Position numbers and translations under genes: made by a program. This document shows, piece after piece, positions 1-46,432 of a stretch of 46,432 bases of DNA. The stretch is from contig NTKG01000005.1 in NCBI GenBank assembly GCA_002457305.1, positions 1-46,432 of the forward strand. The letters run 5' to 3'. Within the stretch, counting starts at the first letter, position 1. Every line of letters starts with the position of its first letter. The DNA is from Bacteroidetes bacterium MED-G21 (GTDB lineage: Bacteria; Bacteroidota; Bacteroidia; Flavobacteriales; UBA7430). Below the pieces are notes generated by a model. That model saw only the letters and a list, made by a program, of their open reading frames with translations, was not told the origin of the DNA and ran no database searches.

Positions 1-33
1 AAAAAGCCCATCCGAGAGGATAGGCTTAATGTT
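1..33 (-). terminator. Rho-independent terminator of the cold-shock gene pair
   Basis: On the minus strand an interrupted stem (AAGCCTATCC pairing with GGATGGGCTT around a short loop, one mismatch) is followed directly by a T run at the window edge. It lies just downstream of the stop codon of the second cold-shock gene, so it probably ends that transcript. Confidence 0.75.
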
Positions 34-54
34 TTAAATATAAAAAAATACGTC

Positions 55-246
55 TTAAACCAGTTTAACATTTACTGCGTTTAAGCCTTTTTTACCTTCT
101 TGTAACTCAAATTCTACGGCGTCACTTTCATTAATCTCATCGATTAAACCAGTTACGTGTACGAAATATTCTGTTTGAGATTCCTCATCTACAATAAATC
201 CAAATCCTTTAGATTGATTGAAAAATTTTACTGTTCCTTTGTTCAT
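55..246 (-). CDS. Cold-shock protein, CspA family (second copy)
   Basis: A 63-residue single cold-shock domain, an OB-fold that binds single-stranded RNA and DNA and melts RNA structure. The RNP1 motif KGFGFI is at residues 13-18 and an RNP2-like YFVHV motif at about 27-31. Length matches the family. It is 56/63 identical to the copy at 258-449, separated by only 11 bp, so the two look like a recent tandem duplication and are probably co-transcribed from the promoter upstream of the other copy. The Ser at residue 41 (Gly in the other copy) is one of seven differences. The specific role (cold-inducible or constitutive) cannot be told from sequence. Confidence 0.93.
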   Translation of the reverse strand: MNKGTVKFFNQSKGFGFIVDEESQTEYFVHVTGLIDEINESDAVEFELQEGKKGLNAVNVKLV

Positions 247-257
247 AGCGGTATATA

Positions 258-449
258 TTATGCAGTTTTAACGTTAACGGCGTTTAAACCTTTTCTACCT
301 TCTTGTAATTCGAATTCAACGGCGTCACCTTCGTTAATCTCATCGATTAAACCCGTAACGTGTACGAAGTATTCTGTTTTTGATTCGTCGTCTACAATAA
401 ATCCAAAACCTTTAGACTCATTGAAGAATTTTACTGTTCCTTTGTTCAT
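258..449 (-). CDS. Cold-shock protein, CspA family (first copy)
   Basis: A 63-residue cold-shock domain with RNP1 KGFGFI at residues 13-18 and the RNP2-like YFVHV. It is an RNA/ssDNA-binding chaperone, cytoplasmic by family. It is the promoter-proximal copy of the tandem pair. A perfect -7 element (TATCTTTG on the minus strand) lies 26 bp upstream of the ATG. The expected leader is therefore about 20 nt, too short to hold a long cspA-type thermosensing leader as in E. coli. Confidence 0.93.
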   Translation of the reverse strand: MNKGTVKFFNESKGFGFIVDDESKTEYFVHVTGLIDEINEGDAVEFELQEGRKGLNAVNVKTA

Positions 450-474
450 AGTGTAATTTGTAAATTTTAAAGTG

Positions 475-482
475 CAAAGATA
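475..482 (-). promoter_or_regulatory. -7 promoter element for the cold-shock pair
   Basis: TATCTTTG on the minus strand matches the Bacteroidota primary-sigma -7 consensus TAnnTTTG exactly. I see no clear TTG at -33, so only the -7 part is supported. Confidence 0.6.
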
Positions 483-545
483 CTCTTATATATTTAATAT
501 GCTGATTTTAACGTATATATTTCTTGTTTTACTTCTGTTTCAGCT

Positions 546-1286
546 TTATATTTCTGTGTCAAATGTCTTGTGAGAGCACGCTATGATTGAATTCATTTCT
601 TTCATTTCGCTTTCCGATAAATCGCGCCATTCTCCATAGGGAAGGTCTAAATTTATGTTCATAATGCGTATGCGCTTAAGTTTATACACTTCGTAGTTAA
701 GGTGGGCGCACATTCTTCTTATTTGTCTGTTAAGCCCTTCTGTAAGTGTTATTTTAAAATATAATTTGTCAATTTGTTCCACCTTACATTTTTTGGTGAC
801 TGTGTCGAGAATGGGTAAGCCATTACTCATTTTTTTGATAAAATCTTTTGTGATGGGTTTGTTTACCCTCACTTCGTAAACTTTTTCGTGATTGTTCCTG
901 GCACGTAATATCTTGTTCACAATATCTCCGTCGCTGGTCAATAATATTAAGCCTTCACTGGCTTTATCTAGTCTTCCAATGGGGAAAATTCGTTTGGAGT
1001 GCCCGATGTAATCTATAATGTTGTCTTTTTCTGCTTTGATGTCTGTGGTAGATACAATACCTCTAGGCTTATTTAGTGCTATGTAAACGTGTTCTTCTGT
1101 TGGTTTAGAGATTAAGACACCGTCTACATGAACTTCGTCTTTAGGCGCTATTTTTGTCCCCTTTTCAGGAACAGCACCATTAATGGTAACCCTACCTTCT
1201 TCAATAAGTTTATCAGCAGCCCTGCGCGAGCAATAGCCTACTTCGCTCAGGTACTTGTTGATTCTCTTAAGTTGAATGTCTTCCAT
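546..1286 (-). CDS. rluF: 23S rRNA pseudouridine synthase, RluF type
   Basis: A 246-residue pseudouridine synthase of the RsuA/RluB/E/F family. An N-terminal S4 RNA-binding domain covers about residues 7-55. The catalytic motif GRLDK holds the expected nucleophile Asp107, the same number as in E. coli RluF. The segments VTKKCKV and LNRQIRRMC in the second half are typical of RluF, which modifies U2604 of 23S rRNA. It lies 38 bp downstream of the DEAD-box helicase gene on the same strand, so the two probably form an operon of large-subunit rRNA maturation factors. RluB or RluE is less likely given the motif spacing. Confidence 0.9.
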   Translation of the reverse strand: MEDIQLKRINKYLSEVGYCSRRAADKLIEEGRVTINGAVPEKGTKIAPKDEVHVDGVLISKPTEEHVYIALNKPRGIVSTTDIKAEKDNIIDYIGHSKRIFPIGRLDKASEGLILLTSDGDIVNKILRARNNHEKVYEVRVNKPITKDFIKKMSNGLPILDTVTKKCKVEQIDKLYFKITLTEGLNRQIRRMCAHLNYEVYKLKRIRIMNINLDLPYGEWRDLSESEMKEMNSIIACSHKTFDTEI

Positions 1287-1324
1287 GCTTAATCTTTCAG
1301 TTGATAAATAGACTTGATAGGTGT

Positions 1325-2635
1325 TTAAATTAGAGTGATTCTAATTTTTTTCTTTTTCAGTTTGCTGTTGTTAAGTTGTTCTATGAGTTTATTCGCCTTT
1401 TCTTCAGGTACGGATACAAAAGCACAATCTTGTTTTAATTCAATTGTACCTAGTTCATCTCCTATAAGCTTACCTTGTTTGAAAAATAATCCAGCTATAT
1501 CACTTTTAGAGATTTTGTCTTTTCTGCCACCAGAAATAAATAGCGTTGTACGTCGCGTCGTTTCAGGTGGAAGTACTCTGCTGAGTTTTTCTCTTTCCAA
1601 ATTATTGATGTAATCGGGCAGCTTTTCGTCTTTCCAATTTAACACATAAGCAGATCCTTCTTTATTCATTCTTGCTGTACGACCATTTCGATGTGTAAAT
1701 TCTTCTTTTCGCATCGGGAGGTGGTAGTGAACAATGAATTTTATTTCTGGAATATCGATGCCTCGAGCTGCCAAATCTGTTGCAATTAAGAGTTGGTGTG
1801 TTCCATTTCTAAATTTGATGAGTGTACGTTCGCGGTCTTTTTGTTCCATACCCCCATAAAAACAGCCGTGATTGATATTGTTTGCAGTAAGGTGCTCACT
1901 CACTCTTCGAATAGAATCTTTAAAGTTACAGAATATGATTCCGGGTTCATTTCCGAGATGATCAATGGCCTGTACCAAGGTTTCTAATTTGTCTTTAGAA
2001 GGCGATACAATTGCTTTTATTTTAAGCTGAGATTCAACTTCTTTTAGAAAGTTAACATAAACGGGCTTGATTAAACCCACAAATTTAGGAACCCTAACTT
2101 TTTGTGTGGCAGAGGTCAGTATTTTCTTTTTAAGTTTTGGAAGTGCTGTGCAGATGTCGCTCATTTCATTTTCGAAACCTACTTCTAATGATTTGTCAAA
2201 CTCATCTAATACAAGGGTTTTAATTTCTTTTGTTGTGAAAGTGTTTCTTCTAATATGATCTGATATTCTTCCTGGCGTACCCACTAAAATAGCAGGCGGG
2301 TGTTTTAGGTTTATTTTGTCTTTAGAAAACAAACGACCTCCATAGACAATGGCAGTTTTATAGCCAGAGCCCATTTCACGCAGCACTTGCTCTATTTGAA
2401 TGGCTAATTCTCTTGATGGTGCCACTATAAGTGCTTGAATTTCTTTGCAATCTGGTTCTAATTCAGCAACAATAGGCAATAAAAAAGCCAAGGTTTTACC
2501 TGTACCTGTAGGCGATAGTAGCACAATGTCTGAGCAAGAGTGTATTGCTAGCAGAGCTTCCTGCTGCATGGTATTAAGCTTTTCTATGGAAAGCTTTTTT
2601 AGGATGCTCTTTTGATTTTTTATTTCTTTAGACAT
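1325..2635 (-). CDS. DEAD-box RNA helicase with DbpA-like C-terminal domain
   Basis: A 436-residue ATP-dependent RNA helicase. Motif I SPTGTGKT is at residues 41-48, the Ia-like APSREL at 73-78, motif II is DEFD (144-147) in place of DEAD, motif III SAT is at 175-177 and motif VI is HRNGRTAR. The C-terminal 70 residues look like the DbpA RNA-binding domain, which in E. coli DbpA recognises hairpin 92 of 23S rRNA. A large-subunit assembly role is therefore inferred. It is followed by rluF after 38 bp. A perfect -7 element sits only 4 bp before the ATG, so either the mRNA is nearly leaderless or the true start is slightly downstream. Confidence 0.9.
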   Translation of the reverse strand: MSKEIKNQKSILKKLSIEKLNTMQQEALLAIHSCSDIVLLSPTGTGKTLAFLLPIVAELEPDCKEIQALIVAPSRELAIQIEQVLREMGSGYKTAIVYGGRLFSKDKINLKHPPAILVGTPGRISDHIRRNTFTTKEIKTLVLDEFDKSLEVGFENEMSDICTALPKLKKKILTSATQKVRVPKFVGLIKPVYVNFLKEVESQLKIKAIVSPSKDKLETLVQAIDHLGNEPGIIFCNFKDSIRRVSEHLTANNINHGCFYGGMEQKDRERTLIKFRNGTHQLLIATDLAARGIDIPEIKFIVHYHLPMRKEEFTHRNGRTARMNKEGSAYVLNWKDEKLPDYINNLEREKLSRVLPPETTRRTTLFISGGRKDKISKSDIAGLFFKQGKLIGDELGTIELKQDCAFVSVPEEKANKLIEQLNNSKLKKKKIRITLI

Positions 2636-2639
2636 GCCG

Positions 2640-2647
2640 CAAAGATA
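2640..2647 (-). promoter_or_regulatory. -7 promoter element of the helicase-rluF operon
   Basis: TATCTTTG followed by GC on the minus strand is a perfect TAnnTTTG match. Its distance to the ATG at 2635 would put transcription start at about the start codon. Confidence 0.5.
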
Positions 2648-2691
2648 CTTTAATTCAATTTTTGAAGTTATTGAAACCTATGGTATTTATT

Positions 2692-3270
2692 CTAGTCATT
2701 TTTTTTAAGCCTATCGTATACTTCTATTTGTCTTAAGATATGTGAGATCCATTGGTCTTCTTTTACATCTTCAGGTTGGTATGTTGTTTTCAGGTTCCCA
2801 TCATAAAGTTTTGCTAATTTTTGCCACAATAATGCAGTTAAACCATTGCGGTATTTTTTAATAAGATCATAGCTGCTTATGCCTGTTTCATAGTGAATAA
2901 GCTTTATAAGTATTCTGCCCTCAGATCGGGTGAGTTTTTTGAGATCTTCGGTAAAATGCTCTCTTAACCATTTGTCGTGTAATTTTGAAATTCTTCTTTT
3001 TTCTTTTTTTGACTCCGCATACATCAGGTCTTCTTCAATTTCTTGGAGTTGTGTTTTAGCTTTTTGAGCGAAGTGGTATACTTTGTTGACTTTTTTTTGC
3101 AATCGAAAGTAGGATAAGCGTTCTATATGGCTAAGTTGAAGGGGGCTGATGGTGATTTCATTTAAGAGTTTTGTCGGTATTTTTTCACCATTTACCTCAG
3201 TACTGTCGGGAATTTGACAGTAGCAGATGCCTTTTAGCATAAAGAGCGTAAATAAAAGAAGCTTATTCAT
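2692..3270 (-). CDS. DUF4294 family exported protein
   Basis: A 192-residue protein with an N-terminal hydrophobic signal of about 18 residues ending CYCQ. The core (about residues 45-170) matches the Bacteroidota DUF4294 family as I know it: a YFRLQKKVNKVY stretch, a charged coiled segment, and the hallmark LTRSEGRILIKLIHYETG followed by a WQKLAKLYDG segment. The function is unknown. It lies upstream of the helicase on the same strand with a 56-bp gap that holds the helicase's own -7 element, so it may be a separate transcript. It is divergent from the DUF2141 gene. Confidence 0.8.
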   Translation of the reverse strand: MNKLLLFTLFMLKGICYCQIPDSTEVNGEKIPTKLLNEITISPLQLSHIERLSYFRLQKKVNKVYHFAQKAKTQLQEIEEDLMYAESKKEKRRISKLHDKWLREHFTEDLKKLTRSEGRILIKLIHYETGISSYDLIKKYRNGLTALLWQKLAKLYDGNLKTTYQPEDVKEDQWISHILRQIEVYDRLKKND

Positions 3271-3322
3271 TCTTTAAAATTAATATTTATCTTTACGAGG
3301 AACTAAAATTCCTCTATCAGTT

Positions 3323-3820
3323 ATGTTTAAATCAATTCAACTTTTAACCCTAGTTTTAGTAACCTTATCTTTTAGTTGTATCAGTTGTGATAAAGATATT
3401 GATTTAGGAAATCAGCCAGAAGTTATAGATAGTTTGATTACCCTTACACAACTGCTTGTTGAAGTTACAGGATTTGAAAATTTAGATGGCGATATTGCCA
3501 TTGCGATCTATAACAGTTCGGAAACATTTAATTCTGAAACAATATATTACAGAGATACGGCTGTTGTAGTAAGTGCCAATAGTATGACTATTCATTTCGA
3601 GTCTATGGATCCTGGAACCTATGCCATCAGTATTTTACACGATGCAGATCAAAGTGGCGATATGGAAATGGGCGGTTTGTTTAATTTAATTCCTCAAGAG
3701 GGTTTTGGTTTTTCTAATAATCCTGAGATAGGCTTTTCTGAACCTGAATTTAATGTGTGCAAATTTGAGCTTGAAGAAGGTCTGATTGTTTCTGTTCCTA
3801 TCAGCCTTATTTATATGTAA
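3323..3820 (+). CDS. DUF2141 domain lipoprotein
   Basis: 165 residues. The N-terminus has a signal peptide with a Cys-rich lipobox-like region (SFSCISC, residues about 16-22), suggesting a lipoprotein. The rest is a DUF2141 domain: a beta-rich segment, the DPGTYAISILHDAD motif and a GFGFSNN segment near the C-terminus. DUF2141 proteins are exported and of unknown biochemical role in Bacteroidota. A weak -7-like TATCTTTA lies about 30 bp upstream. The gene converges on trkH with only 11 bp between stops and no visible terminator. Confidence 0.8.
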   Translation: MFKSIQLLTLVLVTLSFSCISCDKDIDLGNQPEVIDSLITLTQLLVEVTGFENLDGDIAIAIYNSSETFNSETIYYRDTAVVVSANSMTIHFESMDPGTYAISILHDADQSGDMEMGGLFNLIPQEGFGFSNNPEIGFSEPEFNVCKFELEEGLIVSVPISLIYM

Positions 3821-3831
3821 ATTGCTATTAT

Positions 3832-5643
3832 TTACCCAATAGTTAAGTGAGCATTTGGGTATTGGTGGTTGTGTGATTTAATTTTTCGGCTTAATGCAAA
3901 TGCCAAGGTAAGCGTTCCTATTCTTCCTATAAACATACAAATCATAATTACAATTTTTCCAACGATGGATAGGTTAGGGGTTATTCCTGTAGAAAGTCCA
4001 ACTGTAGAAAATGCTGAAACTGTTTCAAATGCAATAGGCATTAGACCTTTGTTACCATCACTTATACTGAGAATAAATATTGCTATAAATATGGTTGATG
4101 TAGAGAAAAGAAAGATTGAAAAAGCTTTGTGAAGAAGTTCGGCAGAAATAGTTCTGTTACCGATCTCTATCCTTTTTTGTCCTTTAATTGTGTTGATTGC
4201 CGAGTATATAATTAATGTAAATGTAGATGTTTTAATCCCACCACCAGTAGATCCAGGTGAAGCTCCGATAAACATTAAAAATATGAAAATAATGCGCATT
4301 GGGGTGCCTATTATGGAGAAGTCAACAGTATTAAAACCTGCAGTTCTTGCGGTTATAGAATGAAACAAAGAAGTGATTAATTGACCTTCTATTTTCATTC
4401 CATTTAAGCTGTTTTGTTGCTCTAAAAAATAGAACATAAGTGTACCGAAAGCAATAAGTATAAGTGCTGTATAAAAAGAAATTCGATTACTTAACTTAAG
4501 TCCTGACCATGGTGTTTTGAGTGATTTTTTAATGCGTTCAAGATTAAAGAGATCTTGTATTAATGGAAATCCTATTGAACCAAAAAATATCAATCCAGCA
4601 ATAATAAGATGCATGCCATATGAATTATGAATCAGATGATTACTGAGTCCATCACTAAATAAGGAGAATCCTGCGTTATTGAATGCCGATACTGAATGAA
4701 ACAGTGAATAGAAGAATTGTTCTTGTAAGTGTGGGAATTTTATTTGTGGACTCCAAGTAAAATAAAGAAGTATTGTTCCTAAAACTTCCATAAAAAAACT
4801 AAACATAAAAATTTTCCTCAATAAGCCCTTACCACTTAAAAGTGAGTCTGAGCTGAAGTTTTCTTGAATTATTGTTTGGTGCTTTATACCCAATCCTTTT
4901 TTTGAGAATATGGCGAATAAAGTCGCAAATGAAATGATGTTTAGTCCTCCAAGTTGTATTAGTAGCATTAATACGGTATGCCCTTTTTGTGTAAAGTATG
5001 TGGCTGTATCAACAACAATTAATCCTGTAACGCAGCTGGCGCTTATAGAGGTAAATAAGGCTTCAAAAAAGGGCATGTAATCAACCTCTTTGGTCATTTC
5101 AGGCATCATTAGCAAACCTGTACCCGCAAAAATTAAGATAACAAATGATAGTATTAATAGTTGTGGAGGGTTTAGTTTTATTAATGATAATTTAGAACTT
5201 GCTTTACCCAGTTCTATTCCTACCAGTACAAAGAAATAAAACTGTATAAATAGTATGTAAAAGTTTTCTAAAAGAAACAGTTCTAGTTGTTGTCCGACCC
5301 AAAAAAGTATTGATTCATCTAGGAATGAGCGGGATACTGCATTGATAATTATGAGGAACAATAGCAAGCCTTCAAACCAGGTTTCTTTAAAAAAAGTATA
5401 AATTTTATACGAGTATAAAATATCAATAAAATATTTTAGGATGTAGAATATAAAGCTGGCTTTAATCGCAATAATAATCCAGTCTTTTGTCTCTTGATCT
5501 GGAGAGAAACCGAATTGATAAACGAGTAGAGTAAGAATGAATGAAGCAATAATAAAGCTTCCTAATTTAAAAAGATTCAGTACACTTTCTTTGCTGTCGT
5601 AAAGTGATAGATTGATTTTTTCGCGTATGGATTGTATTGACAT
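3832..5643 (-). CDS. trkH: TrkH-family potassium uptake protein
   Basis: 603 residues, a K+ transporter membrane subunit. Four pore-loop signatures are visible: SASCVTGL (201-208), SAFNNAGF (319-326), TARTAGFN (431-438) and SAFSTVGL (543-550), with the conserved SPGSTGGGIKT at 462-472. The first about 150 residues form extra hydrophobic segments before the canonical core, giving a longer protein than E. coli TrkH. No TrkA-type NAD-binding partner is encoded next to it, so any regulatory subunit must be elsewhere. It follows the heptose-kinase-like gene by 13 bp, implying co-transcription. Confidence 0.9.
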   Translation of the reverse strand: MSIQSIREKINLSLYDSKESVLNLFKLGSFIIASFILTLLVYQFGFSPDQETKDWIIIAIKASFIFYILKYFIDILYSYKIYTFFKETWFEGLLLFLIIINAVSRSFLDESILFWVGQQLELFLLENFYILFIQFYFFVLVGIELGKASSKLSLIKLNPPQLLILSFVILIFAGTGLLMMPEMTKEVDYMPFFEALFTSISASCVTGLIVVDTATYFTQKGHTVLMLLIQLGGLNIISFATLFAIFSKKGLGIKHQTIIQENFSSDSLLSGKGLLRKIFMFSFFMEVLGTILLYFTWSPQIKFPHLQEQFFYSLFHSVSAFNNAGFSLFSDGLSNHLIHNSYGMHLIIAGLIFFGSIGFPLIQDLFNLERIKKSLKTPWSGLKLSNRISFYTALILIAFGTLMFYFLEQQNSLNGMKIEGQLITSLFHSITARTAGFNTVDFSIIGTPMRIIFIFLMFIGASPGSTGGGIKTSTFTLIIYSAINTIKGQKRIEIGNRTISAELLHKAFSIFLFSTSTIFIAIFILSISDGNKGLMPIAFETVSAFSTVGLSTGITPNLSIVGKIVIMICMFIGRIGTLTLAFALSRKIKSHNHQYPNAHLTIG

Positions 5644-5656
5644 TACGACTTTTGTG

Positions 5657-6628
5657 TTAAATTAGATTTGCTTTGAGTAAATCTTGTCTTTTGATAGGCA
5701 CAACACCTACTTTTTCACAAACTAATCCTCCTGCTAAGTTAGCAATTCTCATTAAGAAATCATCTTCTAGGTTGCACGCCAATGCAAGTGCAGCAACAGA
5801 AACAACAGTGTCGCCTGCTCCAGAGACATCAATAATGTTTCTTTTATGCGCTTTTTCGCGATAAACTGCGTTTTCTTTTTTGTAATAAATTCCCTTTTCA
5901 GAAAGTGTTAATAGAATGCCTTTGGCATTTATTTTATTACGGAGTTCATCCACATTTTTAAGAAGTTCAGCTTCAGATGTTTCATCAAAATAAAGATTCA
6001 AACCTTCTTTAATTTCTTTGAGGTTCGGTTTGAAAATATCTACATCATGGTAACTGAGAAAATTCTCTTTTTTAGGATCTACAATTATAGGTATTCCTTT
6101 ATTTTTAGCTGTTTTAATAGCTCTTTGAATAAGCGATTCAGTAAGCAAACCCTTATTGTAATCTTGAAAAATGATGACATCGAAAGGTTGGCTTTGAATC
6201 ATTTCTTCTAGTTGATTTAGGAGATTTATATCTTCTATAGGATTTGTATATTCTTCATCTACTCTTAAAACGTGTTTGTTGTCGCTAATGATTCTTGTTT
6301 TAACAGTTGTTTTTAAATTAGTTAATTTTTGAATGCCCTCAATGTTTAGCTTTTGTTCATTCATTAATTCAATGAAAAGGTCAGCATAATGGTCATTACC
6401 AATTGCACTAAATAGCACAGGTGTGGCTCCAAGTAACTGAATGTTAAGTGCAACGTTGGCCGCACCTCCTAATCGATTTTCTCGTTTATCTATATTTACT
6501 ATTGGAACAGGCGCTTCTGGAGACATCCGTTTAATATTGCCCCACATGTATGCATCAATCATGGCATCGCCAATAATTAAAACACGCTTTGTTTTAAATA
6601 GATCTAAAGTCTGGGATAATGAATTCAT
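5657..6628 (-). CDS. PfkB-family sugar kinase, HldE kinase-domain (RfaE1) type
   Basis: 323 residues. Ribokinase-like fold with the motif SPEAPVPIV (36-44) typical of D-glycero-beta-D-manno-heptose-7-phosphate kinase, the GGAANVA segment (54-60) and the C-terminal DVSGAGDT motif (267-274) with catalytic Asp273. In E. coli HldE this domain is fused to a nucleotidyltransferase. Here the protein stops after the kinase domain, so the adenylyltransferase step of ADP-heptose synthesis must be encoded elsewhere, or the substrate differs. It is upstream of trkH in a likely operon. Confidence 0.82.
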   Translation of the reverse strand: MNSLSQTLDLFKTKRVLIIGDAMIDAYMWGNIKRMSPEAPVPIVNIDKRENRLGGAANVALNIQLLGATPVLFSAIGNDHYADLFIELMNEQKLNIEGIQKLTNLKTTVKTRIISDNKHVLRVDEEYTNPIEDINLLNQLEEMIQSQPFDVIIFQDYNKGLLTESLIQRAIKTAKNKGIPIIVDPKKENFLSYHDVDIFKPNLKEIKEGLNLYFDETSEAELLKNVDELRNKINAKGILLTLSEKGIYYKKENAVYREKAHKRNIIDVSGAGDTVVSVAALALACNLEDDFLMRIANLAGGLVCEKVGVVPIKRQDLLKANLI

Positions 6629-6710
6629 TCAATTTGATTCTTGTCCAAATAAATCTGTTGTATACAAAAGAACAAAAAAATCAGCTAACAGTATATTGGC
6701 GACTTTTCAA

Positions 6711-7904
6711 CTATGATAATTTATCAAGGGCTGTTTTAATCCTACTTGCAGCTTCTATAAGCTTATCGTCTGCTGCTGCATAGGATATGCGCATGCAATT
6801 TGGCGATCCAAAGGCTTCGCCAGTAACTGTTGCAACATTTGCTTCATTTAACAAGTACATACAAAAATCGTTTGCATTTGATATGATTTCACCTTTGTAA
6901 GATTTTCCGAAGTACGCAGATACATCTGGGAATATATAAAAGGCGCCTTGTGGAATACTCAATTTTAAACCATCAATTTCTTGAAGTTTAGAGATCATTA
7001 AATCTCTTCTTCTCAGGAATGCAGCACGCATGTCTTTAGTGCAAATTGGGTCTGCAAGAACTGCTGCTTCAGTAGCTTTTTGGGCTATAGAACAGGTTGC
7101 AGAAGTTGTTTGACCTTGCATTTTGTTACAGGCAGCAGCCAACCATTTTGGAGCTCCTAAATAACCTACCCTCCAACCGGTCATAGCAAATCCTTTAGAG
7201 ACACCGTTTACAGTAACAACTCGATCCTTAATCGAATCAAATTGTCCGATACTAATGTGTTCTCCCATAAAATTAATATGCTCGTATATTTCATCAGAGA
7301 TGATGATCATGTTTGGATGTTTTTCAAATACCTTGACCAGTTCAGCTAATTCGTTTTTACTATATACTGAGCCTGTAGGGTTACAAGGCGTACTAAATAA
7401 AAATGCTTTTGTTTTAGAAGTAATTGCTTGTTCCACTTGTTCAGCTGTAACTTTAAAATCTGCATCTACCGTAGCTTCAATAACTACTGGAGTTCCTTCA
7501 GCCATTTTAACCATTTGAAAGTAGCTTACCCAGTAAGGGGCAGGAACGATAATTTCATCACCAGGATTTGTAATGGCCATCAAAAGTTGTGCTAAAGATT
7601 GTTTTGCTCCTGTAGATGCTACAATTTGCTCTGCAGGGTAGTCCAACTTATTATCTCGTTTAAATTTCTCCGAAATAGCAGATCTTAAGCTGTTTAATCC
7701 AGGAACAGGTGTATAGTGAGAGAAGTTGTTGTCAATCGCTTTTTTTGCTGCATCTTTGATGAAATCAGGCGTGTTAAAATCAGGTTCACCTAAGCTTAAT
7801 GAAATAACGTCTATTCCACGGTCTATTAATTCTCGACTTTTACGAGCCATAGCAATGGTTTGCGATTCTTCTAAACTTAGAATTCGGTCAGATAAAATGT
7901 TCAT
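6711..7904 (-). CDS. Pyridoxal-phosphate aminotransferase, aspartate aminotransferase type
   Basis: 397 residues, fold type I subclass I-gamma aminotransferase. Substrate loop SLGEPDFNTP is near residue 37, the NPTGSVY motif near 175-181, DEIYEH at 204-209 (PLP-binding Asp204, Tyr207) and Lys237 in SKGFAMTGWRVGY forms the Schiff base. This family transfers amino groups between aspartate and 2-oxoglutarate. Some members also use prephenate, which I cannot exclude. A 7/8 -7 element (TATATTTA, minus strand) lies about 38 bp upstream. It is divergent from the gene at 8102. Confidence 0.9.
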   Translation of the reverse strand: MNILSDRILSLEESQTIAMARKSRELIDRGIDVISLSLGEPDFNTPDFIKDAAKKAIDNNFSHYTPVPGLNSLRSAISEKFKRDNKLDYPAEQIVASTGAKQSLAQLLMAITNPGDEIIVPAPYWVSYFQMVKMAEGTPVVIEATVDADFKVTAEQVEQAITSKTKAFLFSTPCNPTGSVYSKNELAELVKVFEKHPNMIIISDEIYEHINFMGEHISIGQFDSIKDRVVTVNGVSKGFAMTGWRVGYLGAPKWLAAACNKMQGQTTSATCSIAQKATEAAVLADPICTKDMRAAFLRRRDLMISKLQEIDGLKLSIPQGAFYIFPDVSAYFGKSYKGEIISNANDFCMYLLNEANVATVTGEAFGSPNCMRISYAAADDKLIEAASRIKTALDKLS

Positions 7905-8101
7905 TTTTTGATGGTACTTCTTAGTAGATATTTTGTGTTGTAAATATAGATAAAGAAATTTAGTTGTTCATAGTTTTTGAGCTATAAAAAATCATTTCAA
8001 AAGCGTTGACAATCAATCCTAAAATTTTGAATCAAACTGATTATTGATGCTCTATTCTCGTTTCTATTTATGATTTGTTATTTTAGCTAAAATTTGTATT
8101 C

Positions 8102-8623
8102 ATGGAGTATATCATATCACATTTAGATTTTATTTTACCTGCTGTACTGGTTATGATGTTAGCGGTATATATGCTAAATAAGGTTTTAAATCACGACCAT
8201 ACACGTCGTGTTTTTGAATATAAAAAATCTGTAGCTAAAGAGATGGTTCCACTAAGAATGCAAGCCTATGAAAGATTGGCTTTGTTTTTAGAACGCATGC
8301 AGCCTTCCAATTTATTGCTTAGGGTACAGAAACCAAATATGAAGTCTAGTATGCTTCATGCAGTATTATTAAAAACCATTCGCAGCGAATTTGATCACAA
8401 TATGTCTCAGCAAGTGTATGTTTCGGATGCGGTGTGGCAGCTAATAAATCAAGGTAAGGATCAGCTAATAGGTGTCATTAACCAAAATGTGACTTCTGTT
8501 TCACCTGATTCTGATGCTACTGAATTGGGTAAGTTGATCATAGAAGCCTCTTTAGAGCAGCAAAAATGGTTTATTGATGAGGCCCTTAGTTTATTAAAAG
8601 AGGAATTGCGGAAGAATTATTAA
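8102..8623 (+). CDS. Conserved membrane-anchored protein of unknown function
   Basis: 173 residues. One N-terminal transmembrane helix (about residues 8-26, LDFILPAVLVMMLAVYML) is followed by a mostly helical, charged soluble domain. The Bacteroidota family I recognise by pattern (LRMQAYERLALFLERMQPSNLLLR, then a QQKWFIDEAL segment near the end) has no assigned function. I believe this is DUF7935 but am not certain of the accession. It converges on the PUR-domain gene with 10 bp between stops. Confidence 0.7.
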   Translation: MEYIISHLDFILPAVLVMMLAVYMLNKVLNHDHTRRVFEYKKSVAKEMVPLRMQAYERLALFLERMQPSNLLLRVQKPNMKSSMLHAVLLKTIRSEFDHNMSQQVYVSDAVWQLINQGKDQLIGVINQNVTSVSPDSDATELGKLIIEASLEQQKWFIDEALSLLKEELRKNY

Positions 8624-8633
8624 TTGATTCGGA

Positions 8634-9029
8634 CTATATGTCTTCGAATTCAATATTTGTGAAAGAATTAGAATCTTTATCTCCATCTTCTTTTGAATCA
8701 TCTCCTTTATTGTCTTCTTCTTTGCTGTCTGAACTTTCATTCTCTTTAGGCTCGTAATCTGAAATGATTTCCTCACCTTTTTCATCGATTATAAATTTTG
8801 TGACATCATCAAAAATTTCTTTAAATCGAGCGAAGTCTTCTTTGTAAAGGTAGATTTTATGTTTTTTGTAGTATGCAGAACCATCTTCATTAGTGTGCTT
8901 CTTACTTTCTGTAATTGTTAAATAATAATCGTCTGCCCGAGTAGATCTTACGTCAAAGAAGTAAGTTCTTCTTCCTGCTCTCAAAATTTTTGAGAAAATC
9001 TCCTGTGATTTATTATCGTGTCCTTCCAT
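8634..9029 (-). CDS. PUR-domain (DUF3276) nucleic-acid-binding protein
   Basis: 131 residues. Residues about 8-90 form a PUR-alpha-like repeat (RAGRRTYFFDVRST, then YYLTITESKK, YKKHKIYLYKEDFARF). The family is small ssDNA/RNA-binding proteins of the DUF3276 type widespread in Bacteroidota, whose cellular role is not established. The last about 40 residues are a low-complexity, strongly acidic Glu/Asp/Ser/Lys tail, expected to be disordered. It lies 85 bp downstream of the ABC exporter gene. Confidence 0.85.
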   Translation of the reverse strand: MEGHDNKSQEIFSKILRAGRRTYFFDVRSTRADDYYLTITESKKHTNEDGSAYYKKHKIYLYKEDFARFKEIFDDVTKFIIDEKGEEIISDYEPKENESSDSKEEDNKGDDSKEDGDKDSNSFTNIEFEDI

Positions 9030-9114
9030 GATTTTTATTTATTTCTTTTTAATTCCCTCAAATCTTGTAAAAATTATCCTTAAATAAAAGTAAAAACAAA
9101 AAAAGTGTTAATAA

Positions 9115-10878
9115 TTACTTTGATTCAGCTAATTGTTTTTTGAAAATTTTACTGTACTCACCATTCTTATTCACTAGTGTATTATGATCTCCTTGTTCTA
9201 TAATTTCACCTTCTTTTAATAAAATAATTTGGTCTGCATGCTTAATTGATGATATTCTATGAGAGATTATGATGCAGGTATTGTTTTGACTTTGTTCTTT
9301 AATGTTTTTAAGAATGAGTTCTTCTGTTTCTGTATCAACGGCAGATAAGCAATCGTCTAATAACATGAATTTTGGTTCCCTAATAAGTGCCCTTGCAATT
9401 GATAATCTTTGTTTTTGACCCCCTGAAAGTGTGACGCCTCTTTCGCCAATAATGGTTTTAAATTGATTTTTAAATTGCTTGATGTTATTGTATATAACAG
9501 CTTTTTTTGCTGCATGTGTTACTTCATCTTCTGTGCATTCTTGCTTACCAAAAGCAATGTTATTATATATAGAGTCAGAAAATAAAAAAGATTCTTGTGG
9601 AACGTATCCAATGGCACTTCTTAAATCATATAAGTTTACATTTTTTATATTTTCACCACCAATACTAATTGTGCCCGAATCAACATCACTAATACGACAG
9701 AGCAATTCTGCAAGTGTGCTTTTTCCAGATCCAATTGGCCCGATTATTCCCAAAGTTTCTCCTTGTTTTAAAGTAAAAGAAATATTTTTGATGGCTTGAA
9801 TACCAGTGTCTTCATATGTAAATGATACTTTGTCAAATTTAATATCTCCAAAAATATGATTTGATTCAGAAATAGGGTTTTTAATTTCTGGCTCTTCTTG
9901 TAAAAATTCATTTATACGTTTTTGAGAAGCTGCAGATCTTTGTACAATAGATGTTACCCATCCAAGAGATGCCACTGGCCAAGTAAGCATGTTTACATAA
10001 ATAACAAATGTGGCTATATCTCCAACTTGAATGTGACCAGCTATAGCTTCTAAACCCCCAATATAAATTGTAAATAGTGTACTTAAGCCTATGAGTAAAA
10101 TCATTAAAGGAAAGAACAACGCATTTACTCTTACTAGATCCAAATTTTTATGTTTGTAATCTTTGGCTGCATCCATAAATTGATTTTGTACAAAATTTTC
10201 TTGAGTATATGATTTTATCACTCGGATTCCAGAAAATGTTTCCTGGCTTATACTAGAAAGTTTTGAAAGTTGCCTTTGCACAATTTCACTCTTTATATTC
10301 ATCACACTACTTACTTTATAGATGGCAACCACTAGGATTGGTAGTGGGCTCAGTGCGTATAAAGTAAGCGTGGGGCTTATACTTGTCATTTTTGGTATGA
10401 TAAGAGCGATACTGATTATAAGGTTTGTGCTGTAAAGTATAGCTGGTCCTAAGAACATTCTAACCCGACTTACATCTTCACTTATTCTATTCATCAAATC
10501 CCCAGTTTTATTTCTTTTATAAAAAGAAAGACTCAATCTTTGATAGTGATCGTATATTTCGTTTTTAAGATCGTACTCAATCATTCTCGACATGACAATA
10601 ATGGTTTGCCGCATAAAAAACATAAATAAACCCTTACACATAGCAAAGGCTAGAACCAAAAACACATAATAGGTTAGTTGGTTTTTTATGAGTCCTTGAA
10701 CTTGATTATCTGAATAGGATTTTTCGTTTAAGGCATCGCTTATGATATTAAATACTTCGCCTATATATATTGGAGGGTATAAACCGAAAATATTGGAGAT
10801 AAATATGAAAATCAATCCCAAAATTAATCTGAAGCGGTAGTTCCAGAAATATTTATTTAGATAAAGGAGAGCTTTCAT
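9115..10878 (-). CDS. ABC exporter half-transporter (fused permease and ATPase)
   Basis: 587 residues: six-helix type I exporter domain (about 1-310) then a nucleotide-binding domain (about 340-587). Walker A GPIGSGKST is near 380, signature LSGGQKQR near 484, Walker B FMLLDDC near 505 and a switch His in IIISHRIS near 540. The residue after the Walker B Asp, normally the catalytic Glu, is Asp (LLDD). Such a site is usual in the degenerate half of heterodimeric exporters such as BmrC-type proteins. No partner half-transporter is adjacent. The substrate is unknown; lipid or drug export is typical of the family. Confidence 0.88.
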   Translation of the reverse strand: MKALLYLNKYFWNYRFRLILGLIFIFISNIFGLYPPIYIGEVFNIISDALNEKSYSDNQVQGLIKNQLTYYVFLVLAFAMCKGLFMFFMRQTIIVMSRMIEYDLKNEIYDHYQRLSLSFYKRNKTGDLMNRISEDVSRVRMFLGPAILYSTNLIISIALIIPKMTSISPTLTLYALSPLPILVVAIYKVSSVMNIKSEIVQRQLSKLSSISQETFSGIRVIKSYTQENFVQNQFMDAAKDYKHKNLDLVRVNALFFPLMILLIGLSTLFTIYIGGLEAIAGHIQVGDIATFVIYVNMLTWPVASLGWVTSIVQRSAASQKRINEFLQEEPEIKNPISESNHIFGDIKFDKVSFTYEDTGIQAIKNISFTLKQGETLGIIGPIGSGKSTLAELLCRISDVDSGTISIGGENIKNVNLYDLRSAIGYVPQESFLFSDSIYNNIAFGKQECTEDEVTHAAKKAVIYNNIKQFKNQFKTIIGERGVTLSGGQKQRLSIARALIREPKFMLLDDCLSAVDTETEELILKNIKEQSQNNTCIIISHRISSIKHADQIILLKEGEIIEQGDHNTLVNKNGEYSKIFKKQLAESK

Positions 10879-11066
10879 TAATGACGTTGAGTGAAGTTTA
10901 TCTCTAAATTATACAAGTTTAATTCTAAGTTCAAAAATACAGTTCTATTAGATATAAATCTTTATGAAGTGAATAAAACCTTTATAGAGATTTATGAAGA
11001 TTGTTTTTTTATATTTGCTGCCAATATTTAATTGTCACGCATTTTTCGTTCATTGATTCCATATCT

Positions 11067-12011
11067 ATGCTAAATAGAAGACATATTCGAATTAAAGTAC
11101 TTCAAATTTTGTACGCTTTTTTTCATTCAGATAGTGATGATTTGTTAAAGTGTGAGCGAGAATTGGAAAATAGTATTCAACATACTCAGTCCTTATATTT
11201 TCATTTATTGTTGTTGTTGGTTGATTTAAAGTTGCTGGCTAAAACAAAAATAGAAAAAGGGAGGGATAAGTTACTTCCTTCTCAGGGTGATTTAAATCCA
11301 AATACTAAGTTTATTGACAATAAAATATTTAGTCTTTTAAAACAGAATTTAGATCAAGTTGATAAATCGAATTTAGAGCCTAATTACTGGCTTGGTCATA
11401 CTGATATACAGATAAAATTATTAGGTCAAATTCAGGAGTCAGAGTTGTACAGAGCATACATGGATAAATCGAGCCATTCCTTTATTGAAGATCGTAAATT
11501 TATTTCAAATCTATTTAATGAATTTATTGCTCCAAATGAAGACTTACATTCGTTTTTAGGTGAAAAGAGTATTTATTGGTTAGATGACTTTTCTATTGTT
11601 AATTTATCAGTTATTAAAACTTTAAAGTCTTTTAAGGATGACAATTTGGAACAGAAAGTTTTATTGCCTTTATTTAAGAATGAAGACGATAAAAAATATG
11701 CTTTTAGTTTACTTAAAAAAACCATCGTTAATTCAGAAGATTATAAAAAATATATTGGAGAAACTGCTAGCAATTGGGATGAAGAACGCATCTCTAGTAT
11801 GGATCAATTGCTTATGCAAATGGCAATATGTGAATTGCTAAATTTTGAAACGATTCCTGTTAAAGTTACTTTAAATGAATACATAGAATTGTCTAAGGAT
11901 TATTCTAGTCTTAAAAGTAAAGTTTTTATTAATGGCGTCATTGATAAATTAGCAGTTCGGTTTAAAAAAGAAAAAAAAATAAAAAAGTTAGGTAGGGGCT
12001 TAGTTGAATAA
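11067..12011 (+). CDS. nusB: Transcription antitermination factor NusB, long Bacteroidota form
   Basis: 314 residues from the ATG at 11067. I prefer this over an upstream TTG at 11001 because MLNRRHIRIKVLQILYAF is the conserved NusB N-terminus. The NusB helical fold is seen at the C-terminal end (DQLLMQMAICELLNFETIPVKVTLNEYIELSKDYSS). A long insertion makes it more than twice the size of E. coli NusB (139 residues), as in other Bacteroidota. NusB with NusE forms the antitermination complex on rRNA operons. DUF1573 and yajC follow on the same strand. Confidence 0.88.
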   Translation: MLNRRHIRIKVLQILYAFFHSDSDDLLKCERELENSIQHTQSLYFHLLLLLVDLKLLAKTKIEKGRDKLLPSQGDLNPNTKFIDNKIFSLLKQNLDQVDKSNLEPNYWLGHTDIQIKLLGQIQESELYRAYMDKSSHSFIEDRKFISNLFNEFIAPNEDLHSFLGEKSIYWLDDFSIVNLSVIKTLKSFKDDNLEQKVLLPLFKNEDDKKYAFSLLKKTIVNSEDYKKYIGETASNWDEERISSMDQLLMQMAICELLNFETIPVKVTLNEYIELSKDYSSLKSKVFINGVIDKLAVRFKKEKKIKKLGRGLVE

Positions 12012-12034
12012 ATGTGCTGAGAACTCTACATTTG
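12004..12034 (+). promoter_or_regulatory. Promoter of the DUF1573-yajC genes
   Basis: TTG at 12004-12006, then exactly 20 bp, then TACATTTG at 12027-12034: a full Bacteroidota -33/-7 arrangement. It overlaps the last codons of nusB and lies 20 bp before the DUF1573 ATG, so these two genes can be expressed apart from nusB. Confidence 0.65.
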
Positions 12035-12054
12035 TTTAAGATAAAAAAGTAAGT

Positions 12055-12510
12055 ATGAAAAATAGTATTGTTATCGTATTTTTAAGTGTTATGTGTATTG
12101 CTTGTAATGATAATGCAGCGTCTAAAATTGATGTTACGAATCAGGTAAAACCTACTAGAGTTAGTTTAGATCAAGTAGATACACCTACAAACGCTAAAAT
12201 GGATTTTGAGTCTACAGAATGGGATTTTGGTGAAATTGATCAAGGAGATGCTGTAGACTATGCCTTTAAGTTTATAAATTCTGGTACAGATCCACTTATC
12301 ATTACAAATGCTAAAGGATCTTGTGGATGTACAGTTCCTGAATGGCCTAGAGAACCTGTTGCTCCAGGTGCAACAGGTGTTATTAATGTAAAGTATAATA
12401 GTAAAGGTAAAAAAGGAAAACAAAACAAGCGTGTTACTTTAACGACTAATATGGTCCCTAGTCAACAAGTTCTTATCGTTAAAGGACAAGTAAATATAAA
12501 AGAAGAATAA
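12055..12510 (+). CDS. DUF1573 domain lipoprotein
   Basis: 151 residues. The signal peptide ends in a lipobox-like CIAC with Cys17, so it is likely lipid-anchored. Residues about 50-145 form a DUF1573 immunoglobulin-like beta-sandwich with the hallmarks WDFGEIDQGDAV, FKFINSGTDPLIITNAKGSCGCTVPEWP and APGATGVINVKYNSKGK. The family function is unknown; it is periplasmic or surface-exposed by inference. Its stop codon overlaps the yajC start by one base (TAATG), suggesting translational coupling. The nusB-DUF1573-yajC order is common in Bacteroidota. Confidence 0.87.
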   Translation: MKNSIVIVFLSVMCIACNDNAASKIDVTNQVKPTRVSLDQVDTPTNAKMDFESTEWDFGEIDQGDAVDYAFKFINSGTDPLIITNAKGSCGCTVPEWPREPVAPGATGVINVKYNSKGKKGKQNKRVTLTTNMVPSQQVLIVKGQVNIKEE

Positions 12511-12794
12511 TGTTAACAATTTTATTACAAACAACTCCAGCGAATGGAATCACGAGCTTTTTGCCCTTGATTTTAATTATTATAATATTTTATTTTTTTA
12601 TGATTAGGCCTCAAGTAAAAAAGCAAAAAGCTGAGGCGAAGTTTCGATCTGAAATCAAAAAAGGAGATAAGGTTTTGACTATAGGAGGCATTCATGCTAA
12701 AGTTTTAGAGGTGCATGAATCTACTTTACTTCTTCAAGCATATGGGGGTACAGCAAAATTTAAGATTAATAAAAATGCAATTGCAAAGGTTTAA
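12510..12794 (+). CDS. yajC: Preprotein translocase subunit YajC
   Basis: 94 residues with a single N-terminal transmembrane helix (about 14-33, LPLILIIIIFYFFMIRPQVK) ending in the family motif FMIRPQ, followed by the small cytoplasmic domain (GDKVLTIGGIHAKV). YajC associates with SecDF at the inner membrane and helps protein export; secDF is not in this window. It starts inside the stop codon of the DUF1573 gene. It converges on purB with about 30 bp between stops. Confidence 0.92.
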   Translation: MLTILLQTTPANGITSFLPLILIIIIFYFFMIRPQVKKQKAEAKFRSEIKKGDKVLTIGGIHAKVLEVHESTLLLQAYGGTAKFKINKNAIAKV

Positions 12795-12824
12795 CACCTT
12801 TTATTGGAATTATACATTTTGCTT

Positions 12825-14168
12825 TTATATTCCTGTATAATTTTGTGGCGTTATCTGTTTTAATTCGGCTTTTAAAGTATCACTGACTTCCAATGTATCA
12901 ATAAAGTCTGAAATACTTGATTGAGTAATCGAAGCATTAGTTCTTGTAAGGCCTTTTAATGCTTCATATGGCGAAGGGTAAGCTTCTCTTCTAAGTATGG
13001 TCTGAATAGCTTCAGCAACCACAGCCCAATTTTCTTCTAGGTCACCTATAATATTATCTTCTCGAATAATGAGTTTATTAAGACCTCTTAGTAGAGAACT
13101 AAAAGCAATCATTGTGTGCGCAAATGGAACGCCAACATTTCTTAATACAGTTGAGTCAGTCAAATCTCTTTGCAAGCGTGAAATCGGAAGTTTAGCAGCT
13201 AGATGTTCAAAAAGAGCATTTGCAACACCAATGTTCCCTTCTGAATTTTCAAAATCAATAGGGTTTACTTTATGAGGCATGGCTGATGAACCAACCTCAC
13301 CCGCTTTAATTTTTTGTTTAAAATAATCCATTGAGATGTATGTCCATACATCTCGGTCTAAATCTAAAAGAATGTTATTAATTCGCTTCATGGCATCGAA
13401 AAGTGCAGCCAAATTGTCGTAATGTTCAATTTGTGTGGTCGGATGAGATCGATCTAGACCTAAAATATTGTTTACAAAGTGATTTCCAAATTCCAACCAG
13501 TTCTGATTTGGATAAGCAACAACATGGGCATTAAAATTACCAGTTGCACCGCCAAATTTAGCTGAGAAAGGAATGGCTTTTAATTGAATTAATTGTTGGT
13601 TTAACCGTGCTATAAATACGTCAATTTCTTTTCCCATTCTTGTTGGTGAAGCAGGCTGACCATGCGTTCTGGCTAGTAGGGGAATATCACTCCACTCTGT
13701 AGAAAGTTCTTTCAATTTTGAAATTACTTTTTCCAATTGTGGAAGGTATTGTTCTTGAACCGCTTCTTTAAGTGATAGTGGGACAGAAGTGTTATTAATG
13801 TCTTGAGAAGTTAAGCCAAAGTGAATAAATTCTTTATATGATTCTAGGTTAAGCGTGTCAAATTTTTCTTTGATAAAGTATTCAACTGCTTTAACATCAT
13901 GATTCGTAACTTTTTCAATATCTTTTATGCTATGCGCATCTTCTTCGCTAAATTCTTGGTATATGGTTCTTAATGAAGGGTAAATAGATTTGTTTATATT
14001 TTTTAACTGAGGTAGTGGCAGCTTACACAAAGCAATAAAATACTCAATTTCTACTCTTACACGATATCGAATCAGTGCGTATTCAGAAAAATAACCAGCC
14101 AATTCTTTTACTGATTTTCGGTAACGACCGTCAACAGGAGAGATCGCAGTGAGGGCATTTAAATTCAT
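12825..14168 (-). CDS. purB: Adenylosuccinate lyase
   Basis: 447 residues from the ATG at 14168 (MNLNALTAISPVDGRY), chosen over an upstream in-frame Met at 14195 because the conserved N-terminus starts here and a -7 element lies just beyond. This fumarase/aspartase superfamily enzyme acts twice in purine synthesis, cleaving SAICAR and adenylosuccinate to release fumarate. Visible motifs are TSQDINNTS, ARTHGQPASPT (catalytic His) and the flexible signature loop GSSAMPHKVNP with the catalytic Ser. The length matches the E. coli-type enzyme (456). Confidence 0.94.
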   Translation of the reverse strand: MNLNALTAISPVDGRYRKSVKELAGYFSEYALIRYRVRVEIEYFIALCKLPLPQLKNINKSIYPSLRTIYQEFSEEDAHSIKDIEKVTNHDVKAVEYFIKEKFDTLNLESYKEFIHFGLTSQDINNTSVPLSLKEAVQEQYLPQLEKVISKLKELSTEWSDIPLLARTHGQPASPTRMGKEIDVFIARLNQQLIQLKAIPFSAKFGGATGNFNAHVVAYPNQNWLEFGNHFVNNILGLDRSHPTTQIEHYDNLAALFDAMKRINNILLDLDRDVWTYISMDYFKQKIKAGEVGSSAMPHKVNPIDFENSEGNIGVANALFEHLAAKLPISRLQRDLTDSTVLRNVGVPFAHTMIAFSSLLRGLNKLIIREDNIIGDLEENWAVVAEAIQTILRREAYPSPYEALKGLTRTNASITQSSISDFIDTLEVSDTLKAELKQITPQNYTGI

Positions 14169-14192
14169 ATTTGTGTCTTGAAAGTTGATGTG

Positions 14193-14200
14193 CAAAGGTA
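14193..14200 (-). promoter_or_regulatory. -7 promoter element of purB
   Basis: TACCTTTG on the minus strand, a perfect TAnnTTTG match 24 bp upstream of the purB ATG, followed by CA. No convincing -33 element is seen. Confidence 0.55.
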
Positions 14201-14281
14201 ATAAAACCCTAGTTTTACAGATTATATTATCATAATTAAGTTTTTTAAACTTTATATGCTAGTTGTCTTATATATCTAGAT

Positions 14282-14755
14282 ATGAAAAAGGAAGTGGTAA
14301 TTCGCCGTTGTGAAACAAAAGAAGATTTTGAAATCGCTAAAGCAATAACTCATGATTATATGATTTGGCTAGGCATGGATTTAGGCTTTCAAAATACGGA
14401 TAAAGAATTTGCTGTTTTTAATCGCATGTATGGAGAAGCAGGTGGTGCTTATATTTATGCTCTCATAAATGGAGAGATAGCTGGAGGTGCAGGTTTCCGG
14501 AAACTTAGTAATGATATCTGTGAAATGAAAAGGCTTTATGTCTATGAGGATTATAGAGGTTGTGGTTTAGCTTTTCGGCTTTGTCATGAACTTATATCTA
14601 TTTCTAAGTCATTGTTATACCGTAAAATGAGACTTGATACAATTTCTAGACTTGTAAAAGCAAATTCGTTGTACGACAAAATTGGTTTTAGAGACATTCC
14701 AAAATATTATGATAATCCTGATCCAACTGTAAGATACATGGAAATAGATATTTAG
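14282..14755 (+). CDS. GNAT-family N-acetyltransferase
   Basis: 157 residues with a GNAT fold. The acetyl-CoA-binding motif A is at about residues 88-105: MKRLYVYEDYRGCGLAF, with the RGCGLA pyrophosphate loop. A terminal NSLYDKIGFRDIPKYYDNP is also typical of the superfamily. The substrate cannot be predicted. It is divergent from purB across a 113-bp intergenic region and is followed by DUF456 after 95 bp. Confidence 0.85.
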   Translation: MKKEVVIRRCETKEDFEIAKAITHDYMIWLGMDLGFQNTDKEFAVFNRMYGEAGGAYIYALINGEIAGGAGFRKLSNDICEMKRLYVYEDYRGCGLAFRLCHELISISKSLLYRKMRLDTISRLVKANSLYDKIGFRDIPKYYDNPDPTVRYMEIDI

Positions 14756-14823
14756 TTTTTCTTACCTAAACATCAATACTCAAAAAAAATGTTAATAGTT
14801 TCAGAAATACTAATTTTATCTAA

Positions 14824-14831
14824 TACTTTTG
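14824..14831 (+). promoter_or_regulatory. -7 promoter element upstream of DUF456-mqnA
   Basis: TACTTTTG is a perfect TAnnTTTG match 19 bp before the ATG at 14851. No clear -33 element. Confidence 0.45.
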
Positions 14832-14850
14832 AGCTGAAATTATAAGATAC

Positions 14851-15330
14851 ATGGTCACAGTAATTTTTATCATTGCTTTTGTTTTACTTATTCTTGGTTT
14901 ATTAGGTAGTATGATTCCAGGACTTCCGGGACCCCCTCTTTCTTTTATTGGAATTTTACTTATTCACTTTTTTACTGGCACACAGTTTAGTACTTCTTTT
15001 TTATTGACATGGGCAGTTATTGTTGTTCTGGTGTTTTTATTAGACTACTTTATGCAAGTATGGGGTGTAAAGAAATTTGGAGGAGGGCGTAAAGCTATTT
15101 TAGGAACTTTTTTAGGGCTTTTTATGGGGTTGCTCTTTCCACCAGTAGGCTTATTAATTGGTCCTTTTATTGGTGCATTTATAGGTGCACTTATAGAAGT
15201 ACAGGGTGATAATACTCGGGCTTTAAATGTGGCTATAGGTTCGTTTATTGGTTTTGTTACAGGAACAATTTTGAAATTGGTGGTTAGCTCAGTGTTATTG
15301 TATTACGCTATTCATAATATTTATTTTTAA
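14851..15330 (+). CDS. DUF456 family membrane protein
   Basis: 159 residues, almost entirely hydrophobic, with three to five predicted membrane segments and the family hallmarks GSMIPGLPGPPLSFIGILL near the N-terminus and a Gly-rich GPFIGAFIGALIEV stretch near 105-120. DUF456 proteins are integral membrane proteins of unknown function. Its stop overlaps the start of mqnA by one base (TAATG), so the two are translationally coupled. Confidence 0.85.
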   Translation: MVTVIFIIAFVLLILGLLGSMIPGLPGPPLSFIGILLIHFFTGTQFSTSFLLTWAVIVVLVFLLDYFMQVWGVKKFGGGRKAILGTFLGLFMGLLFPPVGLLIGPFIGAFIGALIEVQGDNTRALNVAIGSFIGFVTGTILKLVVSSVLLYYAIHNIYF

Positions 15331-16085
15331 TGAAGGAAATGATTAATGTTGTTGCGGTATCTTATTTGAACACCCTTCCTTTTATTTATGGAATTCTAAA
15401 TGATAAAGATTTAATGTCGCAAATAAATTTGAGATTAGAATACCCCTCAAAGTGTGCTGACTTTCTTAAATCTGGTGAAGTTGATCTGGGTCTTATTCCA
15501 ATCATTGAGCTTATAGATATGCCTTATTCTGAAATTATTGGAGACCACTGTATTGGGGCCGAAGGCAAGGTTAAAACGGTGATGCTTTATAGTAATTGTC
15601 CTTTAAATGAAATTTCATCAATTGCTTTAGATTACCAATCACGAACTTCAGTTATGTTAGTTAAAATATTGGCTAAGAATTTTTGGAAAATTGATGTTGA
15701 ATTTTTTGATGCGTATGAAGACTATATAGATGGTATTTCTAACAATAATGCCGGCTTAGTTATTGGTGACAGGACTTTTAATTTGAAAGATTCTTTTTTA
15801 TATGAGTATGATCTTGCAGAAGAGTGGTTTAAGTATACAAATCTGCCATTTGTTTTTGCTTGTTGGGTTGCTAATAAGCCATTAAGTGATGCATTTAAAC
15901 AGCAGTTTAGTGATGCTTTAAAATACGGTTTGGATCATAAGGCACTTGTAGTTGATGAATACACTAAAAATCAAAATACTAATATTGATTTAGAGCACTA
16001 TTTTAGCGCGTATATTTCTTGGGACTTTGATGCACAAAAAAAAGCTGGATTAAAAAAGTTTTTATCGCTTTCTAAGAATTTATAA
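15330..16085 (+). CDS. mqnA: Chorismate dehydratase MqnA (futalosine menaquinone pathway)
   Basis: 251 residues with a periplasmic-binding-protein-like fold. The N-terminus INVVAVSYLNTLPFIYGI, the GEVDLGLIPIIEL segment, SRTSVMLVKIL and the LPFVFACWVAN segment are the MqnA pattern. MqnA converts chorismate to 3-enolpyruvylbenzoate, the first committed step of the futalosine route to menaquinone. No other mqn gene is in the window. A generic substrate-binding protein is unlikely because there is no signal peptide. It overlaps DUF456 by one base. Confidence 0.82.
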   Translation: MKEMINVVAVSYLNTLPFIYGILNDKDLMSQINLRLEYPSKCADFLKSGEVDLGLIPIIELIDMPYSEIIGDHCIGAEGKVKTVMLYSNCPLNEISSIALDYQSRTSVMLVKILAKNFWKIDVEFFDAYEDYIDGISNNNAGLVIGDRTFNLKDSFLYEYDLAEEWFKYTNLPFVFACWVANKPLSDAFKQQFSDALKYGLDHKALVVDEYTKNQNTNIDLEHYFSAYISWDFDAQKKAGLKKFLSLSKNL

Positions 16086-16125
16086 TTTAGATCAATAAGG
16101 TCTCTAAATATTAAATTCAGCCGTT

Positions 16126-17676
16126 TTATTTAGCATAATTTACAGCTCTTGTTTCTCTAATTACAGTCACTTTTACTTGACCTGGGTAGGTCATTTCGTT
16201 TTGTATTTTTTGGGAAATTTCGAATGAAATTGCAGCAGCTTTTTCATCATTGACTTTTTCACTTTCTACAATTACTCTTAGTTCTCTTCCAGCCTGAATT
16301 GCATAAGATTTTATAACTCCAGGGTGTGTAAGCGCAATATTTTCTAGCTCTTTTATTCGTTGAATATAAGATTCAACAATTTCTCTACGTGCGCCAGGTC
16401 GCGCACCTGAAATTGCATCACAAACTTGAATAATAGGGGCGATGATGCTTGTCATTTCAATTTCATCATGGTGTGCACCAATTGCATTACAAATATCCGG
16501 TTTTTCACCATGTTTTTCAGCGATTTTCATTCCTAGAATTGCGTGTGGCAATTCTGGTTCATCATCAGGTACTTTACCAATATCATGTAACAATCCAGCA
16601 CGTTTAGCCGCTTTAGCATTTAGTCCAAGTTCTGATGCCATAGTAGCACATAGGTTAGCGGTTTCTCTACTGTGTTGTAATAAGTTTTGACCGTATGAAG
16701 AACGGTAACGCATACGTCCAACCATTCTAATTAATTCAGGATGAAGCCCATGAATTCCAAGGTCTATACAGGTACGTTTCCCTGTCTCGATAATCTCATT
16801 TTCCAATTGTTTGCTCGTTTTTGAAACGACTTCCTCAATCCTAGCTGGATGAATACGTCCATCGCTAACTAGTTTGTGTAGTGAAAGACGAGCAATTTCT
16901 CTTCGAATTGGATCAAAACAAGAAAGAATAATTGCTTCAGGTGTATCATCAACAACTATCTCTACACCAGTTGCAGCTTCTAATGCACGGATATTTCTAC
17001 CTTCTCTACCAATAATACGTCCTTTAATGTCATCACTTTCAATATTAAAGATAGATACTGAATTCTCTATAGAATGCTCTGTTGCAACTCTTTGTATGGT
17101 TTGAATAACGATTTTTTTAGCTTCGTTATTTGCAGTTAGCTTTGCTTCTTCTATTGTGTCTTGAATTAAAGACATTGCTTCGGTTTTAGCTTCTCCTTTT
17201 AAAGCCTCAACTAGCTGCTCCTTTGCGTCTTCAGCACTCATGCCTGAAATAGTCTCTAAAGCATTAACTTGGCGGGTGTGAACCTTTTCTAGTTCCTCTT
17301 TTTTTCGTTCAATTATGTCTAATTGATTTGAAAGGTTTTCACGTTTTTTATCAAGTTCTTTAGCTTTTCTTTTTGATTCTTCAAGTCGCTGATTCAGTTT
17401 AGAATCTTTTTCTTTTGCTTTTGTTTCTAAATCTGAAATTTTTTGGTTGCGACTGTTGATGAATTTTTCATGTTCACTTTTAAGTTCTATAAACTTTTCT
17501 TTTGCTTGAAGTATTTTATCTTTTTTTATCTGTTCTGAGGCTTTTTCAGCGTCTTTTAATATGTTTTCAGATTTACGTTCTATTGATTTACGAAGTACTG
17601 TAGACGCACTTATATAACCTATTATTAAGGTTATAATGCTCGTAATTGCTAATGTTATCATAATTTCTGTAGTCAT
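16126..17676 (-). CDS. rny: Ribonuclease Y
   Basis: 516 residues. N-terminal transmembrane helix (about 5-22), a long Lys/Glu-rich coiled coil (about 30-155), a KH domain containing [15 protein letters not shown] (about 215-270) and an HD domain with the metal motif LLHDIGK (about 355-365) and GAHHDE. RNase Y is a membrane-bound endoribonuclease that starts mRNA decay. Length and domain order are standard. Upstream on the same strand are the 6S-like RNA and zapA. Confidence 0.95.
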
Positions 17677-17691
17677 ACTTAGTGTTGTTGT

Positions 17692-17877
17692 AAAAATAGA
17701 AACCCGTATTAATCCTGTTAATTAAACTCCGGTAAATCACGGATGGACCGACCATCAATCATCAAACTTCCACTGACACCCGAAGGACCCATAGGGTTGA
17801 GGCTTGTTTTTAAAAAGACGAATCTAATCCAATTTTATATATGTTGAGTTTAACAACTTATTGAATTAATACGGGAA
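17692..17877 (-). ncRNA. Probable 6S RNA (Flavo-1-like)
   Basis: The zapA-rny gap holds a long rod-shaped structure. An 11-bp perfect terminal stem joins CCCGTATTAAT (17703-17713) to ATTAATACGGG (17865-17875). A second stem pairs TAAACTC (17723-17729) with GAGTTTA (17846-17852). A distal arm (17763-17773 with 17796-17806, two mismatches) carries an apical ACCC/GGGT hairpin. Between them is a large internal bubble with a small GATGG/CCATC hairpin on one side. This is 6S architecture, a decoy for RNA polymerase. The minus strand is favoured because its terminal stem is followed by a U-rich TTTCTATTTTT tail, as in a terminator. Ends are approximate, and strand and family are inferred. Confidence 0.6.
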
Positions 17878-17890
17878 ACTATTTATAGTT

Positions 17891-18190
17891 TTATGTAAAA
17901 GAACGTTCTAGTATAGCTGATATTTTAGCTTCAATAGCATCAATATTACGATCTAAATCTGATGTATCAACAAAGGTCTTACCTTCTGAGTTTTCAACTT
18001 TTGATGACAATTGTAATGCGCACATGGCCAACAAATCTTGTTTGTCTTTCACGGCGTAATTTGATTCAAATTGTTTTATTATAGCTTCAATCTTTGTTGC
18101 TGCTTTTCTGATATTCTCTTCTTCATCTCTGTTTATCGTTAGAGGGTAAGTCCTTCCAGCAATAGAAACTTTGATTTTGAGTTTATCCAT
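17891..18190 (-). CDS. zapA: Cell division protein ZapA
   Basis: 99 residues, starting MDKLKIKVSIAGRTYPLTI with the ZapA beta-hairpin, then YAVKDKQDLLAMCALQLSSKVE and a C-terminal helical region. ZapA binds FtsZ and bundles protofilaments at the division ring. It follows the small coiled-coil gene by 10 bp and precedes the 6S-like RNA, so zapB-like, zapA, 6S and rny form a same-strand cluster. Confidence 0.87.
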   Translation of the reverse strand: MDKLKIKVSIAGRTYPLTINRDEEENIRKAATKIEAIIKQFESNYAVKDKQDLLAMCALQLSSKVENSEGKTFVDTSDLDRNIDAIEAKISAILERSFT

Positions 18191-18200
18191 TTCAGCTATT

Positions 18201-18491
18201 TCATAGATTTAATTGTGCTATACACTTGTCAATTCCCCGTATAAGTTCGTTAATTTTATGCCGCGCTTCTTTGCTACTCATTCCAACATCTGTTAGCGAT
18301 TTGGCATTTATAATTAACTCTCTTTCTTCTTTGAGTGCTTTAATTTTTTCTTCTTTAAGTGATAAGGTATCACGAAGATTCTTATTATTTAATTCTAAAT
18401 CATCATTTTTCCCTTTCAGTTCGTCGAATGTTAAATTCAACTTTTCAACCTGATTTAGGAGGTTTTTTAGTCTTTCACTTAAATGATCCAT
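18201..18491 (-). CDS. Small coiled-coil protein, ZapB-like by context
   Basis: 96 residues from the ATG at 18491 (MDHLSERLKNLLNQVEKLN); an upstream TTG at 18497 is less likely. About residues 2-62 are a continuous coiled coil with heptad Leu and Lys/Glu. The C-terminal part (GMSSKEARHKINELIRGIDKCIAQLN) is conserved-looking and helical. It directly precedes zapA. A ZapB-type division-ring role is inferred from coiled-coil content and position only; there is no enzymatic motif. Confidence 0.65.
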   Translation of the reverse strand: MDHLSERLKNLLNQVEKLNLTFDELKGKNDDLELNNKNLRDTLSLKEEKIKALKEERELIINAKSLTDVGMSSKEARHKINELIRGIDKCIAQLNL

Positions 18492-18513
18492 AACCAAAGC
18501 ATCAACTCAAAAA

Positions 18514-18521
18514 CAAATATA
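18514..18521 (-). promoter_or_regulatory. -7 promoter element of the zapB-like/zapA transcript
   Basis: TATATTTG on the minus strand, perfect TAnnTTTG, 22 bp upstream of the ATG at 18491. It shares the 156-bp divergent region with the M23 peptidase promoter. Confidence 0.5.
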
Positions 18522-18613
18522 TATAATCCGCATACAAAAACCGATTTAAATAAGATTAAAAATTCTTTTTGATTCGTTCTTATTATCAAGTTTTATTATG
18601 TAATCTAAAAAAT

Positions 18614-18621
18614 TAAATTTG
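18614..18621 (+). promoter_or_regulatory. -7 promoter element of the M23 peptidase gene
   Basis: TAAATTTG followed by C is a perfect TAnnTTTG match 26 bp before the ATG at 18648. No clear -33 element. Confidence 0.5.
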
Positions 18622-18647
18622 CACTGAATATAAATGGCACTTATCTA

Positions 18648-20363
18648 ATGAATTATTTGCGTAAATTATTACATATACTTCTTGTAAGTGTGTTATTTTG
18701 TTTTTCTGTATTTGGACAGGTACCTCCTTCTGAAACAAATTTTATTGCCCCGCTAAATATTCCCCTTGTTTTGGCTGGAACTTTTGGAGAATTAAGGTCT
18801 AATCATTTTCATTCGGGTATTGATATTAAGACAAAGGGGAAAGAAGGGTTGCCTGTTATAGCTATAGAAGACGGTTATGTTTCTCGAGTAAAAGTGACAC
18901 CAAGTGGTTATGGAAAAGCACTTTATATTACCCATTATAATGGGTATGTTTCTGTGTATGCACATTTAAAATATTTCCATTTAGATATTGCAAGTTACTT
19001 AATTGATGAACAGTACAGTAGACAGAAATTTGCAGTTGATCTTTTTCCTGATAAAGAAGTCCTAGTATATGAAAAAGGTGATACGATTGCATGGACTGGA
19101 AATAGTGGAAGCTCAACAGCCCCTCATTTGCATTTTGAGATTCGAGATGCTAAAACTCAAAAGGTTATTAATCCTTTATTATTTGGATTTAAGGCAAAAG
19201 ATACAACCTCGCCAACAATTAAAAATCTTCATATCTACCCTTTAGATCATCAAGCGATCATTAATGGAAAGAATGATACTTTAAGAATTCCTGTTAAAAA
19301 GGATACAGCGTCTAAATATGTTATTAATCAAGACAATATTATTCTTGATGGGTTGATTGGATTTGGAATAGATGTTTATGACCAATTGGATAATGCGCCT
19401 AATAAAAATGGTGTTTACAGTATTGAGTTAAATCTTGATTCGACATTGATTTATAAACATGATATGGATGGCTTTCATTTTTCTGAGACGCGATATATCA
19501 ATTCACTAATGGATTATCATGCTAAAAAGAAATATGCCATAAAACCGCAAAAGTCATTTAAAGATCCAAATAATGAGCTTAGTATTTATGATACGCTTAT
19601 TAATGATGGTCGTATTGTCTTTAATTCTCAAGAAAATCATCAGGCAGAGTATACTGTAAAAGATATAGAAGGAAATACAGCGAGATTAAATTTTAATTTT
19701 AAAAGTGATAGTAGTATAAAAGTTCCTTTGGTTCATAAACAAGGAGAACTCTTTACGTATAACAGTGAAAATAAATTCCAGGATGAAAATATCAGTTTGA
19801 CTATAGAGCCAAATAGTCTTTATGATGACATCAATTTTTCATATAAAGTACTGCAAGGTCAAAATGATCTTATCAGTGATATACATTGTATTCACCATGA
19901 AGAAACGCCAATTCACTCTGCATTTTCTATTGCTATAGCTCAAGACAGTCTTGATGTTTTACATAGAGATAAAGCAGTTATATGTTTGTTGCAAAAGGGT
20001 GCTGCAGTTTCATGTTTATCTACTAAATGGGTTAATGATACTCTAAGAGCAAAATCTAGAACTTTCGGACAATATGGAGTTGTTATAGATTCAATTGCTC
20101 CAAGCATAAAAACAAAATCATTTTCTTATGATCTTAGTGTAGCAAATTTTATGAGTTTTATAGTAGAGGATACGCTTAGTGGGGTTAATACATACAAAGC
20201 ATTTGTTGATGGTGATTGGATTTTGTTAGACTATGATGCGAAAAATAAAACATTGACTCATTATTTTGATGGAAAGATTAAGCCTGGGCAACATGAGTTG
20301 GAAATTATCGTTACTGATATGGTAAAGAATGAAAAACGGCTCAAACTTAAATTTGTCCGTTAA
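18648..20363 (+). CDS. M23-family metallopeptidase, exported
   Basis: 571 residues with an N-terminal signal peptide (about 1-23). The LytM/M23 domain follows directly (about 35-175). The zinc ligands are visible as His55 and Asp59 (HSGID) and His162 in the HLH motif (160-162, preceded by TGNSGSSTAP). This indicates an active peptidoglycan endopeptidase or related peptidase in the periplasm. The remaining about 390 residues are beta-rich, Bacteroidota-specific and unassigned. Having the catalytic domain at the N-terminus, with a long C-terminal extension, is the less common order. A TonB-dependent receptor follows after 23 bp. Confidence 0.88.
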   Translation: MNYLRKLLHILLVSVLFCFSVFGQVPPSETNFIAPLNIPLVLAGTFGELRSNHFHSGIDIKTKGKEGLPVIAIEDGYVSRVKVTPSGYGKALYITHYNGYVSVYAHLKYFHLDIASYLIDEQYSRQKFAVDLFPDKEVLVYEKGDTIAWTGNSGSSTAPHLHFEIRDAKTQKVINPLLFGFKAKDTTSPTIKNLHIYPLDHQAIINGKNDTLRIPVKKDTASKYVINQDNIILDGLIGFGIDVYDQLDNAPNKNGVYSIELNLDSTLIYKHDMDGFHFSETRYINSLMDYHAKKKYAIKPQKSFKDPNNELSIYDTLINDGRIVFNSQENHQAEYTVKDIEGNTARLNFNFKSDSSIKVPLVHKQGELFTYNSENKFQDENISLTIEPNSLYDDINFSYKVLQGQNDLISDIHCIHHEETPIHSAFSIAIAQDSLDVLHRDKAVICLLQKGAAVSCLSTKWVNDTLRAKSRTFGQYGVVIDSIAPSIKTKSFSYDLSVANFMSFIVEDTLSGVNTYKAFVDGDWILLDYDAKNKTLTHYFDGKIKPGQHELEIIVTDMVKNEKRLKLKFVR

Positions 20364-20386
20364 AAATATCTTTATATTCGCAGTGT

Positions 20387-22798
20387 ATGATGTTTAAAAA
20401 GAATTTGCTTTTAATAGTATTCTCGATATCCTTTTTGTTTTCTGAATATACTTTAGCACAGCAGGCCACTCTTTATGGTACTGTAAAAAGTAAACAAGAG
20501 ATAGCAATAGATGGGCTTAGTGTTGAATATAAAAAAATAGGGACGATAAGTGATTCAGATGGCCAATATCTTATTAAGCTTCCTGCAAATATTGAGGTAT
20601 CCATTGTATTTTCTCATTTAGCATTTCAAAATCAGGTTCATAAGATGACTTTAAATGAAGGTGAAATCAGAAATTTAGACCTTTTGTTTGATGAAGATGT
20701 AAAACAAATTTCTGAGGTGGACTTGGTTGATGATGCGTTGAGGTCTCAAAATGTTACTACAATTGATAAAAAGAATTTAAATGTTATTACAGGTCCAACT
20801 GGGGGTGTGGAGGCATTAATCAGTACTTTAGCCGGAGTGAGCTCGAAAAATGAAATGAGTTCTCAGTATTCTGTAAGAGGAGGTAATTACGATGAGAACC
20901 TAGTTTATGTAAATGGTTTTGAAATTTACCGTCCCTTTTTAGTTCGAAGTGGTCAGCAAGAAGGTTTGAGTTTTATTAATTCAGATATGGTGGACAACAT
21001 CTCTTTCTCTGCTGGAGGTTTTGAGGCGCGTTATGGAGATAAGCTTTCTTCTGTACTTGATATAAAATACAAAGACCCAAAATCATGGAAAAGTCATTTA
21101 ACACTGAGTTTTTTGGGCGTAAATGCCACTGTAGAAGGCATAAGTCCATCAAAACGTTGGTCACATGTTACCAGTTACCGACAAAAAGACAATCAGTTTT
21201 TGTTAAGTACATTAGATACAGAGTCAGATTACATGCCTAGATTTAAAGATTTTCAAACTTTAAATACATACCATTTTAACCCTCAAGTAAAATTAAGTGT
21301 TCTGGCCCATTATTCTTCAAATACTTATCATTCTGTTCCAGAATCTCGTCAGAGTGAGTTTGGTACAGTTGATAAACCTTTGCAATTAAATATATATTTT
21401 GATGGTCAAGAAAAAGATGCTTATGAAACTGGGATGGGAGCAATTCGTTTTGACTACCAGATTCATGACAGTTTACAAATGAGTTTATCAACTTCCTTAT
21501 TTCAAACACTTGAAAAGGAGTTTTATGATGTTGAAGCAGAATATTGGCTAGGGCAGTTAGAAAATAGTTTAGGTTCAGATAATTTTGGAGAAGTTGTGGC
21601 AAATAGAGGTGTAGGTGGGTACCTTAGGCATGCAAGAAATGAATTGTATGCTCAAGTATATAATGCTCAGTATAGGGGAAAGTGGTTTAATAATAACAAG
21701 ACTTTAAGTTGGGGTGCGAAGTATCAACATGAAATGATTGATGATCGTTTAAATGAATGGCAATTAATTGATTCTTCTGGTTTTTCTATGCCTCAGGGCG
21801 TAGATTCTCTTTTAGGATTGTTTGAGTTTATCGAATCAGAAAATGAATTAAATTCAAGTCGATTAAGTTCTTATGTTCAGCAAAGTGGTCGAATAGAAGT
21901 TGATAGTACAACATTTTCATATACTCTTGGTTTTAGAACTCAATATTGGTCAAAGAATCGTGAATTTTTTGTTTCGCCAAGAGCAGTTATAAGTTATAAG
22001 CCAAATTGGAATAAAGACGTGCTTTTTAGAGGTGCTATTGGTTCATATAATCAATCTCCTTTTTATCGTGAATTGCGAGATAAAGAAGGTGTTTTATATA
22101 CAGATTTAAAATCTCAGAAATCCACACATTTTGTGTTTTCATCAGATTATAATTTTTTGTCTTGGAACCGTCCTTTTAAATTTGTAGGTGAGATTTATTA
22201 TAAGAGTTTAAGAAATCTTATTCCTTATGAGATTGATAATTTAAGATTGCGTTATTTGCCGAGCTTAACATCTCATGGTTACACAGCTGGTCTCGATCTT
22301 CGTGTTAATGGTGAGTTTGTTCCTGGTGTTGAGTCGTGGGCAAGTATGTCTTTAATGAAAAGTGAAGAAGATATTGAAGGAGATGGACATGGATATATCC
22401 CAAGACCAACTGATCAGCGTTTTGCTTTCTCTTTGTTTTTTCAAGATTATTTTCCAGGAAATCCTAGTTATAAGATGAATTTAAAGCTTCACTACAGTAG
22501 TGGTTTACCATCTGGTGCAATAAATTCTGAACGTCATGAACAAGTTTTTCGAATTCCTGCTTATAGACGTGTCGATATAGGGTTTACCAAAGTGATAAAG
22601 GAGAGTAGTCAAGGCTCAAAATCAAAGTATTTTAAGCACTTTGATTCACTTTGGATAAGTGCTGAAGTCTTTAATCTTTTGGGGATACGAAACACCATAT
22701 CATATCTGTGGGTAAGTGATGTCGTACAAAATCAATATGCAGTTCCGAATTACCTCACTTCACGATTGCTTAATTTAAAATTACAAGCTAAATTTTAA
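20387..22798 (+). CDS. TonB-dependent outer-membrane receptor with carboxypeptidase-like N-domain
   Basis: 803 residues. The signal peptide ends near residue 24 (LAQ). A carboxypeptidase-regulatory-like beta domain covers about 28-105. The plug domain covers about 125-230 and includes GGVEALISTLAGVSSKNEMSSQYSVRGGNYDENLVYVNGFEI. The C-terminal beta-barrel ends in the hydrophobic strand LLNLKLQAKF. No SusD-like partner is adjacent, so polysaccharide import is not indicated and the substrate is unknown. It may start at the second Met (20390). A 7/8 -7 element (TATATTCG, 20373-20380) gives almost no leader. It could also be read through from the M23 gene. Confidence 0.9.
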   Translation: MMFKKNLLLIVFSISFLFSEYTLAQQATLYGTVKSKQEIAIDGLSVEYKKIGTISDSDGQYLIKLPANIEVSIVFSHLAFQNQVHKMTLNEGEIRNLDLLFDEDVKQISEVDLVDDALRSQNVTTIDKKNLNVITGPTGGVEALISTLAGVSSKNEMSSQYSVRGGNYDENLVYVNGFEIYRPFLVRSGQQEGLSFINSDMVDNISFSAGGFEARYGDKLSSVLDIKYKDPKSWKSHLTLSFLGVNATVEGISPSKRWSHVTSYRQKDNQFLLSTLDTESDYMPRFKDFQTLNTYHFNPQVKLSVLAHYSSNTYHSVPESRQSEFGTVDKPLQLNIYFDGQEKDAYETGMGAIRFDYQIHDSLQMSLSTSLFQTLEKEFYDVEAEYWLGQLENSLGSDNFGEVVANRGVGGYLRHARNELYAQVYNAQYRGKWFNNNKTLSWGAKYQHEMIDDRLNEWQLIDSSGFSMPQGVDSLLGLFEFIESENELNSSRLSSYVQQSGRIEVDSTTFSYTLGFRTQYWSKNREFFVSPRAVISYKPNWNKDVLFRGAIGSYNQSPFYRELRDKEGVLYTDLKSQKSTHFVFSSDYNFLSWNRPFKFVGEIYYKSLRNLIPYEIDNLRLRYLPSLTSHGYTAGLDLRVNGEFVPGVESWASMSLMKSEEDIEGDGHGYIPRPTDQRFAFSLFFQDYFPGNPSYKMNLKLHYSSGLPSGAINSERHEQVFRIPAYRRVDIGFTKVIKESSQGSKSKYFKHFDSLWISAEVFNLLGIRNTISYLWVSDVVQNQYAVPNYLTSRLLNLKLQAKF

Positions 22799-22804
22799 AC
22801 TGTG

Positions 22805-22828
22805 ACTGGTAAGCATTGACCAGTTTTG
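22805..22828 (+). terminator. Possible terminator after the TonB-dependent receptor
   Basis: A 6-bp perfect stem ACTGGT/ACCAGT with an 8-nt loop, followed by TTTTG. The U tract is short, so this is only a weak candidate. Confidence 0.4.
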
Positions 22829-22938
22829 AGTTTCAAACAATTTAGTGATCGTTTCCACTTTAAATTTTTACGCCTAATTAGATGATTTTACTTTGAATTT
22901 GAGTGATATCACCTATTTATTTTGACCTAATGAATTGG

Positions 22939-22946
22939 TAAATTTG
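22939..22946 (+). promoter_or_regulatory. -7 promoter element of the LamG protein gene
   Basis: TAAATTTG, perfect TAnnTTTG, about 61 bp upstream of the ATG at 23008. A TTTG at 22921-22924 is only 14 bp upstream, too close for a normal -33. A perfect 10-bp palindrome GTGATATCAC (22903-22912) lies just upstream. The rest of the 209-bp gap is AT-rich without further structure. Confidence 0.45.
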
Positions 22947-23007
22947 TGTCATAATATTATTAACTCTATGTACACGATATTTAATTTAAATAACTTAAAA
23001 CATTAAA

Positions 23008-24228
23008 ATGAAAAAAAAGTTTATTTATATATTTTTTGGAGTAATTAGCTTTCATTTGAGCGCTCAGACTGGACTTGATTTTGATGGTGATGATGATTAC
23101 GTAAATTGTGGTGATGTTGATGCTTTTGATAATCTTACCGAGTTTACAATTGAAGCATCGGTGTATTGGCATGATCTTACCCCACTAAGCACAATTATTT
23201 CCAAAAGAACAAATCACTTGGATAAAATCCAGCTTGGATTGGGTGCAAGTGGATATGGAGCAGAAATTGGTACTGTGGATGATTTACTTTTCCAAATTGG
23301 GGATGGCATATTGGGGAGAGCTTATACTACTGGTGGTATTATTTCGATTAATACATGGTTTCATATAGCAGTTGTTTTTGATGGAACTCAGGCAACCAAT
23401 GAAGAAAAATTAAAATTATATGTAAATGGAAATCAACATATGCTTACATTTATGGGAACAGTTCCAGATGCTCCAAATTTTCAAAATACTGCTCCAATTA
23501 CTTTAGGTAATGAGACAACATTTAGTACGGTAACTAATTTTAATGGCATTTTAGATGAAGTAAGAATATGGACAACTGTACGTTCGCAAGCTCAGATACA
23601 AGCCAATATGAATAATTTTATATTTTCAGAAACAGAATTATTATTAGCTTATTACACTTTTGAAGATGGGAGTATTTGTGGAAATAATTTAGCAATAACA
23701 ACAATAGAGGATCTTACGGGAAATTACAATGGGATTTTAAATAATTTTAATCTCAATGAAGGATGTACTTCAAATTTTACAACTGGAATGGTTCTTAATC
23801 CTGTGGCTGTGGCAACGATTACAGAGAGTGGAGAATATTTAGATGTTAGCCCAGCAGGTACTTATTTATGGAATAATGGAGCAATTACACAAAGTATTCT
23901 TCCTACGGCAAATGGTGAATATTGGTGTGTGGTTACCGACGATAATGGATGTGTTTTTGATACAGTTTATTATAATTATCAATCTTTAGATCTTTTAGAA
24001 ACTCAAGAATCTTTTCGCATTTACCCTAATCCCGTATGTGCGTATCTAACTCTGGAACTGGATTTAAAGATTAATGCTATAAAAGTAATGGATGTTTTAG
24101 GGAGTTTTGTTGATGTGGTATGGGAAGAGCCTATGCTAGATGTCAGTAAATTGTCTTCAGGATTGTATTTTATAGAAGTATATACAGACAAAGGTGTGTT
24201 TACAGAGCAGTTTATAAAGGACGAGTAG
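23008..24228 (+). CDS. LamG-domain protein secreted by type IX system
   Basis: 406 residues. Signal peptide 1-20 (ending LSAQ). Residues about 21-205 form a LamG/concanavalin A-like jelly roll (GLDFDGDDDYVNCGDVD at its start, then NTWFHIAVVFDGT and NFNGILDEVRIWTTVRS). The middle holds an Ig-like segment (SGEYLDVSPAGTYLWNNG). The last about 75 residues are a T9SS type A sorting domain (FRIYPNPVCAYLTLEL ending GVFTEQFIKDE). Secretion across the outer membrane and surface attachment or release is expected. LamG suggests carbohydrate or protein binding; no catalytic motif is seen. Confidence 0.85.
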   Translation: MKKKFIYIFFGVISFHLSAQTGLDFDGDDDYVNCGDVDAFDNLTEFTIEASVYWHDLTPLSTIISKRTNHLDKIQLGLGASGYGAEIGTVDDLLFQIGDGILGRAYTTGGIISINTWFHIAVVFDGTQATNEEKLKLYVNGNQHMLTFMGTVPDAPNFQNTAPITLGNETTFSTVTNFNGILDEVRIWTTVRSQAQIQANMNNFIFSETELLLAYYTFEDGSICGNNLAITTIEDLTGNYNGILNNFNLNEGCTSNFTTGMVLNPVAVATITESGEYLDVSPAGTYLWNNGAITQSILPTANGEYWCVVTDDNGCVFDTVYYNYQSLDLLETQESFRIYPNPVCAYLTLELDLKINAIKVMDVLGSFVDVVWEEPMLDVSKLSSGLYFIEVYTDKGVFTEQFIKDE

Positions 24229-24246
24229 ACCGAAAATTAAGGACGC

Positions 24247-25086
24247 TTAAAAATCCAATGTCAATTCTTTGCCAAGACCTTGTTGGTTTTCATCAGCTGA
24301 AAATTCTAAAACATAAGCTTGATGTTTCCGCATATTTAATACTTGACCATTTTCAAAAAGCAAGTATTGTCCTTTAATACCCATCAATCGTCCTTGAATG
24401 GTTGGGCTTTTGTCAAAACTAAGGCTTTTTACTTTTGTTGGGTATTCATTAACAGGGTATTGAATATTTAGAATGTCTTCTTCTTTAAGTAGATACTTAT
24501 GATATTCTTTTGGGATTAATTTAAAAACTTCTTCACGTTTTTCTGTTAAATCTACATGAGCGATTTCATTTTTTAACATGCGTTGCCATGCAGTTCTGTC
24601 GGAAAGGTGTTGTTTTAAAGAAACTTCAATCATTCCACATAAATAACGATTAGGTGTTCTAGCAATAGGCACTGCGTAACTTGCACCCTGATCAATCCAA
24701 CGTGTTGGGACCTGCGTATCTCGAGTAATTCCTACTTTTACTCCACTGGAAACGGCTAAATAGACATAGTGATCTTTAAGATGATGCTCACGTTCCCATT
24801 CCATATCTCTCCCTTCCCCCAAATGAGCTCTACATAGTTCTGGCTTTATAATACATTCAGACGACATTGGACTGTTTTGGAAGCAAGTGTAACAAAACCC
24901 TTGATTGAATGATTTTTTTGTGCGTTGACCACAATCTAGGCAATAGATTTCACCATTAAAATGAAATTGAATATGCTTTCCGATCCATTGATTCATCCCC
25001 AAAAACTTTTCGTTCATAGGTAAATGATATTGAACAGGACTTTTAAGTTCAGTTTTCATTTTAAGAATTCGGCCATACATCTTCAT
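24247..25086 (-). CDS. DUF2797 protein with zinc-finger-like and GIY-YIG-like segments
   Basis: 279 residues. Two CxxC pairs (Cys49/52 and Cys65/68) plus Cys78 and Cys85 look like metal-binding sites. Residues 108-130 (VYLAVSSGVKVGITR, then RWIDQGA) resemble the core of GIY-YIG nucleases. A Glu at 154 sits where the second catalytic acidic residue might be. The family is uncharacterised. It is divergent from GH3 by 63 bp. Nuclease activity is a hypothesis only. Confidence 0.8.
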   Translation of the reverse strand: MKMYGRILKMKTELKSPVQYHLPMNEKFLGMNQWIGKHIQFHFNGEIYCLDCGQRTKKSFNQGFCYTCFQNSPMSSECIIKPELCRAHLGEGRDMEWEREHHLKDHYVYLAVSSGVKVGITRDTQVPTRWIDQGASYAVPIARTPNRYLCGMIEVSLKQHLSDRTAWQRMLKNEIAHVDLTEKREEVFKLIPKEYHKYLLKEEDILNIQYPVNEYPTKVKSLSFDKSPTIQGRLMGIKGQYLLFENGQVLNMRKHQAYVLEFSADENQQGLGKELTLDF

Positions 25087-25149
25087 ATATAAAGGATATT
25101 TTGTAGTTTAGTTTGAATGAAAATAAGTATTTTTTTATAAAAAATATAA

Positions 25150-26658
25150 ATGAAAATTTACAATTCTATTGTCAGCTGGATTATTAAAAAGCGTATTCAT
25201 CAGATTAAATTATTTATCAACCATCCACATGAAGTACAAGAGGAGTTGAGACAGTCTCTTGTAGATAAAGCCAAAAATACTGATTTTGGAAGAACCTATG
25301 ATTTTAATTCTATAAAGAATCAAAAAGATTTTTCTGAACGTATTCCAGTTCATCAATATGAAGACTTAGAGCCTTATATTTATAGAATGCGTTCTGGTGA
25401 ACAAAATGTACTTTGGCCATCTAAAATTAAGTGGTTTGCAAAGTCTTCCGGAACAACAAATAACAAGAGCAAATTTATTCCTGTAAGTAATGATGCTATT
25501 GAAGATTGTCATTACAAAGGTGGTAAAGATCTATTGTCTATTTATTGTAATAATTATCCTGAAACAAATATTTTTATAGGTAAAAGTTTGATGCTTGGAG
25601 GCAGTCATCAAATGTCACCTTTATCCGATAGAATGTTTGAAGGAGATCTTTCAGCCATCATCGTAGAAAATTTACCTTTTTGGGTTCAATTACAGCGTTC
25701 GCCCGATAAAGATATTGCCTTAATGGGCGAATGGGAAAAGAAATTAGACTTGATGTCAGAACAAGCTATTAAAGAAGATATAACTTCGCTTTCAGGTGTT
25801 CCATCTTGGGCATTGGTTTATGCAAATAAAGTGCTAGATATAACAGGAAAGTCTAACCTTCATGAAGTTTGGCCTAATCTAGAATTATATATGCATGGTG
25901 GTGTTAATTTTAAACCTTACAAAGCAAGTTTTGAAAAACTTTTTCCTAAAGGCATTAATTATCTGGAATCATACAATGCTTCAGAGGGGTTTTTTGGTGT
26001 TCAAGATGATCCTCAAAAACAGGATATGCTTTTGATGTTAGATTATGGTGTTTATTATGAATTTATTCCTCTAGAAAATATTGATGATGAATTGCCAACA
26101 ACTTTAAATTTGAGTCAAATAAAAATTGCAACTGATTATGCCCTTGTAATTACTACAAATTCTGGCTTATGGCGTTATTTTATTGGAGATACGATTCAGT
26201 TTACACAAAAAAAACCATATCGGTTTATAATTAGTGGCCGTACCAAGCATTATATAAATTCTTTTGGTGAAGAGCTTATGGTTCATAATGCAGAAGTAGC
26301 ACTTCAACAAGCTTGTTCAACTTTTAATACTGAAATCGTTGAATTTACAGCAGCACCAAAGCATATTTATAAAGGACATAAAGGATGCCACGAATGGCTT
26401 ATTGAATTTAAAGAACCACCTATAGACCTGGATGGTTTTACTGATAAACTTGATATTGCTTTAAAAGCAGCAAATTCGGATTATGAAGCAAAACGCTATA
26501 ATGATTTAATACTTCAGGCACCTAAAGTTCATATTGCTTCAAAAGGTTTGTTTTTTAATTGGATGCGAACAAGAGGTAAGTTGGGTGGTCAGAATAAAGT
26601 ACCTCGATTATCTAATAAAAGAGTTTATTTAGATGAACTTTTATCGATGAACTCTTAA
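25150..26658 (+). CDS. Bacterial GH3-family acyl-adenylating enzyme
   Basis: 502 residues with the GH3 fold, related to plant acyl-acid amido synthetases, which adenylate a carboxylate and couple it to an amino acid. Visible are the phosphate-binding loop AKSSGTTNNKSKFIPVS (about 97-113), ESYNASEGFFGVQ (about 275-287) and GLWRYFIGDTI (about 339-349). The bacterial enzyme's substrate is unknown; the common annotation as an auxin-responsive promoter protein is a naming artefact. The deoxynucleoside kinase follows on the same strand after a 61-bp gap that contains an 11-bp inverted repeat. Confidence 0.87.
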   Translation: MKIYNSIVSWIIKKRIHQIKLFINHPHEVQEELRQSLVDKAKNTDFGRTYDFNSIKNQKDFSERIPVHQYEDLEPYIYRMRSGEQNVLWPSKIKWFAKSSGTTNNKSKFIPVSNDAIEDCHYKGGKDLLSIYCNNYPETNIFIGKSLMLGGSHQMSPLSDRMFEGDLSAIIVENLPFWVQLQRSPDKDIALMGEWEKKLDLMSEQAIKEDITSLSGVPSWALVYANKVLDITGKSNLHEVWPNLELYMHGGVNFKPYKASFEKLFPKGINYLESYNASEGFFGVQDDPQKQDMLLMLDYGVYYEFIPLENIDDELPTTLNLSQIKIATDYALVITTNSGLWRYFIGDTIQFTQKKPYRFIISGRTKHYINSFGEELMVHNAEVALQQACSTFNTEIVEFTAAPKHIYKGHKGCHEWLIEFKEPPIDLDGFTDKLDIALKAANSDYEAKRYNDLILQAPKVHIASKGLFFNWMRTRGKLGGQNKVPRLSNKRVYLDELLSMNS

Positions 26659-26708
26659 ATTAGGCTTGTTCATTTCATCTAAAATTGTATTTTTAATGCC
26701 TAATTTAA
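26655..26708. repeat. 11-bp perfect inverted repeat bracketing a promoter-like element
   Basis: TTAAATTAGGC at 26655-26665 and GCCTAATTTAA at 26698-26708 are exact reverse complements separated by 32 bp. The left arm includes the GH3 stop codon. The spacer contains TTG (26666-26668), 19 bp, then TATTTTTA (26688-26695), a near-consensus -33/-7 pair for the kinase gene. It could be an RNA hairpin or an operator pair. Confidence 0.6.
26666..26695 (+). promoter_or_regulatory. Candidate promoter of the deoxynucleoside kinase gene
   Basis: TTG, a 19-bp spacer and TATTTTTA (7/8 match to TAnnTTTG), ending 24 bp before the ATG at 26720. Confidence 0.45.
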
Positions 26709-26719
26709 AATTTTAAAAA

Positions 26720-27334
26720 ATGCATATTGCAGTTGCTGGAAATATAGGTGTAGGTAAAACAACTTTGACAGGCTTATTAGCTAAAAACTTTAATTGGGAG
26801 CCTCATTATGAGTCGGTCGATAACAATCCTTATTTAGATGATTTTTATACCGATATGCAGCGCTGGGCTTTTAATTTACAGGTGTATTTTTTAAACAGTC
26901 GATTCGGTCAGTTAAAAGAGTTTCAAGAAAGCGGAAAAAATATCATTCAAGATCGTACAATTTATGAAGATGCTCATATTTTTGCGCCCAACCTTCATGC
27001 TATGGGACTTATGACTTCTAGAGATTTTGATAATTATTCAAGTTTGTTCGAGTTGATGTCTTCTTTTGTAAACCCTCCTGATTTATTAATTTACCTTAGA
27101 GCGTCTGTACCTACTTTGGTAAAACAAATTCAGTCGCGTGGAAGAGATTATGAATCGAGTATTCGTATTGATTACTTAACACGTTTAAATGAACGCTATG
27201 AAGCTTGGATTTCTGAGTATACTAGTGGAAAGCTCCTTATTATTGATACGGATGATTTAGATTTTTCTAAAAATCAGGAAGATTTAGGTTTTGTTGTAGA
27301 TAAGGTAAATGCTGAGCTACACGGTTTATTTTAG
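26720..27334 (+). CDS. Deoxynucleoside kinase
   Basis: 204 residues of the dNK/dGK family, which phosphorylates deoxynucleosides in the salvage pathway. The P-loop GNIGVGKTT is at 7-15. The QDRTIYEDAHIF segment carries the conserved Asp-Arg pair. The lid-like SRGRDYESSI is near 137. The length fits the bacterial family. Nucleoside preference cannot be read from the sequence. A class III aminotransferase gene follows after 27 bp, probably in the same transcript. Confidence 0.9.
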   Translation: MHIAVAGNIGVGKTTLTGLLAKNFNWEPHYESVDNNPYLDDFYTDMQRWAFNLQVYFLNSRFGQLKEFQESGKNIIQDRTIYEDAHIFAPNLHAMGLMTSRDFDNYSSLFELMSSFVNPPDLLIYLRASVPTLVKQIQSRGRDYESSIRIDYLTRLNERYEAWISEYTSGKLLIIDTDDLDFSKNQEDLGFVVDKVNAELHGLF

Positions 27335-27361
27335 CCTGTTATTTTTTTATAAAACTTTACA

Positions 27362-28540
27362 ATGGGAGTAAAGGAATCTTTTATAATTCATCAGGGACAA
27401 ACCACACCTTTTCCTTTATGTATTGATGTGGCATCTGCTGAGGGAATGTATATCACTGATAAATCTGGAAAAACCTATCTCGATTTGGTTGCGGGTGTTT
27501 CTGCCTGTACAATTGGCCATTGTCATCCTCGTGTTGTGAAAGCCATTCAAGATCAGACTTCAAAATACATGCACGTTATGGTGTATGGAGAATTCATTCA
27601 GGAACCTCAGTTAGCGCTTGCTAAAAAACTGGCTTCTTTATTGCCAGATACTTTAAATTCCACCTATTTTGTTAATTCCGGTGTGGAGGCCATTGAAGCT
27701 TCGATGAAACTTTCAAAGAGGTATACAGGTCGGGCAGAAATTATCTCTTGTAAAAATTCCTATCATGGCAGTACACATGGTGCGTTAAGTATTATGGGTA
27801 ACGAAACGTATAAACAGAAATTTAGACCTTTACTTCCAGATTGTAGACAAATTATATACAATGATGTAGATAGTTTAAATGAAATTACTGAAAAAACAGC
27901 AGCTGTTATCATAGAACCTATTCAAGGTGCTACAGGATTTATTACCCCTACGAATGGATATTTAAAATTAGTTCGAGAAAAATGTGATGAAGTTGGTGCA
28001 ATTTTAATTTTTGATGAAATTCAAACCTGTTTTGGTAGAACAGGAAATTTATTTGCATTTGAGACCTTCAATGTGATTCCAGATATTCTTTGCATGGCTA
28101 AAGGAATGGGAGGCGGTATGCCTATAGGTTCTTTTACAACTTCTACAGAAAAAATGCACAGCTTAAGAGAAAATCCTATGTTGGGTCATATTACCACTTT
28201 TGGCGGTCATCCTATTGTTTGTGCTGCATCATTGGCCACACTAGATGAGCTATGTGAAACGCAACTTTTTCGTGAAGTAGAGAAGAAAGAAACTCTTTTT
28301 AGAGCGCTTTTAAATCACCCTAAAATTAAAGAAATTCGTGGTAAAGGACTCATGCTTGCTATTGAGTTAGATGATGTTGAACTCTGCCAAAAAGTTGTGC
28401 ATAGGGGATTAGAAATGGGCATCATTAGCTTCTTTTTCTTGTTTTCGAAAACAGCTGTAAGGCTAAGTCCACCCTTAACGATTTCAGATGATGAGATTAG
28501 ATATGCTGCCAATATCATTCTTAATATCTTAGATGAATAA
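27362..28540 (+). CDS. Class III aminotransferase (acetylornithine/ornithine type)
   Basis: 392 residues, PLP-dependent fold type I, class III. Visible are the NSGVEAIEASMKLSKR segment (105-120), PLP-contacting FDEIQ (217-221) and the Schiff-base Lys247 in MAKGMGGGMPIG. Members act on acetylornithine, ornithine, 4-aminobutyrate or related omega-amino acids. Without other arginine-pathway genes nearby the substrate is open. It follows the deoxynucleoside kinase by 27 bp. Confidence 0.85.
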   Translation: MGVKESFIIHQGQTTPFPLCIDVASAEGMYITDKSGKTYLDLVAGVSACTIGHCHPRVVKAIQDQTSKYMHVMVYGEFIQEPQLALAKKLASLLPDTLNSTYFVNSGVEAIEASMKLSKRYTGRAEIISCKNSYHGSTHGALSIMGNETYKQKFRPLLPDCRQIIYNDVDSLNEITEKTAAVIIEPIQGATGFITPTNGYLKLVREKCDEVGAILIFDEIQTCFGRTGNLFAFETFNVIPDILCMAKGMGGGMPIGSFTTSTEKMHSLRENPMLGHITTFGGHPIVCAASLATLDELCETQLFREVEKKETLFRALLNHPKIKEIRGKGLMLAIELDDVELCQKVVHRGLEMGIISFFFLFSKTAVRLSPPLTISDDEIRYAANIILNILDE

Positions 28541-28619
28541 GCCTTTTTATTCATAGTTAGACCGAATATAAATTAGATAAAAACTCTCTTTTTCAGAACC
28601 AAATGTTTAGTATTAGCCG

Positions 28620-28627
28620 TAAATTTG
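28620..28627 (+). promoter_or_regulatory. -7 promoter element of ferritin
   Basis: TAAATTTG followed by C, perfect TAnnTTTG, 25 bp before the ATG at 28653. No Fur-box-like sequence was recognised in the 112-bp gap. Confidence 0.5.
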
Positions 28628-28652
28628 CCTAAATAAGAATAAACTCAAAATT

Positions 28653-29174
28653 ATGATAGGTAACGAAATTGAAGCGGCATTAAATAAACAGATTTCTGCA
28701 GAGGCAAATTCATCTCATTTATACTTAGCTATGGCTTCTTGGGCAGAAACAAGAGGCTTTGAGGGTGTTTCAAACTTCTTTTACAGCCAGTCTGATGAAG
28801 AACGACAACATATGCTGAAGCTGGTAAGATATGTCAATGAAAGAGGTGGTCATGCAAAAGCACCAGCTATCAACGAGCCTTCAAAAATGTTTGATTGTTT
28901 GACTCATGTTTTTCAAAATTTTTTGGATCATGAAGTTAAAGTATCTGCTTTGATTAATGATTTGGTTCACCTTTGTCATGAAAAAAGAGATTACACCACT
29001 CAAAACTTCTTACAGTGGTATGTGGCAGAACAAATTGAGGAAGAAGCTTTAGCGCGAACTATTCTTGATAAGCTTAAATTAATTGGTGATGATAAAGGTG
29101 GTTTGTATCTTTTTGATAGAGATGTAAATCAATTAACGGTTACAAGTGCTGCCGCTCCAGATATTAATGCCTAG
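28653..29174 (+). CDS. Non-haem ferritin
   Basis: 173 residues, four-helix ferritin subunit for iron storage in a 24-mer. The ferroxidase ligands match E. coli FtnA numbering exactly: Glu17, Glu50, His53, Glu94 and Gln127. Catalytic activity is therefore expected. It has its own -7 element and a strong bidirectional terminator after it. It converges on the redoxin gene. Confidence 0.95.
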   Translation: MIGNEIEAALNKQISAEANSSHLYLAMASWAETRGFEGVSNFFYSQSDEERQHMLKLVRYVNERGGHAKAPAINEPSKMFDCLTHVFQNFLDHEVKVSALINDLVHLCHEKRDYTTQNFLQWYVAEQIEEEALARTILDKLKLIGDDKGGLYLFDRDVNQLTVTSAAAPDINA

Positions 29175-29192
29175 AATAAAATTATGATAAAT

Positions 29193-29221
29193 AAAAAAGC
29201 CGCTTTAAGCGGCTTTTTTTA
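29193..29221. terminator. Bidirectional Rho-independent terminator
   Basis: AAAAAAGCCGCTT pairs with AAGCGGCTTTTTT, giving a GC-rich stem flanked by A and T runs. It serves the convergent ferritin (+) and redoxin (-) genes. Confidence 0.9.
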
Positions 29222-29225
29222 TTTG

Positions 29226-30632
29226 TTAATCTTTTTGTTCTAATTTTTTAAACTCATTTTCAAGAATTTCATTCAGCGCTTTAGAATCAATTTGTTTGGC
29301 AATAATTTTTTTCTTTTCGTCTAATAAATACAAACGAGGTGTACCCATGATGTTATATTTCCCTCTGAAGTTTGATTTATTTTCAAGGTCAATCACGTTT
29401 ATCCAGCTATCAGTTTCTTGTTTTACGATAAACTCCTTCCACATGTCTTCATCAAACTCAGTACAAACGGCATAAACTTTTACACCTTTATCAGCGAAGG
29501 AATCGACGACTTCTTTGACTTTTGGTGTTTCTGTTTTACAATGTCCGCAATCTGGGTCGTAAAAGAAAAGTGCTGTAAATGGTGCTTTTATTTTATGGAG
29601 GTCTTGTAGAACTCCTTTGTCATCTGGAATCTTGAGGAATGGGGCTGTGGTACCTATTAAATTAGGGCTGATTCGCATGGCCTTATCAATAATATTGGTT
29701 AATTGAACTTCCTCAATCCAAGGGGTTTGTCTTGTAATGAAATAGGTAAATACCAAGTGCACAAAAACAGCATCTTGTCCCATTATTTTTGAAGACTCGA
29801 AGTGGTGTGTTGACCAGTTAATCACATATTTGAAAAGTGCCTCACTTTCTCTTACTTTTTCTATTAGTATATCTAATGATTTAATAATAGAATCTGGAAT
29901 TTGAGGTGTGTATTCTAGTAAATATTTCTCCATTTTACCATGGAAAATAGGTGTTCTTACCATTCGGTCGTCCTTTAGATCAAAGAGATCCCAATAGTGT
30001 TTTTTGTAATAGTTGTACTGAAATTTAGAATCTACTGTCCCATCTTCAAGTAATGGTGATTCTGGGACCACGATTGGTTCCATAGCACTTAAGAGTTTTA
30101 CAAAGAAAGTAGAGAAATGTTTTTGCATATAATCCAACTTAAAATCTGTGACTTCGTCATCGATTTCTTGTAATTGTGTTTTTATTTTCTGGTATTTTCT
30201 TGTATCCTTCTCAAGTGTTTTTAATTGTTTTTTTAGTGGATCAGCTTGTATGCCTTTTTTTTGCGTGAATTTTTGATATTCATAAAACAATTGATTTTCT
30301 TTTGATCCCTGAACTTTCATGTCCAGAATCATATTGTCTTTACTGGTCTCAAAACTAAAATTTCTAGTTTCGTCAATAATTAATTGAAAATATTGTTTGT
30401 TAGGTAGCAAAACGAAGTACATTCCACTTTCAAGTTCTTCTTCAGATTCAAAATGAAAAAATCCGTGATGTGAATCAACGGTGTCTTTTACAAATTGTTT
30501 GTCGCCATAATAATAACCCAATAATACTTCTCCATCAGGCATACCATCAATTTTTCCGAAAATGGAATAATTTTGTGCTGTAAGTACTGTATTAAAAAAC
30601 AGTACTGTAAATATGAAATTTAAAATTCTCAT
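29226..30632 (-). CDS. TlpA-like thioredoxin-fold protein with DUF4369 domain
   Basis: 468 residues from the ATG at 30632 (MRILNFIFTVLFF), chosen over an upstream Met at 30656 because it starts the signal peptide and keeps the promoter outside the gene. After the signal (about 1-19) there is a DUF4369 beta domain (about 20-125), a helical middle part of DUF5106 type and a C-terminal redoxin domain (about 315-460) with the active-site motif CGHC in YDPDCGHCKTE. It is an exported thiol-disulfide protein, typically envelope-anchored. An 18-bp palindrome sits in its short leader. Confidence 0.85.
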   Translation of the reverse strand: MRILNFIFTVLFFNTVLTAQNYSIFGKIDGMPDGEVLLGYYYGDKQFVKDTVDSHHGFFHFESEEELESGMYFVLLPNKQYFQLIIDETRNFSFETSKDNMILDMKVQGSKENQLFYEYQKFTQKKGIQADPLKKQLKTLEKDTRKYQKIKTQLQEIDDEVTDFKLDYMQKHFSTFFVKLLSAMEPIVVPESPLLEDGTVDSKFQYNYYKKHYWDLFDLKDDRMVRTPIFHGKMEKYLLEYTPQIPDSIIKSLDILIEKVRESEALFKYVINWSTHHFESSKIMGQDAVFVHLVFTYFITRQTPWIEEVQLTNIIDKAMRISPNLIGTTAPFLKIPDDKGVLQDLHKIKAPFTALFFYDPDCGHCKTETPKVKEVVDSFADKGVKVYAVCTEFDEDMWKEFIVKQETDSWINVIDLENKSNFRGKYNIMGTPRLYLLDEKKKIIAKQIDSKALNEILENEFKKLEQKD

Positions 30633-30638
30633 TATATG

Positions 30639-30656
30639 TTGTTGAAATTTCAACAA
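30639..30656. promoter_or_regulatory. 18-bp perfect palindrome at the redoxin transcription start
   Basis: TTGTTGAAATTTCAACAA is an exact inverted repeat with no spacer. It overlaps the -7 element (30654-30661) by three bases and ends 6 bp before the redoxin ATG, so it covers the expected start of transcription. An operator for a dimeric repressor, or a leader hairpin, would fit. Confidence 0.55.
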
Positions 30657-30661
30657 AGATA
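30654..30661 (-). promoter_or_regulatory. -7 promoter element of the redoxin gene
   Basis: TATCTTTG on the minus strand, perfect TAnnTTTG, 21 bp upstream of the ATG at 30632. Confidence 0.55.
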
Positions 30662-30711
30662 ATTTTTTACTGAAAATAAATTGTAAAAACCTTCTATACT
30701 ATCAATTTAGA

Positions 30712-30719
30712 TATATTTG
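30712..30719 (+). promoter_or_regulatory. -7 promoter element of the S4 protein-prfC operon
   Basis: TATATTTG followed by C, perfect TAnnTTTG, 20 bp before the ATG at 30740. Confidence 0.55.
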
Positions 30720-30739
30720 CAAATCTTAAGCTAATCTTG

Positions 30740-30952
30740 ATGCAGGAATTAGAATTTAAATTAAATACTGAGTACATAGAACTTAATAAGTTACTAAAGA
30801 TTTTATCTTTAGTAGAGAGTGGAGGTCAGGCGAATAATTTAATTACAGAGGGTTTTGTAAGGTATAATGGTCAAGTTGATACCCGAAAGCGATTGAAACT
30901 ACGTAAGGGAGATAAAATTGAATTCACAGAAATGCTGATTAGAATCTGCTAA
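30740..30952 (+). CDS. Small S4-domain RNA-binding protein (YbcJ-like)
   Basis: 70 residues from the ATG at 30740; the TTG three bases upstream is not needed. The whole protein is one S4 domain (YIELNKLLKILSLVESGGQA, then LITEGFVRYNG and a KLRKGDKIEF end), like E. coli YbcJ/RlbA-type proteins. It is predicted to bind structured RNA, perhaps rRNA or ribosome-associated. Its stop overlaps the prfC start by one base (TAATG), so the two are translationally coupled. Confidence 0.87.
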   Translation: MQELEFKLNTEYIELNKLLKILSLVESGGQANNLITEGFVRYNGQVDTRKRLKLRKGDKIEFTEMLIRIC

Positions 30953-32544
30953 TGAAGTTTGAAGAAGAAATACAACGCAGGAGAACTTTTGCCATTATAT
31001 CTCACCCCGATGCGGGTAAGACAACGCTTACAGAAAAACTTCTTTTGTATGGCGGAGCTATTAATGTGGCAGGTGCAGTAAAATCGAATAAAATAAAAAA
31101 AACAGCCACTTCCGACTTTATGGAAATTGAACGTCAGAGAGGTATATCTGTGGCTACTTCGGTAATGGGTTTTGAGTATTTAGGAAAGAAAATTAATATT
31201 CTTGATACACCTGGTCATCAAGACTTTGCTGAAGATACTTTTAGAACTTTAACAGCTGCCGATTCGGTTATTGTGGTGATTGATGTTGCCAAAGGTGTAG
31301 AGCCACAAACTGAAAAGCTAGTTAAGGTTTGTAGAATGCGGAAGATACCAATTATCGTTTTCATTAATAAGTTAGATCGAATTGGTAAAGATGCTTTTGA
31401 CTTGTTAGATGAAATAGAAGGTAAGTTGGGCCTTAAAGTGCGTCCTTTAACCTGGCCAATTGGAATGGGACCCGATTTGAAAGGTGTTTATAACCTTTAT
31501 GAAAAGAGCCTTATTCTTTACACCCCTAATTCTACTGAACGGGTTTCAGAAAAACTTGCTATTTCAGATATTTCTGATTCTGAACTCGATAATCAAATTG
31601 GTAGTGAGGATGCTGAAATGCTTCGAGAAGAGGTTGAACTCGTTGAGTCTGTTTATCCAGAATTTGATAGATCGGTTTATTTAGATGGCGATGTATCTCC
31701 AGTCTTCTTTGGTTCAGCAATTAATACTTTTGGTGTACAGGAGCTTTTGCATTGCTTTTTAGATATTGCCCCTTCACCTTTACCAAAAGAATCTGAAGAA
31801 AGAGTAGTGGACCCTTATGAAGATAAGTTTACGGGCTTTATTTTTAAAATTCATGCCAATATGGACCCCAAGCACAGGGACCGTCTGGCATTTGTGAAAA
31901 TTGTTTCTGGAAAGTTTCACAGAAATACAAATTATAAACACATCCGGTTGGATCGGAACATGAAGTTTTCTAGTCCTACAGCATTTATGGCTGAGAAGAA
32001 ATCAATAGTTGAAGAGGCTTTTCCAGGCGATATTGTGGGACTTCATGATACGGGTAACTTCAAAATAGGGGATACCTTAACCGAAGGTGAGTTGATACAT
32101 TATAAAGGAATTCCTAGCTTTTCTCCTGAGATGTTTCGATTTGTAAATAATGCCGATCCCATGAAATCGAAACAATTGGCAAAGGGGATTGATCAGCTGA
32201 TGGATGAGGGTGTTGCTCAATTATTTACGATGTCAACCAATGGTCGCAAACTAATTGGGACAGTAGGTGCACTTCAATTTGAAGTTATTCAATATCGTTT
32301 AAAACATGAATATGGTGCTTCCTGTTCATACGAAAATCTTAATGTACATAAAGCTTGTTGGATCTCGTGTAAGGATAAAGTTCAACTTCAAGAATTTAAA
32401 AAAGTAAAGTATCGGTCTATGGCGACAGATAAATTTGGTAGAGATGTGTTTTTAGCCGATTCTGCTTTTACCATCCAAATGGCTGAGCAAAAATTTCCAG
32501 AAGTTAAGTTTCATTTTACTTCTGAATTTGAAGAATTGGCCTAA
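30952..32544 (+). CDS. prfC: Peptide chain release factor 3
   Basis: 530 residues, translational GTPase that recycles RF1 and RF2 after termination. G1 SHPDAGKT is at 17-24, the switch I region is near 53-66 (SDFMEIERQRGISV), G3 DTPGHQDF at 85-92 and G4 NKLD at 139-142. The rest covers domains II and III with full family length. The gene overlaps the S4 gene by one base and its stop overlaps the convergent T9SS gene's stop region by 4 bp. Confidence 0.95.
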   Translation: MKFEEEIQRRRTFAIISHPDAGKTTLTEKLLLYGGAINVAGAVKSNKIKKTATSDFMEIERQRGISVATSVMGFEYLGKKINILDTPGHQDFAEDTFRTLTAADSVIVVIDVAKGVEPQTEKLVKVCRMRKIPIIVFINKLDRIGKDAFDLLDEIEGKLGLKVRPLTWPIGMGPDLKGVYNLYEKSLILYTPNSTERVSEKLAISDISDSELDNQIGSEDAEMLREEVELVESVYPEFDRSVYLDGDVSPVFFGSAINTFGVQELLHCFLDIAPSPLPKESEERVVDPYEDKFTGFIFKIHANMDPKHRDRLAFVKIVSGKFHRNTNYKHIRLDRNMKFSSPTAFMAEKKSIVEEAFPGDIVGLHDTGNFKIGDTLTEGELIHYKGIPSFSPEMFRFVNNADPMKSKQLAKGIDQLMDEGVAQLFTMSTNGRKLIGTVGALQFEVIQYRLKHEYGASCSYENLNVHKACWISCKDKVQLQEFKKVKYRSMATDKFGRDVFLADSAFTIQMAEQKFPEVKFHFTSEFEELA

Positions 32545-35321
32545 TTGTTTTTTACCCACTTTCGAGATAATTCACCGACTTTTATAATATAAATTCCTTT
32601 TGCCATTGAAGCTACATTAACTTTCGTTTTTGGAACTGTTATCTTGTCCTTATAAATTAATTTACCCTGAAGATCATAGATTTCATACAATTCTTCTTTA
32701 TTGGTTTCTATAATCAAATATTCTGATGCAGGATTAGGATAAATATGAATATTATTTTCTGGTTCAACTTCAGCAATTTCGATGACATCGTTAACAGATT
32801 GAATTTTTGTGGTATAAATTCCATTTCCATGTGTAGCCAACACAACTAAGCTGTCTTCAGCTCTTGTTTTAACTTGTTCACATACAACATTTCCAATGGT
32901 GTTGGCACCCATTTGTGTCCAATTTGTCTCCTGACCTTCTATTTTGTTTGTTGCGTAAAGTCCAGTACTTGTAGCTACAAAATATAGGGTATCTTCTCCT
33001 AAAGGCATAATGGATGCCCATCTAAATGAAGGTCCGTCACCACCTCCATTTGATTGTTGTTCTAAATTACCTCCTGCACGCGACCATGTTTCTCCACCAT
33101 CTGTCGTATAATATATACTATAGACTTCGTAGTTTGAAAACACTGTTAATGCTACATCCCCATCGTTTGGATGAATAGCTATATTATTAATGTATCCAGA
33201 ACTAGGAAATGCGTCTAGAGGTGCCATTCCAATACCTGTTTGATAATTATTCGTGATTTCCGTAATTATTGGTTCATTGCTATTTGCATTATCCACTCTG
33301 TATAATTCCTTAGAATTTGTACCTACATACAACCTGTTAATTGGATTTCCTTTTGTAGAACTTATACAGCTAATTTCTCGACCTGATAGATTCAAATCAA
33401 TGGCTTCTATCCATTCATCACTAATAGAGTCCCATTCATTAGTTAAAGGGATGTTATTTAAATTTGAATGTCTCCAAATTGTTGTTTCGTCAGGATAATA
33501 CATAATGTTATCTGTAAAAGGATCTACAACAAATGGATGTATAAACATTTGCTCCTCAGGACCGATAGGATCTATTCTTCTTAGTCCTGTTCTATTACCA
33601 TTTTCATCTATGGTAATTTTGTATACTTTACCGTTTTGAATTGACATGTAATAAACTTCCTCGTCAGCTGTAAAATGAGCAAATGCTCCGTCTCCATTTA
33701 ATGGCATTACCCATGGTGCATTTGGGTCTTCAGAATTGGTAAAGAAATTTCCATTATCTTGAAATCCACCCAATATACTATTTGTAGCCTGATGTTCATT
33801 AATTGTTGCTGTATAGAGTTGTGTACTGTAATACCCATTGTTAAGAGAATTCCATTCTACGTCTTCAGCCAAATAATTATCACTGATAAACAAGCCACCA
33901 TCATTAGCGTTAATGATACTGTTTGGAGATGAAGGAATAAAAGCAACTTCATGCTGATCTGGGTGATGTGTATCATAGATTTGAAAATCAGGAAAATTGG
34001 TTCCTTTTTGGTAACCACCAATTTGGTTTACATTATCCATAGTACTAAAACCATCGGTAGAAACATAAAGGTTTGTACCTCCAAGGAAAATATGATTTTC
34101 ATCAAATGGGCTAATTGCAATAGTAAGATTATATGATCCTTGAGCGTAAAAATTATCGAAGTTACTTCCAATTCCAGTTGGAATGTTTAATGATAAATCT
34201 TCCCATACACCCATTTGTGAGGTAGTATCTTCTATCGAATAAGTGTATTTCCATAAGCTACAATGTTCTGTTTCATCACTAAATGTGATTGATGCTTGAC
34301 CGGCATTAGGTGTTACCGCAATAAAATATACTTCATTTTCATTATGAGGGTTGATTGCCATTTTTATTCGATCGTATGTGGATGGCCAGTCTTCCGGTAA
34401 AATATTATTCCATTCTATGCCATTTTCACTTCTCCAAATACCTTTGTCAACACCATCACTACTTAATGAGGCATATACCACACCTTCTGTACTCACTTCA
34501 ATTTCAGAAAAATAAGCACTATTAGATCCAGAACCTAGGACACTGGTCCAATTTTCGCCGCCATCTTGACTTCTGTGAATGGCACCATAAGTGGCTGCGT
34601 AAATTAAATCTAAGCTGTCATTTGAAGGGTCGATTTCAATATCCCAAATTAAGTCCCATATTTCATCAAATTCTTCAGGAGTATTGGAAGCTGTACTTGA
34701 TAATGAATTCCATGTTTGACCATTGTCATTAGATTTATACATTCCGTTTCCAAAGAAATATGCATCATTGCCAGAGGCAGAGTTACCATAAGCTTCTCCA
34801 CTTCCATAATACCATGTAGCCGAATGTCCTTCTCGTGTGTCTTGCCGTAAACAAGTTACATTATGTAGCATTTCAGGACTTGTTAACTTAGTCCAAGAAT
34901 CTCCTTTATCTTCTGAACGCCACACACCTCCAGAAACACCTCCAGCCATGATGGTGTTTTCATCGGTAACATCAATAGCCATAGCACGTGTTCTTCCACC
35001 TACATTGTAGGGACCTCTAGCAATCCAATTAGTTTGTAATTTTGTGTTTTTAGGAATTGTTTGGGCAAATTTCAATTCTTTGGCTCTTATGTTATCTGGA
35101 ATTTTACCTTCAGGATTTAGCAACCTTGAAAAAGACCAATTTCTTAAGTTGTTTGGATTGGATTCTAAGCCGATACCCATTCCAGCGATTTTTACTTTCT
35201 TTTTATCAGCTTTTGCTTTGAGTTGTAGCTCAATTTGTGTTTTAATTTTTTGAGTTTTATAGTGTTTTATGCTGAAGTAACTTATAAATATAAGTGTAAT
35301 AAATGCAATTATTTTCTTCAT
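32541..35321 (-). CDS. Large BNR-repeat protein with T9SS sorting domain
   Basis: 926 residues from the ATG at 35321 (MKKIIAFITLIFISYFS), chosen because it begins the signal peptide; an in-frame Met 12 codons upstream adds a non-signal stretch. The body is a beta-propeller of sortilin/BNR type with Asp-box-like repeats (SNDNGQTW, SQDGGENW, TTDGGETW) starting after WIARGPYNVGGRTRAMA. The C-terminal about 75 residues are a type A sorting domain (YPNPASEYLIIET to the terminal KWVKNN). A surface-exposed or secreted protein is expected. No catalytic residues or substrate can be assigned. The stop overlaps prfC by 4 bp. Confidence 0.88.
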   Translation of the reverse strand: MKKIIAFITLIFISYFSIKHYKTQKIKTQIELQLKAKADKKKVKIAGMGIGLESNPNNLRNWSFSRLLNPEGKIPDNIRAKELKFAQTIPKNTKLQTNWIARGPYNVGGRTRAMAIDVTDENTIMAGGVSGGVWRSEDKGDSWTKLTSPEMLHNVTCLRQDTREGHSATWYYGSGEAYGNSASGNDAYFFGNGMYKSNDNGQTWNSLSSTASNTPEEFDEIWDLIWDIEIDPSNDSLDLIYAATYGAIHRSQDGGENWTSVLGSGSNSAYFSEIEVSTEGVVYASLSSDGVDKGIWRSENGIEWNNILPEDWPSTYDRIKMAINPHNENEVYFIAVTPNAGQASITFSDETEHCSLWKYTYSIEDTTSQMGVWEDLSLNIPTGIGSNFDNFYAQGSYNLTIAISPFDENHIFLGGTNLYVSTDGFSTMDNVNQIGGYQKGTNFPDFQIYDTHHPDQHEVAFIPSSPNSIINANDGGLFISDNYLAEDVEWNSLNNGYYSTQLYTATINEHQATNSILGGFQDNGNFFTNSEDPNAPWVMPLNGDGAFAHFTADEEVYYMSIQNGKVYKITIDENGNRTGLRRIDPIGPEEQMFIHPFVVDPFTDNIMYYPDETTIWRHSNLNNIPLTNEWDSISDEWIEAIDLNLSGREISCISSTKGNPINRLYVGTNSKELYRVDNANSNEPIITEITNNYQTGIGMAPLDAFPSSGYINNIAIHPNDGDVALTVFSNYEVYSIYYTTDGGETWSRAGGNLEQQSNGGGDGPSFRWASIMPLGEDTLYFVATSTGLYATNKIEGQETNWTQMGANTIGNVVCEQVKTRAEDSLVVLATHGNGIYTTKIQSVNDVIEIAEVEPENNIHIYPNPASEYLIIETNKEELYEIYDLQGKLIYKDKITVPKTKVNVASMAKGIYIIKVGELSRKWVKNN

Positions 35322-35352
35322 GATAGGAGGTTTGTAATTGAATTTGTTCACA

Positions 35353-35388
35353 AACAAAAAAACCTCAACTAAAGATGAGGCTTTTTAA
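35353..35388 (-). terminator. Terminator downstream of the PhoD-like gene
   Basis: The stem CCTCA/TGAGG (35363-35367 with 35376-35380), extended by flanking A/T pairs, is bordered by A and T runs on both sides. On the minus strand it ends the PhoD-like transcript before the BNR gene begins. Confidence 0.75.
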
Positions 35389-35396
35389 AAATCTAT

Positions 35397-36716
35397 TTAG
35401 TAAGAGATTTCTGTTTGGTGTATTCTTTTTTTGAAAACTTCTTTACCTATTTCATTATACACTTGAATACTGCAAATACGTTTGCGGTAATCACCTTCAA
35501 CCTTTATACGTGCAAAGTTACCATCAAATAAGCCTTCAGGACTTAAACCAGGGAATTTGAGCTCGTAGAGAGGGTAGGCATATTCTCTTTCTTCTTTTAT
35601 AAGTTCTGTTTTATCTGTGTCTCCAGTAATAAATACGACACCATTAATGCGAGATAGGTGTAGTCTTTCCATGAGCTCTTCATATTCTTTTGAGTAATCT
35701 TGAAAAGGTTCATCGTCTTCTCCTTCTGATAAAATACTATTTCCACAAATAATGAATTTAAATGCAGCATTAGAGCCCATAATTTCATTGATAAAACGAT
35801 TCATTTGATTGTCTCCGAAAAATTGAGGGTCGTCTTGATTTAAAGCTGTTTTAAACATTCGGTTATCCATCATAAATATTTCCACATCTTCATAATCATA
35901 ACGTTTGTATACACCATATTCTCTAAATGTATAATTGTATATCTTTTTAGGTGCATTAGGCCAGAATAAATTAAAAGCCATTAATGTAGAGTCTTTAAGA
36001 GCAAAACGTGTGTCTGAAGTATTTAATCCAAAATCTTTATCGTTCCAAGTAGCAATATGAGGCATCTGTTTCATGAAGTGATTCACGCTTTGACGCTTTC
36101 TTATGGATTTGTATTTTTCAAGCATTTTTTTGAATGAGTTGGATTCACTTTTATTGAATGAAACATTATTACCCATCCAAACCATAAAGTCAGATTCAAC
36201 TTCTGACATGGCATCGAGAATTTGATCACCCTTGTCATTATCATGAGATAAATTCAAATTGTGTCCTAAAAGGAAGTATATGTCAGCTAAAAAATTGCGT
36301 GGCGTATAGATTTCCATCTCTTCTTCTACCATTACAGAATCTAAATAAATTTCTACATGGTATTCTGAGTCAGGAATTAATTCTTCTAGAGTAAGAACAA
36401 CTGGTATCTCATCTCCATTATTATAATCAGATATATGAAAGTCAAACCAGCTTGAGTTGTTAAAACTTTTTGGGTCTGTAAGATCGTAAACTAAGGTTTT
36501 GTTTCGGTCTTCATCAAAATTTTCCAGTTTAATAGTAACTTTTTTTGTTTCTTTTGAGACTAAAAGCCACATCTGAGCATGATAGTTATCAATGTAAGAA
36601 AGCATAGGCCCTGCAATCAATTTAGATGCTTCTTCACCCGTAGTTTTCTTTTGTGCAAAAGATGAATTTATATTTAGCAATAATGCTGAAGCTAATAAAA
36701 GTAAATATTTGTTCAT
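35397..36716 (-). CDS. PhoD-like phosphatase-fold protein with degenerate active site
   Basis: 439 residues from the ATG at 36716, the start of the signal peptide (to about residue 21, SFAQ). An N-terminal Ig-like domain precedes a metallophosphatase-like domain. It aligns by eye with Bacteroidota PhoD-like proteins: the GDN metal motif is MGNN, the WDDHDYG motif is WNDKDFG and the SGDRHHTEL motif is TGDTDKTEL. The metal-binding Asp and His residues are thus largely replaced, and the usual Cys motif before them is not visible. It is probably a non-catalytic exported relative. It has its own terminator and follows the PPIase pair on the same strand. Confidence 0.72.
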   Translation of the reverse strand: MNKYLLLLASALLLNINSSFAQKKTTGEEASKLIAGPMLSYIDNYHAQMWLLVSKETKKVTIKLENFDEDRNKTLVYDLTDPKSFNNSSWFDFHISDYNNGDEIPVVLTLEELIPDSEYHVEIYLDSVMVEEEMEIYTPRNFLADIYFLLGHNLNLSHDNDKGDQILDAMSEVESDFMVWMGNNVSFNKSESNSFKKMLEKYKSIRKRQSVNHFMKQMPHIATWNDKDFGLNTSDTRFALKDSTLMAFNLFWPNAPKKIYNYTFREYGVYKRYDYEDVEIFMMDNRMFKTALNQDDPQFFGDNQMNRFINEIMGSNAAFKFIICGNSILSEGEDDEPFQDYSKEYEELMERLHLSRINGVVFITGDTDKTELIKEEREYAYPLYELKFPGLSPEGLFDGNFARIKVEGDYRKRICSIQVYNEIGKEVFKKRIHQTEISY

Positions 36717-36769
36717 TGTTGTTGTTGTTTTGACTATCAAAGCGTAAATATATGCAAATTGTACCTAAA

Positions 36770-36800
36770 CAAAAACCCCACCAAAAAGTGGGGTTTTAAA
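36770..36800 (-). terminator. Rho-independent terminator of the PPIase operon
   Basis: A 10-bp perfect stem AAAACCCCAC/GTGGGGTTTT (36772-36781 with 36788-36797) around a 6-nt loop, with T-rich flank on the minus strand, just past the PPIase stop. Confidence 0.85.
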
Positions 36801-36820
36801 ATAAAATATTAATAGTTTAT

Positions 36821-37765
36821 TTATTTCACATCTACCAATTCCACATCAAACTCTAAAGTAGCCTTGGCGGGAATTACAGGAGGATAACCTCTTTCTCCGT
36901 AAGCCAAGTGAAACGGAATTACAAAAGTTGCTTTTCCGCCTACTTTGAGTTGAGCCACTCCTTCATCCCAACCTTTAATTACTCTTCCAGCTCCTAATGG
37001 GAAGTCAATAGGGTCGCCACGTTCAATAGAAGAGTCAAATACAGTACCATCCATTAAACGACCAGTATAGTGCACAGAAACAGTTTTCCCCACTATTGCA
37101 TCCATACCAGATCCTTCTACTTCATTAGCAATAATTAAACCGGATTCAGTTGTTCGCGCATCAGGATATTTTTCTTCAATTTGTTTCTTTAAAGTTAAAT
37201 TGGCTTCCTTTTCTTTCTCTTTTTGCTTTGTTTCGAAGTTTTTAAGTTCGTTTGCAAATAGGGTAGGTGCATCAAAGTTATTTGCCGCATCACCAACTCT
37301 TTTGATGTTCATTTTTTCTATGAAATCATCTTGAACAATACTATTTACGACCTCCATTCCTTCAATGACATTACCGAATACAGTGTGTTTGTTATCTAGC
37401 CAGTCTGTAGCTAAATGTGTAATGAAAAATTGAGAGCCATTTGTTCCAGGACCGGCATTTGCCATAGACAATACGCCTGGTCCTGAATGTTTTAAATCTG
37501 GATGAAATTCGTCAGGAAAGTTATATCCAGGTCCACCAGCTCCCGATCCTTTTGGACATCCACCTTGAACCATAAAATTGTCAATAACACGATGAAATTT
37601 TAAGCCATCGTAATAAGGGACACCTTCAGTTTTTTCATTATTAGGTATGTTTCCTTCGGCCAAACCAACAAAATTGGCAACGGTCATAGGGCATTTTTCA
37701 AACTCTAAGGATAAAAGAATATTTCCTTTGTTGGTTTGAATTTCTGCGTAAAGTCCTTCTTTCAT
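36821..37765 (-). CDS. Cyclophilin-FKBP fusion peptidyl-prolyl isomerase (cytoplasmic-type copy)
   Basis: 314 residues. The cyclophilin-type domain covers about 1-150 ([18 protein letters not shown], the active-site region [13 protein letters not shown], then [10 protein letters not shown] and [12 protein letters not shown]). A charged helical linker follows (about 165-205). The FKBP domain is at about 215-314 ([18 protein letters not shown], then [20 protein letters not shown] and the [13 protein letters not shown] end). Both domains look intact. There is no signal peptide, in contrast to the upstream paralogue, so it probably acts in the cytoplasm. It lies 11 bp downstream of that paralogue in one operon. 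Confidence 0.92.
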
Positions 37766-37776
37766 TACTAATTTTT

Positions 37777-38856
37777 TTAGTGTTGGTGATCGTGATCGTG
37801 GTCATGGTCATGATCATCAGCATCTTTTTTAACGATTTCAATTAATTCTACATCAAAAATTAAGGTCGCGTTTGGAGGTATTACACCACCAGCACCTCTT
37901 GCGCCGTAGCCCAATTCTGAAGGTATAATTAATTTTGCTTTTCCACCTACAGACAATAAAGCGATGCCTTCATCCCATCCTTGGATAACTCTGCCTACAC
38001 CAATAGGGAATTCGATAGGCTTACCTCGTTTAACAGATGAGTCAAATACAGTTCCGTCTACCAATGAGCCTGTATAATGAACCTTCACAACATCAGAGGC
38101 TTTTGGTTTGTCTCCTGTACCTTCATTTTCTATAAAATACATTAAACCACTAGCTGTTTTTGTTGCTCCAACGGTGAGCTCATTTAATTTAGCTTTTTCA
38201 GCAGCTTCTTTTTCAGCAGCAATTTGCTTTGCTTTTTCTTGTTCTTGATTAAAGACTTTTGGGGCGTCGAATTTTTTTGCTGTTCTACCATTTCTAATAA
38301 TTTTTACTGAAACGATTGAATCGTCTTTTTCAATTGCATTTACAACACTTTGAGAAATAGAATCGAGTACATGACCAAATACAGAGTGCTTTCCGTCCAG
38401 CCATGGTGTTTCTTTATGAGTAATAAAAAATTGAGAGCCATTTGTGGAAGGCCCTGAATTAGCCATTGATAAAATTCCAGGTCCTGAATGTTTTAAGTCT
38501 TCATGAAATTCGTCAGCAAATGAATAGCCTGGATCTCCAGATCCATTGCCTTGTGGGCATCCTCCTTGAATCATAAAGTCTTTTATGACACGGTGAAACT
38601 TTAGACCATCGTAGTAAGGTACACCTGCTTCCTTTTCATCATTTTCCATTTCTCCCTCTGCTAGCGCTACAAAATTAGCTACTGTAAGGGGTGTTTTTTG
38701 AAATTCTAATACCAGGTTAATAACACCTTTATTTGTGTTAATTTGAGCAAACATACCATTGTCTTTTATAGACTTTGGATTTAAAATTTCCTCTGAGCCA
38801 CAAGATTGTAGACCAAGCGCTAATAATAAGCTGTAAATAAAAAATACTTTTTTCAT
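37777..38856 (-). CDS. Cyclophilin-FKBP fusion peptidyl-prolyl isomerase (lipoprotein copy)
   Basis: 359 residues with a lipoprotein signal (LGLQSCGS, lipidated Cys19), so it is likely anchored in the envelope. The cyclophilin domain covers about 33-190 with [13 protein letters not shown] and [11 protein letters not shown] Lys/Glu/Ala-rich linker is followed by the FKBP domain (about 245-340, [18 protein letters not shown] to the [12 protein letters not shown] end). The C-terminus is a His/Asp-rich tail of alternating Asp-His, a possible metal-binding segment. It is a tandem paralogue of the gene that follows, differing by export signal and tail. A 7/8 -7 element (TATATTCG, minus strand) lies about 30 bp upstream. 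Confidence 0.92.
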
Positions 38857-38932
38857 TATTTTAATTTTAAGAATAGATTAGTGTTGCGAATATACTGTAT
38901 TTAAATAAGGATTCTTTTTGATTTAACAAAGT

Positions 38933-39952
38933 TTAGCAATTCGCTATGAGTTCTTCTTTGAATTCTGGTAATACTTTTTTCAATTTAGCAATCGCTTCTT
39001 CCAGAGTTCCTTCATACATTCCTCCGGCAGCGTTAATGTGTCCACCACCATTAAAATACTTTACTGATAGTAAGTTTGCTCGGAAATCTTTCAAACTACG
39101 GAAGGAAATTTTTACTTTTTCATCGTATTGAATAAAGAATGCTGTAAACACAATGCCATTAATAGATAAAGCATAATTTACAAACCCTTCGGTATCGCCT
39201 TTTTCAAAGTTAAATTTATTAAGCTCTTCAATACTCAAGCTCATTATCGCTGTATGGTATTCTGGTAGAACTTCTAATTTTTCACTCAGGCAATAACCCA
39301 ATAATTTTAAGCGACTCTCTTTGTTGTTGTCGAAAAGTTTTTGGTGAATATCAGCTTGATCAAGTCCCAAATTTATAAGGGCAGCGGCAATTTCATGTGT
39401 TCTTGCATCTACAGAAGAAAATCGGAACGAGCCGGTGTCGGTTACCAAACCAGTATAAATACATTTGGCAACATCTATATTAACTTGGTCTTTCCAAGCC
39501 ATATCTTCTATGAAATCGAAGATGAGTTGTGCTGTGGAGCAAATATTAGGTTCTGAAAAGACGATGTCTGCAAAATCACTTGGATCTTGGTGATGGTCAA
39601 TCATTACAAATTTACCAGAACTTTGTTCTAATGCTTTACACATCATATCTGTTCTTCGTAAATCGTTAAAATCCAAACAGAATATTAATTCTGCTTCATT
39701 AATGTGTTGCTTTGCTAGTTCTTCTTCGCCTTCAAACTCAACTACATCATCGTTAAATGGCAGCCAGTGTAAAAACTCTGCATAGCTGTTTGGAACTACA
39801 ACAGATACTTTATGGCCTAAGGCTTTCAATACCTGATACAGCGCCAAAGAAGAACCCATGGCATCACCATCAGGACCACGGTGAGTGGTAATGAGAATAT
39901 TAGGTTCCTTTTCAAGTTCTGCTTTAACAGCTTTATGGTTGTGATTTTTCAT
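38933..39952 (-). CDS. DHH-family phosphoesterase, NrnA-type
   Basis: 339 residues from the ATG at 39952; an upstream in-frame Met at 40075 would run into ndk, and the ATG here sits just after a promoter element. DHH domain motifs: THRGPDGDA (23-31), [10 protein letters not shown] (with the DHH triad) and TDTGSFRF. The DHHA1 domain ends with [10 protein letters not shown]. NrnA-type enzymes degrade nano-RNA and dephosphorylate pAp. It is divergent from ndk over 64 bp and has a -7 element TAATTTTG on the minus strand at 39959-39966. Confidence 0.9.
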
Positions 39953-39958
39953 AGAAGG

Positions 39959-39966
39959 CAAAATTA
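39959..39966 (-). promoter_or_regulatory. -7 promoter element of the DHH phosphoesterase gene
   Basis: TAATTTTG on the minus strand, perfect TAnnTTTG, only 6 bp upstream of the ATG, implying a very short or absent leader. Confidence 0.45.
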
Positions 39967-40016
39967 GTGATTTCTCAAAGATTTTACTTATTTTCGCGGC
40001 GAATAAAAACAAGACA

Positions 40017-40436
40017 ATGGCTACAAACAGAACATTTACCATGCTAAAGCCTGATGCTGTCGCGAACGGATACATCGGAGCTATTTTAGAAAAGATTACT
40101 GCTGCAGGATTCCGTATCGTTGCAATGAAAATGACTCAATTAACCAAAGCTGATGCTGAAGCATTTTATGCGATTCATGCAGAGCGTCCTTTTTTCGGCG
40201 AGTTGGTAGAATATATGACTTCAGGTCCTATTGTATCGGCTGTACTAGAGAAGGATAATGCTGTTGAGGACTTTCGTACTTTAATAGGCGCTACAAATCC
40301 AGCTGAAGCCGCAGAAGGAACGATTCGTAAAATGTATGCTGAATCTATATCTGCAAATGCTGTTCACGGTTCAGATTCTGATGAAAATGCTGCGATTGAA
40401 GCTGCATTTCATTTTGCAGGTAGAGAACACTTCTAA
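40017..40436 (+). CDS. ndk: Nucleoside diphosphate kinase
   Basis: 139 residues. Lys11 in FTMLKPDAV and the phosphorylated His117 in NAVHGSDS match the family; length is standard. It transfers the terminal phosphate between nucleoside triphosphates and diphosphates in the cytoplasm. A 7/8 -7 element (TATTTTCG, 39989-39996) lies about 20 bp upstream, within 30 bp of the divergent DHH promoter. A strong bidirectional terminator follows. Confidence 0.97.
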
Positions 40437-40453
40437 TACTTTTAATTTTTAGA

Positions 40454-40486
40454 CAAAAAAAGCCGCTCATTGAGCGGCTTTTTTAT
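40454..40486. terminator. Bidirectional Rho-independent terminator
   Basis: AAAAAAGCCGCTCA pairs with TGAGCGGCTTTTTT, flanked by A and T runs. It serves ndk (+) and the C1 peptidase (-) and shares the arms AAAAAAGCCGCT/AGCGGCTTTTTT with the terminator at 29193. Confidence 0.9.
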
Positions 40487-40501
40487 TCTTAAAGAATAGG
40501 T

Positions 40502-41698
40502 TTATTTAATCCCTAATTTCTTTTTGATGTTTTTTGGTACTGCATCTTTGTGCAACATAATGTCCATGGTTTTGTATTCTACAAAGGCTTCAGAAGCGTA
40601 GAAGTAACCATCGCAATCGTTGTAGCTTGTGCCCCATGAATTTTTAATGATGTAATATTTTTTTCCAGTTTGATCCTTTACAATACCAGTCATATGCATT
40701 CCGTGATCGTCTGTGGTTTCGTAATTGTCAAATGCCAGTTGTCGCATTTCTTGAGTAATTTCTTTTTCCTCGCATGGTGCATCAAAAACAGTGCTTTCTT
40801 TTGCTGCCCCGGCATCAGAGAAGTTTTTATTGTCTTTTCCTGACTTTTTAATTTTTGCACCATCTAAAGGTACCAAAGCCATTCCTTGACGGAATGAAAA
40901 ACCTTCTTCAGAAACATCCGATGCCCAAGCCAAAGAATAGTCATTCATTAAGGCGTGGTCAATCACTTCCATCATTTCATTCATTGGTACATTATACACT
41001 TCTTTCATCATCCAATTGTCTGGTACTTCTATGATAAATTCATCATAAAATGGATGGTGTGTAAATGAGCTGATGAATACATAATCGTCTGCATTAAAGT
41101 TTAGAGATTTTGCAAAAGACTTTGGTGTGTATTTTTTTCCTTTGTAGGAAAATTCGCTAGGCATTTCTCCTAGGTACGTGTCTAATACTGCTTCGTAAGC
41201 AGGTTTCCATAAAGGTGTTAATGTTTCTTGCTCTGCATCTACAACGGCTTTCACCATGCCTAAAAGAACATGATCCATTTCGCCGTGGTTAAACTTTTCT
41301 TCATTTGCTGGCCTTCCCGTGTATGCTTCTATGGGTACAATACCGTGGGCCTTGATCATTTCACTAACATCGTGAAAAGCACCACCTGGTCCAAAGTTTA
41401 GATTCCCGTGCATACGCACATATCTCTCTGCTTTGTCAGAATAGGTGTTACGCACGATAAACATTTCTGACAATTCGTGTTTTCCTCCACCCAAACGCAT
41501 GATCTCAGATTCGATAAACGACAAACCAGAAAAACTCCAACAAGTACCTGTTCTTCCTTGGCTTTCTACATCTGTAGCCTCAATGTCGGTAACTACAGTA
41601 AATTCATAGTCACTTCCTTCTTTATTGGTTATTTTGTCTTGTGCTTGAACCGAGATAAATAGTCCAGCAGATAGCGTAAACAAAGCTATTTTTTTCAT
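40502..41698 (-). CDS. Exported C1-family (papain-like, bleomycin hydrolase type) peptidase
   Basis: 398 residues. The signal peptide covers about 1-20 (SVQAQ). The papain-like domain carries the nucleophile Cys53 (GRTGTCWSFSG), a His in DDHGMHMTG and an Asn in IIKNSWGTSYNDC. Overall similarity is to PepC/bleomycin hydrolase, normally a cytosolic cysteine peptidase. The leader peptide shows this one is exported, as in several Bacteroidota homologues. It has its own terminator. Confidence 0.9.
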   Translation of the reverse strand: MKKIALFTLSAGLFISVQAQDKITNKEGSDYEFTVVTDIEATDVESQGRTGTCWSFSGLSFIESEIMRLGGGKHELSEMFIVRNTYSDKAERYVRMHGNLNFGPGGAFHDVSEMIKAHGIVPIEAYTGRPANEEKFNHGEMDHVLLGMVKAVVDAEQETLTPLWKPAYEAVLDTYLGEMPSEFSYKGKKYTPKSFAKSLNFNADDYVFISSFTHHPFYDEFIIEVPDNWMMKEVYNVPMNEMMEVIDHALMNDYSLAWASDVSEEGFSFRQGMALVPLDGAKIKKSGKDNKNFSDAGAAKESTVFDAPCEEKEITQEMRQLAFDNYETTDDHGMHMTGIVKDQTGKKYYIIKNSWGTSYNDCDGYFYASEAFVEYKTMDIMLHKDAVPKNIKKKLGIK

Positions 41699-41806
41699 TG
41701 TGTAAGAATTTAAATTTTTGTGCCCGCAAGTTATTGATTTAAGCCTAAATAAAAAATGGTAAATTATTAAGTGTTACTTTTTTATTAGTTTAATAAAATG
41801 TTTCGT

Positions 41807-42481
41807 TTAAAATTCTTTCACTTCCTCCCCAAACTTGAGACCTAATTTTTTACGAATTAGAGATGTGCTGGCGTATAGTAGAGGTGTGTCTATAAAAGCA
41901 CAGAGCATTTTAAAGAGACAACCGTCAAGAATAAATTGTATGATTTCAGAATTGGACCTTATTCCTAAAAATAAAACGCATACGACAAGTGTGGTATCTA
42001 CCAGCTGAGAAAATACAGTAGAGAAATTATTTCTGAGCCACAAGTGTTTGCCAGCTGTTTTTTCTTTCCAGAAATGATAGATACGCACATCAATTAATTG
42101 AGCACAGAGGTATGCTGTCATGGAGGCAAATATAACCCGCCACGAATTGCCGAATACTTTGTTAAAGGTGTCATCATCTACCGGAGAACCTTCAATAGCG
42201 GTAAATTGTTGTGCGAGTAAAAGCACTCCTAATACAAATAAGGAAGCCCCAAATCCGGCCCAAACGATTCGCGCCGTTTTCTTTTTTCCATAAATCTCAG
42301 AGAGAATATCTGTAATCAAAAATGTGATTGGGTAGGGCAGTACCCCTGCAGAAATAACAAAGGTTTTAAAGCCCAGGTCAATCGTTATAAACTTATTTGC
42401 AATAAGGTTACAAACAACCAAAGCCGCGATAAATATCGCGGCCAGGTAGAGGTATATTTTTTTTGACTTTTCAGTATTCAA
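41807..42481 (-). CDS. Queuosine precursor transporter (YhhQ/VUT family)
   Basis: 224 residues with about six hydrophobic segments. The family pattern CNLIANKFITIDLG at the N-terminus, the PITFLITDILSEIYGKKKTARIVW region and VDTTLVVCVLFL match YhhQ-type transporters that import queuine or its precursors for tRNA modification. It lies 14 bp downstream of sppA, suggesting one transcript. Confidence 0.88.
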   Translation of the reverse strand: MNTEKSKKIYLYLAAIFIAALVVCNLIANKFITIDLGFKTFVISAGVLPYPITFLITDILSEIYGKKKTARIVWAGFGASLFVLGVLLLAQQFTAIEGSPVDDDTFNKVFGNSWRVIFASMTAYLCAQLIDVRIYHFWKEKTAGKHLWLRNNFSTVFSQLVDTTLVVCVLFLGIRSNSEIIQFILDGCLFKMLCAFIDTPLLYASTSLIRKKLGLKFGEEVKEF

Positions 42482-42495
42482 ATCAAAAAAATATT

Positions 42496-44250
42496 TTAGT
42501 CTATAACAAACTGATAGGGCATTCTAGCTTGAACACCTTTAAGATGCTTGATGTCTTGTATGGTTTTGTAATATTTGTATTGGTCTCCCAATTGATATTT
42601 TATCCATGAGGTTTGCATATCTCCTTCAAGCTGTTCTAAAAGTTCTTGGAACGGATCTTTTTGTTCGGGCAATTCATAGATTCTATAATCCTCCAATTCT
42701 GCTAATTCTGCAGCTCCTGCAACAGCAGCTTCCAAGCCACCATATTCATCAATTAAGTTAATGTCCATAGCATTGGTTCCACTCCAAACGCGTCCTTGTC
42801 CAATATCATCTACATTTTCTTGACTCATATCACGACCCTCAGCAACTTTTGAGGTAAAGGTGTTATATACATCTACAACCCCTTTTTGTATAATGTCATA
42901 TTCTTCTTGAGTTAATGGACGATTACTGCTTCCTATGTCAGCAAATTTATTGGTTTTTACTTGATCAAAAGTTAATCCAATTTTATCTGTCATCAGCTCT
43001 TCGAAGTTTGGCATCATACCAAATACCCCTATAGATCCAGTAATGGTATTAGGTGATGCGTAAATTTTATCTGAACCACAAGCAATATAATACCCACCGG
43101 AAGCAGCTACATCTCCCATGGAAACGACGACTGGTTTTTCCTCATTGGCCAGTTTCATTTCTCTCCAAATCACATCTGATGCAAGAGCACTTCCACCTGG
43201 CGAGTTTACGCGCAATACGATGGCTTTTACTTTTTCGTCTTTACGTGCTTTTCTAATGGCTTTAGAAATTCGTTCAGAGCCAATTACTGTTTCACTTCCT
43301 TCACCTGGCATAATCTCTCCTTGGGCATAGATAACAGCTACTTTCTCTTTTTTAAATTTATCACGTGCATTTTCATTTTTTACCTTGTTGTATTTTTTTA
43401 AACTGATAAAATTAACATCGTCGTAATTTTCCTGTTCCATTAAATTAGCCAAGTGGTTTTGAAACTGGTCTCTATAAAATAAGCTATCAACAAGTCCTAG
43501 TTTAACAGCATCTTCTGTAGTTTGGATTTCTAAATTGTCAGCGATTTCATTTAGTCGATCTCTTGTAAGTTCTCTGTCGGAAGCCACATTTTTTAAAAAG
43601 TGTTCCCATATAGATCCCATATAAGTTTCTTTTTGTTCTCGGTTTTCATCACTCATTTCTGTAAGCATGTATGGTTCTACAGCACTTTTAAATTTTCCAT
43701 GTCTGATGACTTGTATCTCTATTCCCATTTTTTTGAGGGCGTTGGTGTAAAAAGTAACTGTACCATTGAGTCCTCTAAGCTCCATTCCACCTTCCGGATA
43801 CATACAAATATGGTCTGCCACAGATGCTAAATAATAAGATCCCTGAGTATAAATTTCGGAATATGTGGTGATAAATTTACCCGATTCTTTAAAATCTAAT
43901 AATGCATTTCTAATCTCTTCTCTGGTAGCAAACCCAGCACTTAGCATGCCTATTTCGATATAGATACCTTTTATGTTTTCATCTGTTTTGGCTTTTTTGA
44001 TATTGGCCAGTATATCATTTAGTCCCAAAATATTGACGTCTTGTCCTGTAATTTCTGACAAATCAAAAGGCATTTCTTCAACGCGATCTTGAATTTCGCC
44101 GTTTAATTCTAAACGTAATACATGAGGCTCATCTAATTGAACTTCTTTAGAACCGCCGCTTGTAGCAATAGATACAATAATAATGATTGAGAATACCCCC
44201 AACATAAGACCAGCAGCAGTGGCTAAGGTAAATTTTAAGAATTGTTTCAT
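42496..44250 (-). CDS. sppA: Signal peptide peptidase SppA, 67K type
   Basis: 584 residues with an N-terminal transmembrane segment (about 10-29). Two tandem S49 domains are present. The catalytic dyad is visible as Lys188 in HGKFKSAVEP and Ser384 in AASGGYYIACGSDKI, the same motifs as E. coli SppA (Lys209/Ser409). The enzyme degrades cleaved signal peptides at the inner membrane. A 7/8 -7 element (TAATTTCG, minus strand, 44270-44277) lies just upstream. Confidence 0.95.
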   Translation of the reverse strand: MKQFLKFTLATAAGLMLGVFSIIIIVSIATSGGSKEVQLDEPHVLRLELNGEIQDRVEEMPFDLSEITGQDVNILGLNDILANIKKAKTDENIKGIYIEIGMLSAGFATREEIRNALLDFKESGKFITTYSEIYTQGSYYLASVADHICMYPEGGMELRGLNGTVTFYTNALKKMGIEIQVIRHGKFKSAVEPYMLTEMSDENREQKETYMGSIWEHFLKNVASDRELTRDRLNEIADNLEIQTTEDAVKLGLVDSLFYRDQFQNHLANLMEQENYDDVNFISLKKYNKVKNENARDKFKKEKVAVIYAQGEIMPGEGSETVIGSERISKAIRKARKDEKVKAIVLRVNSPGGSALASDVIWREMKLANEEKPVVVSMGDVAASGGYYIACGSDKIYASPNTITGSIGVFGMMPNFEELMTDKIGLTFDQVKTNKFADIGSSNRPLTQEEYDIIQKGVVDVYNTFTSKVAEGRDMSQENVDDIGQGRVWSGTNAMDINLIDEYGGLEAAVAGAAELAELEDYRIYELPEQKDPFQELLEQLEGDMQTSWIKYQLGDQYKYYKTIQDIKHLKGVQARMPYQFVID

Positions 44251-44416
44251 TTTTTTATTTTTTGAATTACGAAATTAACAATTATAACATGAATAGCGTC
44301 AGACTTAACTAAGTTTAACCGATACAGTTTTATTTATGTGAATTAGGACAAAATTAATTAACTTAATTTAAAATAATATATGTGAAATTACCTGTTTTTT
44401 GGGGAAATACTTATCT

Positions 44417-46420
44417 CTATTCAGATTTATTAAACATTTTAATGGCATCACGCAAACGAGCGGCTTCAGCAAAATCAAGTTCTTTTGCGGCTTTTTCCAT
44501 CGCTCTTCGCAGTTCATTTATTTTTTTGCGTTTATTTTCTTCTGTGAGGTATTTAATTTCTTCTTCATTCACAGTTAGTGAGCTCTCTGGTTCTGCTGCC
44601 TGATTGTAGTTTTTACCAATCACAGCAGTTTGTTCTAAAATACTTGCCTTAGATTTTTTATTCGCAAATGGTGTTATGTTGTGTTCTTCATTGTATTTAA
44701 TCTGTAAGGTTCTTTTACGATTGTTGTCGTCTATTGTACGCTGCATCGAATTGGTTGTTTTGTCTGCGTAAAATATAGACTTTCCTTTAATGTGCCTTGC
44801 TGCTCTTCCTACAGTTTGAGTTAGTGAGCGTTGAGAGCGTAAGAACCCTTCCTTGTCGGCATCTAAAATAGCAACTAAGGAAACCTCTGGAAGGTCTAAC
44901 CCTTCACGTAATAGGTTTACACCAATCAGAACATCAAATGCGCCTAAACGAAGATCACGCATAATCTCTACACGTTCTAAAGTATCTACATCGGAGTGTA
45001 TGTAACGACACCTAATTCTATATTTTGTGAGGTATGTTGTAAGTTCTTCCGCCATTCTTTTTGTCAAAGTAGTGACCAAAATACGTTCGTCTTTTTCTAC
45101 CCTTAAAGTAATTTCTTCTAATAAATCGTCAATTTGATTTTGTGTGGGGCGAATTTCAATGATAGGATCTAAAAGTCCAGTAGGACGTATAATTTGTTCT
45201 ACAATAAGCCCCTCAGATTTTTCGAGTTCATAATCTGCTGGCGTCGCACTTACATATACAACTTGAGGTACAATGGATTCAAATTCATCAAACCTTAATG
45301 GCCTATTGTCCATTGCAGCGGGAAGTCGGAAGCCATATTCAACGAGATTTTCCTTACGTGACCTATCTCCGCCATACATGGCTCTTACCTGTGGAAGTGT
45401 CACATGACTTTCATCAACAAATAGCATGAAATCCTCTGGGAAGTAGTCTATTAAACAGAAAGGCCTAGAACCAGGTTCTCTACCATCTAAATAACGAGAA
45501 TAGTTTTCTATTCCTGAGCAATAGCCTAACTCTTGAATCATTTCTAAATCAAAATTCACCCTTTCTTCTAGGCGTTTTGCTTCAAGATGTTTACCAATTT
45601 CTTTAAAATAGTCTACTTGTTTAATAAGATCTGTTCGAATATCGTGTTTTGCGACATCTAGACGGTCTTTTGAGGTCACAAATATATTGGCAGGATAGAT
45701 TTTAAGGTGTTCAAATTGATCAATTTTTTTTCCAGTAATTGGATCAAAAGATTCTAAATACTCAATTTCATCATCCCAAAATAAAATGCGTAGGCCAAAG
45801 TCTGAGTATGCAGGGAAGATATCTACACAATCTCCTTTTACTCTAAATTGACCTCTTTCCAATTGTGTTTCAGTTCTGGAGTAAAGTGAAGCTACTAAAG
45901 CTAAAAGTAGTTCTTGACGGTTTAGGTTTTGCCCCTGCTTAAGTTCAATGACGTTTTTACTAAATTCTTCTGGGTTTCCAATACCGTAAATGCAGGAAAC
46001 CGATGAAACTACAATCACATCTCTTCGACCTGATAGTAAGGCAGAAGAGGTACTTAATCTTAGTTTTTCAATTTCTTCATTTATAGAAAGATCTTTTTCA
46101 ATATAAAGTCCAGAGTGAGGAATGTAGGCTTCGGGTTGATAGTAATCGTAATAAGAAACAAAATATTCAACAGCATTGTTTGGGAAGAATTGTTTGAATT
46201 CCCCATACAATTGAGCTGCAAGTGTTTTGTTATGACAAAGTACTAGGGTAGGTCGATTAACTTCTTTTACGACGTTTGCCATAGTAAAAGTTTTTCCAGA
46301 GCCAGTAACACCCTGAAGCGTTTGATAGGGAATGTCTTGCCTTAAACCTTCTACAATTTGTTTAATGGCTTGAGGTTGATCTCCTGTTGGTTTAAATTTT
46401 GAAACGAGTTCGAAATTCAT
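44417..46420 (-). CDS. uvrB: Excinuclease ABC subunit B
   Basis: 667 residues, full length. Walker A GVTGSGKT is at 37-44. The damage-verifying beta-hairpin region (YYDYYQPEAYIPHSG) is near 91. The VDESHVTLPQ segment is near 335 and helicase motif VI is QTVGRAARH. The C-terminal UVR domain (NELRRAMEKAAKELDFAEAARLRD) closes the protein. UvrB loads with UvrA onto DNA damage and recruits UvrC in nucleotide excision repair. Only about 12 bases lie upstream of the ATG in the window, so its promoter is not seen. A gap of 166 bp separates it from sppA. Confidence 0.97.
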   Translation of the reverse strand: MNFELVSKFKPTGDQPQAIKQIVEGLRQDIPYQTLQGVTGSGKTFTMANVVKEVNRPTLVLCHNKTLAAQLYGEFKQFFPNNAVEYFVSYYDYYQPEAYIPHSGLYIEKDLSINEEIEKLRLSTSSALLSGRRDVIVVSSVSCIYGIGNPEEFSKNVIELKQGQNLNRQELLLALVASLYSRTETQLERGQFRVKGDCVDIFPAYSDFGLRILFWDDEIEYLESFDPITGKKIDQFEHLKIYPANIFVTSKDRLDVAKHDIRTDLIKQVDYFKEIGKHLEAKRLEERVNFDLEMIQELGYCSGIENYSRYLDGREPGSRPFCLIDYFPEDFMLFVDESHVTLPQVRAMYGGDRSRKENLVEYGFRLPAAMDNRPLRFDEFESIVPQVVYVSATPADYELEKSEGLIVEQIIRPTGLLDPIIEIRPTQNQIDDLLEEITLRVEKDERILVTTLTKRMAEELTTYLTKYRIRCRYIHSDVDTLERVEIMRDLRLGAFDVLIGVNLLREGLDLPEVSLVAILDADKEGFLRSQRSLTQTVGRAARHIKGKSIFYADKTTNSMQRTIDDNNRKRTLQIKYNEEHNITPFANKKSKASILEQTAVIGKNYNQAAEPESSLTVNEEEIKYLTEENKRKKINELRRAMEKAAKELDFAEAARLRDAIKMFNKSE

Positions 46421-46432
46421 AGTTTAAAAAGA

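Follow-up and report, generated by a model that had tools for sequence, protein, structure and literature searches.

Sequence comparison indicates that one gene of the window (i.e., the whole analyzed stretch of DNA, 46,432 nucleotides) very probably encodes a pseudoenzyme, a protein related to the phosphatase PhoD, here termed pseudo-PhoD, in which the catalytic residues have been lost while the fold and the gene have been maintained. The first-pass annotation had placed an exported PhoD-like protein at this locus and proposed it as a pseudoenzyme candidate. The open reading frame, its coordinates, the Sec signal and the predicted PhoD fold all agree with the former claim, and the latter is borne out by the combination of a predicted fold, lost ligands and purifying selection. 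The source genome (1.4 Mb, 73% complete) has its named relatives among uncultured Flavobacteriales (e.g., UBA7430). Features of the locus are collected in Table 1.

Table 1. Features of the pseudo-PhoD locus, in window coordinates; residue numbers refer to the pseudo-PhoD protein.
Feature	Position	Strand	Remarks
Terminator-like hairpin after the pseudo-PhoD gene	35357..35386	minus	
Pseudo-PhoD gene	35397..36716	minus	439 aa, stop included; ATG at 36716, stop ends at 35397; PF09423 27.8 bits; Foldseek top match 2YEQ
GDTD, residues 365-368	35613..35624	minus	Aligned to GDxH (D436, H438); alignment
New conserved patch, residues 247-277 (AFNLFWPNAPKKIYNYTFREYGVYKRYDYED)	35886..35978	minus	Most conserved stretch of the clade
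WNDKDFGLNT, residues 224-233	36018..36047	minus	Aligned to WDDHDxGPND/N (D265, D266, N271, N272)
GNNVS, residues 182-186	36159..36173	minus	Aligned to GDxxY (D207, Y210); alignment
Codon for N153	36258..36260	minus	Aligned to Fe ligand Cys180 of BsPhoD; alignment, ligand from PMC4223295
Sec signal peptide, residues 1-21 (MNKYLLLLASALLLNINSSFA, then Q22)	36654..36716	minus	Read directly from sequence
Upstream block ACAATTTGCATATATTTACGCTTTGAT	36736..36762	minus	27 bases, near-identical in five species
Terminator-like hairpin (AAAACCCCAC, TTTTTG, GTGGGGTTTTT)	36771..36797	minus	Between foldase gene and pseudo-PhoD
PPI2, cyclophilin + FKBP foldase	36821..37765	minus	No signal peptide evident
PPI1, cyclophilin + FKBP foldase	37777..38856	minus	Lipoprotein-like signal (LGLQSCG)
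DHH/DHHA1 protein	38933..40075	minus	NrnA-like

Homology of this protein to PhoD is weak by sequence, yet clear by predicted structure. Its Pfam PF09423 score barely exceeds the cut-off of 27 bits (13 of 14 members of the clade described below match this family at E 0.01), its N terminus yields a sub-threshold Pfam match to DUF7800, and an NCBIfam search returned no match. PDB sequences searched by phmmer and by a clade profile gave nothing; of the PDB sequence searches, only the one with a profile of active-type relatives reached the Bacillus subtilis enzyme (BsPhoD, 2YEQ), thereby providing the ligand mapping used in this study. AlphaFold2 was run twice, with a 19-row (pLDDT 80, pTM 0.83) and then a 40-row alignment (pLDDT 85, pTM 0.86), and for both models Foldseek ranked 2YEQ first (E 1.1e-17, TM 0.69 for the first model; E 2.9e-20, TM 0.66 for the second), followed by purple acid phosphatases (PAPs), with Vps29 and Plasmodium GAP50 also among the matches. 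The models consist of two domains, an N-terminal beta-sandwich with weak DUF7800 similarity and a PhoD/PAP domain. Structure prediction, suggested earlier as a check, has thus returned a confident PhoD/PAP fold with 2YEQ as the best PDB match and with the aligned ligand positions lost. The signal peptide is of the signal peptidase I type, without a lipobox Cys, and is followed by a Gln (Q22) invariant in a 14-sequence alignment; Pfam and NCBIfam searches revealed no match to the T9SS C-terminal sorting domain (Por_Secre_tail).

The metal site of BsPhoD provides a reference for the loss. Residues C180, D207, D265, D266, N271, N272 and D436 belong to this site, and their single mutations abolish or drastically lower activity (PMC4223295); two further ligands, Y210 and H438, were assigned by combining the alignment with the iron site that PhoD shares with PAPs. 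At the positions of C180, D207, Y210, D265, D266, N271, N272, D436 and H438 (listed in this order), the window protein has N153, N183, S186, N225, D226, N232, T233, D366 and D368, a change at six of the nine positions, including all four Fe positions (C180N, D207N, Y210S, H438D). The Fe3+ ligand set (Cys or Asp at 180, D207, Y210, H438) is therefore absent, and the Ca set (D265, D266, N271, N272 or Asp, D436) is incomplete, with three of five positions matching. All three motifs quoted in the first-pass annotation as replacing active ones (MGNN, WNDKDFG and TGDTDKTEL) are present in the translation, within W180-M-G-N-N184, W224-N-D-K-D-F-G230 and T364-G-D-T-D-K-T-E-L, respectively, their counterparts in aligned active-type relatives being GDNxY, WDDHDFGPND and GDRHHSE. 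A fourth lost motif, GSC replaced by GHN, carries the Fe ligand Cys180 (N153 here); neither this motif nor the two loop deletions described below appear in the first-pass annotation. The accompanying statement that the catalytic residues are gone was slightly too strong for this protein, since D226, N232 and D366 still match, although none of these is kept across its clade.

Relatives share this state. All 18 clade members lack Cys180, whereas all 24 aligned active-type relatives have it, a contrast that, by these alignments, exceeds chance; the same 24 proteins also all keep D207, Y210, D265, D266, D436 and H438. No clade member has a complete metal site, and the leftover ligands are scattered and differ by species. 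Two substrate-side active-site loops are deleted in the clade, the first bearing RPGxPYG after the cysteine and the second, near the C terminus, TSGAV...ENSFR...IQQRNF. A search for an invariant His or Cys across the clade found none and the old ligand columns vary, so an alternative metal site common to the whole clade appears unlikely. A family-specific site (H152, N183, D366) in the family of the window (f1) is possible, as is weak metal or phosphate binding there, these residues being conserved near the old site. From the aligned sequences, we infer that pseudo-PhoD would lack both metal and activity.

In a maximum-likelihood tree of 47 sequences, the 18 ligand-poor proteins form one branch (support 100/100), whose stem measures 1.33 changes per site. 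The question raised earlier, whether relatives keep the substitutions, is thereby answered: the loss is common to a single clade spanning three Flavobacteriales families. The ligand set is nearly complete in the closest outgroup (L098, L099 and L101, which belong to other families of this class), and the tree indicates a single dismantling of the active site along the clade's long stem. A sequencing artefact as the source of motif loss was rejected, the same state being found in 18 genomes. Searched across the order, the clade profile gives at least 437 bits for intact members and 188 bits for the next unrelated match, with fragmentary copies in genomes G001 and G049 scoring between these values; outside the clade, no match in 395 genomes of the class exceeds 239 bits. 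The gene is present in 10 of 12 f1 genomes, in 8 of 12 genomes from family f7 and in both genomes from family f14. Most genomes without it are incomplete; one f7 genome (G071), 95% complete, also lacks it. In the same-genus genome G001 (L036, contig C4), frameshifts occur in the pseudo-PhoD, foldase and SprA genes, a pattern typical of uncorrected long reads; because the latter two genes are also broken there, these shifts look like assembly errors and should not be taken as gene decay.

Selection now appears to protect a different part of the protein. Among close orthologues, dN/dS is 0.03–0.07 (0.027–0.067), as quoted from pairs with finite dS only, dS being saturated for most pairs; these codon comparisons indicate strong purifying selection and, therefore, a functional protein. 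Within the clade, the former ligand columns rank from the 3rd to the 59th percentile of conservation, and all top 15-residue conservation windows fall within residues 247-284, with conservation of 0.82–0.87 in the clade vs. 0.31–0.59 in active-type relatives. K258, Y260, N261, Y262, Y270, Y275 and D277 of the new patch are clade-invariant. The patch is likely a contact site for a partner, and its loop 257-265, of low pLDDT in the AlphaFold2 prediction, would fit a segment that becomes ordered upon binding; the patch could also serve folding instead of binding.

The gene neighborhood provides a second line of functional evidence. In the window, the NrnA-like DHH gene is followed by PPI1, PPI2 and pseudo-PhoD, and of the 17 loci that could be assessed, 15 (seven in f1 genomes, seven in f7 and one in f14) have the gene behind such a DHH/(GldI)/cyclophilin-FKBP foldase cluster, which varies in having one or two foldases and in whether a small GldI-like FKBP protein is present. 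Pseudo-PhoD is located elsewhere in the two exceptions (G005 and G024), and a copy at a contig end (in G011) was left out of this count. None of 14 active-type loci lies near foldases, nor do the closest outgroups in the contigs examined. In most of the other Flavobacteriales families examined, a DHH-GldI-PPI cluster occurs without a PhoD-like gene, so pseudo-PhoD probably joined an existing foldase cluster. We rejected in-place loss of an enzyme already residing in the cluster, since active-type homologues are absent there and the cluster often lacks a PhoD gene.

The foldases themselves resemble known envelope factors. PPI1 scores 91.3 bits against the NCBIfam BamJ model, under its cut-off of 100, and a related foldase (L079, 4979-5977) passes it with 110.9 bits. 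GldI proper, sought in 12 genomes of the window's family, gave no match over the cut-off, and sub-cut-off matches checked by gene position were the larger foldases; all 12 carry the gene for the T9SS translocon SprA. The foldase and pseudo-PhoD genes of f7 and genus g4 are separated by 8–39 bases, with no terminator, and likely form an operon. In the window, the intergenic stretch (predicted fold -21.8 kcal/mol) contains a terminator-like hairpin, with equivalents in g2 and g3 genomes and none in g4 or f7. Together, this hairpin and the conserved block of the window, g2 and g3 suggest a probable promoter of pseudo-PhoD's own at the upstream block. Coupling to the foldases is thus loose, because these elements intervene in the window and in closely related genomes and because the gene lies elsewhere in two genomes.

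Taken together, these data favor, on balance, an account in which a dead PhoD is kept as a binding module in a foldase-served envelope pathway. Ligand substitutions and the loss of two substrate-side loops would have dismantled the three-metal site once, and strong selection for a non-catalytic role would then have preserved the gene. The protein would act as a periplasmic or surface binding module, meeting its partner via patch 247-277 and serving the same envelope pathway as the adjoining GldI-/BamJ-like prolyl isomerases (outer-membrane/T9SS assembly). The parts of this account differ in strength. A binding role as such is moderately probable; of the earlier suggestion of a binding or structural protein, it is the shift of conservation to 247-277 and the foldase gene link that would speak in its favor. 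A link of this module to foldases, BAM or T9SS in envelope assembly, drawn from gene context, is tentative. GldI is needed for gliding motility, and gldI mutants reportedly have an unstable GldK, so that T9SS secretion is impaired (PMC8444969). In the Bacteroidota BAM, the subunits BamJ and BamM have a foldase fold (PMC12578637, PMC12611786). Term searches of the two BAM papers (PMC12578637, PMC12611786) found no PhoD-like or phosphatase component. By analogy, pseudo-PhoD might be a bacterial counterpart of Vps29, recruited once in marine Flavobacteriales to the outer-membrane/T9SS assembly machinery assisted by prolyl isomerases, where it would dock via 247-277 as an accessory subunit or a client adaptor, an extension that we regard as doubtful.

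Other readings were weighed against the same evidence. The old pocket, metal-free, could hold a small ligand (a phosphorylated compound, glycan or lipid), which would make the protein a sensor or carrier instead of a protein scaffold; the intact fold and a fairly conserved segment at the first lost motif (W180 and G182 invariant) are compatible with this idea, but the former ligands vary, the strongest conservation has moved to the patch, and no transport or sensor genes consistently adjoin, all of which makes it unlikely. More improbable is an exported protein with a structural or adhesion role that has no connection with the foldases, the adjacency being historical: the terminator and conserved upstream block that the gene has to itself in g1-g3, as well as the relocated copies in G005 and G024, could be read this way, but the adjacency lasts over three families, holds despite a completely different far side of the locus, and includes the short, terminator-free gaps of f7 and g4.

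Retained phosphatase or phosphodiesterase activity from a site rebuilt in the old pocket (H152, N183, D225/N and D366 in f1) appears very improbable. Catalytic residues have migrated in some pseudoenzymes (PMC10211241), and H152, N183 and D366 are invariant in f1 (H152 and D366 among the eight orthologues compared); nevertheless, the residues of this putative site are not conserved in f7 and f14, two families of that very clade whose gene neighborhood is for the most part shared with f1. Furthermore, the clade has no invariant Cys or His and has lost the two substrate-side loops, and the conservation of most old ligand columns is lower than average. Gene decay, for which only the frameshifted G001 copy speaks, has a negligible probability given the low dN/dS, the intact gene in 18 genomes and the equally broken foldase and SprA genes of G001.

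Pseudo-PhoD shares with B. subtilis PhoD (2YEQ, PF09423) the overall fold, N-terminal beta-sandwich domain and motif order, and with PhoD relatives the structural positions W180, G182, W224, D228, W252, N254, D284 and R286; unlike BsPhoD, it has broken Fe and Ca sites, two deleted active-site loops and a patch of its own. Its nearest neighbors in the tree, the Bacteroidia active-type proteins L098, L099, L101 and L018-L022, are likewise exported, full-length homologues (~24–30% identity), but they keep C180 and the six other ligands retained by the active-type set (N271/N272 vary a little, with Tyr at 271 in L099) and have no foldase genes next to them at the loci examined. Scaffolds with a metallophosphoesterase fold are already known, e.g., Vps29. 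Both Vps29 (retromer) and GAP50 have a metallophosphoesterase/PAP-like fold serving as a protein scaffold or anchor, but they are eukaryotic and not PhoD-derived; moreover, GAP50 itself has been described as a phosphatase (PMC8949495), which would count against this superfamily precedent. Pseudo-PhoD adjoins foldases of the BamJ/BamM/GldI type, yet has no detected homology to any named BAM or T9SS subunit (Pfam, NCBIfam and clade profile vs. PDB sequences).

PhoD genes are markers of phosphate acquisition in soil and ocean surveys. As this clade suggests, a Pfam PhoD match, here just over cut-off, may be non-catalytic: because the ligand set is broken, the window protein is homologous to PhoD and yet, by its sequence, should not be named a PhoD phosphatase. 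We found no description of a PhoD-derived exported pseudoenzyme clade in the searchable, open-licence part of the literature. The clade would offer a clean single-origin case of a bacterial enzyme turned binder, in which 18 intact sequences can be compared with active-type relatives. New Bacteroidota BAM subunits were described only in 2025, and pseudo-PhoD, if the foldase link is true, would be an unrecognized part of outer-membrane assembly in this phylum.

Several minor observations concern the surroundings of the gene. Directly downstream in the window (32541-35321, minus strand) lies a gene for a Sortilin/BNR-repeat protein with a T9SS sorting tail, which adjoins pseudo-PhoD also in g4 (L070, L071) and is absent in g2 and g3. 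At 40017-40075, the DHH (minus) and NDK (plus) reading frames overlap head to head by 59 bases; DHH orthologues suggest a true start further downstream, giving about 339 instead of 380 aa. The far side of the f7 loci (L075 877-5997 and equivalents) encodes a TonB-dependent receptor and a fasciclin-domain protein with a T9SS tail, a pair kept in all seven f7 loci.
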